Assembly (NCBI GenBank): GCA_018432925.1
Contig: JAHDSC010000054.1
Location: 1-45,331, forward strand
DNA length: 45,331 nucleotides
DNA from: Desulfobacterales bacterium
GTDB lineage: Bacteria; Desulfobacterota; Desulfobacteria; Desulfobacterales; JAHDSC01
Direction: 5' to 3'
Shown here: piece after piece, positions 1 to 45,331 of the stretch
Layout: the number at the start of each line of letters is the position of its first letter
Numbering within the stretch: position 1 is the first letter of the stretch
The notes under the pieces: generated by a model
Databases searched by the model: none
What the model saw: the letters and a program-made list of their open reading frames with translations, nothing else
Told to the model about the DNA's origin: nothing
Translations under genes and position numbers: made by a program

Positions 1-89
1 AAGCACAGAAAAAAAAATTATTAAAAAAGGGAGGTGAAAAACACCAGTTTGAAAGGGCGGTTTGAAATCGTTTTTGGACCTTTTGAAAT

Positions 90-138
90 GGCTCCATTAC
101 GGCGATCACGACTGGCTCCATTAAGGCGATCATTGACA
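90..138. repeat. Two tandem 24-bp direct repeats at the pseudogene's broken end
   Basis: Two adjacent copies beginning TGGCTCCATTA and continuing GGCGATCA lie at about 90-113 and 114-138, with few differences. They abut the point where the methyltransferase homology is lost, so they may mark the deletion junction. Confidence 0.6.
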
Positions 139-702
139 ATCCAAAACGGAGGCCTGCTTGCTAAGATCAAGCTTCTCGGATAGTTTTCGGGCGAGAAAGG
201 CGCCACGGCTGTCCATGGCCGAAGAAAAAGAATCGGCGAACTCCGGATTCCGCATGGTCGTTGTCCAATCTTCACCTTCTTTTTTGTCGGACTATCCAGC
301 AGGTTTTCCGGTCTTGAGTACTTCACGGAATTCGATGCATTGCGGACGGTTTTTAAGAGAATCATAATATGGCACCAGACTGTCGGGGCTATCATTTACA
401 AGATATCTCAGTGATAGGTCCGTCAATCCGTATTTGTTGTCATACGCTTCAATCAATTCCAAAGAGAGAAGGAGTGACAGCAGGACATCCGCGGGCCGAG
501 ACTGAATTTTCAACCCTGCACAAATCTCCCGGAACGTCTTCGGACCCTTTTTGAGAAATGTGAAAAAATCGAAGTATGCAATCGCGGATATCAGTAAATC
601 CCAGGCATAGATGGAATCCCTGTATCTGAGCAGACGACTCGGATCATCGGGCAGAGAGCAGATCTTCACTTTTCCTTTCCTTTGGTTCGGCTTTCTGATC
701 AA
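130..702 (-). pseudogene. Degraded SAM-dependent O-methyltransferase (N-terminal dimerisation domain)
   Basis: Reading the minus strand from a TTG at 702 gives an open 136-codon stretch containing DPSRLLRYRDSIYAWDLL and AIAYFDFFTFL, typical of the winged-helix dimerisation domain of class I O-methyltransferases. The frame hits TAG at 292-294 (after GKPAG). In the same frame it continues with MRNPEFADSFSSAMDSRGAF and SEKLDLSKQASVLD, exactly the family's linker and the start of the SAM-binding motif (normally VLDIGGG). It then ends in Q-stop at 130-132. The gene is therefore broken twice: an internal nonsense codon and loss of the whole catalytic domain. The 5' end is also doubtful because a hairpin element starts only about 25 bp upstream. 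Seen: the continuous homology through the stop. Inferred: a dead gene rather than readthrough. Confidence 0.75.
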
Positions 703-727
703 CAGTGGCTGAAAGCCGTCCGATGAG

Positions 728-850
728 TGAAACTCCCCGCCTTAAAAGGCGGGGCTTCTTAAAAAGGGCAAGGAGGGGGATTGCATCCCCCTTGCCCCTG
801 CACCGCATTCATCCCCGCCATAAATGGCGGGGTATTCTGCGGGAGTTTCA
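728..850. repeat. 123-bp MITE-like triple-hairpin element
   Basis: The element is bounded by a perfect 10-bp inverted repeat, TGAAACTCCC at 728-737 and GGGAGTTTCA at 841-850. Inside are three palindromes: CCCCGCC-TTAAAA-GGCGGGG, a long stem from GGGCAAGG to CCTTGCCC around a GGGGGATTGCATCCCCC core, and CCCCGCC-ATAAAT-GGCGGGG. It has no coding capacity. Hairpin-rich short elements of this kind are often mobilised in trans, for example by IS200/IS605-type single-strand transposases, but no matching transposase is in the window. It sits just upstream of the dead methyltransferase gene. Confidence 0.7.
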
Positions 851-869
851 TAAGCTGAATATCAGCCGC

Positions 870-1172
870 CTATACTTCAATCACCTCATTTATTTGGGTT
901 ATTATCTCTATGTCTGTAAATTTGAGTTTGTCTTCGTTCAGTTCCTGAGCAGCAGAATTATACCTGTCTGCGAGTTGCTCCATAGATTCGAAGGTTAAGT
1001 GGCTGACGGCTATATAGGGTGAGGGTTGGTCTTGTAAGGAAAGCCCGAGATCTATCTCTACCTTCGTCGGATTTAATCTTCTTTTCACTAGAGGCATATG
1101 ATAATTCTTATAATATTCGAAATCGAACCTCTTACCTTCGATTCTAGGGTATAAAACTAATACGCGGATCAT
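870..1172 (-). CDS. EthD family protein (dimeric alpha/beta barrel)
   Basis: This 100-residue protein starts MIRVLVLYPRIEGKRFDFEY and contains YYKNYHMPLV followed by a hydrophobic strand, which is the signature of the EthD family (ferredoxin-like, dimeric alpha/beta barrel). Family members are small proteins associated with degradation of ethers and polyketide-like compounds; most have no proven activity. The ATG at 1172 is preceded by GGAGAAAAA, a good ribosome binding site. No signal peptide is visible, so it should be cytoplasmic. The codons are more AT-rich than those of the genes downstream of 5300, consistent with an acquired segment. It lies 92 bp downstream of, and on the same strand as, the LysE-type gene; a shared transcript is possible but unproven. 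The substrate cannot be told from the sequence. Confidence 0.75.
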   Translation of the reverse strand: MIRVLVLYPRIEGKRFDFEYYKNYHMPLVKRRLNPTKVEIDLGLSLQDQPSPYIAVSHLTFESMEQLADRYNSAAQELNEDKLKFTDIEIITQINEVIEV

Positions 1173-1264
1173 TTTTTCTCCAAAATATTTTTATGATTTA
1201 TCAAGTCTAAGGTCGCCACTCAGGGGTGAGGATATCGAACCCGTAAAGTGTCGGCATCATCCCA

Positions 1265-1894
1265 TTACGTTGTTTGGGACGCAATTACTTTGATGCCAAA
1301 AAAAATCATGGCCCCTCCTAATACTCGATCAATATAGTGCCCGAATTTCCTGAAATGCCTGGAAACAAGAGGACTGGAGAGCAGCGTTACCGCGAAGGAA
1401 AACCATGCGAATTGAAGGATCATAATCCACAAGCCATATATAACAATCAGGAATAGAGGCATATTCGGCGATAAGACTATAGTGAATAAAGAAATAAAGT
1501 ATATGGGTGCTTTTGGATTCAGCGCATTACACAGGAATCCTATTCCAATCGTTCGAATAGAAGAAGAGGCCTCTATACTCTTGCTTTGGATATCTTCGAC
1601 TTTACGTGGTCTTGATCGAAGTCCTTTTAAACCCAGATAGATTAAGTAGCTTCCGCCAAGCATCTTGATTACCCAAAGCGCGGTCAATGATTTTGCTATG
1701 ACCGCAGCCAATCCCAAAGAAGAGTAAGTAATGTGTACGGACAGGCCTAAGGCAATTCCAAGACTACATAAAAGTCCGGATTTCTTGCCATTGGATAATG
1801 TCTGTTGTGTTACCATTAAAAAATCAGGACCGGGTGAAGCAGCTGCTAACAGATGGACAATTGTGATTACAAATAATCCTTGTACGAATTCCAT
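1265..1894 (-). CDS. LysE/RhtB family amino-acid exporter
   Basis: This 209-aa, six-helix membrane protein begins at the ATG at 1894 behind AAAGGAG. The N-terminal SPGPDFLMV motif (about residues 20-28), the glycine-rich GIALGLSVH region and the mid-protein NPKAPIYF motif are hallmarks of LysE/RhtB translocators. These export amino acids or their derivatives across the inner membrane using the proton gradient. Length and topology are normal for the family (about 205-210 aa), so it appears intact. The substrate (threonine, homoserine, lysine, leucine or other) cannot be predicted. It shares strand and low GC with the EthD gene. It lies between gene remnants, suggesting it belongs to a horizontally acquired or decaying island. 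Confidence 0.88.
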   Translation of the reverse strand: MEFVQGLFVITIVHLLAAASPGPDFLMVTQQTLSNGKKSGLLCSLGIALGLSVHITYSSLGLAAVIAKSLTALWVIKMLGGSYLIYLGLKGLRSRPRKVEDIQSKSIEASSSIRTIGIGFLCNALNPKAPIYFISLFTIVLSPNMPLFLIVIYGLWIMILQFAWFSFAVTLLSSPLVSRHFRKFGHYIDRVLGGAMIFFGIKVIASQTT

Positions 1895-2027
1895 CTTTTA
1901 CTCCTTTGTTTACAATTCCAAGAGTAACGGGTGTGTTTCATTGGTTGCGTGCCAAGAGAGACTTTCCGATTACTCGACCCAAAGTAGCCCTGGTCAACTG
2001 ACCCGATTTATATTCCGACAGGGCATT

Positions 2028-2183
2028 CTATTTTTTTACTATTTCCTTGGCAACACAATATATCCCTTTGCCATCAAATCCTGGATTAAAGCATAAATTA
2101 CAGGAGATACATTCTGCCTTGAACATATCTCCAGTTCGCCAACGGTTAACCAAGCCCGGTTCTCTGATAAACGGTCGAACGTT
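2028..2183 (-). pseudogene. C-terminal stub of an NADH:flavin oxidoreductase (old yellow enzyme family)
   Basis: The minus frame read from about 2183 to a TAG at 2028-2030 encodes VRPFIREPGL, NRWRTGD, then ECISCNLCFNPGFDGKGIYC and a short lysine-rich tail. The RPFIREP-L motif followed by a CxxCxxCF-x11-C cluster is the end of the TIM-barrel domain of OYE-like NADH:flavin oxidoreductases. Everything upstream is missing: homology stops exactly where the TATAGGGGACGTC end of the RayT element begins. The stub is about 51 codons of a gene that is normally about 350. It lies outside any long open frame with a start codon. The family assignment rests on the motifs only. Confidence 0.7.
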
Positions 2184-2203
2184 TATAGGGGACGTCCATT
2201 GGA

Positions 2204-3220
2204 TTATTGATCGAATTTCTCAAACAGGGATAATCCTATCGCTTGGGCGATTTTCTGTCCTCTTTTTGCCGATTGGCTGATGGTTGGCTGGGATAATTTC
2301 AACTCTTTGGACAGCTCGATGGTTGTCATCCCCAGCTCTCGCGTTGCCCAATAACACAGCAAGCTGCGCGCTTTTACATTTTTGGGGTACTTACCCGGTG
2401 TCAAGATTTCCTGCGGTTCAAGTCCAGACAGCTTTGTCACCCGTTTCACCAACCATTTGAAATCGCAGCCATCGGCTTCCAGGCGGTATTTTCGTTCCAG
2501 ATCCTCCCGGGCCTCTTTCAATACCGATTCAACAAACTGGCCGTCTCCTAGAATGCGTTCATCCCCTTTAATCCGCTCAAACCCCTTGCGCAAGGCTTTC
2601 ACCGCAGACCATCCGCCAACGCAACGCACAAGGCCCCCGCCCACCAAGTATGGTTTTCGACCTTCACAGATTCCCTTTGCCACATATTCGCGGTAATGCC
2701 GACGAGCAGACAAGCTCTTATTGGAATAAAACCTCAGAATATAATCCGTATCCTGCCCCGGTTGCTTGCTTTTTCCCATCATCACACTGTGACCCCCATA
2801 AGCATAGGTGTCCAAAGCCTTCAAATCCTCCACAAGCCTGGCGCGCAATGGATTCAAGTGGATGTAGCGCACCAGCTCCAACAAGTATAAATCCTCCTGA
2901 CACAAAATGGATTTGTAGCGATTCTGGAAGAGTTGACCATGTCGGCGGTGGCGATGATTGAAGCTGACGGCATATCCGGTCAATAGCCGCCGCATCACCG
3001 TAGCGATTGGCGTAGTGCCGGTTTTTAGCAACAGATGAGCGTGATTCGGGATCAAGGCCCACGCAAAACAGGGCGTGCCGGTTTCAATCAAGACGGCTCC
3101 CAGCCGTTCCAGAAAGTTGTTCCTGTCTTCATCGTCATAGAATATCTTTCGACGTTCAATGCCCCTGACGATAATATGATGCAGCGCTCCAGGAGCGTCT
3201 ATGCGGGCTTTCCGTGGCAT
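2204..3220 (-). CDS. rayT: REP-associated tyrosine transposase (RayT, Y1/HUH family) with C-terminal helix-turn-helix
   Basis: This 338-aa protein has the single-strand HUH transposase fold. IIVRGIERRKIF lies near the N-terminus, the metal-binding H60-A-H62 in LIPNHAHLL, and the presumed nucleophile Tyr119 in RYIHLNPLRARLV. These motifs define the TnpA-REP (RayT) branch of Y1 transposases, which cut and join hairpin-containing DNA. Residues after about 180 are additional to the core (about 150-180 aa). The C-terminus (about residues 270-330) resembles a DnaA-like or MerR-like helix-turn-helix, with GMTTIELSKELKLSQPTISQ, likely a DNA-binding extension. The gene appears intact. It is flanked by inverted GACGTCCCCTA ends and tandem repeats that are probable recognition sites. 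Confidence 0.92.
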   Translation of the reverse strand: MPRKARIDAPGALHHIIVRGIERRKIFYDDEDRNNFLERLGAVLIETGTPCFAWALIPNHAHLLLKTGTTPIATVMRRLLTGYAVSFNHRHRRHGQLFQNRYKSILCQEDLYLLELVRYIHLNPLRARLVEDLKALDTYAYGGHSVMMGKSKQPGQDTDYILRFYSNKSLSARRHYREYVAKGICEGRKPYLVGGGLVRCVGGWSAVKALRKGFERIKGDERILGDGQFVESVLKEAREDLERKYRLEADGCDFKWLVKRVTKLSGLEPQEILTPGKYPKNVKARSLLCYWATRELGMTTIELSKELKLSQPTISQSAKRGQKIAQAIGLSLFEKFDQ

Positions 3221-3227
3221 GTTTACC

Positions 3228-3349
3228 GTATAGCATAAAACGATACGTTGGCAAACGTATAATGCAATAGACGTCCCCTAAATCCCACGTATAGCACGAA
3301 ACGATACGGTGGCAAACATATAATACAATAGACGTCCCCTAAATCCCAC
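3228..3349. repeat. Two 61-bp tandem repeats upstream of rayT
   Basis: Copies at 3228-3288 and 3289-3349 share TATAGCA, AAACGATACG, TGGCAAAC, CAATAGACGTCCCCTAAATC with only a few substitutions. Copy 1 forms a perfect 7-bp hairpin (3243-3249 with 3254-3260); in copy 2 the hairpin has decayed. They are likely REP-type substrates or promoter-proximal binding sites of the adjacent transposase. Confidence 0.85.
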
Positions 3350-3389
3350 CGCTGAGACTCAGGGCGACGTGCTTCGAATGATCCGCCCA

Positions 3390-4181
3390 TTAATCATACA
3401 GTTCCCAAATTACCAGAAGCAATAAATTCGGGTTGGGCACTTCCGATTCGATGGCGATATCGGCGCCCCTGATGAGTTCGCTCTTGCCGCAACCGGAAGC
3501 GATGCAGCTGCAAATTTTTTTCGTTGCGCGAATCTGGTACGAAATCGCATCGTAAAATATCCGCATGTCATTTAGGACGGCCGAAAGTTCGCTGTGCGAT
3601 TTTGCATAAAAGGAAAAAGGGGAAATTCTTTCAAGCAGTGTTTCGAGGTTTCGGATCAGTTTCCGGGTATGGTTGGAGGTTATTTCCAGCTTCCGAAAGT
3701 CAGGACCGCAAAGGAGCAACTTCAGCCCCCCGATGATTTCGCTCTTGCTTTTTTTAGATCCTTCCTCGGAATAATACAGATCGCTCTTACGGTGCCCGGA
3801 AGCGATATGTTCACAAATCTTTTTGGTGGCACGCACCTGATCTTCAACCGCCCGTAAAAACAGGATCGTTTCATAGGCGGCTCCTTCCGATAACTCCCCG
3901 ATGCCGGCGGGTACGCCATGATAAGCGGCTTTTTCCGACAATGTACGGATGGCCAGGAGGATTTCTTCTCCCCTGCTGTAAATTCCGTATAACGTATCGA
4001 GATCGCCCCCGCAGAATTTTAATTTCAGCCTGCGTATTTTTTCGCTTTTACTTTCGCCCGGTTCGGGAGTGGAATCATAATTCTCCATCCCGTTTTCAGC
4101 TTTACCTTCGACGGGAATGCTCAAGGCAAAAAAAATTGTTGCCAGAATCAACCTGATCATACCAACCCATTGGTTTTTCAT
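3390..4181 (-). CDS. Exported protein with two 101-residue internal repeats, function unknown
   Basis: I do not recognise this 263-aa protein. The ATG at 4181 follows AGGAGAAGAAA. Residues 1-28 form a signal peptide (hydrophobic MIRLILATIFFALSIP, then a likely cleavage near EGKA), so it should be periplasmic or surface-exposed. The mature part is a tandem duplication: residues about 44-135 and 145-236 align with a constant offset of 101 and no gaps. Shared landmarks are SKSE-I--LKL--CG-D (Cys57/Cys158), QVRATKKIC / QIRATKKIC (Cys123/Cys224), and IASG--KSDL / IASG--KSEL. Two cysteines per unit are conserved, suggesting a disulfide within each unit; further cysteines at 226 and 231 occur only in repeat 2. 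Both units look helical. The gene is monocistronic between the RayT element and a MITE. Confidence 0.75.
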   Translation of the reverse strand: MKNQWVGMIRLILATIFFALSIPVEGKAENGMENYDSTPEPGESKSEKIRRLKLKFCGGDLDTLYGIYSRGEEILLAIRTLSEKAAYHGVPAGIGELSEGAAYETILFLRAVEDQVRATKKICEHIASGHRKSDLYYSEEGSKKSKSEIIGGLKLLLCGPDFRKLEITSNHTRKLIRNLETLLERISPFSFYAKSHSELSAVLNDMRIFYDAISYQIRATKKICSCIASGCGKSELIRGADIAIESEVPNPNLLLLVIWELYD

Positions 4182-4403
4182 TTTCTTCTCCTGTCTTGGT
4201 CTTGAGGGTTTCCATCAACTCATTCCGCAACACCGGAAGCCGGAAAAACACGGTTGAAATTTCCTTCGGATCAATGACGAGATTTTTTAAGCCTTTTCAC
4301 CGAATGACATTTTCATTATAAACCGATCCTGCTGATTATCAATGGATATATGAGAGTCACATGATGAATGGAAGGGGTTTCCATACCTTCGATCCGGTTT
4401 TAG

Positions 4404-4545
4404 CAGGGTGTTGAAAAACTGCGCCTGAGGCCGCCATTCAGCGTTGCACGGCTCTCTCCAATGCTCACATATGCTGAATATGCTGCGCTTGTCGCTTCGC
4501 CGTGCGCCTTGCCTGACGGCCTGATTCTTGTTTTTCAACACCCTG
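4404..4545. repeat. MITE family A, copy 1
   Basis: This 142-bp element has perfect 15-bp terminal inverted repeats, CAGGGTGTTGAAAAA and TTTTTCAACACCCTG. It is flanked on both sides by TTAG, a 4-bp target-site duplication. It is in the opposite orientation to the copies at 11166 and 29370. The interior is GC-rich and carries no gene; the open frames across it are incidental. Confidence 0.9.
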
Positions 4546-4548
4546 TTA

Positions 4549-5062
4549 GATCATTCATTTTTTTGTTTGACTTGAATTTTTGGCTGGGATAAAAAGTTGT
4601 TGAGAAACGAATTTCTATTTCCCTCACTTCATCTCATCTTCTCATTTCTTTTCGTCTCGAACGGCTTACAGCTTCAAACCGAATCCTTCGAAGGACGGTC
4701 GAAGACGAGCCAAGGCTTCTCATGGACAGGCACCGCTTTTTGAGCCGAATTCTTCGATAGGAAAACAAGCAAAGGTTGTTGTTCCAAAGGCCCTATGTCA
4801 CGATGGCAGGAAGGGCAGGATTATGTCTTTCAGGGGGTGGACACGGAATTTGGTTCAAGCCGTCCGGGAAATACACCCGACAGGCGGTATTGCGGGCCTC
4901 TTCATGATGCTCACATATTCAGTATCGCTACGCTTTTTCATCGACCCGCGTCTTGCTCTTGGACCTTCTCCCTGTTTATGAAATGGATAGTGGTGATCAC
5001 TCAAAGAATTTCTCATCATTTGTGAGGTGATATGTGAAACGAATCCTCAAATTATGCATAGA
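4549..5062. other. Intergenic region without recognisable gene
   Basis: I see no coding region, RNA gene or clear promoter here. A stretch around 4900-4940 (ATGCTCACATATTCAG) vaguely resembles the interior of MITE family A (ATGCTCACATATGCTG) and may be a decayed relative. The region ends in the family B element at 5063. Confidence 0.5.
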
Positions 5063-5186
5063 AGTGGTTTCAAAACCCCCCAATCGGGTTTACGATCAAG
5101 AAGGAGGCGATACTGCTGGAATCGATTGGATGGAGCGCATCGTATCGACTCGGAGATCCGGCCAAAGGGGAGGTTTTGAAACCACT
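5063..5186. repeat. MITE-like family B, copy 1
   Basis: This 124-bp sequence is closed by a 15-bp perfect inverted repeat, AGTGGTTTCAAAACC at 5063-5077 and GGTTTTGAAACCACT at 5172-5186. The interior shares ATCGG-TTTA-GATCAAG and CGGAGAT followed by AAGGGGAGGT with the copy at 20209-20350. No coding capacity. Confidence 0.8.
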
Positions 5187-5329
5187 CCTAACGCGCTCCC
5201 GGCCGAAACGATCCGGTCGGGAGTAACAATGAGCAGCTTAAATAGGAAATTCGAATATCTTATCTATCGGAACGGACCCGTTCAAAAGGCTTTCCATTGA
5301 AAAAATCATGAGCCGGAAGGAGGCAAAAA

Positions 5330-5791
5330 ATGAAAAAACCGTCGATTCTGATAATAGCCCTGGTAGCCTGTTTCTGCTTGTCCACATATGCGTTTGGAGA
5401 AAGCGCAACAAAAGAGGAATGCGAAGCAAAATGCAAGGAAGCCGCCCAGGTTGTTCTCGATAAGGGGGTTGACGCAGCCGTCGTAATGATCAATGACAAA
5501 AACGGTCCCTTTGTCTGGAAAGACACCTACGTGTGGTTAAACGATCTGGACGGCAACATGCTGGCTCATCCCATCAAGCCGGACATGATCGGAAAAAACT
5601 GGATGGAATTGAAAGATAAGGAAGGAAAACCGTTTTTTAAAGAGCTCATCGATATTGCCAAAAGCACGGGATCGGGATGGGTCAGTTACAAATGGCCCAA
5701 GCCGGGGGAAGAGGCATTATCTGAAAAGATCACTTATTGCTACCGGGTGCCGGGAACCAATCTGATGACATCCGCGGGTACTTACAAATAA
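5330..5791 (+). CDS. Periplasmic single-Cache-domain protein
   Basis: This 153-aa protein has an ATG at 5330 behind GGAGG and an N-terminal signal peptide ending near YAFG (residues 1-23). The rest is one Cache-like fold: a helical segment rich in ECEAKCKEAAQ, then DTYVWLNDLDGNMLAHP, GKNWMELKDKEGKPFF and GWVSYKWPKPGE. The pattern DLDG-MLAHP...G-W-YKWPKP is characteristic of single-Cache (sCache_2-like) ligand-binding modules. Here the domain is free-standing, with no transmembrane anchor, histidine kinase or chemotaxis domain attached. A soluble binding protein that presents a small organic acid or similar ligand to a membrane receptor is plausible but inferred. An intrinsic terminator follows directly, so it is probably monocistronic. 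Confidence 0.85.
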   Translation: MKKPSILIIALVACFCLSTYAFGESATKEECEAKCKEAAQVVLDKGVDAAVVMINDKNGPFVWKDTYVWLNDLDGNMLAHPIKPDMIGKNWMELKDKEGKPFFKELIDIAKSTGSGWVSYKWPKPGEEALSEKITYCYRVPGTNLMTSAGTYK

Positions 5792-5798
5792 GCCGACG

Positions 5799-5844
5799 GC
5801 AGTGCTTTCAGGAAGAATCCATCCTTGGAAGCACTGCTTTTTTT
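5799..5844 (+). terminator. Intrinsic terminator of the Cache gene
   Basis: Stem GCAGTGCTT (5799-5807) pairs with AAGCACTGC (5829-5837) and is followed by seven T residues. Confidence 0.9.
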
Positions 5845-5918
5845 CATTTGGGCCGCTCGCTGATTATGAAAAGAGATGAATCCGGTTTCCCCGATTTAAT
5901 AATATCAGAAGATTTTTC

Positions 5919-5948
5919 TTGACATCTTTTTTATAAATCAACTATAGG
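5919..5948 (+). promoter_or_regulatory. Sigma70-type promoter of a putative small RNA
   Basis: TTGACA (5919-5924), 18-bp spacer, TATAGG (5943-5948). It fires into a region without a protein gene that ends in two terminators. Confidence 0.5.
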
Positions 5949-5954
5949 AAGTCA

Positions 5955-6226
5955 ATAGAACCTTTGGATAACGCTCAATTATTTTCGAGGACGGAAACCG
6001 GAGCGTAACGCTTGCATTGAACGAAGCGGGGCTTCAGGAAAGGGCGTTGGAAGAAACAATAAGTTAAAAGGCTGTTATATGTTATTTTCGGTTTTCTATT
6101 TTTGCCTCTTTAGTTTTCTGGATGGCTTCTTTTTTAAGAAGTCTATCCATGGGGCGGTGCTGTAGAAAAACCGAATAAGACAACAAATCCATGGGTAGAC
6201 GCAATCGCGGGCCCCATGGTTTTTTT
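5955..6226 (+). ncRNA. Candidate structured non-coding RNA or leader upstream of the liv operon
   Basis: There is no believable ORF between the promoter at 5919 and the terminator at 6189. The 3' half folds into two nested long helices: TTCGGTTTTCT (about 6087-6097) with AGAAAAACCGAA (6164-6175), enclosing TGGATGGCTTCTT (6119-6131) with AAGAAGTCTATCCA (6136-6149). The terminal CCATGGG/CCCATGG hairpin with a T-run follows. I do not recognise a known riboswitch or 6S consensus. It could be an independent small RNA or an attenuating leader for the ABC transporter genes that begin at 6542. A 30-codon open stretch at about 5975-6065 without a start codon is not convincing as a gene. Confidence 0.4.
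6189..6226 (+). terminator. First of two tandem intrinsic terminators
   Basis: Stem CCATGGG (6189-6195) with CCCATGG (6213-6219), followed by seven T residues. Confidence 0.8.
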
Positions 6227-6231
6227 ATTTA

Positions 6232-6265
6232 TAGCTGTGGGATGGATCCCGCAGCTATTTTTTTT
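6232..6265 (+). terminator. Second tandem intrinsic terminator
   Basis: Stem TAGCTGTGGG (6232-6241) with CCCGCAGCTA (6248-6257; one G-U pair), followed by eight T residues. It starts only 5 bp after the first terminator. Confidence 0.85.
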
Positions 6266-6271
6266 GAAAAA

Positions 6272-6395
6272 TTGAAGAACCCTGCGCCGAGCTGCAGCGA
6301 ATCTTCGACCGCAAGGACTTTTTATCTAATTTTTGATTCGCTCGCCAACCCCGCGGCAAGCCGCGGAGAATGCGCTCGCTGTTGCGGTTCAATAA
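6272..6395 (+). repeat. Double-hairpin repeat family C, copy 1
   Basis: Order of modules: TTGAAGA, a CTGCG..GCTGCAG hairpin, AATCTTCGACCGCAAGGAC, a T-rich spacer with GATTCGCTCGCCAA, CCCCGCGGCAAGCCGCGG, then AATGCGCTCGCTGTTGCGG and TTCAAT. The same order recurs at 15981, 28017, in part at 21492, and inverted at 42371. Confidence 0.7.
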
Positions 6396-6541
6396 CGGTT
6401 TTCCGTTAGAATACAGCGATTCCGTCCGGTTGAGATTTGCACGAGATGATCCGGACGAATCCAATCAAATTTTCACGGCCGGCCTATTTTGGTTCCAATG
6501 GATCAATTGGGTGTAATCAATAAACGAAAGGAAGGAAAATC

Positions 6542-7702
6542 ATGCGGCAAATCATCCCGATAAAAAAGGGCATAAAACGTCTTTGTCTTTTTCTGGCAGC
6601 GTCCCTGCTGTTTTCCTCACCCGCGCTTTCCAAAGATACGTTCAAGATTGGAGGCGTTTTTTCAGTAACCGGTCGGGCGTCATTTCTGGGGGATCCCGAA
6701 AAAAAGAGCATGGAGATGCTGGTCAACCAAATCAATGCGAAGGGCGGAATCGATGGGCGTCTCCTTGAGGCGGTTATCTATGACACCGAGGGAGATCCGC
6801 AGAAGACGGTAAATGCCGTCAGCAAGCTGATTAACAAGGACCAGGTGATCGCAATTATCGGCCCCAGCCTGACACCGACCACACTTGCGGTAGTTCCTTT
6901 CGCCGAGCGATCAAAAACTCTTCTGATCAGTTGCGCCGCGGGAATCCTGATCACCGAGCCGGTAAAACCATGGGTCTTCAAAACCGCTCAGAGCGATGCA
7001 CTGGCGGTCGCTTCGATATATCAGCATATGAAAGCCCAAGGCATCAAAAAGGCGGCCATCTTATCGGTTTCCGACGCCTTTGGTGAAAGTGGGAAACAGC
7101 AGCTGGAAAAGCAGGCCGACGCATATGGAATCACCGTAATCCGGTCGGAAACTTTCGGAGCGGGGGATACGGACATGACTCCGCAGTTGACCAAAATACG
7201 GAAAGAAAATCCGGAGGCAATTATCTGCTGGGGAACAAATCCCGGGCCTGCGGTGGTTGCTAAAAATGTGAAGCAACTGGGATTGCAAATTCCCCTTTAT
7301 CAGAGCCATGGGGTCGCTTCGCCCAAATTTATCGAGCTGGCCAGCGACGCGGCGGAAGGAATTTATCTGCCGACCGGAAAAATCCTGGTGGCGGACTTGC
7401 TGCCGGATAACGATCCGCAGAAACCGGTTCTGCAGAATTATATCAAAGAGTTTGAAAGCCGGTACAACATGCCGGTTTCCGGCTTCGGAGGTTATGCGTA
7501 CGATGCGGTCCGCATGCTTGCAGAAGCGTTGAAAGGTTCCAACGGCGACAAAGAAAAAGTACGTGCGGCGCTCGAAGAGATGAAGGGTTTTGTCGGTGTA
7601 AGCGGTGTCTTCAGCTTTTCGAAAACGGAACACAACGGTCTGAGCCCGGATGCTTTTGTCATGGTTCAAATCCGAAACAACACCTGGGAACTGATCCGAT
7701 AA
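6542..7702 (+). CDS. livK: Branched-chain amino acid-type ABC transporter, periplasmic binding protein
   Basis: This 386-aa periplasmic binding protein of the type I (Leu/Ile/Val-binding) fold starts at the ATG at 6542 behind GGAAGGAAAA. The signal peptide covers about residues 1-30 (LCLFLAASLLFSSPALS). The mature start FKIGGVFSVTGRASFLGDP, the segment VIAIIGPSLTPTTLAV and the C-terminal GYAYDAVRMLAEAL are typical of the family. It captures the ligand and hands it to the LivH/LivM channel. Ligands in this family range from leucine to aromatic acids, amides and urea, and the pocket residues do not allow a choice here. It is the first gene of a five-gene operon; 46 bp separate it from the first permease. 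A candidate RNA leader with tandem terminators lies upstream, so expression may depend on antitermination or on a promoter between 6265 and 6520. Confidence 0.92.
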   Translation: MRQIIPIKKGIKRLCLFLAASLLFSSPALSKDTFKIGGVFSVTGRASFLGDPEKKSMEMLVNQINAKGGIDGRLLEAVIYDTEGDPQKTVNAVSKLINKDQVIAIIGPSLTPTTLAVVPFAERSKTLLISCAAGILITEPVKPWVFKTAQSDALAVASIYQHMKAQGIKKAAILSVSDAFGESGKQQLEKQADAYGITVIRSETFGAGDTDMTPQLTKIRKENPEAIICWGTNPGPAVVAKNVKQLGLQIPLYQSHGVASPKFIELASDAAEGIYLPTGKILVADLLPDNDPQKPVLQNYIKEFESRYNMPVSGFGGYAYDAVRMLAEALKGSNGDKEKVRAALEEMKGFVGVSGVFSFSKTEHNGLSPDAFVMVQIRNNTWELIR

Positions 7703-7748
7703 GCAGGAGCATCTTTCCGATAAATGTCATAGAGGCTTTCAGCACATC

Positions 7749-8624
7749 ATGCAGGAAATTCTTCAGTATCTTTTTTCAGGAATCACAAACGGAGCCATTT
7801 ACGCGGTGATCGCCGTTGGCTTTTCCATGCTTTACAATTCCACGGAGCTGATCAATTTCGCTCATGGTGAATTTGTCATGCTGGGAGGGCTGGGAATCGT
7901 CACCTTATGGGGCGGCTCTCTCCTCCCTTTACCCGCGGCCTTCGTTCTGACGGTGATCGGAGTTGCATTTGTAGGATTCCTTCTCGAGCGGGTGGCCCTC
8001 CGGAAGGTTTCCAGATCCCAGCCGATCGTTCTGGTGATCATCACGATAGGGGCTTCTATTTTTTTGCGTGGAATCGGGATGCTGATTTGGGGAAAAGATG
8101 CGCATGCCATTCCTTCTTTCACCAAACTTTCGCCGATGGATGTGTTCGGGGCCAAATTGATGCCCCAGAGCATATTGATTCTCGCGATCGTCCTGCTTGT
8201 AGTGGTCGGCCTCCATCTTTTTTATCGAAAAACCCTTACCGGCAAGGCAATGCAGGCTTGCGCCATCAACGAAAAAGCGGCCTGGTTGTCCGGTATCCCA
8301 TCCGACCAAATGGTCCTGCTCGCTTTTTTCCTGAGTGCGGGTATCGGAGCCATCGCGGGCATCATCATCGCACCCATCACCATGTGCGGTTACGACATGG
8401 GGATTTTGCTCGGCTTGAAAGGATTCTGTGCGGCGATGCTCGGAGGACTGGGCAGTTTATGGGGATCTCTGGTCGGTGGATTACTGCTCGGAATATCCGA
8501 ATCATTAGGTGTGGGATACGTTTCATCCAGCCTGAAGGACGCCATCGCCTTTCTGGTTCTTCTGCTCATTCTTTATATCCGCCCAACCGGTATCCTGGGG
8601 ATAAAGGAGGCAAAACGGTTTTAA
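7749..8624 (+). CDS. livH: ABC transporter permease LivH
   Basis: This 291-aa inner-membrane permease begins MQEILQYLFSGITNGAIYAV and has about eight hydrophobic segments. The FAHGEFVMLGG motif after the second segment and the late GLKGFCAAMLGGLGSLWGSLVGGLLLG segment (the cytoplasmic loop that docks on the ATPase) are diagnostic of LivH. With LivM it forms the translocation channel. It follows the binding protein by 46 bp and precedes livM by 19 bp, so all are co-transcribed. Length and motifs are complete. Confidence 0.93.
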   Translation: MQEILQYLFSGITNGAIYAVIAVGFSMLYNSTELINFAHGEFVMLGGLGIVTLWGGSLLPLPAAFVLTVIGVAFVGFLLERVALRKVSRSQPIVLVIITIGASIFLRGIGMLIWGKDAHAIPSFTKLSPMDVFGAKLMPQSILILAIVLLVVVGLHLFYRKTLTGKAMQACAINEKAAWLSGIPSDQMVLLAFFLSAGIGAIAGIIIAPITMCGYDMGILLGLKGFCAAMLGGLGSLWGSLVGGLLLGISESLGVGYVSSSLKDAIAFLVLLLILYIRPTGILGIKEAKRF

Positions 8625-8643
8625 TGAAAGCCTTAATCAGACA

Positions 8644-9600
8644 ATGAAACCGGAATGTTTTAAAAACAGACTCTATTACGGAATTTTTCTTCCGGTCATC
8701 GCCGTTTCTGGGTTTGTGATCGACAGCCCGTATTATCTTCAGGTACTGACCTTTATCGGAATCAACACCCTCCTTACGATCGGATTGAACATGCTGATGG
8801 GGTATGCAGGTCAGATATCCCTCGGCCATGCCGCGTTCTACGGCATCGGTGCTTATACAACCACGATTCTCACCGTTCATTTTGATTTTTCTCCATGGGC
8901 AGCCCTTCCCTGCACCTTGGTGGTGACAGGTATGGTGGCCTTTCTGGTCGGGCTCCCGATGTTAAAACTGACCGGTTATTACCTGGGCATGGGAACCCTT
9001 GGATTCGGCATGATCGTTTATGTTCTCTTCCGGGAGTGGAGTCATGTTACCGGCGGATCATCCGGTATGGTCGGTATACCGTCTCTTTCTTTGGGACCGG
9101 TTTCATTTTCCGACAGCCGCAATTATTTTTATCTGGTCTGGATGATCGTTCTTGTATGCATCGTGTTTTGTCAGCGCCTCATTCAATCGCGGGTTGGAAG
9201 GGCGCTTCGCTCGATCTCCGACAGCGAGAATGCGGCAAAAGCCCTGGGCGTCGATACGAAAGATCTCAAACTGAAGATCTTCATCTTAAGTGCGCTGTTC
9301 GCCGCCATGGCCGGGTTTCTATACGCCCATCTCGTCACTTTCATCAGTCCGGGCTCTTTTGATTTCATGGTTTCGATCCGAATGGTAACAATGGTGGTGA
9401 TCGGCGGCATGGCCAGCATCTGGGGGGCATTGCTGGGCGCATCGGTTCTGACGTTGCTTCCCGAGTGTCTTCACGCCTTTGCGGACTTTGAAATGGTGGT
9501 ATACGGACTGATCCTGATGCTGATCATGATTTTTATGCCCCGGGGACTGACCCGCGGCCTGATGGATATCTATGAGCGCTCCGTGTCTAAACAGATTTGA
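8644..9600 (+). CDS. livM: ABC transporter permease LivM
   Basis: This 318-aa inner-membrane protein has the LivM landmarks: NMLMGYAGQISLGHAAFYGIGAYT (about residues 50-73), a central GSSGMVGIPSLSLG segment, and the ATPase-contact loop GRALRSISDSENAAKALGVDTK (about 187-210). The last third, with GGMASIWGALLGASVLTLLPE, closes the channel. It partners LivH. Its 3' end overlaps the start of livG by 29 bp, implying translational coupling. It is normal in length. Confidence 0.93.
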   Translation: MKPECFKNRLYYGIFLPVIAVSGFVIDSPYYLQVLTFIGINTLLTIGLNMLMGYAGQISLGHAAFYGIGAYTTTILTVHFDFSPWAALPCTLVVTGMVAFLVGLPMLKLTGYYLGMGTLGFGMIVYVLFREWSHVTGGSSGMVGIPSLSLGPVSFSDSRNYFYLVWMIVLVCIVFCQRLIQSRVGRALRSISDSENAAKALGVDTKDLKLKIFILSALFAAMAGFLYAHLVTFISPGSFDFMVSIRMVTMVVIGGMASIWGALLGASVLTLLPECLHAFADFEMVVYGLILMLIMIFMPRGLTRGLMDIYERSVSKQI

Positions 9601-10387
9601 GAAGCCGCCGCTGTTGCGGGCGGATTCCATATCCAAAGCCTTCGGCGGTGTCCAGGCGTTGCTGAACGTCTCTTTTGAGGTCAGCGAGGGAACGATCCTG
9701 GGAATCATCGGTCCGAACGGCGCCGGGAAAACAACGCTTTTCAACGTGATCACCAGCGCGTATCCCCCTGATTCGGGACAGCTTTTTCTGGATCGCAAAA
9801 AAATTCAGAACAGAAAGGTACATGAACTCGTTCGCCTCGGTATTGCCAGGACCTTCCAGAATGTCGAGCTGTTTGAAAATATGACGGCGCTGGAAAATGT
9901 GATGGTCGGCCAGTATACCCAAACCCGATGCGGAATTTTTGCAGCCGCGGCCCGTCTGCCGTGGGCCGTAGCGGAAGAAAAGCAGGCGCGGGAAGAAGCC
10001 ATGGCTCTTCTTTCTTTTGTGGGAATTGCGCAATATGCGGAAAACCGAAGCGGGAATCTGCCGTTCGGATGGCAACGGCTCCTGGAAATCGCCCGTGCTT
10101 TGGCCGCAAAACCCAGGCTGCTGCTTCTGGATGAACCGGCGGCCGGGTTAAACGCCGTTGAAACACGCCGATTGGGAAACCTGATCGAAAGAATCCGGCA
10201 TCAGGGCGTCACTATTTTGTTGGTTGAACACGATATGAACCTTACCATGACGATTTGCGACCGGATTATCGTTCTGAACTACGGGAAAATACTCGCCCAT
10301 GGCACACCGGAGGAGATTCAATCGAATCCGGCCGTAATGGCCGCATACCTGGGAACATCCGAGGTAAGCCCCTTAATTTATGATTAG
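9572..10387 (+). CDS. livG: ABC transporter ATP-binding protein LivG
   Basis: This 271-aa cytoplasmic ATPase has Walker A GPNGAGKT (residues 47-54), a Q-loop near GIARTFQNVELFENMT, Walker B LLLLDEPAAGLN, and the H-loop in LVEHDMNLTM. The signature motif is unusual: where LivG proteins normally have LSYGQQR, this one has LPFGWQRLLEIARAL, so the central Y-G-Q is F-G-W. It probably still works because the surrounding ATPase motifs are intact. The gene starts inside livM (29-bp overlap) and overlaps the upstream alternative start of livF. It energises import together with LivF. Confidence 0.93.
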   Translation: MSAPCLNRFEKPPLLRADSISKAFGGVQALLNVSFEVSEGTILGIIGPNGAGKTTLFNVITSAYPPDSGQLFLDRKKIQNRKVHELVRLGIARTFQNVELFENMTALENVMVGQYTQTRCGIFAAAARLPWAVAEEKQAREEAMALLSFVGIAQYAENRSGNLPFGWQRLLEIARALAAKPRLLLLDEPAAGLNAVETRRLGNLIERIRHQGVTILLVEHDMNLTMTICDRIIVLNYGKILAHGTPEEIQSNPAVMAAYLGTSEVSPLIYD

Positions 10388-10397
10388 AAGGCAATGT

Positions 10398-11165
10398 ATG
10401 CTGAATATCCAAAATTTAAAGTGTTATCATGGTCGAATCCAGGCAATTAAGGGAGTCGATCTGTTTATTGGAAAAGGTGAACTGGTTACGCTGGTCGGCG
10501 CCAATGGCTCCGGGAAAAGCACGTTGGTCCAGGCGGTCTGTGGATTACTCAATGAATGGAAAGGGGAAATCCGCTTCGAGAATGAACTGCTTGCCGGTCT
10601 GAAGCCTTCCTCAATCGTCAAACGCGGGATCAGCATGGTGCCGGAAGGGAGAATGATTTTTTCCACCTTGAGCGTTTTGGACAACCTGAAACTCGGCGCT
10701 TACACCCGGTACCGGAAAAAAAGAATGGCCGAAGCTGTCGAAAATGATCTTCAGATGGTTTTGGACCTATTCCCCGTACTTAAGGATCGGGCATCTCAAC
10801 CCGCGGGCACCCTTTCCGGCGGCGAGCAGCAAATGCTTGCCATTGGTCGGGCTCTGATGGCGCGTCCCAAACTGCTTGTGCTGGATGAACCATCCGTGGG
10901 ACTGGCACCGCTACTGGTTCGAAAGATATTATCCACCCTTGAACAGCTCCGAAATCAAGGACTGACAATTCTTCTGATCGAACAGAACGCTCACGCCGCC
11001 CTTGAAATCGCCGATCGCGGATATGTAATCGAAACCGGCCGTGTGGTTCTGGAAGGTGCCGCATCCGATCTGCTCAACGACGAGGAGTTGAAGAAAGTCT
11101 ATCTGGGTAAGGATTACTGCGAGTCATACCCGAAGAATTTCATCCCGCTCCGATGCTGCAATTAA
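10398..11165 (+). CDS. livF: ABC transporter ATP-binding protein LivF
   Basis: This is the second ATPase of the importer, about 255 aa from the ATG at 10398. That ATG is preferred because AGAAGG lies 6 bp upstream; another in-frame ATG at 10380 overlaps the livG stop. Motifs: Walker A GANGSGKS, signature TLSGGEQQMLAIGRAL, Walker B LLVLDEPSVGL, and LLIEQNAHAAL with its switch region. The typical LivF ending YLG is followed by about 17 extra residues rich in Cys and Pro. The TAA stop lies within the TTAA target duplication of the MITE that begins at 11166. Because the duplication preserves TTAA, the insertion did not alter the reading frame. Confidence 0.93.
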   Translation: MLNIQNLKCYHGRIQAIKGVDLFIGKGELVTLVGANGSGKSTLVQAVCGLLNEWKGEIRFENELLAGLKPSSIVKRGISMVPEGRMIFSTLSVLDNLKLGAYTRYRKKRMAEAVENDLQMVLDLFPVLKDRASQPAGTLSGGEQQMLAIGRALMARPKLLVLDEPSVGLAPLLVRKILSTLEQLRNQGLTILLIEQNAHAALEIADRGYVIETGRVVLEGAASDLLNDEELKKVYLGKDYCESYPKNFIPLRCCN

Positions 11166-11308
11166 CAGGGTGTTGAAAAACAAGAATCAGGCCGTCAGGC
11201 AAGGCGCGCGGCGATGCGACAAGCGCAGCATATTCAAGCATAGTGAGGCAGTGGAGAGAGCCGTGCAACGGTGAATGGCGGCCTCAGGCGCACTTTTTCA
11301 ATACCCTG
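11166..11308. repeat. MITE family A, copy 2, abutting the livF stop codon
   Basis: This 143-bp copy starts CAGGGTGTTGAAAAA and ends TTTTTCAATACCCTG (one mismatch), flanked on both sides by TTAA. The left TTAA contains the livF stop codon. The interior is closely similar to the copies at 4404 (inverted) and 29370. Confidence 0.9.
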
Positions 11309-11601
11309 TTAAAGCGTTTCCAGACCATCCGCAAACGACTCCATCGCCGCTGGGTTTGTAAAACCGGTTTTATGTGTTTCTCAAGCAGTTGAGAGAAACC
11401 ATCCAACCCTGACGGATCCGAGGTCAACCGTTGTCGGGGCAAACGGTTTACCCGGGCAATTCATCCATCGCGTCCTGGTCGATCGCTTTCGCTCAATTTA
11501 TCGGATCATATCCGAAACAATCATTTTTACAGCCCGAGGCGAAAAAAATCCTTCAGCGGTTATTCTCTGATGATTGCTTTGGTTTCATGTCGTAACGTTT
11601 C
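11309..11601. other. Intergenic region, nothing recognised
   Basis: About 290 bp between the MITE after livF and the terminator of the convergent RPSAP-repeat gene. I found no open frame, RNA gene or repeat in it. Confidence 0.5.
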
Positions 11602-11645
11602 AAAAAATAAAAACAGCCGATTCGGTTATTGAACCGATCCGGCTG
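11602..11645 (-). terminator. Intrinsic terminator of the three-gene exported-protein cluster
   Basis: On the minus strand CAGCCGGATCGGTT (11645-11632) pairs with AACCGAATCGGCTG (11627-11614) and is followed by TTTTTATTTTTT. The stop codon of the RPSAP-repeat gene (11626-11628) lies at the loop. Confidence 0.9.
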
Positions 11646-12051
11646 GAGGGAATGTCTGGTTCGGAGCAGAAGGTCTCACGCGCTGATCCGGAGCGGACGG
11701 TCTCATGGTCTGAGCTGGGGCCTTCGGCCTCATAGACTGAGCCGGCGCTGATGGTCTCAGTGACTGAACCGGGGCTGACGGCCGTGTCTGCTGGATTGAG
11801 GATGCGGGTTTATCTCCTCCGGGGCCTTCCCCATCGTTGATTTTCAGCATCTCGTTATTTTTCTGCCCCTCCCGAAACGCTCCATGCTTCCGTACCTGAT
11901 TCGTTATCGGGTTTACGCGTGTCTGAACCGCCTCTTCTTCCTCCTCCGCCTCACAGTATGCCGAGCCGCAAAACAAAAAAACCCCGGCAAAAAGGAACAA
12001 ACCACAAAGCATCAAGGCCATTAAGCGTTTGAAACGTCTCTGTTTTCTCAT
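11626..12051 (-). CDS. Small exported protein with five RPSAP-type repeats, function unknown
   Basis: I do not recognise a family. The likely start is the ATG at 12051, 141 codons, because GGAGGGG lies just upstream; an in-frame ATG at 12093 has no such site. Residues 1-35 are a basic stretch plus a hydrophobic signal segment (LMALMLCGLFLFAGVFLF, then a cleavage near SAYC). An acidic run AEEEEEA follows, then a linker, then a low-complexity proline-rich tail. The tail has five units of about nine residues: TRPSAPVQ, SLRPSAPAQ, SMRPKAPAQ, TMRPSAPDQ, RVRPSAPNQ. Such proline/arginine-rich tails often span or bind the cell wall; that is inference. It is the last gene of a cluster with two other exported proteins. 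Confidence 0.65.
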   Translation of the reverse strand: MRKQRRFKRLMALMLCGLFLFAGVFLFCGSAYCEAEEEEEAVQTRVNPITNQVRKHGAFREGQKNNEMLKINDGEGPGGDKPASSIQQTRPSAPVQSLRPSAPAQSMRPKAPAQTMRPSAPDQRVRPSAPNQTFPPAGSVQ

Positions 12052-12105
12052 ATCTCCCCTCCTCTTCCGGTATCCGGTTGTTATGTGCTTCATTACGTGC
12101 TTTCT

Positions 12106-13644
12106 TTACGGTTCAAAGATGTTCTTCAAACTCGGGTGCGAGACAATGATACGCGCTTTGCCGTGCATGTTTTTCCGTTCGAAAAAATTCACCGCTTCTC
12201 TTAAAGCCGAGGCATCGATCTCACAATCGATTGACACGTATCTTTCGTCTTTCAGGCAGGAAACGCCCTGTTCAAACCAGTTACCCGCCGATCCTTCTTC
12301 TCCCAGTTTCATAGTCGCCTTCCCCATGAGAAAGACCGCCGGGAACGATCCGTTTCTCTGCCGGTATATATCATAGTAATGAAGAGCCTCCCGGTACCGG
12401 CCGGCTCCCATGAGGGCATCGGCCAGGTTTTTCTGGCGAAAGTTCATGGGCGGATAGGCTTCGTAGGCAGCGCGGAAAAATTCAAGCGCCTCGTCAAGAT
12501 CCCCCCGGTCGATCAGGCATTGGCCCAGATCCGCCAGAGCGAAGGCGTACCGTTTGTCGTGGCGGTATGCCGTGCGGGCCAGATCAAAGGCACCCTCTCG
12601 GTCACCGGATGCCATCAGGGCAAAGGCCTGGTAGGTCATGAGGCATGGATCTTTCGGGTAGCGCTGCCGGAAACGCCGGGTAAAATCGATCGCCGCCGCG
12701 GTACGGTCGTTCCGGTAGTAAAGATCCGCCAGTCCGTGGACGAGCCAAAGTTCGCGAAATGGCTCCGATACGAACTTCGGTTTCTCGAGAATTTCAACGC
12801 AGTAGTCGGCGATCCATCGTCGTGCAACATTGAGAAATCCGCCATTGACCGAACAGGAGACAACCGCATCCCGGATGCGGTAATTTTGCTCCGCCACCCG
12901 GGTGAAAAAAACGCTCAATGCGCTGAGGATATCGCGGTCATACCAGTCGGCAAACGGCGGAAAAAAATCCGCGTCGATGCTCAAGATGACCGGCTCCTCG
13001 ATCCTCGGCAGATGCTCGATGCCGCATATGCTCAGGGGAAAACCGTCGTAGATTCCCTGGTAGCAGCCCTCATGCATGACAAAGGAATCGATGCTTTTCC
13101 GCGGAAAACCGTAGGCGGCCAGAAAGCCTTCCAGCCGATCCGTTGCGTCGATGTCACGGAAATAGGAAAACGGGATCACCCAGTAGACCCTGCGGATTAT
13201 GCCCAGCTTGCAGGCGGCATGGATAAACGACCCGGGGTGATAGAGGCCGTTTTCTCCGCCGGAATCGGCCGTCTCGAAAGACTTCCAGTCTTTCTTCCGT
13301 GCGATGCTTCGCAGTATCTCGATCTTCTCCGGCGAAACCCGGCGCATATCGTCATGAGCGTCAAAATTGATCAGCACCGCATTGCAGATACCTTGGCGGG
13401 CCCATCGCGGCAAGGCCTGGCTGTGGTCTTCCAGAAGGCCGACCCCATTGATCCGGTCCTTGCCCGGAATCTGCCGTTCTCCGGCATATACCGAAACATT
13501 CGCCACAATCAGCAGGCAGCAGAACAGCCCGATTACAAACCCGCGCGAACCGGACCGGAACCGGATAATCCTGCAAGATAACGCTCCATGGCGTATCATC
13601 GAACCCTGATCGAGTCTGCCTGGAATACCGGAACGTTTTCGCAC
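12106..13644 (-). CDS. Exported UPF0489 (arginase/deacetylase-like) protein with C-terminal TPR repeats
   Basis: This 512-aa protein has an N-terminal hydrophobic segment at about residues 35-54 (GFVIGLFCCLLIVANV), so it is exported or membrane-anchored. The first half carries the UPF0489 motifs: EDHSQAL (72-78), NFDAHDD (93-99) and ILSIDADFF (220-228). The paired Asp/His clusters resemble the metal-binding DAHxD and DxDxF motifs of the arginase/histone-deacetylase fold. The second half (about 300-490) consists of helical TPR-like units with ALADLGQCLIDRGDLDEALE and NLADALMGAGRYREALHYYD. The enzymatic activity of UPF0489 proteins is unknown. I used the GTG at 13644, 8 bp after the preceding stop; an ATG at 13599 is an alternative. 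It is in an operon with the CARDB-like gene upstream. Confidence 0.8.
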   Translation of the reverse strand: MRKRSGIPGRLDQGSMIRHGALSCRIIRFRSGSRGFVIGLFCCLLIVANVSVYAGERQIPGKDRINGVGLLEDHSQALPRWARQGICNAVLINFDAHDDMRRVSPEKIEILRSIARKKDWKSFETADSGGENGLYHPGSFIHAACKLGIIRRVYWVIPFSYFRDIDATDRLEGFLAAYGFPRKSIDSFVMHEGCYQGIYDGFPLSICGIEHLPRIEEPVILSIDADFFPPFADWYDRDILSALSVFFTRVAEQNYRIRDAVVSCSVNGGFLNVARRWIADYCVEILEKPKFVSEPFRELWLVHGLADLYYRNDRTAAAIDFTRRFRQRYPKDPCLMTYQAFALMASGDREGAFDLARTAYRHDKRYAFALADLGQCLIDRGDLDEALEFFRAAYEAYPPMNFRQKNLADALMGAGRYREALHYYDIYRQRNGSFPAVFLMGKATMKLGEEGSAGNWFEQGVSCLKDERYVSIDCEIDASALREAVNFFERKNMHGKARIIVSHPSLKNIFEP

Positions 13645-13652
13645 TCTTGCGC

Positions 13653-14543
13653 CTATGGCTTAAATGTCCTCGGCTTAAAACCCTCGGGCGGTCCGGCCGG
13701 TGCGCCAAGGGTGGCGACCTTGCCGTTGTTTGCCTTGTCCGCCTCTCTTATGCGGTTTCCGTAATCCACCACGGCGGTGATCTTTTCCGGGCCGGTGACT
13801 TTCAGATTGGAAACATAACGGATTGTTCCACCGGGTTTCTGAAGGTTTCGTTGCGGGTCGATCACTTTGATCGAGACGCCTCCCCACCGCTTTCCTTCGC
13901 GAAACAGCATGACCGATGCGCTCTCGGACGAAGTCCAGACCTGGCTCGGGACCTCCCCCGGACCGTTGTTTTTAATATCCACCATCACGAGGGAATCGCC
14001 GGTGAGGGCAAGATTCGTCACCGCCAGATCGCACTCGCCGTGCGCCTGTCCCTGGCCGCCCGTGGTTTGTCCGGCGTCTTCCTTGCCGGGATACTCAATC
14101 ACAAGCGTGCCACGCACGGGGATGTTCATAAAATTGTGCAGTTCGACCCGGAAACGCTCGCAATACCTTAACGATGGCGAGTCGACTGCTCCCAAAAGGA
14201 TATAGGTGCCCGGCCGGGAGAATTTTTTGTAACCGATTTTGCAACTGTCGCGATAATCTGCCTCGTCGGAATCTTTTTTATATTGTCTGATATAGGTTAC
14301 CACGTTGCCTTTATAACCGCTGGCCCCGAATTCATCGATGGTGATGGTTGCCTTGATGGGTCCCTCGCGTATGACCTGGATATCATAAAACAGGCTGTAT
14401 GGATTCTGGCCCGGGCCTTGATGTTTGGCCAGCTCAAGCTTGTGCACTTCGCGAGCGGCAAGCGCCTCGCCCGTGCAGAAGGTGGTGGTCAGCAGCACCG
14501 CCGTGAAAAGAATACCGAAACGCAATCGCCTCGATGAAATCAT
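13653..14543 (-). CDS. Exported protein with C-terminal CARDB-like domain
   Basis: This 296-aa protein is preceded by a near-perfect ribosome binding site, TAAGGAGGT, and a signal peptide (residues 1-29, ending EALAAREV). Residues about 30-155 form an all-beta N-terminal domain that I cannot name. From about 165, CDLAVTNLAL, MVDIKNNGPGEV, VSNLKVTGPEKITAVVDYGN and EADKANNGK match the pattern of a CARDB (cell-adhesion-related, Ig-like) domain, with its closing E-D--NN motif. Such domains mediate surface or extracellular protein interaction. It is the first gene of the three-gene minus-strand cluster (8 bp to the next gene), which suggests a common extracytoplasmic job. Confidence 0.75.
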   Translation of the reverse strand: MISSRRLRFGILFTAVLLTTTFCTGEALAAREVHKLELAKHQGPGQNPYSLFYDIQVIREGPIKATITIDEFGASGYKGNVVTYIRQYKKDSDEADYRDSCKIGYKKFSRPGTYILLGAVDSPSLRYCERFRVELHNFMNIPVRGTLVIEYPGKEDAGQTTGGQGQAHGECDLAVTNLALTGDSLVMVDIKNNGPGEVPSQVWTSSESASVMLFREGKRWGGVSIKVIDPQRNLQKPGGTIRYVSNLKVTGPEKITAVVDYGNRIREADKANNGKVATLGAPAGPPEGFKPRTFKP

Positions 14544-14640
14544 GATTTACCTCCTTAAGAATTTGAATTTAAAGGATTTTGAGTCCTGTATCATAAAATT
14601 GCATCGATCAACAAGGAAAAATCTTTCGAGGTAGAAAACA

Positions 14641-14672
14641 AAAAAGGGCTACGGCCGATGAGCCGTAAGCCC
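14641..14672 (-). terminator. Terminator of the tRNA-Glu gene
   Basis: On the minus strand GGGCTTACGGC (14672-14662) pairs with GCCGTAGCCC (14655-14646; one bulge), followed by TTTTTTG. Confidence 0.9.
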
Positions 14673-14684
14673 TTGATTTTATTC

Positions 14685-14760
14685 TGGTGGTCCCAACGGG
14701 GATCGAACCCGTGTTTCCGGCGTGAGAGGCCAGCGTCCTAGGCCGCTAGACGATGGGACC
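14685..14760 (-). tRNA. tRNA-Glu (anticodon CUC)
   Basis: This 76-nt cloverleaf reads on the minus strand. The acceptor GGTCCCA pairs with TGGGACC, followed by discriminator A and an encoded CCA. The D arm contains GTCTAG..AGGAC. The anticodon arm CTGGC-CTCTCAC-GCCGG gives anticodon CTC, which reads GAG (Glu). The T arm is ACGGG-TTCGATC-CCCGT. It has its own promoter and terminator. Confidence 0.97.
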
Positions 14761-14780
14761 CTTGAGGTTCAAAGCAATTT

Positions 14781-14809
14781 TGAATATAGAAAAGGAGGTA
14801 TTTTGTCAA
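14781..14809 (-). promoter_or_regulatory. Promoter of the tRNA-Glu gene
   Basis: On the minus strand TTGACA (14809-14804), a 17-bp spacer and TATTCA (14786-14781) lie about 20 bp upstream of the tRNA 5' end. Confidence 0.75.
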
Positions 14810-14815
14810 TACGTT

Positions 14816-15025
14816 TTAAATAGAATCGCTTTTCTTTCCTTTTTTGAAACCGAAAAACAGATAAATCATCACCCCGATAAACGGAACCGAGGCAACGAAC
14901 ATCCATGCAACCTTTCTGCCCATGGTTCCGAAATCCTTCTTCGCCGCATCGGATATCGCCCATAGGGTAGATAAAACAAACACCAGGCATATCGTTAAAA
15001 AGACGATCATTGGGTTGGAACTCAT
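14816..15025 (-). CDS. Small PLDc_N-like two-helix membrane protein
   Basis: This 69-aa protein has two transmembrane segments: about residues 6-25 (IVFLTICLVFVLSTLWAI) and about 42-60 (WMFVASVPFIGVMIYLFF). The connecting loop DAAKKDFGTMGRKVAW and the basic tail FGFKKGKK match the PLDc_N module, the membrane anchor found at the N-terminus of cardiolipin synthases and also as stand-alone proteins. No catalytic HKD motif is present, so it is not a phospholipase by itself. It starts 8 bp after the mltB stop and is probably translated from the same message. Confidence 0.65.
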   Translation of the reverse strand: MSSNPMIVFLTICLVFVLSTLWAISDAAKKDFGTMGRKVAWMFVASVPFIGVMIYLFFGFKKGKKSDSI

Positions 15026-15033
15026 GCTTCGGC

Positions 15034-15912
15034 CTATAGCAGATCGGAAATTTTAAGAATGGTATCGACATAATAATTGCTGTGATTATAGTGATAAATC
15101 ACATCCCGAGCTTTTTTCCGGTCAATATCCGGATGCCAGCCATAGTGTTTCAGATAGCTTGCGACGCTGGCGATGGCATCCGCATGGTTAAAAAGATCGA
15201 TTTTCCCGTCCAAATTGCCGTCTCTGGCATAAATAAGGATGTTGCTCGGCATGAATTGCGCCATACCCAAAGCTCCCGCATAAGAACCATAAATATCCGT
15301 TGGATTCATATTTTCTTGGTTCGTGTAGGTAAGAAAAGCCTTCAGTTCGTTGTAGGCCCAGTCTGATTTTCTTTTGGACCAATTTTCGAAATCCTGCCTC
15401 GTAAGATCGGACGAAGCGGAAATTTTTCTCCACAATTCGTCTCGAACCCCGGAATCGAATAAAGCGGCCATGGTCGAAAGAGAATTCAATACGGATGTCT
15501 TTCCGTTGGAGGTTCCAAGACGGGTTTCAACCAGGAGAATCGCCGTGATAATCTTGGGGTTCACACCGTATATTTTTTCCGTAGCGGTAAACTCGGAAGA
15601 ATGTTTTTTCATATATTTTCTTGCATGGCGGATGGACTTTTTGGAGGTGAACTGGTCGTAATTCAAGGTGCTTTCGTTATGCATGAAATACCGGGAAATA
15701 CCGTTTGCTTCAAATTCCATTTCGGGCCTGCTGAAAATTTCTTCCACCACCTTTTGGTCGAAACCGTCACTAATCAGCTTCTGCCGTAAAGATTCAAAGT
15801 GCCATCCACTTTCCGATCCGGCGAAAACAAACAAAAAAACGAAAAAAGACATCAGGATGAAAAGACCATTTAAAAAAACAAATCGGATATGGGCCGGCTG
15901 GATACGTAACAT
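15034..15912 (-). CDS. mltB: Lytic murein transglycosylase B-like protein
   Basis: This 292-aa protein has an N-terminal hydrophobic segment (about residues 10-30, FVFLNGLFILMSFFVFLFVF) acting as signal anchor. The SLT_2/MltB fold follows: YGVNPKIITAILLVETRLG, with the presumed catalytic Glu in VETRLG (about residue 120), then SVLNSLSTMA, SYAGALGMAQFMPSN and DGKIDLFNHADAIASVASYL, the classic MltB sequence. It cleaves peptidoglycan glycan strands to 1,6-anhydro products in the periplasm. It is shorter than E. coli MltB (361 aa) but contains all core motifs. There is no clear lipobox, so it may be anchored by the helix rather than by lipid. Confidence 0.88.
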   Translation of the reverse strand: MLRIQPAHIRFVFLNGLFILMSFFVFLFVFAGSESGWHFESLRQKLISDGFDQKVVEEIFSRPEMEFEANGISRYFMHNESTLNYDQFTSKKSIRHARKYMKKHSSEFTATEKIYGVNPKIITAILLVETRLGTSNGKTSVLNSLSTMAALFDSGVRDELWRKISASSDLTRQDFENWSKRKSDWAYNELKAFLTYTNQENMNPTDIYGSYAGALGMAQFMPSNILIYARDGNLDGKIDLFNHADAIASVASYLKHYGWHPDIDRKKARDVIYHYNHSNYYVDTILKISDLL

Positions 15913-15980
15913 TTAATTTAACCTCATTTTTAATCAGCAATCAGAATTTCAGGATGATAAACGGATCATGGCTGAAATGA

Positions 15981-16093
15981 TTGAATCTCCCAACTGGAAT
16001 CAGATGGAAATCTTCGATTCAAAAAACTTTTAACCGATTTTCAGATTCGCTCACCATACCCCGTCGGCAATGCGTCCGCTCTTGTGGTTCACT
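15981..16093 (+). repeat. Double-hairpin repeat family C, copy 2 (degenerate)
   Basis: TTGAATCTCCC, then AAATCTTCGA, CTTTTAACCGATTTTCAGAT, TCGCTCACCATACCCCGTCGG, GCTCTTGTGGTTCA. Module order is as in the copies at 6272 and 28017 but the hairpins are eroded. It lies between mltB and radA (divergent). Confidence 0.6.
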
Positions 16094-16271
16094 GATGCGT
16101 GGCATACAACGGTTGCGGGTGCGGTTGAATACTGTTTAACATGTTCAATCCGCTCAGGCAAGAATAACTCAAACAAAATCGGTCGTCAGAACCCTTGATA
16201 CCCTCCGGATGGCATGGTATATATTCATGCGTCCAACAATTTCAAGCGCCTTGAATGCAATACCGGATATT

Positions 16272-17639
16272 GTGAAAAAACCGATAAAAACGATATTTTG
16301 CTGTCAGAATTGTGGCTACCAGACCCCAAAGTGGATGGGTAAATGCCCGGATTGCGGCCAATGGCATACCTTCGTCGAGGAGGCGCTGACCATCGGAGAG
16401 ATCCGGGGCACAAAGCCGGGCTTTACTGTGGCCCCGGCAACAGCGGTTCCCATTCACTCGATCGAGCTTGACAATGAAGAGCGACACACAACCGGTATCC
16501 AGGAATTTGATCGGGTCCTGGGAGGCGGCATCGTCCCCGGCTCCCTTGTCCTGATCGGCGGAGATCCCGGAATCGGCAAATCCACACTTATGTTGCAAGC
16601 TCTCAACGGACTCGCCGGCCGGGGACACAAGGTTCTTTATGTTTCCGGCGAGGAATCGGTTCGGCAACTGAGGATGAGAAGCAAAAGGTTGTCCGCCGCA
16701 TCTTCCGATATGTTCGTCGTTTCGGAGACAGATCTGGAGTTGATCCTTCGGATGGTGGAATCGAACCATCCGGATGTTCTGGTAATCGATTCGATACAGA
16801 CCATGTTCAGCCCGGACCTGACTTCCGCCCCCGGCAGCGTCAGTCAAGTTCGAGAGTCCGCCATGAGACTCATGCTCCTGTCCAAAAAAACAGGCATACC
16901 CGTGTTTCTGGTCGGCCACGTGACAAAGGAGGGAGCGATCGCCGGACCGAGGCTTTTAGAGCATATGGTCGATACCGTGCTTTATTTCGAAGGGGATAGA
17001 AACCATGTCTTCAGGATTCTTCGAGCCGTGAAAAACCGATTTGGATCAACCAATGAAATCGGTGTATTTGAAATGAAAGAAAGAGGACTGGATGAAGTGG
17101 CCAATCCTTCCGCCGTTTTTCTTTCCGAACGCCCTGCAAATGCACCGGGATCGGTGGTTACGGCCAGCATGGAGGGAACGCGGCCGATTCTTGTCGAACT
17201 CCAGGCGCTTGCCGGCAATACAAGCTTCGCAACACCGCGCAGAACCATACTCGGCCTCGATCCCAACCGGGTCGCTCTGCTCGTCGCAATAATGGAAAAG
17301 AAATTAGGGATGCATCTGATGGGGCATGATCTGTTTATGAATGTTGCCGGCGGCGTTAAGGTGGACGAACCCGCCCTCGACACTGCGATCATTTCCGCGG
17401 TGGCATCCAGCTTTCTCGACAAATCGATTCGAGAAGGTTTTATTGTCCTGGGTGAAGTAGGCCTTACCGGAGAAGTCAGGGCCATCAGCCATGTTGAAAC
17501 CCGGATTGCTGAAACACAAAAAATGGGCTTCCGCAAATGTCTCATACCGCAAAGCAACTTAAAACGAATCGTTGAAAAGGAGGGAATCGAACTGATCGGA
17601 ATAAGGACGGTGTCGGAAGCCATGGAAATCCTTTTTTAA
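16272..17639 (+). CDS. radA: DNA repair protein RadA
   Basis: RadA (Sms) is a RecA-like ATPase and helicase that helps branch migration and processing of recombination intermediates. Seen: an N-terminal zinc finger CCQNCG...GKCPDCGQW, Walker A GGDPGIGKST, Walker B-like DVLVIDSIQTM, the RadA-specific KNRFG motif (AVKNRFGSTNEIG), and a C-terminal Lon-protease-like domain with ATPRRTILGLDPNR and NVAGGVKVDEPALD. The total is about 455 aa. I prefer the GTG at 16272 (MKKPIKTIFC) because homologues start a few residues before the zinc finger; the frame also has an ATG at 16209, without a visible ribosome binding site, that would add 21 residues. It is followed by rlmE and yebC on the same strand. 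Confidence 0.95.
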   Translation: MKKPIKTIFCCQNCGYQTPKWMGKCPDCGQWHTFVEEALTIGEIRGTKPGFTVAPATAVPIHSIELDNEERHTTGIQEFDRVLGGGIVPGSLVLIGGDPGIGKSTLMLQALNGLAGRGHKVLYVSGEESVRQLRMRSKRLSAASSDMFVVSETDLELILRMVESNHPDVLVIDSIQTMFSPDLTSAPGSVSQVRESAMRLMLLSKKTGIPVFLVGHVTKEGAIAGPRLLEHMVDTVLYFEGDRNHVFRILRAVKNRFGSTNEIGVFEMKERGLDEVANPSAVFLSERPANAPGSVVTASMEGTRPILVELQALAGNTSFATPRRTILGLDPNRVALLVAIMEKKLGMHLMGHDLFMNVAGGVKVDEPALDTAIISAVASSFLDKSIREGFIVLGEVGLTGEVRAISHVETRIAETQKMGFRKCLIPQSNLKRIVEKEGIELIGIRTVSEAMEILF

Positions 17640-17743
17640 CCAAAAGATCAGGAAATGAAAACGGAGAAGATACCTGAAATCTTTTGCGACCTTGACTTTT
17701 CATCCCATTTTACTTTCTTGACTTCAAAAATGCAGCAGTATAT

Positions 17744-18346
17744 ATGAAAAACCCAACCACTAAACGCAACAGGTGGGAAGATCATTTTTCGCGTCAGGCC
17801 AAAAAAGAAAATTTTCCTGCCCGGTCGGTTTATAAGCTCAAGGAAATACAGCACAAATACCGTTTAATCAAAAAGGGCGACAAAATTCTGGACCTGGGCT
17901 GTTATCCGGGCTCCTGGCTTCTTTATGCGGCAGAACTGACCGGAAAAGAGGGCCTTGTTGTGGGCGTCGATCGGAAGCCTGTTTCAATAAATATTCCATC
18001 ACATGTCAAAATCTACACCTGTGATATCCTCTCTATTGAAGATGAGTTTTTACAATCGATGGGAAAAGACTTCAACGTCGTAATCAGCGACATGGCCCCG
18101 CCAACGACGGGCAATAAGTTTGTTGATGCGGCAAGGTCTTCCGATCTCAGCCGGGCAGCTCTTTCCGTCGCACGGAAGGTTTTGACGCCCGGCGGGTCCT
18201 TTCTCTGCAAAATCTTTCAGGGAGAGGATTTTAAGACATTTTCAGATTTGGTAAAGTCGATTTTCAATAAGCATAAGATATTCAAGCCTCAAAGCAGCCG
18301 AAAGGCAAGCAGAGAGATATATATCATAGGATTTGGGAAAAATTAG
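17744..18346 (+). CDS. rlmE: 23S rRNA (uridine-2'-O)-methyltransferase RlmE (FtsJ/RrmJ)
   Basis: This 200-aa protein belongs to the family that methylates the 2'-OH of U2552 in the A-loop of 23S rRNA during late 50S assembly. The SAM-binding motif is ILDLGCYPGSWLLYA (FtsJ usually has GAAPGGW, so Y and S are mild deviations). The catalytic K-D-K-E tetrad is visible in RSVYKLKE, ISDMAPPTTG, LCKIFQG and SSRKASREIY. Length is close to the E. coli protein (209 aa). The ATG at 17744 has no strong ribosome binding site. A TTGACT...TATATA pair directly upstream could be a promoter for a near-leaderless message. yebC follows 9 bp later, so the two form an operon. Confidence 0.93.
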   Translation: MKNPTTKRNRWEDHFSRQAKKENFPARSVYKLKEIQHKYRLIKKGDKILDLGCYPGSWLLYAAELTGKEGLVVGVDRKPVSINIPSHVKIYTCDILSIEDEFLQSMGKDFNVVISDMAPPTTGNKFVDAARSSDLSRAALSVARKVLTPGGSFLCKIFQGEDFKTFSDLVKSIFNKHKIFKPQSSRKASREIYIIGFGKN

Positions 18347-18355
18347 GAGGCAAAG

Positions 18356-19099
18356 ATGTCGGGGCATAGCAAATGGTCCAGCATAAAACATAAAAAGGGA
18401 GCGGCGGATGCCAAACGAGGCAAGATATTCACCAAGCTCATCAAAGAAATTACGATCGCAGCGAGGGTCGGCGGAGGGGATGCCGCCGGAAATCCAAGGC
18501 TGAGAACAGCCATCCAGGCCGCCAAAAGCGAAAACATGCCCAAGGAAAACATCGAACGAGCCATAAAAAAAGGCACGGGCGAACTCGAAGGCGTGAATTA
18601 CGAGGAGAGCTTTTATGAAGGATACGGTCCCGGGGGTGCCGCGGTATTCGTCGAATCCCTGACGGATAATAGAAATCGAACGGTGGCCGATATCCGTCAT
18701 ATTTTCAGCAAAAACGGTGGGAGCCTGGGCGAAAATGGATGCGTTTCCTGGATGTTCAGCAAAAAAGGATATCTTAACATAGACAAGCAAGCGGTCAACG
18801 AAGACACCCTAATGGAAATCGCCATTGATGCCGGCGCGGAAGACGTTCGTGAAGATGATGGAAACTATGAAATCCTCACCGCGCCCGAGGATTTTGAATC
18901 GGTGAAAAAAGCGATTGATGGCGCATCCATTCCCTATCTTGAGGCGTCCATCACGATGTATCCCGCGACCACCACCAACCTTTCAGGGAGCGAAGCGGAA
19001 CAGATGGTCCGGTTGATGGAAAGCCTGGAAGACTGTGACGATGTTCAGAAGGTGTACACCAACGCCGACATTCCATCGGAAATTCTTGAAAAAATGTAG
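18356..19099 (+). CDS. yebC: YebC/TACO1 family protein
   Basis: This 247-aa protein begins [20 protein letters not shown], the invariant start of YebC/TACO1 proteins. [35 protein letters not shown] and [13 protein letters not shown] follow, covering all three family domains. YebC proteins bind DNA and/or ribosomes; different members act as transcriptional regulators or relieve stalling at polyproline stretches. Which role applies here cannot be told. The ATG lies behind TAGGAGG, 9 bp after rlmE. It is full length. Confidence 0.95.
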
Positions 19100-19115
19100 G
19101 TCTCTGATATTTCGG

Positions 19116-19159
19116 TCATGAGCGCAGAAACCGATTTTTTTCCGGATTTGCGCTCATGA
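19116..19159. terminator. Hairpin between convergent yebC and nadA, possible bidirectional terminator
   Basis: A perfect 11-bp stem TCATGAGCGCA (19116-19126) with TGCGCTCATGA (19149-19159). No long T-run follows on either strand, so termination strength is uncertain, but the location between convergent genes fits. Confidence 0.5.
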
Positions 19160-19175
19160 TCTTCCGGCATGGATT

Positions 19176-20072
19176 CTAGATGGAAAGCTCAATCATCCTT
19201 TGAACCGCTTTCAGAGCGGGCCGACGTATATTTTCAGGAACCTTGACCTCCCCCTCCATGCATTCGAGACTCCGGACAATATCCTCAACAACAATTTTTT
19301 TCATGTCCGCACATATCATGGTTTCTGAAACCGGATAAAAATTCTTGTCGGGGTTTGCTCTGCGCAAGGGGCCGATCATCCCCACCTCGGTTCCGACAAT
19401 AAAAGATTTGCTTTTCGATTCCTTGGCGAACCGGATCATGCCGGACGTACTTAATGCTGCATCGGCCAGCTCGACGACCTCGGGCCGACATTCCGGGTGC
19501 GCCATAAAAATCGCATCCGGGTACTTCCCCTTTGTTTTTTTTACCGCTTCCGGTGAAATGTGATCATGAACCGGGCAATATCCGTTCCAAAAATGGATTC
19601 TTTTGCCGGTGCGAGCGGCGGTGTTTCTGGCAAGGTTGCGGTCCGGGACCATAAGCAGTTCGTCTTCTTTCAGACTTTCTACGACTTTCAGGGCATTGGC
19701 GGATGTGCAGCAGATCGTGGAAAGTGCTTTAACCGATGCCGGGGAGTTTACGTAGGTAACCACCGGCATGGGAGGAAGATCGGCAAGCATTTTTTTAAGC
19801 GTCTCCGGTGTCACCATGTCAGCCATCGGGCAACCGGCATCCTTACGGGGAAGAAGCACAACCTTTTCGGGCGACAGAACCGAAGCGGTTTCCGCCATGA
19901 AGTGAACCCCGCAAAACACAATGACATCTGCATCGGTTTGCGATGCCTTAATACTCAATTCCAGGGAATCACCGCAAAAATCGGCAAGCTCCTGTATCTC
20001 CATCGGCTGGTAATTATGGGCCAGCATGACGGCTTTTCTTTTTTTCAGCAGATCTTTTATTCTATTCTTCAT
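19176..20072 (-). CDS. nadA: Quinolinate synthase A
   Basis: NadA condenses iminoaspartate with dihydroxyacetone phosphate to quinolinate in NAD biosynthesis, using an oxygen-sensitive [4Fe-4S] cluster. Seen: AHNYQPMEIQELADFCGDS near the N-terminus, and the three cluster cysteines in the contexts FCGVHFMAET, GYCPVHDH and MICADMKK. VNSPASVKA and CCTSANA line the active site, and MAHPECRPEV is also present. From the ATG at 20072 (behind AAAGGTG) it is 298 aa, the short form typical of anaerobes; an upstream GTG at 20081 adds only three residues. No nadB or nadC is adjacent. Confidence 0.95.
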   Translation of the reverse strand: MKNRIKDLLKKRKAVMLAHNYQPMEIQELADFCGDSLELSIKASQTDADVIVFCGVHFMAETASVLSPEKVVLLPRKDAGCPMADMVTPETLKKMLADLPPMPVVTYVNSPASVKALSTICCTSANALKVVESLKEDELLMVPDRNLARNTAARTGKRIHFWNGYCPVHDHISPEAVKKTKGKYPDAIFMAHPECRPEVVELADAALSTSGMIRFAKESKSKSFIVGTEVGMIGPLRRANPDKNFYPVSETMICADMKKIVVEDIVRSLECMEGEVKVPENIRRPALKAVQRMIELSI

Positions 20073-20208
20073 TGGTTTCACCTTTTTAATGCCCCGCCGA
20101 TGTTGAACCTCTACAAAAGTATTTGCCCTCCAAAAAATTTCATTCGACGCGCGGCTTGAAATGTTTTCCTGTTAATAAGGGATGAGAAACTTCGGTTGGA
20201 AATCAGGG

Positions 20209-20350
20209 GTGGTTTCAAAACCTTCCATCGGATTTAAGATCAAGCCGGGGTGAGAAGTTCAACCGCAAGAATGCAATTTAGAATTTTAAGGATTGAACAC
20301 CTTGCCCCAATGCGGAGATTGAGCCCAAGGGGAGGTCTGGAAATCACTTC
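20209..20350. repeat. MITE-like family B, copy 2 (diverged)
   Basis: Begins GTGGTTTCAAAACC and ends GGTCTGGAAATCACTTC, an eroded inverted repeat. Interior blocks ATCGGATTTAAGATCAAG and CGGAGATTGAGCCCAAGGGG align with the copy at 5063-5186. It ends at the stop codon of the lolA-like gene. Confidence 0.7.
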
Positions 20351-21051
20351 TAATACTCTTCAAGTTCTACGACATCAACACCTTCCGGTATTTTAAAACG
20401 GAAAAGGGAGTCATCCAACTTTTGTTGATACTGAAAATTGCTCAGATGAATCCGTGTCTCGTCCCCGTAAGGATTATATGTAATTATCGTAAGTATATCA
20501 AAAGTTTTCTTTGAAATTGACAAATAGATGACGGATAAGTCCGCTTTTTTTTCCGCGGGCAAAAGTTTGAGAACATGGTTGGGATCGGTTCCTTCCTTTT
20601 CAACCGTGATATTGAAATGTTTTCGAAGCATCTCGATATCGCAGAGAAAACTCGCCCCTTTCCCTCCCCCGAAATAAGCGGGTGCATTTCCGGTCATCAC
20701 CTGGTTGTCCTCCGGCCTGTATATCCACAGCTTCCTCCCATCCGTGATAATGATTTGCCGCTCCGGTTTTTCATACTCCCATCTCATCATGCCGGGTCGT
20801 TTGACGAATATTTTGCCAAAGGCCGTATCGGTAACTTCCATGGCTTTCAATGTCGATTCCTGAAAAAAATCGGCCGAAAAGCCGGAGCCCGCATATCGTT
20901 GTTCAACACCTTGGATGATTTCATCTAGGACAACGGACGGGCTGCCATGCACGGAATCCGATGAGTCCTTGTTTTCGCACCATACCGGATGCGAATGCAA
21001 AAGCAAAAAAGCGGTGATTACCAATATCTTTAATCGATTATACTTTGTCAT
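20350..21051 (-). CDS. lolA: LolA-like outer-membrane lipoprotein carrier
   Basis: This protein of about 233 aa begins at the ATG at 21051 (MTKYNRLKILVITAF), which gives a clean signal peptide ending near VWCEN; an ATG at 21084 adds 11 residues but has no ribosome binding site. The mature part has the LolA pattern: FSADFFQEST, GKIFVKRPGMMRWEYEKPE, IITDGRKLWIYRPEDNQV, then LKLLPAEKKADLSVIYLSI and a late TRIHLSNFQ strand. LolA ferries lipoproteins through the periplasm to the outer membrane, so a Gram-negative envelope is implied. No lolCDE or lolB is in the window. Confidence 0.85.
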   Translation of the reverse strand: MTKYNRLKILVITAFLLLHSHPVWCENKDSSDSVHGSPSVVLDEIIQGVEQRYAGSGFSADFFQESTLKAMEVTDTAFGKIFVKRPGMMRWEYEKPERQIIITDGRKLWIYRPEDNQVMTGNAPAYFGGGKGASFLCDIEMLRKHFNITVEKEGTDPNHVLKLLPAEKKADLSVIYLSISKKTFDILTIITYNPYGDETRIHLSNFQYQQKLDDSLFRFKIPEGVDVVELEEY

Positions 21052-21230
21052 AGTCGCTCTTTTTAAAACCGGAAAGCTTGTCATTCGTTTGGAAGGAAGC
21101 GCAGTGTCCGTATTGACAAAAAATGTTCTGAAACCATTTTTAATATCTTAACCCGGCCTTTTTGTAAACAACATGTTTTTATGCCGGATGCCTGCATATC
21201 CATGTTTCATTCCCGCCTGTCGATTCATGC

Positions 21231-21259
21231 TTGACACAAGGCTGTTATTCAATTATATG
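21231..21259 (+). promoter_or_regulatory. Sigma70-type promoter of the aminotransferase leader
   Basis: TTGACA (21231-21236), 17-bp spacer, TATATG (21254-21259). It lies about 300 bp upstream of the aminotransferase start codon. Confidence 0.75.
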
Positions 21260-21265
21260 TAATGA

Positions 21266-21449
21266 AAATAAAAATTCGAAATTTCTTTAGCATTCAAAAA
21301 GATATAAAACATGAATTATTCAATTCCGTTGCACGCCGCCGCGGCCGCCGCTGGGAACACAGTCCGGGTAGCGGTAGACGGCACATAAAACCAATAAAAA
21401 GCTGTCACGACGCCATGGGCTGTTAAAAAGGGTCCATGGCTTTTTTTTT
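21266..21449 (+). ncRNA. Candidate leader RNA or small RNA ending in a terminator
   Basis: RNA from the promoter at 21231 would run about 180 nt without a plausible ORF. It includes a GC-rich segment that can pair (CCGCT near 21345 with AGCGG near 21370) and ends in GCCATGG/CCATGGC plus nine T residues. The downstream gene is an aminotransferase, so attenuation is possible. I recognise no T-box, leader peptide or known riboswitch. Its architecture parallels the unit at 5919-6265. Confidence 0.35.
21412..21449 (+). terminator. First tandem terminator in the aminotransferase leader
   Basis: GCCATGG (21412-21418) pairs with CCATGGC (21434-21440), followed by nine T residues. Confidence 0.85.
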
Positions 21450-21452
21450 AAG

Positions 21453-21484
21453 CCTCGGGCCAAGCGGTTCGAGGTTTCTTTTTT
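21453..21484 (+). terminator. Second tandem terminator in the aminotransferase leader
   Basis: CCTCG (21453-21457) pairs with CGAGG (21470-21474), with an inner CC/GG pair, followed by TTTCTTTTTT. Confidence 0.6.
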
Positions 21485-21491
21485 GGGGCAT

Positions 21492-21533
21492 TTGAAGACC
21501 CCTCGGCAAGCAACTGGAAATTTGCTCGCTTCT
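21492..21533 (+). repeat. Double-hairpin repeat family C, partial copy
   Basis: TTGAAGACCCCTCGGCAAGC followed by GGAAATTTGCTCGCTTC resembles the first module of the copies at 6272 and 28017. It directly follows the tandem terminators, as at 6272. Confidence 0.45.
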
Positions 21534-21563
21534 ACAGTTTACCTTTGATGCAAGGAGAATGTG

Positions 21564-22844
21564 ATGTCTCAAGATTCCAATATTCGTTTTGCCGGTCGTA
21601 TGGATCAACTCCCTCCATATCTGTTCGGTTTGATTAACAAAATGAAAATGGAAAAACGTTGGCTCGGAGACGATGTGATCGATCTGGGAATGGGCAATCC
21701 CATTGATCCGACTCCGAATGCGGTCATCGAAAAACTTTGCGAAGTGGTTCAGGACCCGAAAAGTCATCGATATCCCATCGCCGGCGGTCTCCGAAACTTA
21801 CGACGGGAAATCGCCCTTTCCTACCAAAAAGATTATGGTGTGGATCTGGACAGCGAAACGGAAGTCATCTGCACCATCGGTTCTAAAGAAGGCATTTCCC
21901 ATCTGTGTCTGGCGCTTGTCGGACCGGGAGACACGGTACTGGTCCCCGCGCCGGCTTTCCCGATCCATATTTATGCGGCCATCATAGCCGGTGGCAACGT
22001 CATGCGAATTCCGCTGGCATCGGAGGAGGTCTTTTTGAATCGAATCGCCAATATGTGCGAATCGCTCTATCCTCGTCCAAAAATTTTAATCCTCAACTAT
22101 CCCCACAACCCCACGGGAGTATTGGCAACCTCCGATTTGTTTCGAGAAATCATCGTGCTGGCCAAGAAATACAAATTCATGATCATACATGACTTCGCAT
22201 ACGCAAAAATGACTTTTGACGGCTATGTGGCACCAAGCTTCCTGGAGCTTCCGGGAGCCCGGGATGTGGGAGTGGAATTTGGATCCTTTTCCAAAACATA
22301 CAACATGGCGGGCTGGCGAATCGGATACTGTGTCGGAAATCGGGAAATCATCGGCGGGCTTGCTAAAATAAAAGGTTATTATGATTACGGTATCTTTTCC
22401 GCGATCCAAATCGCCGGAATTGTCGCTTTAAGGCACTGCGAAACCGAGGTATCTCAACAGGCAAAGATTTACGAACAGAGACGAAATGCGCTTTGCCGGG
22501 GTCTTCAGCGCATGGGCTGGCCGGTAACCAAGCCCAAGGCGGGAATGTTCGTTTGGGCAAAAATACCCGCACCTTACAATCAGATCGGATCGATGAATTT
22601 TGCCGTTCAAATGATGCAGCTTGCGAACGTGGCGGTTTCGCCGGGAATCGGTTTCGGGGAAGAAGGCGAAGGATACCTTCGGCTGGCTTTGGTGGAAAAT
22701 GAAAATCGAATCCGGCAGGCGTTAAAACAAATCAATCGGGCACTTCCAAAACTTAAGGATATCGGCGCATTTTCAACTCAAAACTCGCCGGCCGGCGACA
22801 TCCGGCAAATTACAGATGCCATGCAGGAAAAATCGTACACGTGA
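21564..22844 (+). CDS. alaC: Class I/II aminotransferase, alanine transaminase AlaC-like
   Basis: This 426-aa fold-type I PLP enzyme contains DVIDLGMGNPIDPTP, the cofactor region TIGSKEGISHLCLA, YPHNPTG, HDFAYAKMTFDGY, and the Schiff-base lysine in GSFSKTYNMAGWRIGY. This combination matches the AlaC/YfdZ group, which transfers amino groups between glutamate/2-oxoglutarate and alanine/pyruvate; the related LL-diaminopimelate aminotransferases are the main alternative. AAGGAG precedes the ATG at 21564; a GTG codon just before it is also in frame. Homologues often sit next to homoserine dehydrogenase, which is not the case here. A promoter and two terminator-like hairpins lie upstream. Confidence 0.88.
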   Translation: MSQDSNIRFAGRMDQLPPYLFGLINKMKMEKRWLGDDVIDLGMGNPIDPTPNAVIEKLCEVVQDPKSHRYPIAGGLRNLRREIALSYQKDYGVDLDSETEVICTIGSKEGISHLCLALVGPGDTVLVPAPAFPIHIYAAIIAGGNVMRIPLASEEVFLNRIANMCESLYPRPKILILNYPHNPTGVLATSDLFREIIVLAKKYKFMIIHDFAYAKMTFDGYVAPSFLELPGARDVGVEFGSFSKTYNMAGWRIGYCVGNREIIGGLAKIKGYYDYGIFSAIQIAGIVALRHCETEVSQQAKIYEQRRNALCRGLQRMGWPVTKPKAGMFVWAKIPAPYNQIGSMNFAVQMMQLANVAVSPGIGFGEEGEGYLRLALVENENRIRQALKQINRALPKLKDIGAFSTQNSPAGDIRQITDAMQEKSYT

Positions 22845-22962
22845 ATTTGCGGGGCGGAAAGCCGGCCTTACCGCTTGAATACCTGGAATGTTTCCACATC
22901 GTGGAGCCCGGGGTGGGTTGCGCCGAAACCGGGCAAAATCGCCATTTCTGAATCCGCGCCTG

Positions 22963-23874
22963 TTATGAAAGCAAGTGGATCACCTTCTTCACGTCCTCAT
23001 CCCCCTCAAATTCGCCCAGGTCCAGACTCCCGGTCACCTGGTCGATAAACTCCGTTTTCCCAAAAACAGCAAGGCTGATTCGATCAATCATTCTCATTTT
23101 TTTTTGCATATCATTTTTATTAACATACGGCATTCGGACTCCCTGTGCAAACAAGGTTTCCATATTACTTTTCTGCAGTTGATCCTCATGCTTTTTGGCT
23201 TTTTCAACGTTTCGGAAATAAAATATCTTCTTATTCATGATGGACCGGTAAATATCCGTATCCTCTTGAATCTCATCGAGAAATTCCAGAATAAAATTCA
23301 GGTTTTCAAAAAAATCCACAGCCCTGGAATTCATTTTTTCAAAGAAAGAGCACATGAAAACGACCCGGTTTCCCGTGTGTTCAATCCGGGTGTTTCTCAG
23401 CCTGGCTTTGACACGATTTTTTATTTTTTCGTTTACATGATGATCGATTGTTTCGATAAGACTTCCATTTAATCTCCTTGAAATATGCAGACGGGAAACA
23501 AACGAATTCGCGGCGGAATTCGAAATTAAAACTTTCAGCGAGCCTCTTTCATCCGGGAAACGGATCGTTGCTCCCGCTTGCATGGAAGAAAGAAGGGAGG
23601 CAATCGTTTCCTCGTCCGCTTTTTGAAAATCTTCTTCTTCCAACAGTTCTTCAAGTCGTATCCGAGCGGATTCATCAGGAAAAAATATCAACTCAAGGAG
23701 GGAGTCTCTTTCGCAATCGGACTCATCAGTGAGTACCTCTTCAAACTGATTTTTTGAAGGGTGGGAAAATGTTGAATCAATGTAGTGAACAACCTCCTTG
23801 CTCAGGTTCAGACCATCAATAAAAATTTCTCCGATCTTGTCGGCAAGTAATAAGCACCTGGTATGGACATTCAT
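22963..23874 (-). CDS. Conserved-looking cytoplasmic protein of unknown function (303 aa)
   Basis: I do not recognise this protein. It has a good ribosome binding site (AAGGAG, 7 bp before the ATG at 23874), balanced composition and no signal peptide or transmembrane helix. It is mostly predicted-helical and rich in charged residues, with an acidic stretch LEELLEEEDFQKADEE (about 75-90), a basic segment EKIKNRVKARLRNTRIEH (about 148-165), and FFEKMNSRAVDFFENLNFIL. Only one or two cysteines are present and no nucleotide-binding motif is visible. It lies 51 bp downstream of the thioredoxin gene and is probably co-transcribed with it and pepT. A function cannot be assigned. Confidence 0.75.
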   Translation of the reverse strand: MNVHTRCLLLADKIGEIFIDGLNLSKEVVHYIDSTFSHPSKNQFEEVLTDESDCERDSLLELIFFPDESARIRLEELLEEEDFQKADEETIASLLSSMQAGATIRFPDERGSLKVLISNSAANSFVSRLHISRRLNGSLIETIDHHVNEKIKNRVKARLRNTRIEHTGNRVVFMCSFFEKMNSRAVDFFENLNFILEFLDEIQEDTDIYRSIMNKKIFYFRNVEKAKKHEDQLQKSNMETLFAQGVRMPYVNKNDMQKKMRMIDRISLAVFGKTEFIDQVTGSLDLGEFEGDEDVKKVIHLLS

Positions 23875-23925
23875 TTTTCAACTCCTTGATATAAAAAACA
23901 ACGGAAAATACGCGCACCGTTACGG

Positions 23926-24534
23926 TCATAGATACCCACTCATTTTTTGCATAATATGCTGTTTCGGCAAGGCTCCTGTCAAGCGTTCCTTTAATATGCC
24001 ATTATCAAATATGAGCAATGTCGGGGTAGCGCTGATCTGAAACTTTGATGCAATTCTCTTGTTTTCATCCACATTCAGCTTCCCCACCCTTATTCTTCCG
24101 TTCCATTCCGCTGCAAGCTCTTCGATCAAGGGATCGATGATGCGGCATGCTCCGCACCAGGGGGCAAAACAATCCAGGAGCACCGGCAAGGGGGACTTCA
24201 GCACTTTTCGATCAAACGTTTCTTCCGTAATAATCAGCGGATGGCCCGACATCAGATCCTCCGTGGAAAGAGCGGCACCACACTTCCCGCATCGGGCTGT
24301 CGAACGCATTTTATCCGTCGGGATTCTATTTTTCGTACCGCATTCCATACACCGAACCTTATACAAAGCGGACGGAGGTTTTTTCTCCCGGTTTGTCGGA
24401 AGGGAAGCTCCGCATTTTCCGCACCTGGATCCGGATTGGATCTTAGCCGCGGAAACTCTGTTTCTGGTACCGCATCCCGGGCAACGGATAATCAAAGTCC
24501 CGCTTTGGTTGATGTTGCTTTGTTCACCCTGCAT
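23926..24534 (-). CDS. Thioredoxin with two N-terminal zinc ribbons (TrxC-like)
   Basis: This 202-aa protein begins behind AAGGAG. Residues 18-41 (CPGC...CGKC) and 62-85 (CMEC...CGKC) form two similar CxxC-x16-CxxC zinc ribbons, each followed by a short linker. Residues about 98-202 are a thioredoxin domain with active site APWCGACR (Cys127, Cys130), the cis-proline in SATPTLL, and VGKLNVDENKRIASKF. E. coli Trx2 has one such zinc module; here it is duplicated. The active site is WCGAC, not the usual WCGPC, which should shift the redox potential. It reduces protein disulfides in the cytoplasm. It sits between pepT and an unknown gene. Confidence 0.9.
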   Translation of the reverse strand: MQGEQSNINQSGTLIIRCPGCGTRNRVSAAKIQSGSRCGKCGASLPTNREKKPPSALYKVRCMECGTKNRIPTDKMRSTARCGKCGAALSTEDLMSGHPLIITEETFDRKVLKSPLPVLLDCFAPWCGACRIIDPLIEELAAEWNGRIRVGKLNVDENKRIASKFQISATPTLLIFDNGILKERLTGALPKQHIMQKMSGYL

Positions 24535-24600
24535 GAACCCGTCTCCTTACACTTCTCCGATGGCCTTCCGATCGCCCTGCCGCTGGATCGACAGCTTTTA

Positions 24601-25884
24601 TTAATTCAGGCGATGATCAAGTCGCGGAAGATTTCCTCCCGCCCAGAGGCCGCAAATATTCACGATAACCTCTGCCCCCTTTTGCAGGGCAATTTCCGGA
24701 ATCCATTCCTTTTCGCAGTGAAGCATCAGCCCGCCGGCAAAAATATTCGGTGTCGGCATACCCATGAAAGACAGTCGGGACCCGTCCGTGCCGCCGCGAA
24801 CCGCTTTTCGGATAACCTCCACATCGGCCATTTGAATCGCCTGCTCGGCTATACGGACGGCTTCGGGATGTTTTTCCAGGATTTTTTTCATATTTTTGTA
24901 TTGGTCCTTTATCTCCGTTTCCACTCGTAAGCCCCAATATCGGAGTTCAAAGACACGGATCAATTTTTTCAGCAATTCGATTCTCTTCCGGTTGTTTTTT
25001 CTTTCGAAATCACGAATGAGAATTCGAATGCGGGCAAGACTTTCATCCCCTTTTATCGCGGTAAGGTGGAAAAATCCCTCTTTCTTTTCCGTGCGCTCCG
25101 GGGTTTCGAATTCAGGGAGGGCGACAACAAAACGGGCGGCAATCGCCCCCGCATTGACCATTTTATTTTTTGCATCGCCCGGATGAACGTTCAATCCACG
25201 GAAGACAAGCTCCGCCTCAAACGCATCGAAGCACTCATCTTCCAGTTCGCCGATTTCTCCACCGTCAACCGTGTATCCATAATCCCCCAGTTTTTCCCGA
25301 TTGATTTTTTCCGTCCCTTTCCCTATTTCCTCGTCAGGAGTAAATACGATCCGCAATTCGGGATGGGAAAGGTCTCTGAACTTCTGAAATGCCGCCAATG
25401 AAGCCATGATTTCCGCGATTCCGGCTTTATCATCCGCGCCCAAAAGCGTTCCCCCGGAAGCGGTGATGATATTTCCGCCAACGAATTTAAGCAATTCCGG
25501 AGACTCCTCCGGGCTCAGCGTTAAATTTTTCTCATCCGCGAAGGAAATGAGCCCTCCGCCATATTTTTTGTGAATGGTCGGAGATACATTCGTCCCGGAA
25601 ACGGACGGCGAAGTGTCGATATGGGCGCAAAAGGTAATCTTCGGTCCCGAAACGCTCCGGGAAGCCGGCAGCGTCGCATAAACATAACCGTAAGGATCCA
25701 GCTCAACATGGATCAATCCGATTTGATCCAGTTCCTTTTTTAACATCCGGGCCAGGTTCCATTGCCCATCCGATGAGGGATACTTCTTTGATTCGGGATC
25801 GGAACGGGTATCGATTTTTACATAACGTAGAAACCGCTTCTTCGCTTCGTTTAACAGAAAAGCCTTTATCGACTGATTCAACAT
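24601..25884 (-). CDS. pepT: Peptidase T (tripeptide aminopeptidase)
   Basis: This 427-aa M20-family zinc peptidase releases N-terminal residues from tripeptides in the cytoplasm. Seen: RYVKIDTRSDPES near the N-terminus, metal ligands in TFCAHIDTSP, LLGADDKAGIAEIMA and FTPDEEIGKGTEKIN, PepT's ECFDAFEAELVFRGLNVHPG, and the C-terminal GGTDGSRLSFMGMPTPNIFAGG. The length is slightly above that of E. coli PepT (408 aa). AGAGGTGG precedes the ATG at 25884. It is on the same strand as the ABC exporter upstream (163-bp gap) and the thioredoxin gene downstream (66-bp gap). Confidence 0.95.
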   Translation of the reverse strand: MLNQSIKAFLLNEAKKRFLRYVKIDTRSDPESKKYPSSDGQWNLARMLKKELDQIGLIHVELDPYGYVYATLPASRSVSGPKITFCAHIDTSPSVSGTNVSPTIHKKYGGGLISFADEKNLTLSPEESPELLKFVGGNIITASGGTLLGADDKAGIAEIMASLAAFQKFRDLSHPELRIVFTPDEEIGKGTEKINREKLGDYGYTVDGGEIGELEDECFDAFEAELVFRGLNVHPGDAKNKMVNAGAIAARFVVALPEFETPERTEKKEGFFHLTAIKGDESLARIRILIRDFERKNNRKRIELLKKLIRVFELRYWGLRVETEIKDQYKNMKKILEKHPEAVRIAEQAIQMADVEVIRKAVRGGTDGSRLSFMGMPTPNIFAGGLMLHCEKEWIPEIALQKGAEVIVNICGLWAGGNLPRLDHRLN

Positions 25885-26047
25885 GAACGGCCACCTCTTT
25901 CCTTTTTCCTTCTTTTTTCAAATCAAACGCTTCGGGCTCGAAAGATTTTAAATTCACCAAGGTAAGATATTGGAGTATCCGGGAAATGCCGGAGGATCAT
26001 AAAGAAACAACCCGTCTGATCGATGAAAAATTCACCCGCTTCCATGC

Positions 26048-26839
26048 TCATTTGATTAACCGTCGATGCATCCGGTGAACGGCGAGAGGAAAAAAAATGA
26101 TACAAAAGACGAGAAAATAGCCGAGCGCCCACAACATGGATGCCTCCAGCAATCCGGAGCTCAAGGATCTCGTTAGATTTACCAGATGGGTCAATGGTAA
26201 AAAGTCCGCAAGATGCTGGGCCCACAGGGGAAGATTTTCAATCGGAAAAAAAGTCCCGCTGAAAAGAAACATGGGGGTGATAAATAAAAATATCGGCAAG
26301 TTAAACAGTTCGATATGCGTTGTGATTCCGGTAATAAACATACCCACCGATCCGAAGGCGATTCCGCCGAGAAGCGCCAGCGGGATAATTAAAAGTCCCT
26401 GGGGATACCGAATCAGGCCGAATAAACTGATGACGGCCATCATGATCGCCGTGGCAATGACCGATTTGGTAGCCCCCCAGATGATCTCACCGGTGATGAT
26501 CTCCTCCACCGACAAAGGGGTGGCCATCATGGCATCAAAGGTTTTTTGATAATACATTCGCACAAACGAACCATAGGTGTTCTCAAAAAACGCATTATAC
26601 ATGATATTGATTGCAATCAATGCCGGGGCGATAAACCGGACATAGGATATTTCATTTCCTTTATATTGAATGTCGCCGACAAGGGCGCTCAGCCCGACCC
26701 CGAATGCCAGCAAATAAAAAAGCGGCTCGAGAAGCGGGGGAATGAAACTGATTTTCCAGTTCTGCCGATAAACGGAAAAATTCCTCTGCCAGACCCGGAA
26801 AAACCGTCTCGAAATTTGAACTGACGGCATTTGAGTCAT
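26048..26839 (-). CDS. ABC-2 type transporter permease
   Basis: This 263-aa inner-membrane protein has six hydrophobic segments. The start at 26839 is chosen because its ATG overlaps the stop codon of the ATPase gene (ATGA), showing translational coupling. FFRVWQRNFSVYRQNWKISF leads into PPLLEPLFYLLAFGVGL. The central conserved block is YQKTFDAMMATPLSVEEIITGEIIW, and MFLFSGTFFPIENLPLWAQ comes before the last helices. This is the ABC-2 (NodJ/DrrB-like) pattern of exporters of drugs, polysaccharides or lipids. The substrate is unknown. Confidence 0.92.
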   Translation of the reverse strand: MTQMPSVQISRRFFRVWQRNFSVYRQNWKISFIPPLLEPLFYLLAFGVGLSALVGDIQYKGNEISYVRFIAPALIAINIMYNAFFENTYGSFVRMYYQKTFDAMMATPLSVEEIITGEIIWGATKSVIATAIMMAVISLFGLIRYPQGLLIIPLALLGGIAFGSVGMFITGITTHIELFNLPIFLFITPMFLFSGTFFPIENLPLWAQHLADFLPLTHLVNLTRSLSSGLLEASMLWALGYFLVFCIIFFPLAVHRMHRRLIK

Positions 26840-27750
26840 TCTCTCAGCTCCCTTCCCGTTAATCTCAGAAAAACATCTTCCAAGGTCGCCATGCGCATGA
26901 TACAGCCTTCCGTACAATACCGATCGCTGATTTCATGGTAAAGTCGATCTCCGCTTTCATGAATATAAATAATCAGGCGATGTCCCAGGTCCTCGTACTC
27001 CAGGTTTTGGGTTCGAACATGGGCCTTCAAGACATCGGCAGGTTCGACAATCTCAATGATATCATGTCCGGCGTATTTTCGGATCAGATCCACAGGTCTG
27101 CCTTGAACCAGAACACGGCCATGATCCATGATCATGAGTCGGTCGCATAATCGAGAGGCTTCATCCATGTAATGGGTGGTCAACAAAATAGAAAGACCTT
27201 TTCCCCTCAATGCTTCCAGTCGATCCCAGACCTGGTGGCGGGATTGAGGATCCAGCCCGGTGGTGGGTTCATCAAGAATCAGAAGTTCCGGTTCATTAAT
27301 CAAAGCACGGGCCAAAACCAACCGACGTTTCATCCCGCCGGACAGTTCGATCGCCTTTGCTTCCCTGCGGTGGTCCAGGGCCATAAATTTCAGAAGATTT
27401 TCCGCTTTTTCCCGTGCCGGCGCTTTAGGGATATCAAAATACCGGGCAAATACCTCCAGATTTTGAATTACCGTCAGATCGGGGTCCAGATTGTTTTCCT
27501 GCTGACAAACGCCTGTCCTGGCTTTGACGGCTCGAAAGCAACCCGGCATCGGGAGACCGAATACCTTCAGGATTCCGCCCGTCATAGGTGAAAATCCATA
27601 CAGCATACGGATCGTGGATGTTTTTCCCGCCCCGTTCGGTCCGAGAATGCCGAAACACTCCCCGGGCAGAACCTCGAAAGAAATATCATCAACCGCCACG
27701 AAATCGCCGAATATCTTTCTCAGATGTTTTGCCTCGATGACGTTTTTCAT
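26836..27750 (-). CDS. ABC transporter ATP-binding protein (NodI/DrrA-like)
   Basis: This 304-aa ATPase pairs with the ABC-2 permease. Walker A GPNGAGKTS (about residues 38-46), a Q-loop around GVCQQENNLDPDLT, the signature ELSGGMKRRLVLARAL, Walker B LLILDEPTTGLD and the switch His in LLTTHYMDEA are all intact. The C-terminal 80 residues (after about 225) are the extra domain found in NodI/DrrA-type exporters. It is the upstream gene of the pair, with a 4-bp overlap. It likely powers export rather than import, because no binding protein is adjacent. Confidence 0.93.
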   Translation of the reverse strand: MKNVIEAKHLRKIFGDFVAVDDISFEVLPGECFGILGPNGAGKTSTIRMLYGFSPMTGGILKVFGLPMPGCFRAVKARTGVCQQENNLDPDLTVIQNLEVFARYFDIPKAPAREKAENLLKFMALDHRREAKAIELSGGMKRRLVLARALINEPELLILDEPTTGLDPQSRHQVWDRLEALRGKGLSILLTTHYMDEASRLCDRLMIMDHGRVLVQGRPVDLIRKYAGHDIIEIVEPADVLKAHVRTQNLEYEDLGHRLIIYIHESGDRLYHEISDRYCTEGCIMRMATLEDVFLRLTGRELRE

Positions 27751-27924
27751 CCGCTTGCCTCGGGATTACTGCCATCCGCGGGAGGATGATCCTTAATAAA
27801 GTGTGAGAGCGCCCGATTTGAAATCCCACTTTTTTTATCCAAACTATATGATTTTACTACCATGCCAAAAATCTTTCAGCAACTCATTCATGATCCGCCG
27901 CTCCATCTTGCGCCATATTTTGAC

Positions 27925-27954
27925 TTGACACTCAAGCCGTTTTTTCTCTATCTT
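27925..27954 (+). promoter_or_regulatory. Possible sigma70 promoter upstream of the cytochrome gene
   Basis: TTGACA (27925-27930), 18-bp spacer, TATCTT (27949-27954). The start codon is about 300 bp downstream with a family C repeat in between. Confidence 0.45.
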
Positions 27955-28016
27955 CATTTAGAATTCTACTCCTCACTTTTCAGCGCTTTCCAATAACAAT
28001 GCAATCTTTTCGGGGT

Positions 28017-28133
28017 GCCGAATCTCCCCGCTGCAACTACGGGGGAATCTTCGACCGTAAGTACCTTTAACCGATTTTCAGATTCAATTGCCGACCCGGA
28101 ACAGGCCCGGAAAAATTAGCTGACCGTTGCGAT
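28017..28133 (+). repeat. Double-hairpin repeat family C, copy 3
   Basis: GAATCTCCCCGCTGCAACTA, CGGGGGAATCTTCGACCGTA, ACCTTTAACCGATTTTCAGA, then TTGCCGACCCGG and GACCGTTGCGATTC. The first half is the best preserved of all copies. It lies in the leader of the octaheme cytochrome gene. Confidence 0.7.
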
Positions 28134-28262
28134 TCGAATTCTGGAACTACCTAAGATCACGAGCGCCGATTACTCGGTGGACCGGTATCTGTTTAGTTAA
28201 AAATCCATGAGGCTTCATTTCGAAAAAAATTATTTTCATCTACCGAAAGAAAGGAGGATGAG

Positions 28263-29324
28263 ATGAAACAACGGCTTTTCACAATCCTGATCGCAATTCT
28301 TCTGATATTTCCGACAATGTGCCCAAAGGCCGCTTCCGAGGAAATCGCCGCAAAGGATCTCTTTTTTCTCAACAGTTTACACTATACCGCCAAAGGCATG
28401 GAACACTGGTACAGTAAAGAAAATGGGGGCCTCGAACTTCTATCCGGCGTTCCATATTCCGATCTGGGCTGCAAAAATTGTCATGTGCCCGGGTGCGACA
28501 GGTGTCATCAGGTTGAAATCCATGGAAAAGCAGCATATTCAACGGAAGCGGCTAAAAACGAAAGTATGTGCCTTGAATGCCATGGAAGAGAAGCAATGGT
28601 CCGGCAAATTGACCGGGAAGCCGGGCAGGAAGACGTCCATTTATCCCAAGGCATGGAATGCATGGACTGTCACTCCCCGCGAGAGATGCATGGCGATGGC
28701 GTGGATTATAAATCCTTTAAAGAAACCGGGGCGATGGATACGGCATGCAAAAATTGCCATGAACATGTCACGCAGACTTATTCTCATACGATCCATAAGG
28801 GAAAGCTGGATTGCAAGTCATGTCATGTTCGTCATGTGGCAAGCTGCACCAATTGCCATTTCGACACCCTCGTAAAAAAGGGGAAACGGGTTGCCATACC
28901 AGCTTCCGGCTGGGTATTTCTCATGAATTATAAAGGAAAAGTGACTTCCGCCAATATGCAGAATTTTGTGGTCGGCGGAGATAAAACATTTCTGATGTTC
29001 GCTCCTCACATGAGTCATTCCATCATGAAAGACGGCAGGAGATGTGATGCCTGTCACGGAACGGACATCGCCGATCAGGTTCGGAAGGGAAAAGTAAGCC
29101 TAACCTGGATTGAAAATGGGAAGGTACAAAATTTAAAAGGGGTTATACCCGTGGTGGATGGCGTGGATTATAATTGCATCTATCAGAACCGCAAGGATGA
29201 AAAATGGGTTCCCATTCAGCATCCGGCCGAACCGCTTCGTCATTACGCTGCATTTGGTGAGCCTTTGTCAAAAACACAAATGGATAGTCTTGTAAAGCAT
29301 CAGGCCGCTCCCCCTCAAGAATAA
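28263..29324 (+). CDS. Periplasmic octaheme c-type cytochrome
   Basis: This 353-aa protein has a signal peptide (residues 1-25, LFTILIAILLIFPTMCPKAAS) and eight CxxCH heme-binding motifs starting at residues 70, 78, 103, 133, 162, 184, 195 and 261: CKNCH, CDRCH, CLECH, CMDCH, CKNCH, CKSCH, CTNCH, CDACH. Additional histidines (for example in HTIHKG and FAPHMSHS) can supply second axial ligands. There is no homology that I can see to NrfA or hydroxylamine oxidoreductase beyond the motifs, and no CxxCK heme. It probably shuttles electrons in the periplasm of an anaerobic respirer. The ATG follows GGAGGATG. It stands alone, with no adjacent membrane quinol oxidase or porin, so its partners are elsewhere. 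Confidence 0.92.
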   Translation: MKQRLFTILIAILLIFPTMCPKAASEEIAAKDLFFLNSLHYTAKGMEHWYSKENGGLELLSGVPYSDLGCKNCHVPGCDRCHQVEIHGKAAYSTEAAKNESMCLECHGREAMVRQIDREAGQEDVHLSQGMECMDCHSPREMHGDGVDYKSFKETGAMDTACKNCHEHVTQTYSHTIHKGKLDCKSCHVRHVASCTNCHFDTLVKKGKRVAIPASGWVFLMNYKGKVTSANMQNFVVGGDKTFLMFAPHMSHSIMKDGRRCDACHGTDIADQVRKGKVSLTWIENGKVQNLKGVIPVVDGVDYNCIYQNRKDEKWVPIQHPAEPLRHYAAFGEPLSKTQMDSLVKHQAAPPQE

Positions 29325-29369
29325 CCCGAAGATTTTAACGGTTTGATGGAAACGGGGCTCAGTCCTTAG

Positions 29370-29512
29370 CAGGGTGTTGAAAAACAAGAATCAGGCCGTC
29401 AGGCAAAGCGCGCGGCGAAGCGACAAGCGCAGCATATTCAAGCATATGTGAGCATTGGAGAGAGCCGTGCAACGCTGAATGGCGACCTCAGGCGCAGTTT
29501 TTCAACAGCCTG
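29370..29512. repeat. MITE family A, copy 3
   Basis: This 143-bp copy starts CAGGGTGTTGAAAAA and ends TTTTTCAACAGCCTG (one mismatch), flanked by TTAG on both sides. It has the same orientation as the copy at 11166. It sits just after the octaheme cytochrome gene. Confidence 0.9.
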
Positions 29513-29563
29513 TTAGAGATGTAATCTCGTTTTTTTATCTATTTTTATGGAAAAGGGGATATC

Positions 29564-29992
29564 ATGAAAGTCATGTTGGATATTTTCGGCAAAACCATCA
29601 AAAAGACCTCCCTTTGGCTGGAAGAGCTGGAAGATCGGATCGGTTGGACCGATACCCAAAAGACGTACCTGGCGCTGCGATCGGTACTTCATGCCTTACG
29701 TGACCGGCTGGTGCCTGATGAAGCGGTTCATTTGGGAGCGCAGTTGCCTATGCTGATCCGAGGATTTTACTACGAAGGGTGGAAACCTGCCGGAAAACCA
29801 CTCAAAGAGCGCCACCTGGAAGCATTTTTGGCGCATATCCAAAATGACTTCCGACAGGAGAAGGTGGATACGCGGAAGATTGTCCACAGCGTTTTCGCTC
29901 TCCTCTCCGACAAAATAAGCAAAGGAGAAATCGAGGATATCAAGGGGATCCTTCCTCATGAAGTCCGAGAATTTTGGCCCGGATCCTCCTAA
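29564..29992 (+). CDS. DUF2267 domain protein
   Basis: This 142-aa soluble protein is behind AAAGGGG. The sequence W-D-AQKTYLALRSVLHALRDRL (here WTDTQKTYLALRSVLHALRD), EAVHLGAQLPMLIRGFYYEGW and VFALLSDKISKGEIEDIKGILPHEVREFW matches the all-helical DUF2267 family, in which this pattern is repeated in two half-domains. Family members have no demonstrated biochemical role. It precedes the unknown 264-aa gene by 110 bp on the same strand. Confidence 0.88.
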   Translation: MKVMLDIFGKTIKKTSLWLEELEDRIGWTDTQKTYLALRSVLHALRDRLVPDEAVHLGAQLPMLIRGFYYEGWKPAGKPLKERHLEAFLAHIQNDFRQEKVDTRKIVHSVFALLSDKISKGEIEDIKGILPHEVREFWPGSS

Positions 29993-30102
29993 AATCTTGT
30001 AAAAGGTGCAACGGAAGCATCCGTATCCTTTTTATGAAAGGCAACCACGGAAAAAATTTCGTATAAACCTCCGAGGCATATCCAGCGATGGGAACCTGAA
30101 TT

Positions 30103-30897
30103 GTGGCTTTAAAGGAAAACCTGAGGAAAAAAATACGCCTTGACCGGCTTGCAAAAAAACTGGCCTCCACCATGGGGGAAAAAGCAGGGCAACCCTATTT
30201 GAATAAGAAACGGATGAAGGAGTTTCTCGAATTAACGGACCGGGAGCATATAAGAATTCGCGACCTCGATCTGTATGTTCGCCCCCTGGAAAATGAAATC
30301 AGCGAAATACTGGTTCTGGATAACGAACTGCCGATCTACCACACAACGGTTGCGGATGTCGCGCTTCGGAAAAGTCCCATTTGGAAAGAAATGTTCAGCA
30401 TCCGAAATCTGAAAAAAATTTTGAATGATCGAGATGTCGTCGCGAGCAGGGGCAGAGAATCCCTTACCAATCTTCATACCGCCGCCGTGGCCGGTCTGGA
30501 TCTTTCCTACACCAGGGAAGATATGGATGCGCTGGTTGCGGAAGCGCGCCTGGGCCTCAAACAACAATCCATTGACCGTATTCGTGAATCGTTTGATTTC
30601 TTTTTCGAACTGCTGGGATTTCAGGCGCTCAGCCTGGGCGTACTGGAGCAAGATGTTCATGCTTTCGCCGGGTCCAAAGCCAACGTTGGGGAGGCTGAAT
30701 CGTTCATTCATTTAATTCTTTTTGACGAAAGAAGTCTGAAGGTACTGCTCATCAAAGGAGATTTCTCCCCGGATAATGACTGGTTCCTCGCCCATGCTTT
30801 GCTGTGTGTGAACGGCAAAGAGACGGCGGATTTTCAAGGGGCAGAGGTTTTCGAATTTCTGGCCGGGCTGGCCTTGGAGAAACAATCCGCTGAGTGA
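30103..30897 (+). CDS. Uncharacterised soluble protein, 264 aa
   Basis: I do not recognise this protein. The likely start is the GTG at 30103 with a weak site (GGGAACC) upstream. It has no signal peptide or membrane segment. The N-terminus is strongly basic (KENLRKKIRLDRLAKKLAST), followed by HIRIRDLDLYVRP and EISEILVLDNELPIYHTTV. The middle carries VASRGRESLTNLHTAAVAGLD and the C-terminal half is hydrophobic and alternating (SFDFFFELLGFQALSLGVLE). Composition and codon use match neighbouring real genes. It lies 71 bp upstream of amrS on the same strand, but a functional link is unproven. Confidence 0.8.
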   Translation: MALKENLRKKIRLDRLAKKLASTMGEKAGQPYLNKKRMKEFLELTDREHIRIRDLDLYVRPLENEISEILVLDNELPIYHTTVADVALRKSPIWKEMFSIRNLKKILNDRDVVASRGRESLTNLHTAAVAGLDLSYTREDMDALVAEARLGLKQQSIDRIRESFDFFFELLGFQALSLGVLEQDVHAFAGSKANVGEAESFIHLILFDERSLKVLLIKGDFSPDNDWFLAHALLCVNGKETADFQGAEVFEFLAGLALEKQSAE

Positions 30898-30968
30898 ATC
30901 TTCCGGTTCCCGACATCTCATGAAAAACTGTTTACGAAAACCATTCAACCATACGGGGAGGTATTTCC

Positions 30969-31982
30969 ATGCAAGAAGCCCGCTTCTATGAGAAACTTCC
31001 AAGTGAAAAAGTCCATTGTCGTCTATGTGCCCATGAATGTATCATTGCCCCCGGGAAACTCGGCATCTGCAAGGTTCGGGAAAATCAGGCCGGTACCCTC
31101 TACTCGCTCGTCTATGGCAAAATCATTTCCAGGGCCGTGGATCCGATTGAAAAAAAACCGCTGTTCCATTTTTTGCCGGGCACGCTTGCTTTTTCGATCG
31201 CCACGGTGGGCTGTAATTTCCAGTGCGCGCACTGCCAGAACTACGAAATTTCTCAATATCCGCGGCTTCACGAAAAAAAAATCATCGGTCAGGACATGTC
31301 ACCCGCGGAAGTTGTCGCAGAGGCTCGGGAGACTCGCTCGGCCAGTATCGCATACACCTATACGGAGCCGACGATATTTGCGGAATTCGCCTATGATGTG
31401 GCGGTCCTGTCCAGACAAAAAGGTATTCGAAATGTTTTTGTTTCCAACGGCTTTATGACGGAAACCTCTGCGGCGGTGATGGCCGAGGTTCTGGACGGGG
31501 ACAACATCGATCTGAAAAGTTTCTCCGACGATTTTTACACCAAAATCTGCAAGGCCCGACTACAACCCGTATTAGATACAATTATCCGTTTGAGAAAACG
31601 GGGTGTCTGGATTGAGATCACAACCCTGGTAATTCCCGGTTTAAATGATACCGACCAGGAGCTCACGGACATCGCCAATTTTATTAAAGGGGTGGGTCCG
31701 GAAATTCCCTGGCATGTTTCGGCCTTTTATCCGACATATAAGATGCTGGATCGACCTCGCACACCGGTATCCACCCTTCGGCGAGCCAGGGAAATCGGAC
31801 GGGCGGCCGGACTTCGGTATATTTATACCGGCAACATCCCCGGAGATACCGGAGAAAACACGTACTGTTATCGCTGCAATGAATTACTCATCGAGCGATT
31901 CGGGTTTACCGTCCGGCGCAATTATCTTAAAGATGGCTGTTGTCATCAATGCGGAGCACCCATTGACGGGGTATGGAAATAG
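30969..31982 (+). CDS. amrS: AmmeMemoRadiSam system radical SAM enzyme AmrS
   Basis: This 337-aa radical SAM protein binds its [4Fe-4S] cluster through Cys82, Cys86 and Cys89 in VGCNFQCAHCQN, the CxxxCxxC motif. The N-terminal VHCRLCAHECIIAPGKLGIC (Cys17, 20, 24, 34) and the motif GTLYSLVYGKIISRAVDPIEKKP are diagnostic of AmrS (formerly called a pyruvate-formate-lyase-activating-like enzyme). IPGLNDTDQEL and the cysteine cluster near the C-terminus (CYRCN, CHQCG) add further metal sites. In other genomes it clusters with AmmeB and Memo proteins, but neither is here. GGGGAGG precedes the ATG. The biochemical role is unknown. Confidence 0.92.
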   Translation: MQEARFYEKLPSEKVHCRLCAHECIIAPGKLGICKVRENQAGTLYSLVYGKIISRAVDPIEKKPLFHFLPGTLAFSIATVGCNFQCAHCQNYEISQYPRLHEKKIIGQDMSPAEVVAEARETRSASIAYTYTEPTIFAEFAYDVAVLSRQKGIRNVFVSNGFMTETSAAVMAEVLDGDNIDLKSFSDDFYTKICKARLQPVLDTIIRLRKRGVWIEITTLVIPGLNDTDQELTDIANFIKGVGPEIPWHVSAFYPTYKMLDRPRTPVSTLRRAREIGRAAGLRYIYTGNIPGDTGENTYCYRCNELLIERFGFTVRRNYLKDGCCHQCGAPIDGVWK

Positions 31983-32076
31983 ATCGGCCTCGTTTCTTAT
32001 CAAATGAAGCGGCTTGACCATTCCACGCACCTTTGATATGCAGCTTAAAAATCCGCGCATATCGAAAGGAATGCCC

Positions 32077-33651
32077 ATGCTGATCACCGAAATGCTTGCC
32101 AGAAATGCCCGTATGTATGGTTCCGAAACGGCTCTCGTGGAACGCGAGCCGGTCAAAAACAAGCGTGTGGAAATCACCTGGAAAGAGTTTGACGATCGGG
32201 CCAATCAGATGGCCCAGGCACTTATCGCCCGGGGTTTAAAAAAAAGAGAGCGCATCATTCAGTTGATGACAAACTGCATCGAATGGCTTCCCGTTTATTT
32301 CGGTATTCTTCGCACGGGCGCCTGGGCGGTTCCGCTCAATTTTCGTTTCGATGCAACCATGATACAGCTTTGCGCAGAAACCGCGCAAGCCAAGGCATTT
32401 ATTTTCGGAGAAGAATTTGTCGATCTGATCCGTTCCATTAAACCGGATCTGGATAAAACCATAAAATTTTATATCTTTGCGGGTCCTGAAGAATTCAGAC
32501 CCGAATGGGCGGAATCCTATGAGGCGATTATGGCCTCTCAGGATACGGTCGATCCAAAAGTCAAAACAGACCTCATGGATGAAGCCGCGCTTTATTTTAC
32601 TTCCGGCACCACCGGAAATCCGAAAGCAACACTTCTGACGCACCGCAACCTGGAATTTGCCTGTTTTGTGGAAAACCGCCATCATCATCAGAACCACGGA
32701 GACAACTTCCTCTGTATCCCCCCTCTGTACCATACCGGTGCCAAAATGCACTGGTTCGGCAATCTGATTGTTGGTGCTAAGGCCGTCATTTTGAAAGGGA
32801 TCGAACCCCGATGGATTATGGAAACCATATCGGAAGAAAGGGTGACGGTCGTCTGGCTTCTGGTTCCCTGGGCTCTGGATATACTTTTTGCCATTGAAAG
32901 CGGTGAAATGAAACTCCAGGATTACAAGCTCGATCAATGGCGCCTGATGCATATCGGTGCTCAGCCGGTTCCCCCCAGCCTGATCCACGAATGGAAAAAG
33001 TTTTTCCCTGATCATCAGTATGATACGAACTATGGTTTGACGGAAACCACGGGACCGGGCTGTGTTCATCTGGGAATGGAAAATATGCATAAGGTCGGAG
33101 CCATCGGCATCCCAGGCTTTGACTGGGAAACGAAAATCGTCGATGCCCGGCTGCTTCCGGTGTCCCGTGGAAAAACGGGTGAACTGATGGTCAAAGGCCC
33201 CGGAGTCATGAGAGAGTATTACGGGAATGCGGAAGCCACCAGAGCAGCTTTAATCGACGGATGGCTGCTGACGGGTGATATGGCACGTCAGGACGAAGAT
33301 GGTTTTATCTGGCTGGTTGACAGAAAAAAAGACATAATCATAACCGGCGGTGAAAACATATACCCGGTAGAGATTGAAAATTTTCTCCAGAGCCATCCGA
33401 AAATACAGGACGTTGCCGTCATCGGCCTCCCCAGTCTCCGACTGGGAGAAATCGCTACGGCGGTAATTCAGACAAAGCCCGGCCAGAATGTCACCAAGGA
33501 AGAAATCGATGATTTCTGCCAGGCGCTTCCGCGCTATAAAAGGCCCCGAAGGATTCTTTTTGACAAGGTGCCCCGTAATCCGACAGGCAAAATCGAAAAG
33601 CCCAAGCTGAGAAAAAAATACTCAGGAGCCATGGAAAGCTTCAAAATATAA
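32077..33651 (+). CDS. AMP-dependent acyl-CoA synthetase
   Basis: This class I adenylate-forming enzyme activates a carboxylic acid as acyl-AMP and transfers it to CoA. Seen: the phosphate loop LYFTSGTTGNPKATLLTHR (about residue 190), the A5 motif YGLTETTGPG, GWLLTGDMARQDEDGF, the hinge DRKKDIIITGGENIYPVEIE, and the catalytic lysine in PRNPTGKIEKPKLR near the end. The ATG at 32077 fits AAGGA 7 bp upstream; in-frame starts at 32071, 32038 and 32014 exist. Substrate could be a fatty or an aromatic acid; the pocket does not decide. It follows amrS and ends in a strong bidirectional terminator. Confidence 0.92.
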   Translation: MLITEMLARNARMYGSETALVEREPVKNKRVEITWKEFDDRANQMAQALIARGLKKRERIIQLMTNCIEWLPVYFGILRTGAWAVPLNFRFDATMIQLCAETAQAKAFIFGEEFVDLIRSIKPDLDKTIKFYIFAGPEEFRPEWAESYEAIMASQDTVDPKVKTDLMDEAALYFTSGTTGNPKATLLTHRNLEFACFVENRHHHQNHGDNFLCIPPLYHTGAKMHWFGNLIVGAKAVILKGIEPRWIMETISEERVTVVWLLVPWALDILFAIESGEMKLQDYKLDQWRLMHIGAQPVPPSLIHEWKKFFPDHQYDTNYGLTETTGPGCVHLGMENMHKVGAIGIPGFDWETKIVDARLLPVSRGKTGELMVKGPGVMREYYGNAEATRAALIDGWLLTGDMARQDEDGFIWLVDRKKDIIITGGENIYPVEIENFLQSHPKIQDVAVIGLPSLRLGEIATAVIQTKPGQNVTKEEIDDFCQALPRYKRPRRILFDKVPRNPTGKIEKPKLRKKYSGAMESFKI

Positions 33652-33685
33652 AAATCCCGCACACATTGGATGCGTGCGGGATTTT
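33651..33685. terminator. Bidirectional terminator between acyl-CoA synthetase and dnaK
   Basis: AAAATCCCGCAC (33651-33662) and GTGCGGGATTTT (33674-33685) form a perfect 12-bp stem with A/T tails on both sides, between convergent genes. Confidence 0.9.
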
Positions 33686-33712
33686 AAAGCGTGTTTCTGC
33701 TTTTCCGTCGTA

Positions 33713-35629
33713 TTATTTTTTGTCGTCTTTCACTTCTTCAAAATCCGCATCCACGACCTCCTCTTCGGGCCCGGATGCCGCTTCCTGCGCAGCGCCCTGC
33801 GCACCGCCACCGGCTCCAGCCTGGGAGGCCTGCTGATACATGGTTTCAGCCAGTTTGTGGGAAGCCTGAGTTAACTCTTCGGTCAGCCGGCGGATCTCCG
33901 CTTCATCTTCTCCCTCCATAGCCTTTTTCAGACGGCTGATGGATTCTTCAACCCGGCTCTTCGTGGCTCCGTCGACTTTATCTCCCAGTTCCTTAATTGA
34001 TTTTTCAGTGGAATAAATCAGCGTATCGGCAGTATTCCGGGCTTCAACCAACTGCTTCTTCTTTTTGTCTTCCTCCGCATGAGTCTCCGCATCCCTGACC
34101 AATCGATTGATTTCATCTTTCGATAAACCGCTGGATGCGGTGATTTTAATGGACTGTTCCTTCCCGGTTCCCAGATCCTTGGCGGATACATTTACAATTC
34201 CATTGGCATCGATATCGAAGGTAACCTCAATTTGAGGCAACCCTCTCGGTGCCGGAGGTATGCCGACGAGTTCGAAACGTCCCAACGTCTTGTTGTCGGC
34301 CGCCATCTCTCGTTCTCCTTGGAGGACATGAATGGATACCGCGGGCTGGTTGTCGGCGGCCGTTGAAAAGATCTGGCTCTTTTTGGTGGGAATCGTTGTG
34401 TTTTTTTCGATCAACCGTGTCATCACCCCTCCCAGGGTTTCAATACCCAGAGACAGTGGTGTAACGTCGAGAAGAAGAACATCCTTGACCTCTCCTTTCA
34501 GAACCCCGCCTTGAATCGCGGCACCGACGGCGACCACTTCATCCGGATTGACTCCCTTGTGAGGTTCTTTACCGAAAATTCTCTTGACGCGCTCCTGAAC
34601 AGCCGGCATACGGGTCATACCGCCGACAAGGATGACTTCATCGATCTCTCTGGTGGTCAAACCGGAATCCTTCAGAGCCGTTCGGCAGGGGCCCTCCAGG
34701 TTGTTCAGAAGATCGCTTACCAGGCTCTCCAGCTTGGCTCGGGTTATCTTGACATTCAGGTGCTTGGGGCCGGAGGCATCGGCGGTTATAAACGGCAGAT
34801 TCACATCCGTCTCCATGGAAGTCGACAGCTCCATCTTGGCCTTTTCCGCAGCCTCTTTAAGCCTCTGCAAAGCCATTTTGTCGCTCCTCAAGTCAATCCC
34901 CTGGTCTTTTTTGAATTCATCCGCCAGATAGTCGATCATCCGGAGGTCAAAATCTTCCCCGCCCAGATGGGTGTCCCCATTGGTCGATTTAACTTCAAAA
35001 ACACCCTCGCCGATCTCAAGTATGGAAATATCAAATGTTCCGCCACCCAGATCAAAAACGGCGATTTTCTCGTCTTTTTTCTTATCCAGGCCGTATGCAA
35101 GGGATGCCGCAGTCGGTTCGTTGATAATCCGGAGCACATTCAAGCCGGCAATTTTCCCGGCATCTTTCGTTGCCTGACGCTGGCTGTCGTTAAAATAAGC
35201 AGGAACGGTCACGACCGCATCGGTCACTTTCTCCCCTAAATATTCCTCTGCGGTTTTTTTCATGTAAGCCAGAATGTAGGAGGAAACTTCCGCCGGGCTT
35301 ACCATTTTATCACCAAGCTTTATTCGGACATCGCCATTACTCGCTTCCTCCATTTTATAAGGAAGAACCTTTAAGTCCTTCTGTACCTCAGGCGACCTGA
35401 ACTTACGTCCGATGAGCCTTTTAACCGCAAATACCGTATTCTCCGGGTTGGTGATTGCCTGTCTTTTCGCGATCATCCCCACCAGTCTCTCCCGGTTGCT
35501 TGAAACGGCAACGATAGAGGGTGTTGTTCGACTTCCCTCCGGGTTGGGAATCACTTTTGCTTCGCCGCCTTCCATGACCGCAACACAAGAATTCGTCGTA
35601 CCGAGATCGATTCCTATTACCTTAGCCAT
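33713..35629 (-). CDS. dnaK: Chaperone protein DnaK (Hsp70)
   Basis: This 638-aa Hsp70 begins [20 protein letters not shown]. It contains the nucleotide-binding signatures [17 protein letters not shown] and [15 protein letters not shown], the linker [18 protein letters not shown], and a peptide-binding beta-domain with [15 protein letters not shown]. The C-terminus ends in the conserved acidic [17 protein letters not shown]. It folds stress-damaged and nascent proteins using ATP, with GrpE as exchange factor. AAGGAGG precedes the ATG. grpE lies 67 bp upstream on the same strand; dnaJ is not adjacent. Confidence 0.99.
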
Positions 35630-35696
35630 TTGATATCCTCCTTAGCTCCTTCCGATGCGAATTTTTTAAAAATCGTACAAAGATTTATCGTCCTTC

Positions 35697-36293
35697 TCAT
35701 CGCTTTTTTCCTTTTGCTTTTGAAACAACAACCATCGAGGGTCTGAGCAGTCTGTCATGGATCATATATCCTTTTTGAAGTTCCCGAAAAACCGTATTTT
35801 CCGGATGATCATCGGTTTCTTCCACCAGGAACGCCTGGTGAAAAGCGGGATCAAACGCCTTTCCGAGTGACTCGATCGGTCTTACGCCGAATTTATCGAA
35901 AACCTTCAGAATCTCTTTCCGGGTCAAGAGAATTCCTTCCATCAGGCAATCATCGGATCCTTCGTGGTTACATGACGAATCAATCGCCCGTTCCAGATTA
36001 TCCACAGCCGGAAGCAGGTCCTTGATTAACGATTCGTTTGCAAATTTCCTGAATTCCTCTTTTTCTCGCGCCATGCGCTTTTTGTAATTTTCAAAATCCG
36101 CGGACACTCTCAGCAGGCGGTCATATGTTTCTTTTGTTTCCTGCTCCGCGGATTTGAGTTTCGCCGCCATTTCCTCATGAGTATCACCAGAATTTTTCTG
36201 TTCCTGTTTTTCCGTATCGGTTTTTTCGAGACTATGATCCGTTGAAGCGATTTTTTCGGTTTCGGTAATATTCTTTAGCTCTTTTTTCATCAT
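35697..36293 (-). CDS. grpE: Nucleotide exchange factor GrpE
   Basis: GrpE releases ADP from DnaK. From the ATG at 36293 (AGGAG about 13 bp upstream) the protein is 198 aa, normal for the family; an upstream in-frame start at 36377 would add 28 residues. The N-terminal half is a long coiled coil (KLKSAEQETKETYDRLLRVS, ADFENYKKRMAREKEEFRKF), followed by LLPAVDNLERAI and the compact beta-domain with GVRPIESLGKAFDPAFHQAF and RLLRPSMVVVSK. Gene order is grpE-dnaK. No hrcA gene or CIRCE element is visible upstream. Confidence 0.95.
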   Translation of the reverse strand: MMKKELKNITETEKIASTDHSLEKTDTEKQEQKNSGDTHEEMAAKLKSAEQETKETYDRLLRVSADFENYKKRMAREKEEFRKFANESLIKDLLPAVDNLERAIDSSCNHEGSDDCLMEGILLTRKEILKVFDKFGVRPIESLGKAFDPAFHQAFLVEETDDHPENTVFRELQKGYMIHDRLLRPSMVVVSKAKGKKR

Positions 36294-36438
36294 CGGCCGA
36301 TCTTTCTCCTGTCCGGTCTGATAATAAATACTTTTTTTATGTCGGAAACGCTTATCGAGCAAAGCGGTACCGATCAAAGGAACATGACAAGCTTATCCCA
36401 ACGCTCAGGAACAGGGATAGACAGAATGGAACAGTTAG

Positions 36439-36466
36439 AAAATAATACTATATGTGATAATGTCAA
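36439..36466 (-). promoter_or_regulatory. Probable promoter of grpE-dnaK
   Basis: On the minus strand TTGACA (36466-36461), a 16-bp spacer and TATTTT (36444-36439). It resembles a vegetative promoter; no CIRCE inverted repeat and no sigma32-type CCCCAT element are evident. Confidence 0.55.
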
Positions 36467-36523
36467 GTTGAGAATCGGCTGCTTGAAATGGAAAAAATCT
36501 GTAAAAGAAGGGAAGATCGATAT

Positions 36524-36777
36524 GGTTGTGCACCCTCTATCGAATCTATTCCAGAAAATCGCAAGCCTTACACATGACCGGGATCGATCCACGACACAGA
36601 CCGCATCATTTATCGCTGCTTCCTTCCGGACCTGACGAGGTTCATGACCGTCCGTTGCGCGGCGGCCGGTCGGAAGGACTCACAGTATTCCGGTCCAAAA
36701 CCCTTTAGAGGGAATTCAGCCCCGCATAAAGCGGATTTCGGGACAAGGGCACCGCTAACTCCCCGCCTAGCACAACC
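36524..36777 (-). ncRNA. ffs: Signal recognition particle RNA, large bacterial type
   Basis: On the minus strand the ends pair (GGTTGTGC at the 5' end with GCACAACC at the 3' end), giving about 254 nt. The 5' part GTGCTAGGCGGGGAG, TAGCGGTGCCCTTGT and GAATTCCC match the Alu domain of the Bacillus-type SRP RNA. The middle contains CTGCGCAACGG-like GCGCAACGGAC. The apical helix 8 carries the universal ACCTCGTCAGGTCCGGAAGG followed by AAGCAGC, where Ffh binds. With Ffh it targets membrane proteins co-translationally. The large type keeps the elongation-arrest domain. Confidence 0.93.
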
Positions 36778-36830
36778 GGGTTTCTTTATAATTTTTTTAT
36801 TTCTTTTTTTCAAGGGAAAAGGAAAAAACA

Positions 36831-37022
36831 TCATACCACAATATGCATGTTCATTATGATGATCCGGCTCAAGATACGGGGTTTCTTATTGACATATTCG
36901 TCTATTTGCAATAACTTATCACATTGTTTGTGATCATTTAATATCTGTTCGGTTGCATCTTCGATATTTTTTGGGGATACTGAAGACGAAGTAAAAAGTC
37001 CAACTATTTCAATGCGCTTCAT
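36831..37022 (-). CDS. Small hypothetical protein (63 aa)
   Basis: The open frame MKRIEIVGLFTSSSVSPKNI... continues with ILNDHKQCDKLLQIDEYV and ends in MNMHIVV. It has a weak ribosome binding site (AGGCGAG) and lies 53 bp upstream of the SRP RNA on the same strand. The amino-acid composition is protein-like, but I recognise no family and length gives little support. Confidence 0.35.
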   Translation of the reverse strand: MKRIEIVGLFTSSSVSPKNIEDATEQILNDHKQCDKLLQIDEYVNKKPRILSRIIIMNMHIVV

Positions 37023-37210
37023 TTCTCGCCTGCCCGCATGCCGCCGGAACGCAGGTCATTGTGACATACGGCGAGTACGCATCACACCTCAGGATTTGCC
37101 AACATTGAATCCGGCGCTTTTTCCGGTTTGCCGTTTTCCATCGGACTTTTGGCCAAGTTCTCAGTATTATTGAACATGCTGTTTTCAGACCTCTTCCCGG
37201 GAGAAAAACA

Positions 37211-37612
37211 ATGATACGACTGCTGTCAATTTTTATCATACTGTTGTCCGGTTGTCTGGCTGCTGCAGGTTGCGCGGTTTTCGTAGCAGGAGCCGGAACC
37301 GGTGTCGGAGTCTATACCTATATGAACGGCGAACTGACAAGGTCCTATCAAGCCCCTTTGGACAGAACCGAATCCGCTTGCGCAGCCGCTTTGGAAGATT
37401 TGAAAATAATCATTAACGAAAGAACATCAAACGGCATAAAAGCACAATTTAAAGCCACACGATCGGATTCCAAACCGGTCCTTGTAAAAGTCTCCACCAT
37501 AGAACCCACAATTACCGAAGTATCGGTCCGTACCGGTATGATCGGTTTTTGGGACAAACCAGGTTCCGAGCTCGTTCATGCCAGCATCGCAAAAAGATTA
37601 CAGAAGCAATAA
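37211..37612 (+). CDS. DUF3568 family lipoprotein
   Basis: This 133-aa protein begins behind GGGAGA. The hydrophobic N-terminus ends in a lipobox-like LAAAGC (Cys21), so it is probably lipid-anchored. The glycine-rich segment VFVAGAGTGVGVYTYMNGEL, SYQAPLDRTESACAAALEDL, and the C-terminal TEVSVRTGMIGFWDKPGSEL are characteristic of the DUF3568 family, small envelope lipoproteins common in Deltaproteobacteria. Their function is unknown. The 3' end overlaps the start of tilS by 35 bp, which ties its translation to that of an essential gene. Confidence 0.88.
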   Translation: MIRLLSIFIILLSGCLAAAGCAVFVAGAGTGVGVYTYMNGELTRSYQAPLDRTESACAAALEDLKIIINERTSNGIKAQFKATRSDSKPVLVKVSTIEPTITEVSVRTGMIGFWDKPGSELVHASIAKRLQKQ

Positions 37613-39053
37613 AATCTCAAAAACCGTAGAGCGGACCCTTATTGACTATGAAATGGTTCTTCCGGGCGATTCGATCCTTGTCGGCGTCTCCGGAGGACCC
37701 GACAGCGTGGCCCTTCTCCATATTCTGAGCGAATTAACCGAAAAATTCTCGATCGGCAGGCTGGCTGTCTGTCATCTGAATCACTCCCTGCGCGGCAAAG
37801 ATTCCGACCGGGATGCTGAATTTGTCGAATCCCTCGCCGAAAAGCTCCATTTGCCGTTTTATTCGAAAAAAGAGGATGTTCGCCGATACCGTAAGACCCA
37901 TAAGCTTTCGCTGGAAGATGCCGCCCGAGGTGTTCGCTATACCTTTTATCATGCGCTGGCTCGGGAAAATGGATTCAGTAAAATTGCGATCGGCCATCAT
38001 TCCGATGATAATGCAGAGCTCCTATTAATGAATCTGATCAGGGGAAGCGGGTCCGTCGGCTTTTCCGGAATAGCGGCCGTAAGAGACAATCAAATTATAC
38101 GCCCCCTGATCCGGTTGAAGCGAACAGAGATTCTGCATTATCTGAACGCAAAAAACCTGAAATACCGGATCGACAAGTCGAATGATGATAAAAGATTCCT
38201 TCGGAACCGGATCCGCCGCGAATTAATTCCGTTACTGGAAACAAACTATAATCCAAGAATTGTTGAAACGATCAACCGGTTTGCCTCTATTATTAAAAGT
38301 GAGGATCAATTGCTTGAATCGGCAATTACGCCGTTTTTTGATAAAACCGCCTCTTTCCTCGGATCGGAAGAAATCACCCTTTCTCTTCCGCAGCTCCGCG
38401 GCTTGCATATTGCAGCAAAAAGAAGGATCGTCAGAAAAGCGATCTCAATCCTAAAGGGAAACTTAAGGCGTATCGCATTCAACCAGATCGATTCCGCAGT
38501 CCATTTGATGGAAAAAGGACCCTTTTACGGAATGATTCACCTGCCGGATCGAATCCGGATCCATCGGAACCGTCACCTTCTCATCATTACAAGGGAAAAG
38601 GAATCCCTGCGTCAGGTGGACGGCAAATCAGCCGCCGGGAAAGCCCCTCTTTTTGAGTATGAAGTTCTCGAACCCGGCTTGAATGCGGAATCCGTGTTCA
38701 TAAAAGAGATCGGCAGGCATTTGAGAATCTCGAAAGCGGCAATGAATGAAAAATTCGATTCCTATCATGCTGGACATCCGGTTGCTTTTTTTGATATGGA
38801 TAGCCTTTCTTTTCCTTTAATTGTCCGAAACCTCCGACCCGGTGACCGTTTTACCCCGCTCGGAATGGCGGGTACGCAAAAGGTAAAGAAGTTTTTCATC
38901 AATCACAAGATCCCCAAAGCACAAAGATGGGAGTGCCCCGTCTTGCTCAGCAAAGGAAAAATCATTTGGGTGGCAGGTCACAGAATGGATGATTCCGTCA
39001 AGATAAAACCGTTGACGAAAAACGTGCTGAAAGCCGAACTATTGCTTGCTTGA
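37578..39053 (+). CDS. tilS: tRNA(Ile)-lysidine synthase
   Basis: TilS attaches lysine to C34 of the tRNA-Ile with a CAU anticodon, converting it to read AUA. The 491-aa protein has the PP-loop VGVSGGPDSVALL (SGGPDS at residues 38-43), then CHLNHSLRGKDSDRDAEFVE, IGHHSDDNAELLLMNLIRGSG, and the substrate segment DKSNDDKRFLRNRIRRELIP. The C-terminal TilS domain ends with VRNLRPGDRFTPLGMAGTQK and KKFFINHKIPKAQR. It starts inside the DUF3568 gene (35-bp overlap). ftsH follows after 57 bp, the usual order in this group. Confidence 0.95.
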   Translation: MPASQKDYRSNKISKTVERTLIDYEMVLPGDSILVGVSGGPDSVALLHILSELTEKFSIGRLAVCHLNHSLRGKDSDRDAEFVESLAEKLHLPFYSKKEDVRRYRKTHKLSLEDAARGVRYTFYHALARENGFSKIAIGHHSDDNAELLLMNLIRGSGSVGFSGIAAVRDNQIIRPLIRLKRTEILHYLNAKNLKYRIDKSNDDKRFLRNRIRRELIPLLETNYNPRIVETINRFASIIKSEDQLLESAITPFFDKTASFLGSEEITLSLPQLRGLHIAAKRRIVRKAISILKGNLRRIAFNQIDSAVHLMEKGPFYGMIHLPDRIRIHRNRHLLIITREKESLRQVDGKSAAGKAPLFEYEVLEPGLNAESVFIKEIGRHLRISKAAMNEKFDSYHAGHPVAFFDMDSLSFPLIVRNLRPGDRFTPLGMAGTQKVKKFFINHKIPKAQRWECPVLLSKGKIIWVAGHRMDDSVKIKPLTKNVLKAELLLA

Positions 39054-39109
39054 TCCTCAAAAGTGATTAAATTAAAGAAAATTAAGCGTTTTCCAGGAGG
39101 TAACAACTT

Positions 39110-41062
39110 TTGAATCCTTTTTATAAAAATCTGGCCTTATGGCTGGTCATTACCCTGATGATGATCATGCTTTATAATCTTTTTAATCAACAGAAAATTT
39201 CTGAAGCAAACCTCAGTTATACCGAATTTCTTTCCATGGTGGATGCCGGCAGGGTTTCGGAAGTAACCATTCAGGGACAAGAACTATTTGTCACCAATAC
39301 CAACGGAGATCGTTTTAAGGTGTTTTCGCCTCAGGACAGCGACCTGATCGGTATCCTTCGAAAAGAAGGAGTTTCCATCAAGGCAAAACCACCGGCGGAA
39401 TCCCCTTGGTATATGTCGGTCCTGGTTTCATGGTTTCCGATGCTGCTGCTGATCGGGGTGTGGATATTTTTTATGCGGCAAATGCAAAGCGGAGGCGGCA
39501 AGGCGTTATCGTTCGGAAAGAGTCGCGCCCGTCTTCTCTCGGATCAATCGTCCAGGGTGACATTTGCGGATGTTGCAGGAATTGATGAGGCAAAGGAAGA
39601 GCTTGGGGAAATCGTGGAATTTCTCAAGGAACCGAAGAAGTTTACCCGGCTGGGCGGAAGGATACCGAAAGGCGTACTCTTGATGGGCCCCCCGGGTACA
39701 GGGAAAACGCTTCTGGCGCGCGCTATCGCAGGTGAAGCCGGCGTGCCGTTTTTCAGTATCAGCGGCTCCGATTTTGTGGAAATGTTTGTCGGTGTCGGTG
39801 CCTCCCGGGTAAGGGATCTTTTTGTTCAGGGAAAGAAGAACGCCCCTTGCATCATTTTTATCGACGAGATCGATGCGGTCGGCAGGCATCGGGGAGCAGG
39901 CCTCGGAGGGGGACACGACGAAAGAGAACAGACATTGAACCAGCTTCTGGTTGAAATGGACGGATTTGAATCGAATGAAGGGGTTATCCTGATATCCGCC
40001 ACAAACCGTCCGGATGTTCTGGACCCGGCCCTTCTGCGCCCCGGACGTTTCGACCGGCAGGTAGTGGTTTCCCTCCCGGATATCAAGGGACGCCAGGAAA
40101 TTCTCAAAGTTCACATGAAAAAAAGCCCCATCGGCCCGGATGTAAACTTACTCAATCTGGCGAAAGGAACGCCCGGTTTTTCCGGCGCCGACCTGGAAAA
40201 CCTTGTCAACGAAGCAGCTCTGCTTGCCGCCAAAAGAAACAAGGAAAAAGTCGACATGCAGGATCTGGAGGATGCCAAAGACAAGGTTTATATGGGCCTT
40301 GAACGCAAATCGAAGGTCATTAAGGAAGAGGACAGGAAAACCACCGCATATCACGAAGCCGGGCATGCCCTTGTTGCGCGCTTTCTTCCCCACACCGATG
40401 CCGTAAACAAGATTACCATTATCCCCCGTGGGCGCGCGGCCGGTATTACGTGGTTTTTGCCGGAAGAGCGGGATTTCAAATATAAGGACCAGCTGGAAAG
40501 CGAATTATCCGTCGCCTTCGGAGGACGCGTAGCGGAAGAGATTGTTTTCAACCGTATCAGCACCGGTGCGGCCAACGACATCAAGCAGGCGACCGAGCTC
40601 GCCCAGAATATGATTCGGGCATGGGGTATGAGCGAGAAGCTGGGTCCTCTTTCATACGCGAAAAATGACGAACAGATTTTTCTCGGCCGGGAAATCGCGC
40701 AGCACCGGGATTATTCGGAAGAAACCGCAAAAAAAATCGACGAAGAAATCATCGATTTGATACGGAAGTCTTACAACCTGGCCAAAAAGGTTTTACAGGA
40801 AAATTCGGATATTCTTCACAAGCTCGCCGAGCGGTTGCTGGAAAAAGAAACCGTCATGGGAGCGGAACTGGACGAGCTCATTTTATCGATGAGACCCGGC
40901 ATCAAGCTTCCCTCCAAACCGGTGGATGATTTGGAGACGCAATCCGAAAAAAAAGCACCCGGAAACGAACGAAACGAGGATCACGCTGAAGTCAAAGCGG
41001 AAAGGAAAGAAAACCGCGCCAAAACGGAAGATCCGGATGTGGATGAAAAGCCGGTCCCTTGA
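39110..41062 (+). CDS. ftsH: ATP-dependent zinc metalloprotease FtsH
   Basis: FtsH is the inner-membrane AAA protease that degrades misassembled membrane proteins and regulators. The start is a TTG at 39110, chosen because AGGAGG lies at the right distance and no ATG is close. Two transmembrane helices (about residues 8-25 and 103-122) flank a small periplasmic domain. Then come Walker [15 protein letters not shown], Walker [17 protein letters not shown], the second region of homology [19 protein letters not shown], and the zinc motif HEAGH at residues 415-419. The last 45 residues are a highly charged tail ([20 protein letters not shown]). It overlaps a possible early start of folP. Confidence 0.97.
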
Positions 41063-41157
41063 TCTTTAAACCGAGCCGGATCCGATCAAAAAAAATCGGA
41101 AGGGGCTTTAACATATCGGTCCATTTCTCGATCGGACTGCCGAAAGTATCTCATAAC

Positions 41158-42045
41158 GTGACGGATGGGAAAACATATCAGCTTACGTGGGGTCCTCATC
41201 GCCTGGTACTTGGTGAGCGGACCTGTGTGATGGGTATTCTGAATGTAACGCCCGATTCGTTTTCCGACGGGGGCTTGTTTTTCCACACCGATGCGGCAGT
41301 GGCTCACGGAGAAAAACTGTTTGAGGATGGAGCCGACATTATTGACGTCGGAGGGGAATCCACCCGCCCCTTTTCCGATCCGACATCGGCGGAAGAAGAA
41401 ATCCGCCGGGTGATTCCAGTGATTGAAAACCTCGCAAAACGGGTTTCCGTTCCCATATCCGTCGATACGACCAAGGCGTCGGTAGCCAGGCTTGCCATGG
41501 ACGCGGGAGCCTCGATAATAAACGATATCGGCTCTCTTCGGTTGGATCCGGAAATGGCGGATGTCGCCGCCCGGTACCAGGTACCGCTGATTTTGATGCA
41601 TATGCGCGGAACCCCCAAAACCATGCAGACCCTGACCGCCTATGATGACCTCATCGAAGAGATCAAAACATTTCTGCGGGACGCAATTCTTCGAGCTGCC
41701 GAAAAAGGGATTCCAAAATCGAGAATCATTATCGATCCGGGAATCGGTTTCGGAAAAACAACCGAACAAAATCTTCGGATTATCAATCAGCTTCATGAAT
41801 TCACGACTCTGGATGCCCCGATTCTCGTCGGGGCATCCAGAAAATCCTTCATAAGAAAAACCCTGGGTAACGGGTTCGGAGAAGAACCTGGTTATGCGGT
41901 TCCGGCGATCGAAATCGGCACGCAGGCCGCAATTGCCGCGGCAGTCCTACACGGTGCCCACATCATGCGAGTCCATGATGTTGCCGCTGCCCGCGCGACC
42001 GTAAAAATTATCGACGCCATCAAAAATGCAAAAAACAGCCACTAG
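41158..42045 (+). CDS. folP: Dihydropteroate synthase
   Basis: FolP joins p-aminobenzoate to hydroxymethyl-dihydropterin pyrophosphate in folate synthesis and is the sulfonamide target. Seen: CVMGILNVTPDSFSDGG, DIIDVGGESTRPF, SVDTTKASVA, MHMRGTPKTM, IIDPGIGFGKTTEQN and LVGASRKSFI, covering all pterin and phosphate contacts of the TIM barrel. I prefer the GTG at 41158, giving about 295 aa and a family-like N-terminus; a TTG at 41059 overlapping the ftsH stop would add 33 atypical residues. A perfect 13-bp inverted repeat lies within the gene at about 41811-41844. Confidence 0.93.
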   Translation: MTDGKTYQLTWGPHRLVLGERTCVMGILNVTPDSFSDGGLFFHTDAAVAHGEKLFEDGADIIDVGGESTRPFSDPTSAEEEIRRVIPVIENLAKRVSVPISVDTTKASVARLAMDAGASIINDIGSLRLDPEMADVAARYQVPLILMHMRGTPKTMQTLTAYDDLIEEIKTFLRDAILRAAEKGIPKSRIIIDPGIGFGKTTEQNLRIINQLHEFTTLDAPILVGASRKSFIRKTLGNGFGEEPGYAVPAIEIGTQAAIAAAVLHGAHIMRVHDVAAARATVKIIDAIKNAKNSH

Positions 42046-42370
42046 ATCCATAACCGTTTTTCCTGCAAAGCCCCGAATCGATATCTGAATTGTGGAAGCC
42101 TTGCCTTATACCGGTACCATTCTTCGCCTCCCGTGATGAGCATTCGAATCAAAGAACCCATATACTCAAGAAAACGCATCAAGAATTCTCCGGATCTCAG
42201 GGCTTTCAAATCCGGCTGTCCGACGAGGCACGCAGCCATAACGCGGCCGATGAAAATAGTGCGAGTATTCGCCTGAAATATTTATCGTAATATTGACGAA
42301 GCGGTAAAAAAGCGCTATGGGTCTCCGAATTGCGAATCCGACCGATCCCATGGGGTTTCCTTTTACCCGA
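42046..42370. other. Gap between folP and coaX; possible gene remnant on the minus strand
   Basis: No convincing gene. On the minus strand an open frame from an ATG at 42239 to 42042 (65 codons, including EFLMRFLEYMGSLIRMLI and GEEWYRYKARLPQF) looks protein-like but lacks a ribosome binding site and would converge into the folP stop. It may be a decayed gene fragment. Confidence 0.3.
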
Positions 42371-42414
42371 TTGAACCGCAACAGCGAGTGCATTCCCCGC
42401 AGCTTGCCACGGGG
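42371..42414 (-). repeat. Double-hairpin repeat family C, inverted partial copy
   Basis: Read on the minus strand: CCCCGTGGCAAGCTGCGGGG, AATGCACTCGCTGTTGCGG, TTCAATC. This nearly matches the second half of the copy at 6352-6395. It ends about 30 bp upstream of coaX. Confidence 0.75.
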
Positions 42415-42446
42415 TTCTGCAATTACGAAACAAGGAGTTCCCGATC

Positions 42447-43211
42447 ATGCTTCTGGTCATTGATGTTGGAAATACGAATACGGTTTTAGGAATCTACAAC
42501 GATAATCACCTGGTTGAAACCTGGCGGATACGCACGGAGAAAAATGCCACCGCGGATGAGTTCCACATCCTGGCTGCCGGCCTGTTCGCGGGAAGCGGTA
42601 TTGAATCCGGACAGATCGACAAAACAATTATCTCCTCCGTAGTTCCGCCCGTAGTAAAAATAATTGATTCCTTCTGCCGAAAATACCTGGAGCATCCTCC
42701 ACTCGTGGTCGATGCCGAATGCTTTCCCGAAATGCCGATCCTTTACCCCAATCCCGCGGAACTGGGAGCGGACCGAATCGTCAATGCGGTGGCGGCATTC
42801 CGGAAATACCAAACCAGCCTGATCGTGATCGATTTCGGAACGGCCACAACCTTTGATGCGATTACATCGAAAGGGGAGTATCTGGGAGGAGCGATCAGTC
42901 CGGGAATCATGATTTCCGCGGAAGCCCTGTTTCAAAAAGCATCCAAGCTCCCCCGGGTCGAAAATTTTACCGCTCCTGAAAAAGCAATCGGGAAAACCAC
43001 GGAAAGCAGCATGAGATCCGGTATCATTTACGGTTATGCGGGTCTTGTGGATGGAATCGTGGAGCGAATGAAGATCGAAATGGGTACGGAACCCCGGGTG
43101 ATCGCAACCGGAGGGCTGGCAGCAATCATGAAAAATGCAACAAAATCAATTGAAGCGGTGGAACCCTTCCTGACCCTGGAGGGACTGAGAATTATCGGAA
43201 GCGGCCGATAA
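42447..43211 (+). CDS. coaX: Type III pantothenate kinase
   Basis: CoaX phosphorylates pantothenate, the first step of CoA synthesis; type III enzymes are ASKHA-fold and feedback-resistant. Seen: the phosphate motif LLVIDVGNTNTVLGIY at the N-terminus, SSVVPPV, the pantothenate-binding GADRIVNAVAA, IDFGTATTFDAI (second phosphate loop) and GGAISPGI. The late VIATGGLA closes the nucleotide site. At 254 aa it is full length. AAGGAG precedes the ATG. A family C repeat sits between it and folP, and it is probably transcribed from its own promoter or by readthrough. Confidence 0.96.
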   Translation: MLLVIDVGNTNTVLGIYNDNHLVETWRIRTEKNATADEFHILAAGLFAGSGIESGQIDKTIISSVVPPVVKIIDSFCRKYLEHPPLVVDAECFPEMPILYPNPAELGADRIVNAVAAFRKYQTSLIVIDFGTATTFDAITSKGEYLGGAISPGIMISAEALFQKASKLPRVENFTAPEKAIGKTTESSMRSGIIYGYAGLVDGIVERMKIEMGTEPRVIATGGLAAIMKNATKSIEAVEPFLTLEGLRIIGSGR

Positions 43212-43337
43212 AAAAACCGATTCCGGCTGAGTGTTCATCCACCGGTGCAATAAATACAGGGCGGTTGCGTTTTCTGTTCATCCCGACCCACACGGAAGGT
43301 TCGGCCGCTATTTGCTATTATACCGGTTTGCCGCGCT

Positions 43338-43997
43338 TCATTCGAACTCCAGTATACCGAATGACCGGGGAAGATGGAAATTCGGCTTTGGACAATCAAC
43401 CGGTGCCCATGTCAACCAGTGCGGGTGGGATGTTTTGTCGGCGCATTTGTAAAAATTCGCCCGCCACGAAACCCTTGGTCCGGGCGTAACCAACCGGCAG
43501 TATCTTTTCAGCAAGGAGATGGGAATCTCGTACGCAACGGTCCATGTGACCGGTTTCTCGATTTCCGGGTCGATAATGTGCGGCAATGAATGCGCGCGTT
43601 TTATCCGGTTGCACTCGCTCTTCGGGATTACATGCCTGCCTTTTCCCGGCTCCTCCTGAAAATGAAAAAGCATGGTTCCGCCGCAGTTCATCTCAAGGTT
43701 GAAGTAGCCTCCGGACAGATCCGAGTTCGGTGTAAAAAAGAATTCGACGCAGCTGTCCTCCCAGACATGATCCTGATCCTCTGCGGCCACTGCCCGAACG
43801 TATCGGTCCTCGACCCGGAACATCACGTAAATCGCCATGTCGTCATAGGCAATCTTTACCTCCGTCTTTGGAAAATGGTCGGGTTTTTTCCCCATGAAAT
43901 TCTGAATCCGCTCGGACGAAATGTCTTTCCAAGGGGATCGATCCCAGACCGCATCACACTTCGGAGGAATAGCCAGTCTTGTTACCTTGCAGAACAT
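43338..43997 (-). CDS. Carbohydrate-binding family 9-like protein
   Basis: This 219-aa protein resembles the DOMON/CBM9-like domain: AIPPKCDAVWDRSPWKDISS near the start, KIAYDDMAIYVMFRVEDRYV, VWEDSCVEFFFTPN, GGYFNLEMNCGGTMLFHF, and the late VSWRANFYKCADKTSHPHWLTWAPV. This is the pattern of family 9-like sugar-binding proteins, which fold as beta-sandwiches and often accompany glycan degradation. No signal peptide is visible, which is unusual for such a domain. The ATG at 43997 has AAGG close by. It is convergent with coaX and has no glycoside hydrolase nearby. Confidence 0.82.
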   Translation of the reverse strand: MFCKVTRLAIPPKCDAVWDRSPWKDISSERIQNFMGKKPDHFPKTEVKIAYDDMAIYVMFRVEDRYVRAVAAEDQDHVWEDSCVEFFFTPNSDLSGGYFNLEMNCGGTMLFHFQEEPGKGRHVIPKSECNRIKRAHSLPHIIDPEIEKPVTWTVAYEIPISLLKRYCRLVTPGPRVSWRANFYKCADKTSHPHWLTWAPVDCPKPNFHLPRSFGILEFE

Positions 43998-44655
43998 ACC
44001 TTGATTTCTTCATTGGAAAAAAAGCATTACACCCGGATTTCAGAGGGGCGATTAATTATTATTCATTTGCTATATCAGTCAGCTTAATTGGATCCACCTC
44101 AATTCACACTTGCTCGTGTAAACGGCCTTGCGCTGGTTGTCGGGGGCGGTTACCTGATAAAAACTCCTGGAAAGGCGGTCCACAAAGAATGAGCCATGTC
44201 CAATATCCATGGATCTGTCAATCTCTGCCGCACGGACACAACATAGTTTGGGAATCAAATAATGTCAAATATGGAAATCTGCCCCCTCCCTATTTTTTAA
44301 TGGCACCCCTGCCCCATTTCAATTAAATCAAAAAATCAAATGCCCCCTCAGAGTTTCATATCAAAGGCATACTACGTTTTAATGTTCATACTGAACCACC
44401 TCACCTTGACAGTCGTAGATATAGAACCATTCCATGATCGCCGCAAGCACACGCTATCTAATGATGTCGGAGGCTCCAAAATATAATCTGATGTTCACAT
44501 CAAGCCCATGAACGTTGGAGTATAACAAGTTTTTCTCTGCGTCTTAGCGCCTTTGCACGAGTAGTGTTTTACTCTCTTGTAATCCGAAAGCGGAGGGAGA
44601 GCATCCCTTGGAGGGCCCTTGTTGCCCACCGGTGCCTTACTAGGGCTTGGTGATG
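43998..44655. other. Long intergenic region with possible gene fragment
   Basis: No intact gene. On the minus strand between about 44235 and 44080 a frame without start codon is open for about 50 codons (containing DIGHGSFFVDRLSRSFYQVT and APDNQRKAVYTSK). A +1 shift near its end would continue EVDPIKLTDIANE to a stop, suggesting a frameshifted remnant of unknown family. The segment near 44535-44575 (CTCTGCGTCTTAGCGCC) resembles a common low-complexity intergenic sequence. No repeat of families A to D was found here. Confidence 0.35.
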
Positions 44656-45331
44656 TCAGATTATCCTTTTCCGAATAAACGTTGCAATGCCATCGACCAT
44701 GGTGACGATGACCAGGATTGCAATCAGAATCACCGTTAGTTGCTGATAGAAGAAAAGTCTCATACTGGTAATCAGTTCAAACCCGATCCCTCCTGCGCCG
44801 ACAATACCCAAAATGGTGGAAGACCTGAAATTCATTTCCCACCGGAAAAGGCTCAAAGAAACAAATTCGGGCATGATCTGGGGTACGACGGCATGGACAA
44901 TGATCTGCGATTTCCGAGCACCTGTTGCCATAAGCGCTTCGATGGGACCCGGATCGGTATGCTCTATTGAGTCTGCAAGGAACTTCCCCATCATCCCGGC
45001 AGAGTGAAACGCCAACGCCAGTACTCCGGGGAATGGCCCCAAGCCGACAGCCGCAACGAAGACAATCGCAAAAATCATCTCTGGTATTGCACGGGCAGTA
45101 TTCAAAATCAATCGACTGGCATAATATGTCAGTCGATATGGAGAGATGTTCCTGGCTGATAAGAGCCCTAAAGGGATCGCAAACATAACTCCGAGAGTTG
45201 TTCCCCAGATGGAAATCTGAATGGTTTCAATAATAGGCCCTGCTAAGCGGGGAAGTATCGAAAAATCAGGAGGAAAAGCCCGGGAGAGGATGTCGACAAT
45301 TCCCGAAAATCCGGTACTGAGTTCTCGAAGA
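44656..45331 (-). CDS. phnE: Phosphonate-type ABC transporter permease (PhnE-like), 5' end beyond the window
   Basis: The minus frame is open from the window edge to the TAG/TAA stop at 44656. It encodes PIIETIQISIWGTTLGVMFA, PLGLLSARNISPYRLTYYAS, the conserved cytoplasmic loop EALMATGARKSQIIVHAVVPQIMPEF (the EAA loop that contacts the ATPase), and FRSSTILGIVGAGGIGFELI, followed by a last helix and IRKRII. This is the PhnE pattern, the channel of phosphonate or phosphite uptake systems. At least 225 residues are visible; the N-terminal helix is missing because the gene runs off the window. phnC and phnD, if present, should lie beyond 45331. Confidence 0.9.
   Translation of the reverse strand, partial: LRELSTGFSGIVDILSRAFPPDFSILPRLAGPIIETIQISIWGTTLGVMFAIPLGLLSARNISPYRLTYYASRLILNTARAIPEMIFAIVFVAAVGLGPFPGVLALAFHSAGMMGKFLADSIEHTDPGPIEALMATGARKSQIIVHAVVPQIMPEFVSLSLFRWEMNFRSSTILGIVGAGGIGFELITSMRLFFYQQLTVILIAILVIVTMVDGIATFIRKRII

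Follow-up and report, generated by a model that had tools for sequence, protein, structure and literature searches.

A duplicated, exported helical protein of Desulfobacterales: a small family missing from the searched libraries and probably folding as a four-helix bundle

What kind of protein consists of two units of equal length joined without a gap, and what could it do outside the cytoplasm? This question is raised by an open reading frame of 263 aa with ATG start at positions 3390-4181 of the minus strand in the window, i.e. the whole stretch of 45,331 nucleotides of a Desulfobacterales bacterium that was analysed. An earlier note, made from the letters of this DNA, had described an exported protein of two 101-residue repeats belonging to no family known to its author. 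The features of the gene are given below, each with its basis.

3390-4181 (-): gene for the exported two-unit protein, 263 aa (reading frame, repeat, homologues, selection between homologues)
4188-4192 (-): putative ribosome-binding sequence AGGAG, 7-11 bases 5' of the ATG (upstream sequence)
4098-4181 (-): signal-peptide-like N-terminus, about residues 1-28 (sequence, end set by eye; low pLDDT there)
3753-4055 (-): unit 1, residues 43-143, with Cys57 and Cys123 and the modelled helices 45-87 and 94-127 (repeat, alignment, model)
3462-3752 (-): unit 2, residues 144-240, with Cys158 and Cys224 and the modelled helices 146-157, 160-185 and 193-228 (repeat, alignment, model)
4011-4013 (-): codon of Cys57, position invariant in 8/8 units (unit alignment)
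3813-3815 (-): codon of Cys123, position invariant in 8/8 units (unit alignment)
3708-3710 (-): codon of Cys158, position invariant in 8/8 units (unit alignment)
3510-3512 (-): codon of Cys224, position invariant in 8/8 units (unit alignment)
3393-3488 (-): C-terminal tail, residues 232-263, the most conserved part in the family (pairwise identities and family alignment)

To examine the internal repeat, the protein was compared with itself at every offset between 20 and 199. Only an offset of 101 yielded an ungapped BLOSUM62 self-score above 30 (114, residues 35-135 against 136-236). Residues 44-136 and 145-237 are identical at 33 of 93 positions without any gap. The gapped local alignment of the two halves scored 113, and none of 2000 shuffles exceeded 49 (mean 26.6, s.d. 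4.7). The gapless repeat of the earlier note was thus confirmed, and the cysteines that it had placed in register (57/158 and 123/224) occupy positions invariant in all known units. The motifs RATKKIC and IASG..KS.L, which it had also named, are common to both units of the window protein, but they are not kept in the homologues. At the DNA level the units agree at only 132 of 279 positions, with the same codon at 16 of the 33 shared residues, and dS between them is about 2.4, so that synonymous sites are near saturation. Because of this low DNA identity and high dS, the duplication is regarded as old and not as an artefact of assembly. With 35% identity the two units resemble each other more than either resembles a unit of any other protein. 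This likeness may reflect slow change or gene conversion; the unit tree, with one of five inner branches well supported and branches that are too long, does not separate the two. A recent conversion is made less likely by the codons, which differ along the RATKKIC stretch.

Sequence libraries were searched, and membership was taken to require a score above the curated cut-off or, for families lacking a cut-off, a convincing E-value. With the whole protein no Pfam family was matched. For the eight units known from four proteins the best Pfam E-value was 0.0049, in one member only, so the profile check of single unit and full protein proposed in the earlier note gave no clear Pfam domain. The best NCBIfam match reached 14.8 bits against a cut-off of 115, the best PHROGs match had an E-value of 0.33, and PADLOC gave no match, in agreement with the statement that no known family is involved. 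A profile of the unit found 6egc_A (E 1.1e-4), 8a3k (E 6e-4) and 8qae (E 0.002) as best among PDB sequences. These are designed helical proteins; the match was read as helical composition and kinship was rejected. After the searches of Pfam, NCBIfam, PHROGs, PADLOC and PDB sequences a known domain was rejected as well. Search listings of the literature returned nothing on such a family.

Homologues were found in related genomes. Among 96 relatives, two significant ones were detected beside the window's own genome, G055 (E 7.3e-11, 23% identity to the window protein) and G079 (E 2.0e-6, 27% over the aligned part); 17 further genomes at E 0.09-0.66 were left out of the family. When a profile was run against 389 genomes from the order, one more homologue appeared in G101 (E 4e-74), a genome from the genus of G055. 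In the named-genome collection no match was obtained with the single sequence, and the profile found one locus, L031 (JAOZUU010000045.1, a Desulfobacterales MAG), encoding the same protein as G079. Overall, the three homologues are about 23-25% identical to the window protein, and all of them look exported and contain two units. No new member was found in 389 genomes of the class, 395 of the phylum and 388 relatives of G079, samples which overlap the first one heavily, nor in the families of G055 (2 genomes) and G079 (1 genome). Judged from these searches, the family is rare and patchy, with four known members in three lineages and 4 carriers among the 389 genomes drawn from the order. Single-unit homologues, for which the earlier note had suggested a search, were not found among 58 genomes. 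Seven of these matched the unit at E <= 0.1; the strong matches were both units of the window protein and both of the G055 protein, and the others lay at E 0.027-0.1.

Several weak profile matches were dropped. Four frames of the order sample (E 0.0027-0.0079) do not carry the cysteine signature; by eye, two of them represent a single conserved protein that resembles a coiled coil and has a membrane segment, one adjoins a secretin-like gene and one is a very long frame. G475, G504 and G744 of the phylum sample (E 0.0018-0.0037) were dropped on score and on their frames of 587-930 residues. G283 recurred as a weak match in the order, class and G079-relative samples (E 0.0056-0.0096). Plasmids and phages gave no match to the window protein, and none of 54 pattern matches in viral contigs was confirmed; a mobile or viral origin was rejected on these results.

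The eight units share the signature S-x-S-x2-I-x2-L-x4-C-x65-C, corresponding to the six columns S2, S4, I7, L10, C15 and C81 of the unit alignment; nothing else is invariant. The alignment is free of gaps over at least its first 94 columns. The spacing C-x65-C, with the cysteines 66 positions apart, occurs in all eight units of the four proteins, and the unit starts are separated by 101, 101, 100 and 101 residues. Units from different lineages are just 15-25% identical, and pairings in the fixed register beat shuffles in all 28 pairs (Z 3.9 to 20.8). Export was likewise supported: a signal-peptide-like start, recognized by eye, is present in 4/4 proteins. All four also have a conserved tail ending with Tyr-Asp or Tyr-Asn. 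In the window protein the tail comprises a conserved Pro, then a hydrophobic stretch and the terminal Tyr-Asp. Each of the six protein pairs shows a higher identity in the tail than in either unit; for G055 and G101, 28 of 30 tail positions are identical, compared with 151 of 218 from residue 43 on.

The gene stands alone in the window. Its downstream neighbour, on the same strand, is the gene of an IS200-like (Y1) transposase at 2204-3220 (-). This Y1_Tnp gene lies between inverted GGGGACGTC-containing ends (2186-3348) and beside a 61-nt direct repeat at 3227-3348, the two copies of which are 92% alike. Upstream of the window gene, positions 4401-4548 are occupied by a MITE-like element, about 148 bp long and bordered by terminal inverted repeats of 19 nt. 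A second copy is situated at 29370-29510 (-). The 3.4-Mb genome contains at least 40 copies with 93-100% identity, several of them at contig ends; this count is a lower bound, because scoring covered 40 of the 80 candidates from the first look. Beyond the 148-bp element, on the opposite strand, follow an exported Cache-domain protein, free-standing and without receptor part (dCache_2/sCache_2, 5330-5791), and then an ABC transporter set of the branched-chain amino acid type (6542-11165).

The surroundings of the homologues differ. Directly upstream of the homologue, G055 and G101 encode a small exported protein (L037:6831-7259 (+) and L026:1033-1527 (-)), which has no Pfam family over its cut-off. 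When the 143-aa protein of G055 was searched in the 96 genomes, which did not include G101, it was found in G055 itself and in G019 (E 0.0097, 2 stops). Neither the window's genome nor G079 gave a match, and the protein was therefore rejected as a conserved partner. The homologue of G079 is followed directly by a C_GCAxxG_C_C putative redox-active protein (L038:1000-1614 (-)) and then by a FecR-domain protein. No neighbour gene is common to the three lineages; hence the gene context gives no function.

Rarity within the order and mobile elements on both flanks could suggest a fortuitous or decayed reading frame without function. Against this, the frame is intact and preceded by a ribosome-binding sequence, it has a signal-like start, and the unit architecture is kept across three lineages. 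Purine-rich sites similar to AGGAG precede the three other homologues, too. Furthermore, the pair G055/G101, the one pair close enough to be measured, is under purifying selection (dN/dS 0.37). A functionless frame is thereby extremely improbable in our opinion. As homologues exist in further genomes of its order, the sequence at 3390-4181 (-) is a real gene.

The fold was predicted with AlphaFold for the window protein and for the homologue L031, each as target once, with an input alignment of these two sequences only. For the window protein a mean pLDDT of 66.8 and a pTM of 0.64 were obtained, and its five models reach as low as 54.8. The predicted helices comprise residues 45-87, 94-127, 146-157, 160-185, 193-228, 233-244 and 251-262. 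The L031 model is better (pLDDT 74.6, pTM 0.72, and 75-94 in most helical blocks), with helices at 31-74, 78-112, 132-169, 176-214, 219-231 and 237-244. Both models agree in two helical hairpins, after which come two short helices. The averaged hydrophobicity showed a helical periodicity at 102 degrees for the second half of the unit (equalled by 7 of 2000 shuffles); in the first half, helical periodicity was not significant (equalled by 689 of 2000). According to these models the protein probably folds as a four-helix bundle of ordinary type that arose by duplication of a hairpin, with each unit probably making up one half of it. The small disulfide-stabilised helical domain proposed in the earlier note is therefore upheld for the duplication, the helices of both models and the paired cysteines with their probable disulfides, but not for the autonomy of the unit.

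The cysteines are placed nearly symmetrically about the predicted turns. In the window protein the midpoints of the pairs are residues 90 and 191, with turns at 88-93 and 186-192; in L031 they are 76 and 177, with turns at 75-77 and 170-175. Such a position is expected for a disulfide which clamps the hairpin. Considering model geometry and conservation together, the cysteine pair of each unit probably forms a disulfide. A DSBA-family protein encoded in the window's genome (45.2 bits, cut-off 25.6) makes disulfides possible; the same search matches 8 of 14 control genomes, and PF01323 also covers proteins other than disulfide oxidases.

Alternatively, the cysteine pairs of the exported protein could carry electrons or bind metal instead of being structural. 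The window protein has cysteines at 57, 123, 158, 224, 226 and 231, the last three forming an additional cluster C-x-C-x4-C, and the positions of the cysteines as well as the putative redox protein next to the G079 homologue (E 9e-26) would fit to such a role. However, the cluster and the redox neighbour each occur in just one of four members. The conserved cysteines lie 65 residues apart and form no CxxC-type motif, and a conserved set of His, Asp or Glu is missing in the family. A redox function is for this reason considered quite improbable.

Structural comparison of both models with the PDB by Foldseek, and of the window model with BFVD, revealed nothing at E <= 0.001. With VIA-align the best matches were designed four-helix bundles (Z 11.6 and 13.0 for the two models), and YtfE, PilJ, TorS and plant PMEI ranked below; for helical bundles a Z below about 13 may simply reflect their common arrangement, and the list of this tool is not exhaustive. 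The designed proteins, namely single-chain Rop (1yo7) and the reaction-centre maquettes 8d9o and 5vju, consist of two packed hairpins, as predicted for the window protein, and reach Z 11.6-13.0 at best over about 175 residues. Unlike the window protein they have no exported tail, there is no sequence relation, and any bundle may give a match of this level.

PilJ (7zjr) and TorS (3i9w, 3o1i) contain periplasmic helical sensor bundles (Z 9.4-10.7, which may be due to a shared arrangement only) that belong to membrane receptors. The window protein differs from them: it has no second membrane segment and no sequence match, its 263-aa frame stops after bundle and tail, and a signalling domain was not found by Pfam. 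A periplasmic bundle similar to PilJ and TorS could nevertheless sense or carry a ligand without own anchor or signalling part. A small molecule would sit between the helices, and a separate receptor would read the complex. PilJ and TorS are the best natural periplasmic bundles listed by VIA: the periplasmic region of PilJ was matched with Z 10.4 and 2.5 A over 126 residues (window protein) and Z 10.7 and 2.6 A over 124 (homologue), the TorS sensor with Z 9.4 and 10.4, respectively. But these values are under the yardstick of the tool, and YtfE, Dbl-homology domains, TTYH and designed proteins score alike. Conserved pocket residues are not present in the family, and the homologue neighbourhoods have no signalling gene in common within the stretches read. 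We consider a sensing or carrying function unlikely.

A further candidate is an exported inhibitor or immunity-type protein which binds directly to an enzyme or toxin and so blocks it. In plants, the inhibitors of pectin methylesterase and invertase are exported four-helix bundles with disulfides and act via this disulfide-stabilised bundle. The window protein is small and predicted to be an exported helical bundle pinned by cysteines, and the family is divergent and patchy. The plant inhibitors (1x8z, 1x90, 1x91, 2cj8, 1rj1) were matched at Z 7.4-9.5, with 8.4-9.5 for PMEI structures, a level which helical bundles may also reach by chance; they are plant proteins without a sequence match, and no Pfam profile of theirs matched the window protein or its units. 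PADLOC reported nothing, and no toxin or enzyme gene is kept alongside between the lineages. With this evidence an inhibitor has a small chance of being correct. Specific support exists for none of the three functions, sensor, inhibitor or redox protein.

Apart from the cysteines no conserved residues of catalytic or metal type occur in the family; a binding or adaptor module is for this reason the most likely role. We favour, at about even confidence, an exported four-helix bundle of two disulfide-pinned hairpins that acts as a binding or adaptor protein and docks with its tail on a partner. The protein would be exported to the periplasm or the surface. Within a unit, two long helices joined by a turn would place the N- and C-terminal cysteines opposite each other at the hairpin base, and there they would probably be linked by a disulfide. 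The two hairpins would pack into one up-and-down bundle, and two short helices would form the C-terminus with its conserved hydrophobic end. The bundle would serve as scaffold of a stable, stoichiometric module and the tail as likely docking site, a role which its conservation suggests. A more far-reaching picture, an unnamed Desulfobacterales family in which disulfide-clamped hairpins, with a fixed period of 100-101 residues in spite of 15-25% identity, build a rigid bundle that presents the docking tail to an envelope partner, is put forward tentatively, as possible rather than probable.

In general, the locus represents a small family that is missing from the searched libraries and of a familiar kind, probably a helical bundle. 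The fold is apparently common, which limits the surprise. The family is now defined by a searchable signature and a clean architecture leading from duplication to bundle. If the tail does dock, it would offer a way to approach a yet uncharacterised partner in the envelope of Desulfobacterales.

What the first reader, a model, noticed from the sequence alone, without database searches (positions are those of the whole stretch)
11626..14543. Three-gene cluster of exported proteins: RPSAP repeats, UPF0489-TPR, CARDB-like
All three have signal segments, are tightly spaced (8 and 54 bp), share one strong ribosome binding site at the front and one terminator at the end. The combination of a putative metal-dependent arginase-fold enzyme, an adhesion-type domain and a wall-spanning-type proline-rich peptide does not match a system known to me.
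Basis: partly seen in the sequence, partly recalled or inferred. Interest (0 to 1): 0.6.

Follow-up and report, generated by a model that had tools for sequence, protein, structure and literature searches.

The report
Exported arginase-like enzyme with Arg-Pro-repeat partner
Two neighbouring genes encode an exported enzyme that looks like the rare 'peptide arginases', which turn arginine into ornithine inside a peptide chain, and a small exported protein made of arginine-proline repeats that could be its substrate; known peptide arginases act on small natural-product precursors, so an exported version would extend that chemistry to secreted proteins.

Summary
The three minus-strand genes are real and probably one transcription unit, but only two of them belong together. 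Gene B (12106-13644) is an exported arginase-fold domain plus a C-terminal TPR domain. All six metal ligands of the pfam12640 peptide arginases are present. The best structural match to its model is the peptide arginase OspR (8BRP; Z 16.0, 2.8 A over 188 residues). Relatives with the same arginase-TPR layout but no signal peptide lie in radical-SAM/PqqD clusters of RiPP type. B is not a strict family member: it misses the PF12640 cut-off, lacks OspR's dimerisation insert, and has Asp for OspR's Glu11. Gene A encodes five intact 9-residue units xQxxRPxxP. Its only homologue found lies directly after B's closest homologue in a second genome, with ten units; all six Arg codons are used for the Arg of Arg-Pro. 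Gene C (CARDB-like) is absent there and recurs elsewhere without B. Best reading: B is an extracytoplasmic peptide-arginase-like enzyme that converts the Arg of A's repeats to ornithine. Fold and metal site are well supported; substrate and chemistry are inferred. I found no report of an exported or TPR-fused peptide arginase.

The parts
12106..13644 (-). Gene B: exported arginase-fold + TPR protein, 512 aa (GTG start; alternative ATG at 13599)
   Evidence: ORF; homologue 53% identical in L022/L023; AlphaFold2 model pLDDT 85.8, pTM 0.80
12772..13455 (-). Arginase-like domain of B, residues 64-291
   Evidence: VIA-align: 8BRP OspR Z 16.0, rmsd 2.8, 188 residues; profile of six B domains against PDB: 8BRP E=1.5e-8
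13423..13431 (-). Metal motif 1, E72-D73-H74 (EDHSQAL; EEH(N/H)EAF in peptide arginases)
   Evidence: motif from PMC10028609
13348..13362 (-). Metal motif 2, D95-A-H97-D-D99 (DXHXD)
12967..12981 (-). Metal motif 3, S-I-D224-A-D226 (LDIDLDYF)
12109..12765 (-). C-terminal TPR superhelix of B, residues 294-512
   Evidence: Pfam TPR_16 1e-12 and others; TPR structures fill the fold matches for 294-512
11626..12051 (-). Gene A: exported Arg-Pro repeat protein, 141 aa from the Met with a strong ribosome site (ORF opens at 12093)
   Evidence: start choice; homologue L023:7623-8177, 45% identical
11662..11796 (-). Five intact 9-aa units xQxxRPxxP in A; a sixth, decayed unit follows to 11629
13653..14543 (-). 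Gene C: exported CARDB-like protein, 296 aa; operon neighbour in this genome only
   Evidence: CARDB 18.7 bits, below the cut-off; paralogue at G000:C46
14549..14556 (-). Ribosome site AAGGAGGT of C
12056..12063 (-). Ribosome site AGGAGGGG of A
11614..11645 (-). Intrinsic terminator stem after A, overlapping the end of the gene; U-tract below 11614

Best explanation
B is an extracytoplasmic, TPR-equipped enzyme of peptide-arginase type. It is exported through its N-terminal signal segment, binds two divalent metals (by analogy Mn2+) at H74, D95, H97, D99, D224 and D226, and hydrolyses the guanidinium group of arginines inside a polypeptide to give ornithine and urea. The TPR superhelix most likely holds the extended proline-rich substrate. 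The likely substrate is the co-encoded exported protein A, whose intact 9-residue units xQxxRPxxP each carry an Arg-Pro; A would become a poly-ornithine repeat protein outside the cytoplasm. Shown here: the genes, the conserved B-A pair, the fold match, the metal ligands, the TPRs and protein-level conservation of the repeats. Inferred: catalysis (about 0.75), peptidyl rather than free Arg as substrate (about 0.65), A as that substrate (about 0.45), and where the modified protein ends up and what it is for (unknown).
For: (1) Fold: the B model (pLDDT 85.8) has OspR peptide arginase as its top VIA-align row, Z 16.0, 2.8 A, 188 residues. (2) Sequence: a profile of six B domains matches 8BRP at E=1.5e-8, with all three metal motifs in register and a further weak block that puts a Ser near OspR Ser264. 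(3) All six ligands are kept in the window protein and in G059, G315, G721, G423 and G363. (4) Two relatives of the same arginase-TPR layout, without signal peptide, lie between B12-radical-SAM, PqqD and radical-SAM genes, the context of RiPP maturation; one passes the PF12640 cut-off (31.6 against 27 bits). The exported and cytoplasmic groups are homologous (hhalign probability 99.8, E=2e-27). (5) A follows B directly in both genomes that carry the close B clade (tree support 100/99). In 291 genomes of the order, A and B occur in the same two and nowhere else, setting aside low-complexity A hits. (6) The Arg of the 15 intact Arg-Pro units uses all six Arg codons, and only 41-45% of same-residue codons are identical between repeats, so the arrays are old and held at protein level.
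Against: The window protein itself has no PF12640 hit and only E=0.025 to the NCBIfam peptide-arginase model. The exported group alone reaches 8BRP only at E=0.14. OspR's proposed guanidinium-stabilising Glu11 is Asp in the window and Thr in G059. OspR's 65-residue dimerisation insert is absent. Exported relatives G315 and G721 keep the ligands but have no A-like gene nearby, so A is not the substrate of the whole exported group. The A-B pair rests on two genomes. No peptide arginase acting outside the cytoplasm turned up in the held papers.
Confidence: 0.45

Rival explanations
1. B is a catalytic extracytoplasmic peptide arginase, but its substrate is another surface protein; A is a proline-rich structural or scaffold partner held by the TPRs.
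For: Exported relatives with intact ligands (G315, G721) have no A-like gene but lie convergent to giant CxxxxCH/CxxCH multihaem cytochromes with 27 CxxCH motifs; TPRs commonly bind other proteins.
Against: In the window clade the only neighbour shared by both genomes is A, and its Arg-Pro is kept through both arrays while other positions of the unit vary.
Confidence: 0.25
2. B is an exported ureohydrolase for free arginine, agmatine or another small guanidino compound, and its pairing with A is not enzyme and substrate.
For: The arginase fold and metal site also fit small-molecule ureohydrolases; the exported group alone matches 8BRP only weakly (E=0.14).
Against: The best fold match is the peptide arginase, the homologous cytoplasmic group lies in RiPP-type clusters, and the motif context (E-x-H-[SN]-x-A and LxIDxDFF) is that of pfam12640 rather than GGDHS/SxDxDxxDP (PMC10028609).
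Confidence: 0.12
3. B is a catalytically dead or binding-only protein: an exported receptor or scaffold that kept the arginase fold, with A as its ligand.
For: A related exported clade has lost the ligands (G312, G548, G508, G603, G620), so this fold can persist without the metal site; Glu11 of OspR is not kept.
Against: All six ligands are kept in window, G059, G315 and G721 at 33-53% identity to the window protein, which is hard to explain without metal binding.
Confidence: 0.12
4. The three genes are accidental neighbours with unrelated roles.
For: C does not co-occur with B elsewhere; the A-B pair is known from two genomes only.
Against: A and B are adjacent, in the same order and orientation, in two genomes of different families with 45-53% protein identity, and A is found nowhere else in 291 genomes.
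Confidence: 0.06

Closest known systems
OspR-type peptide arginases (pfam12640/UPF0489: OspR, FlmR, OhkR, BipC, PbsE)
   Same: Alpha/beta/alpha arginase fold (8BRP best match, Z 16.0); three metal motifs with six ligands in the same order; Ser near the OspR Ser264 position; arginine-bearing partner encoded next door.
   Different: Exported; C-terminal TPR domain; no dimerisation insert between motif 3 and the SV-GG segment (about 39 residues where OspR has 97); Asp or Thr for Glu11; no RiPP maturases nearby; partner is a secreted repeat protein, not a leader-core precursor.
Cytoplasmic arginase-TPR proteins in radical-SAM/PqqD clusters (L044, L045; uncharacterised)
   Same: Same domain order, homologous along the arginase domain, ligands kept.
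   Different: No signal segment; sit between B12-radical SAM and another radical SAM gene with PqqD proteins; about 20% identity to B.
Conventional arginases (PF00491), including the enteropeptin-type peptide arginase
   Same: Same fold class and binuclear metal site in principle.
   Different: Motifs GGDHS/DAHXD/SXDXDXXDP are not matched as a set; no PF00491 hit in Pfam.
Proline-rich periplasmic or wall-spanning repeat proteins (general type, from own knowledge)
   Same: Low-complexity Pro-rich exported repeat protein with an acidic N-terminal stretch.
   Different: No anchor or partner domain seen in A; Arg-Pro in every intact unit; genetically tied to an arginase-fold enzyme.

Membership tests
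pfam12640 peptide arginases | Six Mn-binding residues in three motifs (xxH, DXHXD, DxD) | tested here: met
   H74, D95, H97, D99, D224, D226 in window, G059, G315, G721, G423, G363; aligned to 8BRP motifs
pfam12640 peptide arginases | Arginase three-layer fold as in OspR | tested here: met
   AlphaFold2 model against 8BRP: Z 16.0, rmsd 2.8, 188 aligned
pfam12640 peptide arginases | Score above the Pfam PF12640 gathering cut-off | tested here: not met
   No hit for the window protein; relative L045 passes with 31.6 against 27 bits. B is therefore called peptide-arginase-like, not a member
pfam12640 peptide arginases | Glu directly before the motif-1 His (OspR Glu11) | tested here: not met
   Asp in window, Thr in G059, Asn in L044/L045; the preceding Glu (E72) is invariant in all 14 sequences
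pfam12640 peptide arginases | Dimerisation insert (OspR 170-234) | tested here: not met
   Only 6 profile positions (between 179 and 186) separate motif 3 from the next aligned block, against 64 residues (between 172 and 237) in 8BRP; the second block is a weak match
pfam12640 peptide arginases | Encoded in a RiPP cluster with precursor and other maturases | tested here: not met
   Neighbours are a CARDB-like gene, A, tRNA-Glu, an MltB-like lytic transglycosylase gene and liv-type ABC genes; met only by cytoplasmic relatives L044/L045
pfam12640 peptide arginases | Arg-to-Orn conversion in a peptide | not testable with these tools
   Needs an enzyme assay and mass spectrometry
CARDB (PF07705), gene C | Score above the Pfam cut-off | tested here: not met
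   18.7 against 22.7 bits; paralogue L051:7054-8403 has 35 bits; AlphaFold2 model of C is poor, pLDDT 46
C-B-A as one conserved three-gene system | All three genes co-occur in other genomes | tested here: not met
   A-B conserved in G059; C absent there and found without B in G030, G019 and G089

The most novel reading that the evidence does not exclude
The first peptide arginase that works outside the cytoplasm and on a secreted repeat protein rather than on a RiPP precursor: a dedicated two-gene module in which an exported TPR-fused arginase-type enzyme turns the Arg of every Arg-Pro unit of its partner into ornithine, making a poly-ornithine surface or periplasmic protein.
Probability: 0.4. 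Interest if true: 0.75.

Novelty: new variant of a known kind. Interest (0 to 1): 0.55.

Why it matters
Peptide arginases were recognised only recently. One 2025 paper counts seven shown to be active, on four precursor types, all in RiPP pathways (PMC12703449). An exported, TPR-fused form with a repetitive Arg-Pro partner would mean that ornithine can be installed in secreted proteins. It would also offer a compact enzyme-substrate pair for making poly-ornithine proteins, and show that the fold has spread in Desulfobacterales and related groups into exported branches, some of which have lost the metal site. It also gives a concrete test for two so far unannotated protein families.

Tried and rejected
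- Full-length B as query: hits only generic TPRs beyond itself; dropped in favour of the N-terminal domain.
- PF12640 search of the own genome: no hit, and no control genome rang either, so uninformative by itself.
- B in viral contigs and plasmids: none. PHROGs and PADLOC scans: only marginal E-values (0.004-0.009), in B confined to the TPR region, so no phage or defence link.
- Weak A hits in G047, G165, G289, G011 and G030: read and rejected as low-complexity repeats of other composition or chance frames.
- Homologue of the G059 outer-membrane protein in the window genome: none, so that neighbour is not part of the shared module.
- Foldseek alone listed only TPR-containing structures in its top 50; the arginase domain appeared with VIA-align.
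- Structure of C: pLDDT 46, not used.
- Laying the whole genome in the Python box was not available.

Full report
WHAT IS THERE. Three minus-strand ORFs lie between a liv-type ABC transporter operon (plus strand, ending at 11165) and a tRNA-Glu gene (14685-14760). In transcription order they are C (14543-13653, CARDB-like), B (13644-12106) and A (12093-11626). Each opens with a hydrophobic signal-like segment (read by eye; no signal-peptide predictor was available). C has the ribosome site AAGGAGGT. A has its own site, AGGAGGGG, before the Met at 12051, so A is most likely 141 aa long. B has no clear site and either a GTG start at 13644 or an ATG start at 13599. An intrinsic terminator (-19.5 kcal/mol, z -3.7) closes A. 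The set looks like one transcription unit, though transcription itself was not tested.

GENE B. Pfam sees only TPRs in B. The first hint was a weak NCBIfam match to the FlmR/OhkR peptide arginase model (E=0.025). Searching with residues 55-300 found one close homologue in 291 genomes of the order (53-56% identity), in a Desulfobacterales MAG (JAGXKN010000069.1). A two-sequence profile found ten more relatives in the phylum; further ones came from the family of G315. A profile of six of these domains has OspR (8BRP, 'Peptide arginase') as its top PDB match, E=1.5e-8, with all three metal motifs in register. The AlphaFold2 model of B (pLDDT 85.8, pTM 0.80) matches 8BRP over residues 64-291 at Z 16.0 and 2.8 A over 188 residues, the first row of the list; residues 294-512 match TPR proteins. 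The six ligands named for OspR in PMC10028609 correspond to H74, D95, H97, D99, D224 and D226. They are intact in the window, G059, G315, G721, G423 and G363; one is lost in G707 and in G452; most are lost in a separate exported clade.

RELATIVES AND CONTEXT. In G423 and G363 the same arginase-TPR layout has no signal segment and sits between PqqD proteins, a B12-radical SAM enzyme and another radical SAM enzyme. The best NCBIfam match of the B12 enzyme, below cut-off, is the RiPP maturation C-methyltransferase model. This is RiPP-type company; the G363 protein passes the PF12640 cut-off and the G423 one is just below it. The exported and the cytoplasmic groups are clearly homologous (hhalign probability 99.8, E=2e-27). 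The nearest exported sister group (G315, G721, G707) has twin-arginine-like signals ending in a lipobox-like LPGC. G315 and G721 lie convergent to multihaem cytochromes of about 2100-2200 aa with 27 CxxCH motifs. These have no A-like gene nearby.

GENE A. The window protein has five intact units xQxxRPxxP; the G059 homologue has ten. Q, RP and P are constant by the definition of the unit used in the count, but the positions between them vary, and the decayed sixth window unit shows what loss looks like. The Arg is written with all six codons, and identical residues share the same codon only 41-45% of the time, so the arrays are not recent copies; they are held at protein level. The N-terminal part is conserved too (EEEEE..QTR.NP and IN.G.GPGG..PA). 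A second contig of G059 (C16) overlaps the end of A and shows that A is the last gene of the set there as well. Weak A hits in five other genomes are low-complexity artefacts.

GENE C. No homologue in G059. A paralogue lies elsewhere in the same genome (27-29% identity in matched segments), and relatives occur in G030, G019 and G089, which have no B. C is a general exported CARDB-like protein that sits in this operon here; its role in the A-B module is unproven.

CO-OCCURRENCE. In the sampled order (291 genomes) A and B are in the same two genomes and in no other. Without regard to phylogeny the chance of that is 1 in 42,195 (two of 291 drawn twice; my arithmetic). The two genomes are in different families, the proteins are 45-53% identical, and order and orientation are kept. 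In a class-wide sample of 389 genomes only these two carry a strong B. The distribution is sparse and patchy, which suggests transfer or frequent loss.

MECHANISM. I commit to the peptide-arginase reading: export, two-metal site, hydrolysis of Arg to Orn plus urea, TPR groove as holder of the proline-rich chain, A as substrate. Shown: genes, pair, fold, ligands, TPRs, repeat conservation. Inferred: catalysis, peptide specificity, substrate identity, final place and use of the product.

MEMBERSHIP. B looks like a peptide arginase on the evidence of fold and ligands, but I do not file it as a pfam12640 member: it fails the Pfam cut-off, lacks Glu11 and the dimerisation insert, and is not in a RiPP cluster. 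The invariant E72, one residue before the Glu11 position, might take over the guanidinium contact (speculation). I found no report of an exported or TPR-fused peptide arginase in the held library, which lacks most subscription papers.

VERDICT. A real, small, conserved enzyme-partner module with a clear and cheap test; a new variant of a known kind. Interest 0.55, limited by two genomes and an unproven substrate.

Noticed in passing
L041:9379-15978, L056:138-6428, L048:9089-15991, L043:2946-6995: Very large CxxxxCH/CxxCH multihaem cytochromes (TIGR01904; 18-27 CxxCH motifs) lie next to or near exported B relatives in four genomes, convergent in G315, G721 and G508. A recurring neighbourhood with no explanation so far.
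   Followed up: partly
L044:458-4780 and L045:5663-10488: Candidate RiPP-type clusters in one genus of the phylum: PqqD + B12-radical SAM + cytoplasmic arginase-TPR + PqqD + radical SAM. No precursor peptide was looked for.
   Followed up: partly
L043, L046 (two tandem copies), L047, L048, L049, L050: A clade of exported B relatives that has lost most metal ligands (for example LVLLSNNPF for the DXHXD segment), partly duplicated in tandem: an arginase fold apparently reused without metal.
   Followed up: partly
L023:4486-6125: In G059 the B-A pair is preceded by a TPR/beta-barrel outer-membrane protein (weak BBP2_2 and Slam-TPR matches) and a 92-aa exported protein, with no homologue of the barrel protein in the window genome; it could be an export route for A there.
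   Followed up: partly
L070:520-1068: A tyrosine-recombinase-like gene lies just beyond A in G059, and a tRNA-Glu lies just beyond C in the window; a possible hint at mobility of the module.
   Followed up: no
L051:7054-9390 (G000:C46): Paralogue of C with a longer CARDB-like arrangement, next to another exported gene on the opposite strand.
   Followed up: partly
window 2204-3220: IS200-like (Y1) transposase-domain protein.
   Followed up: no
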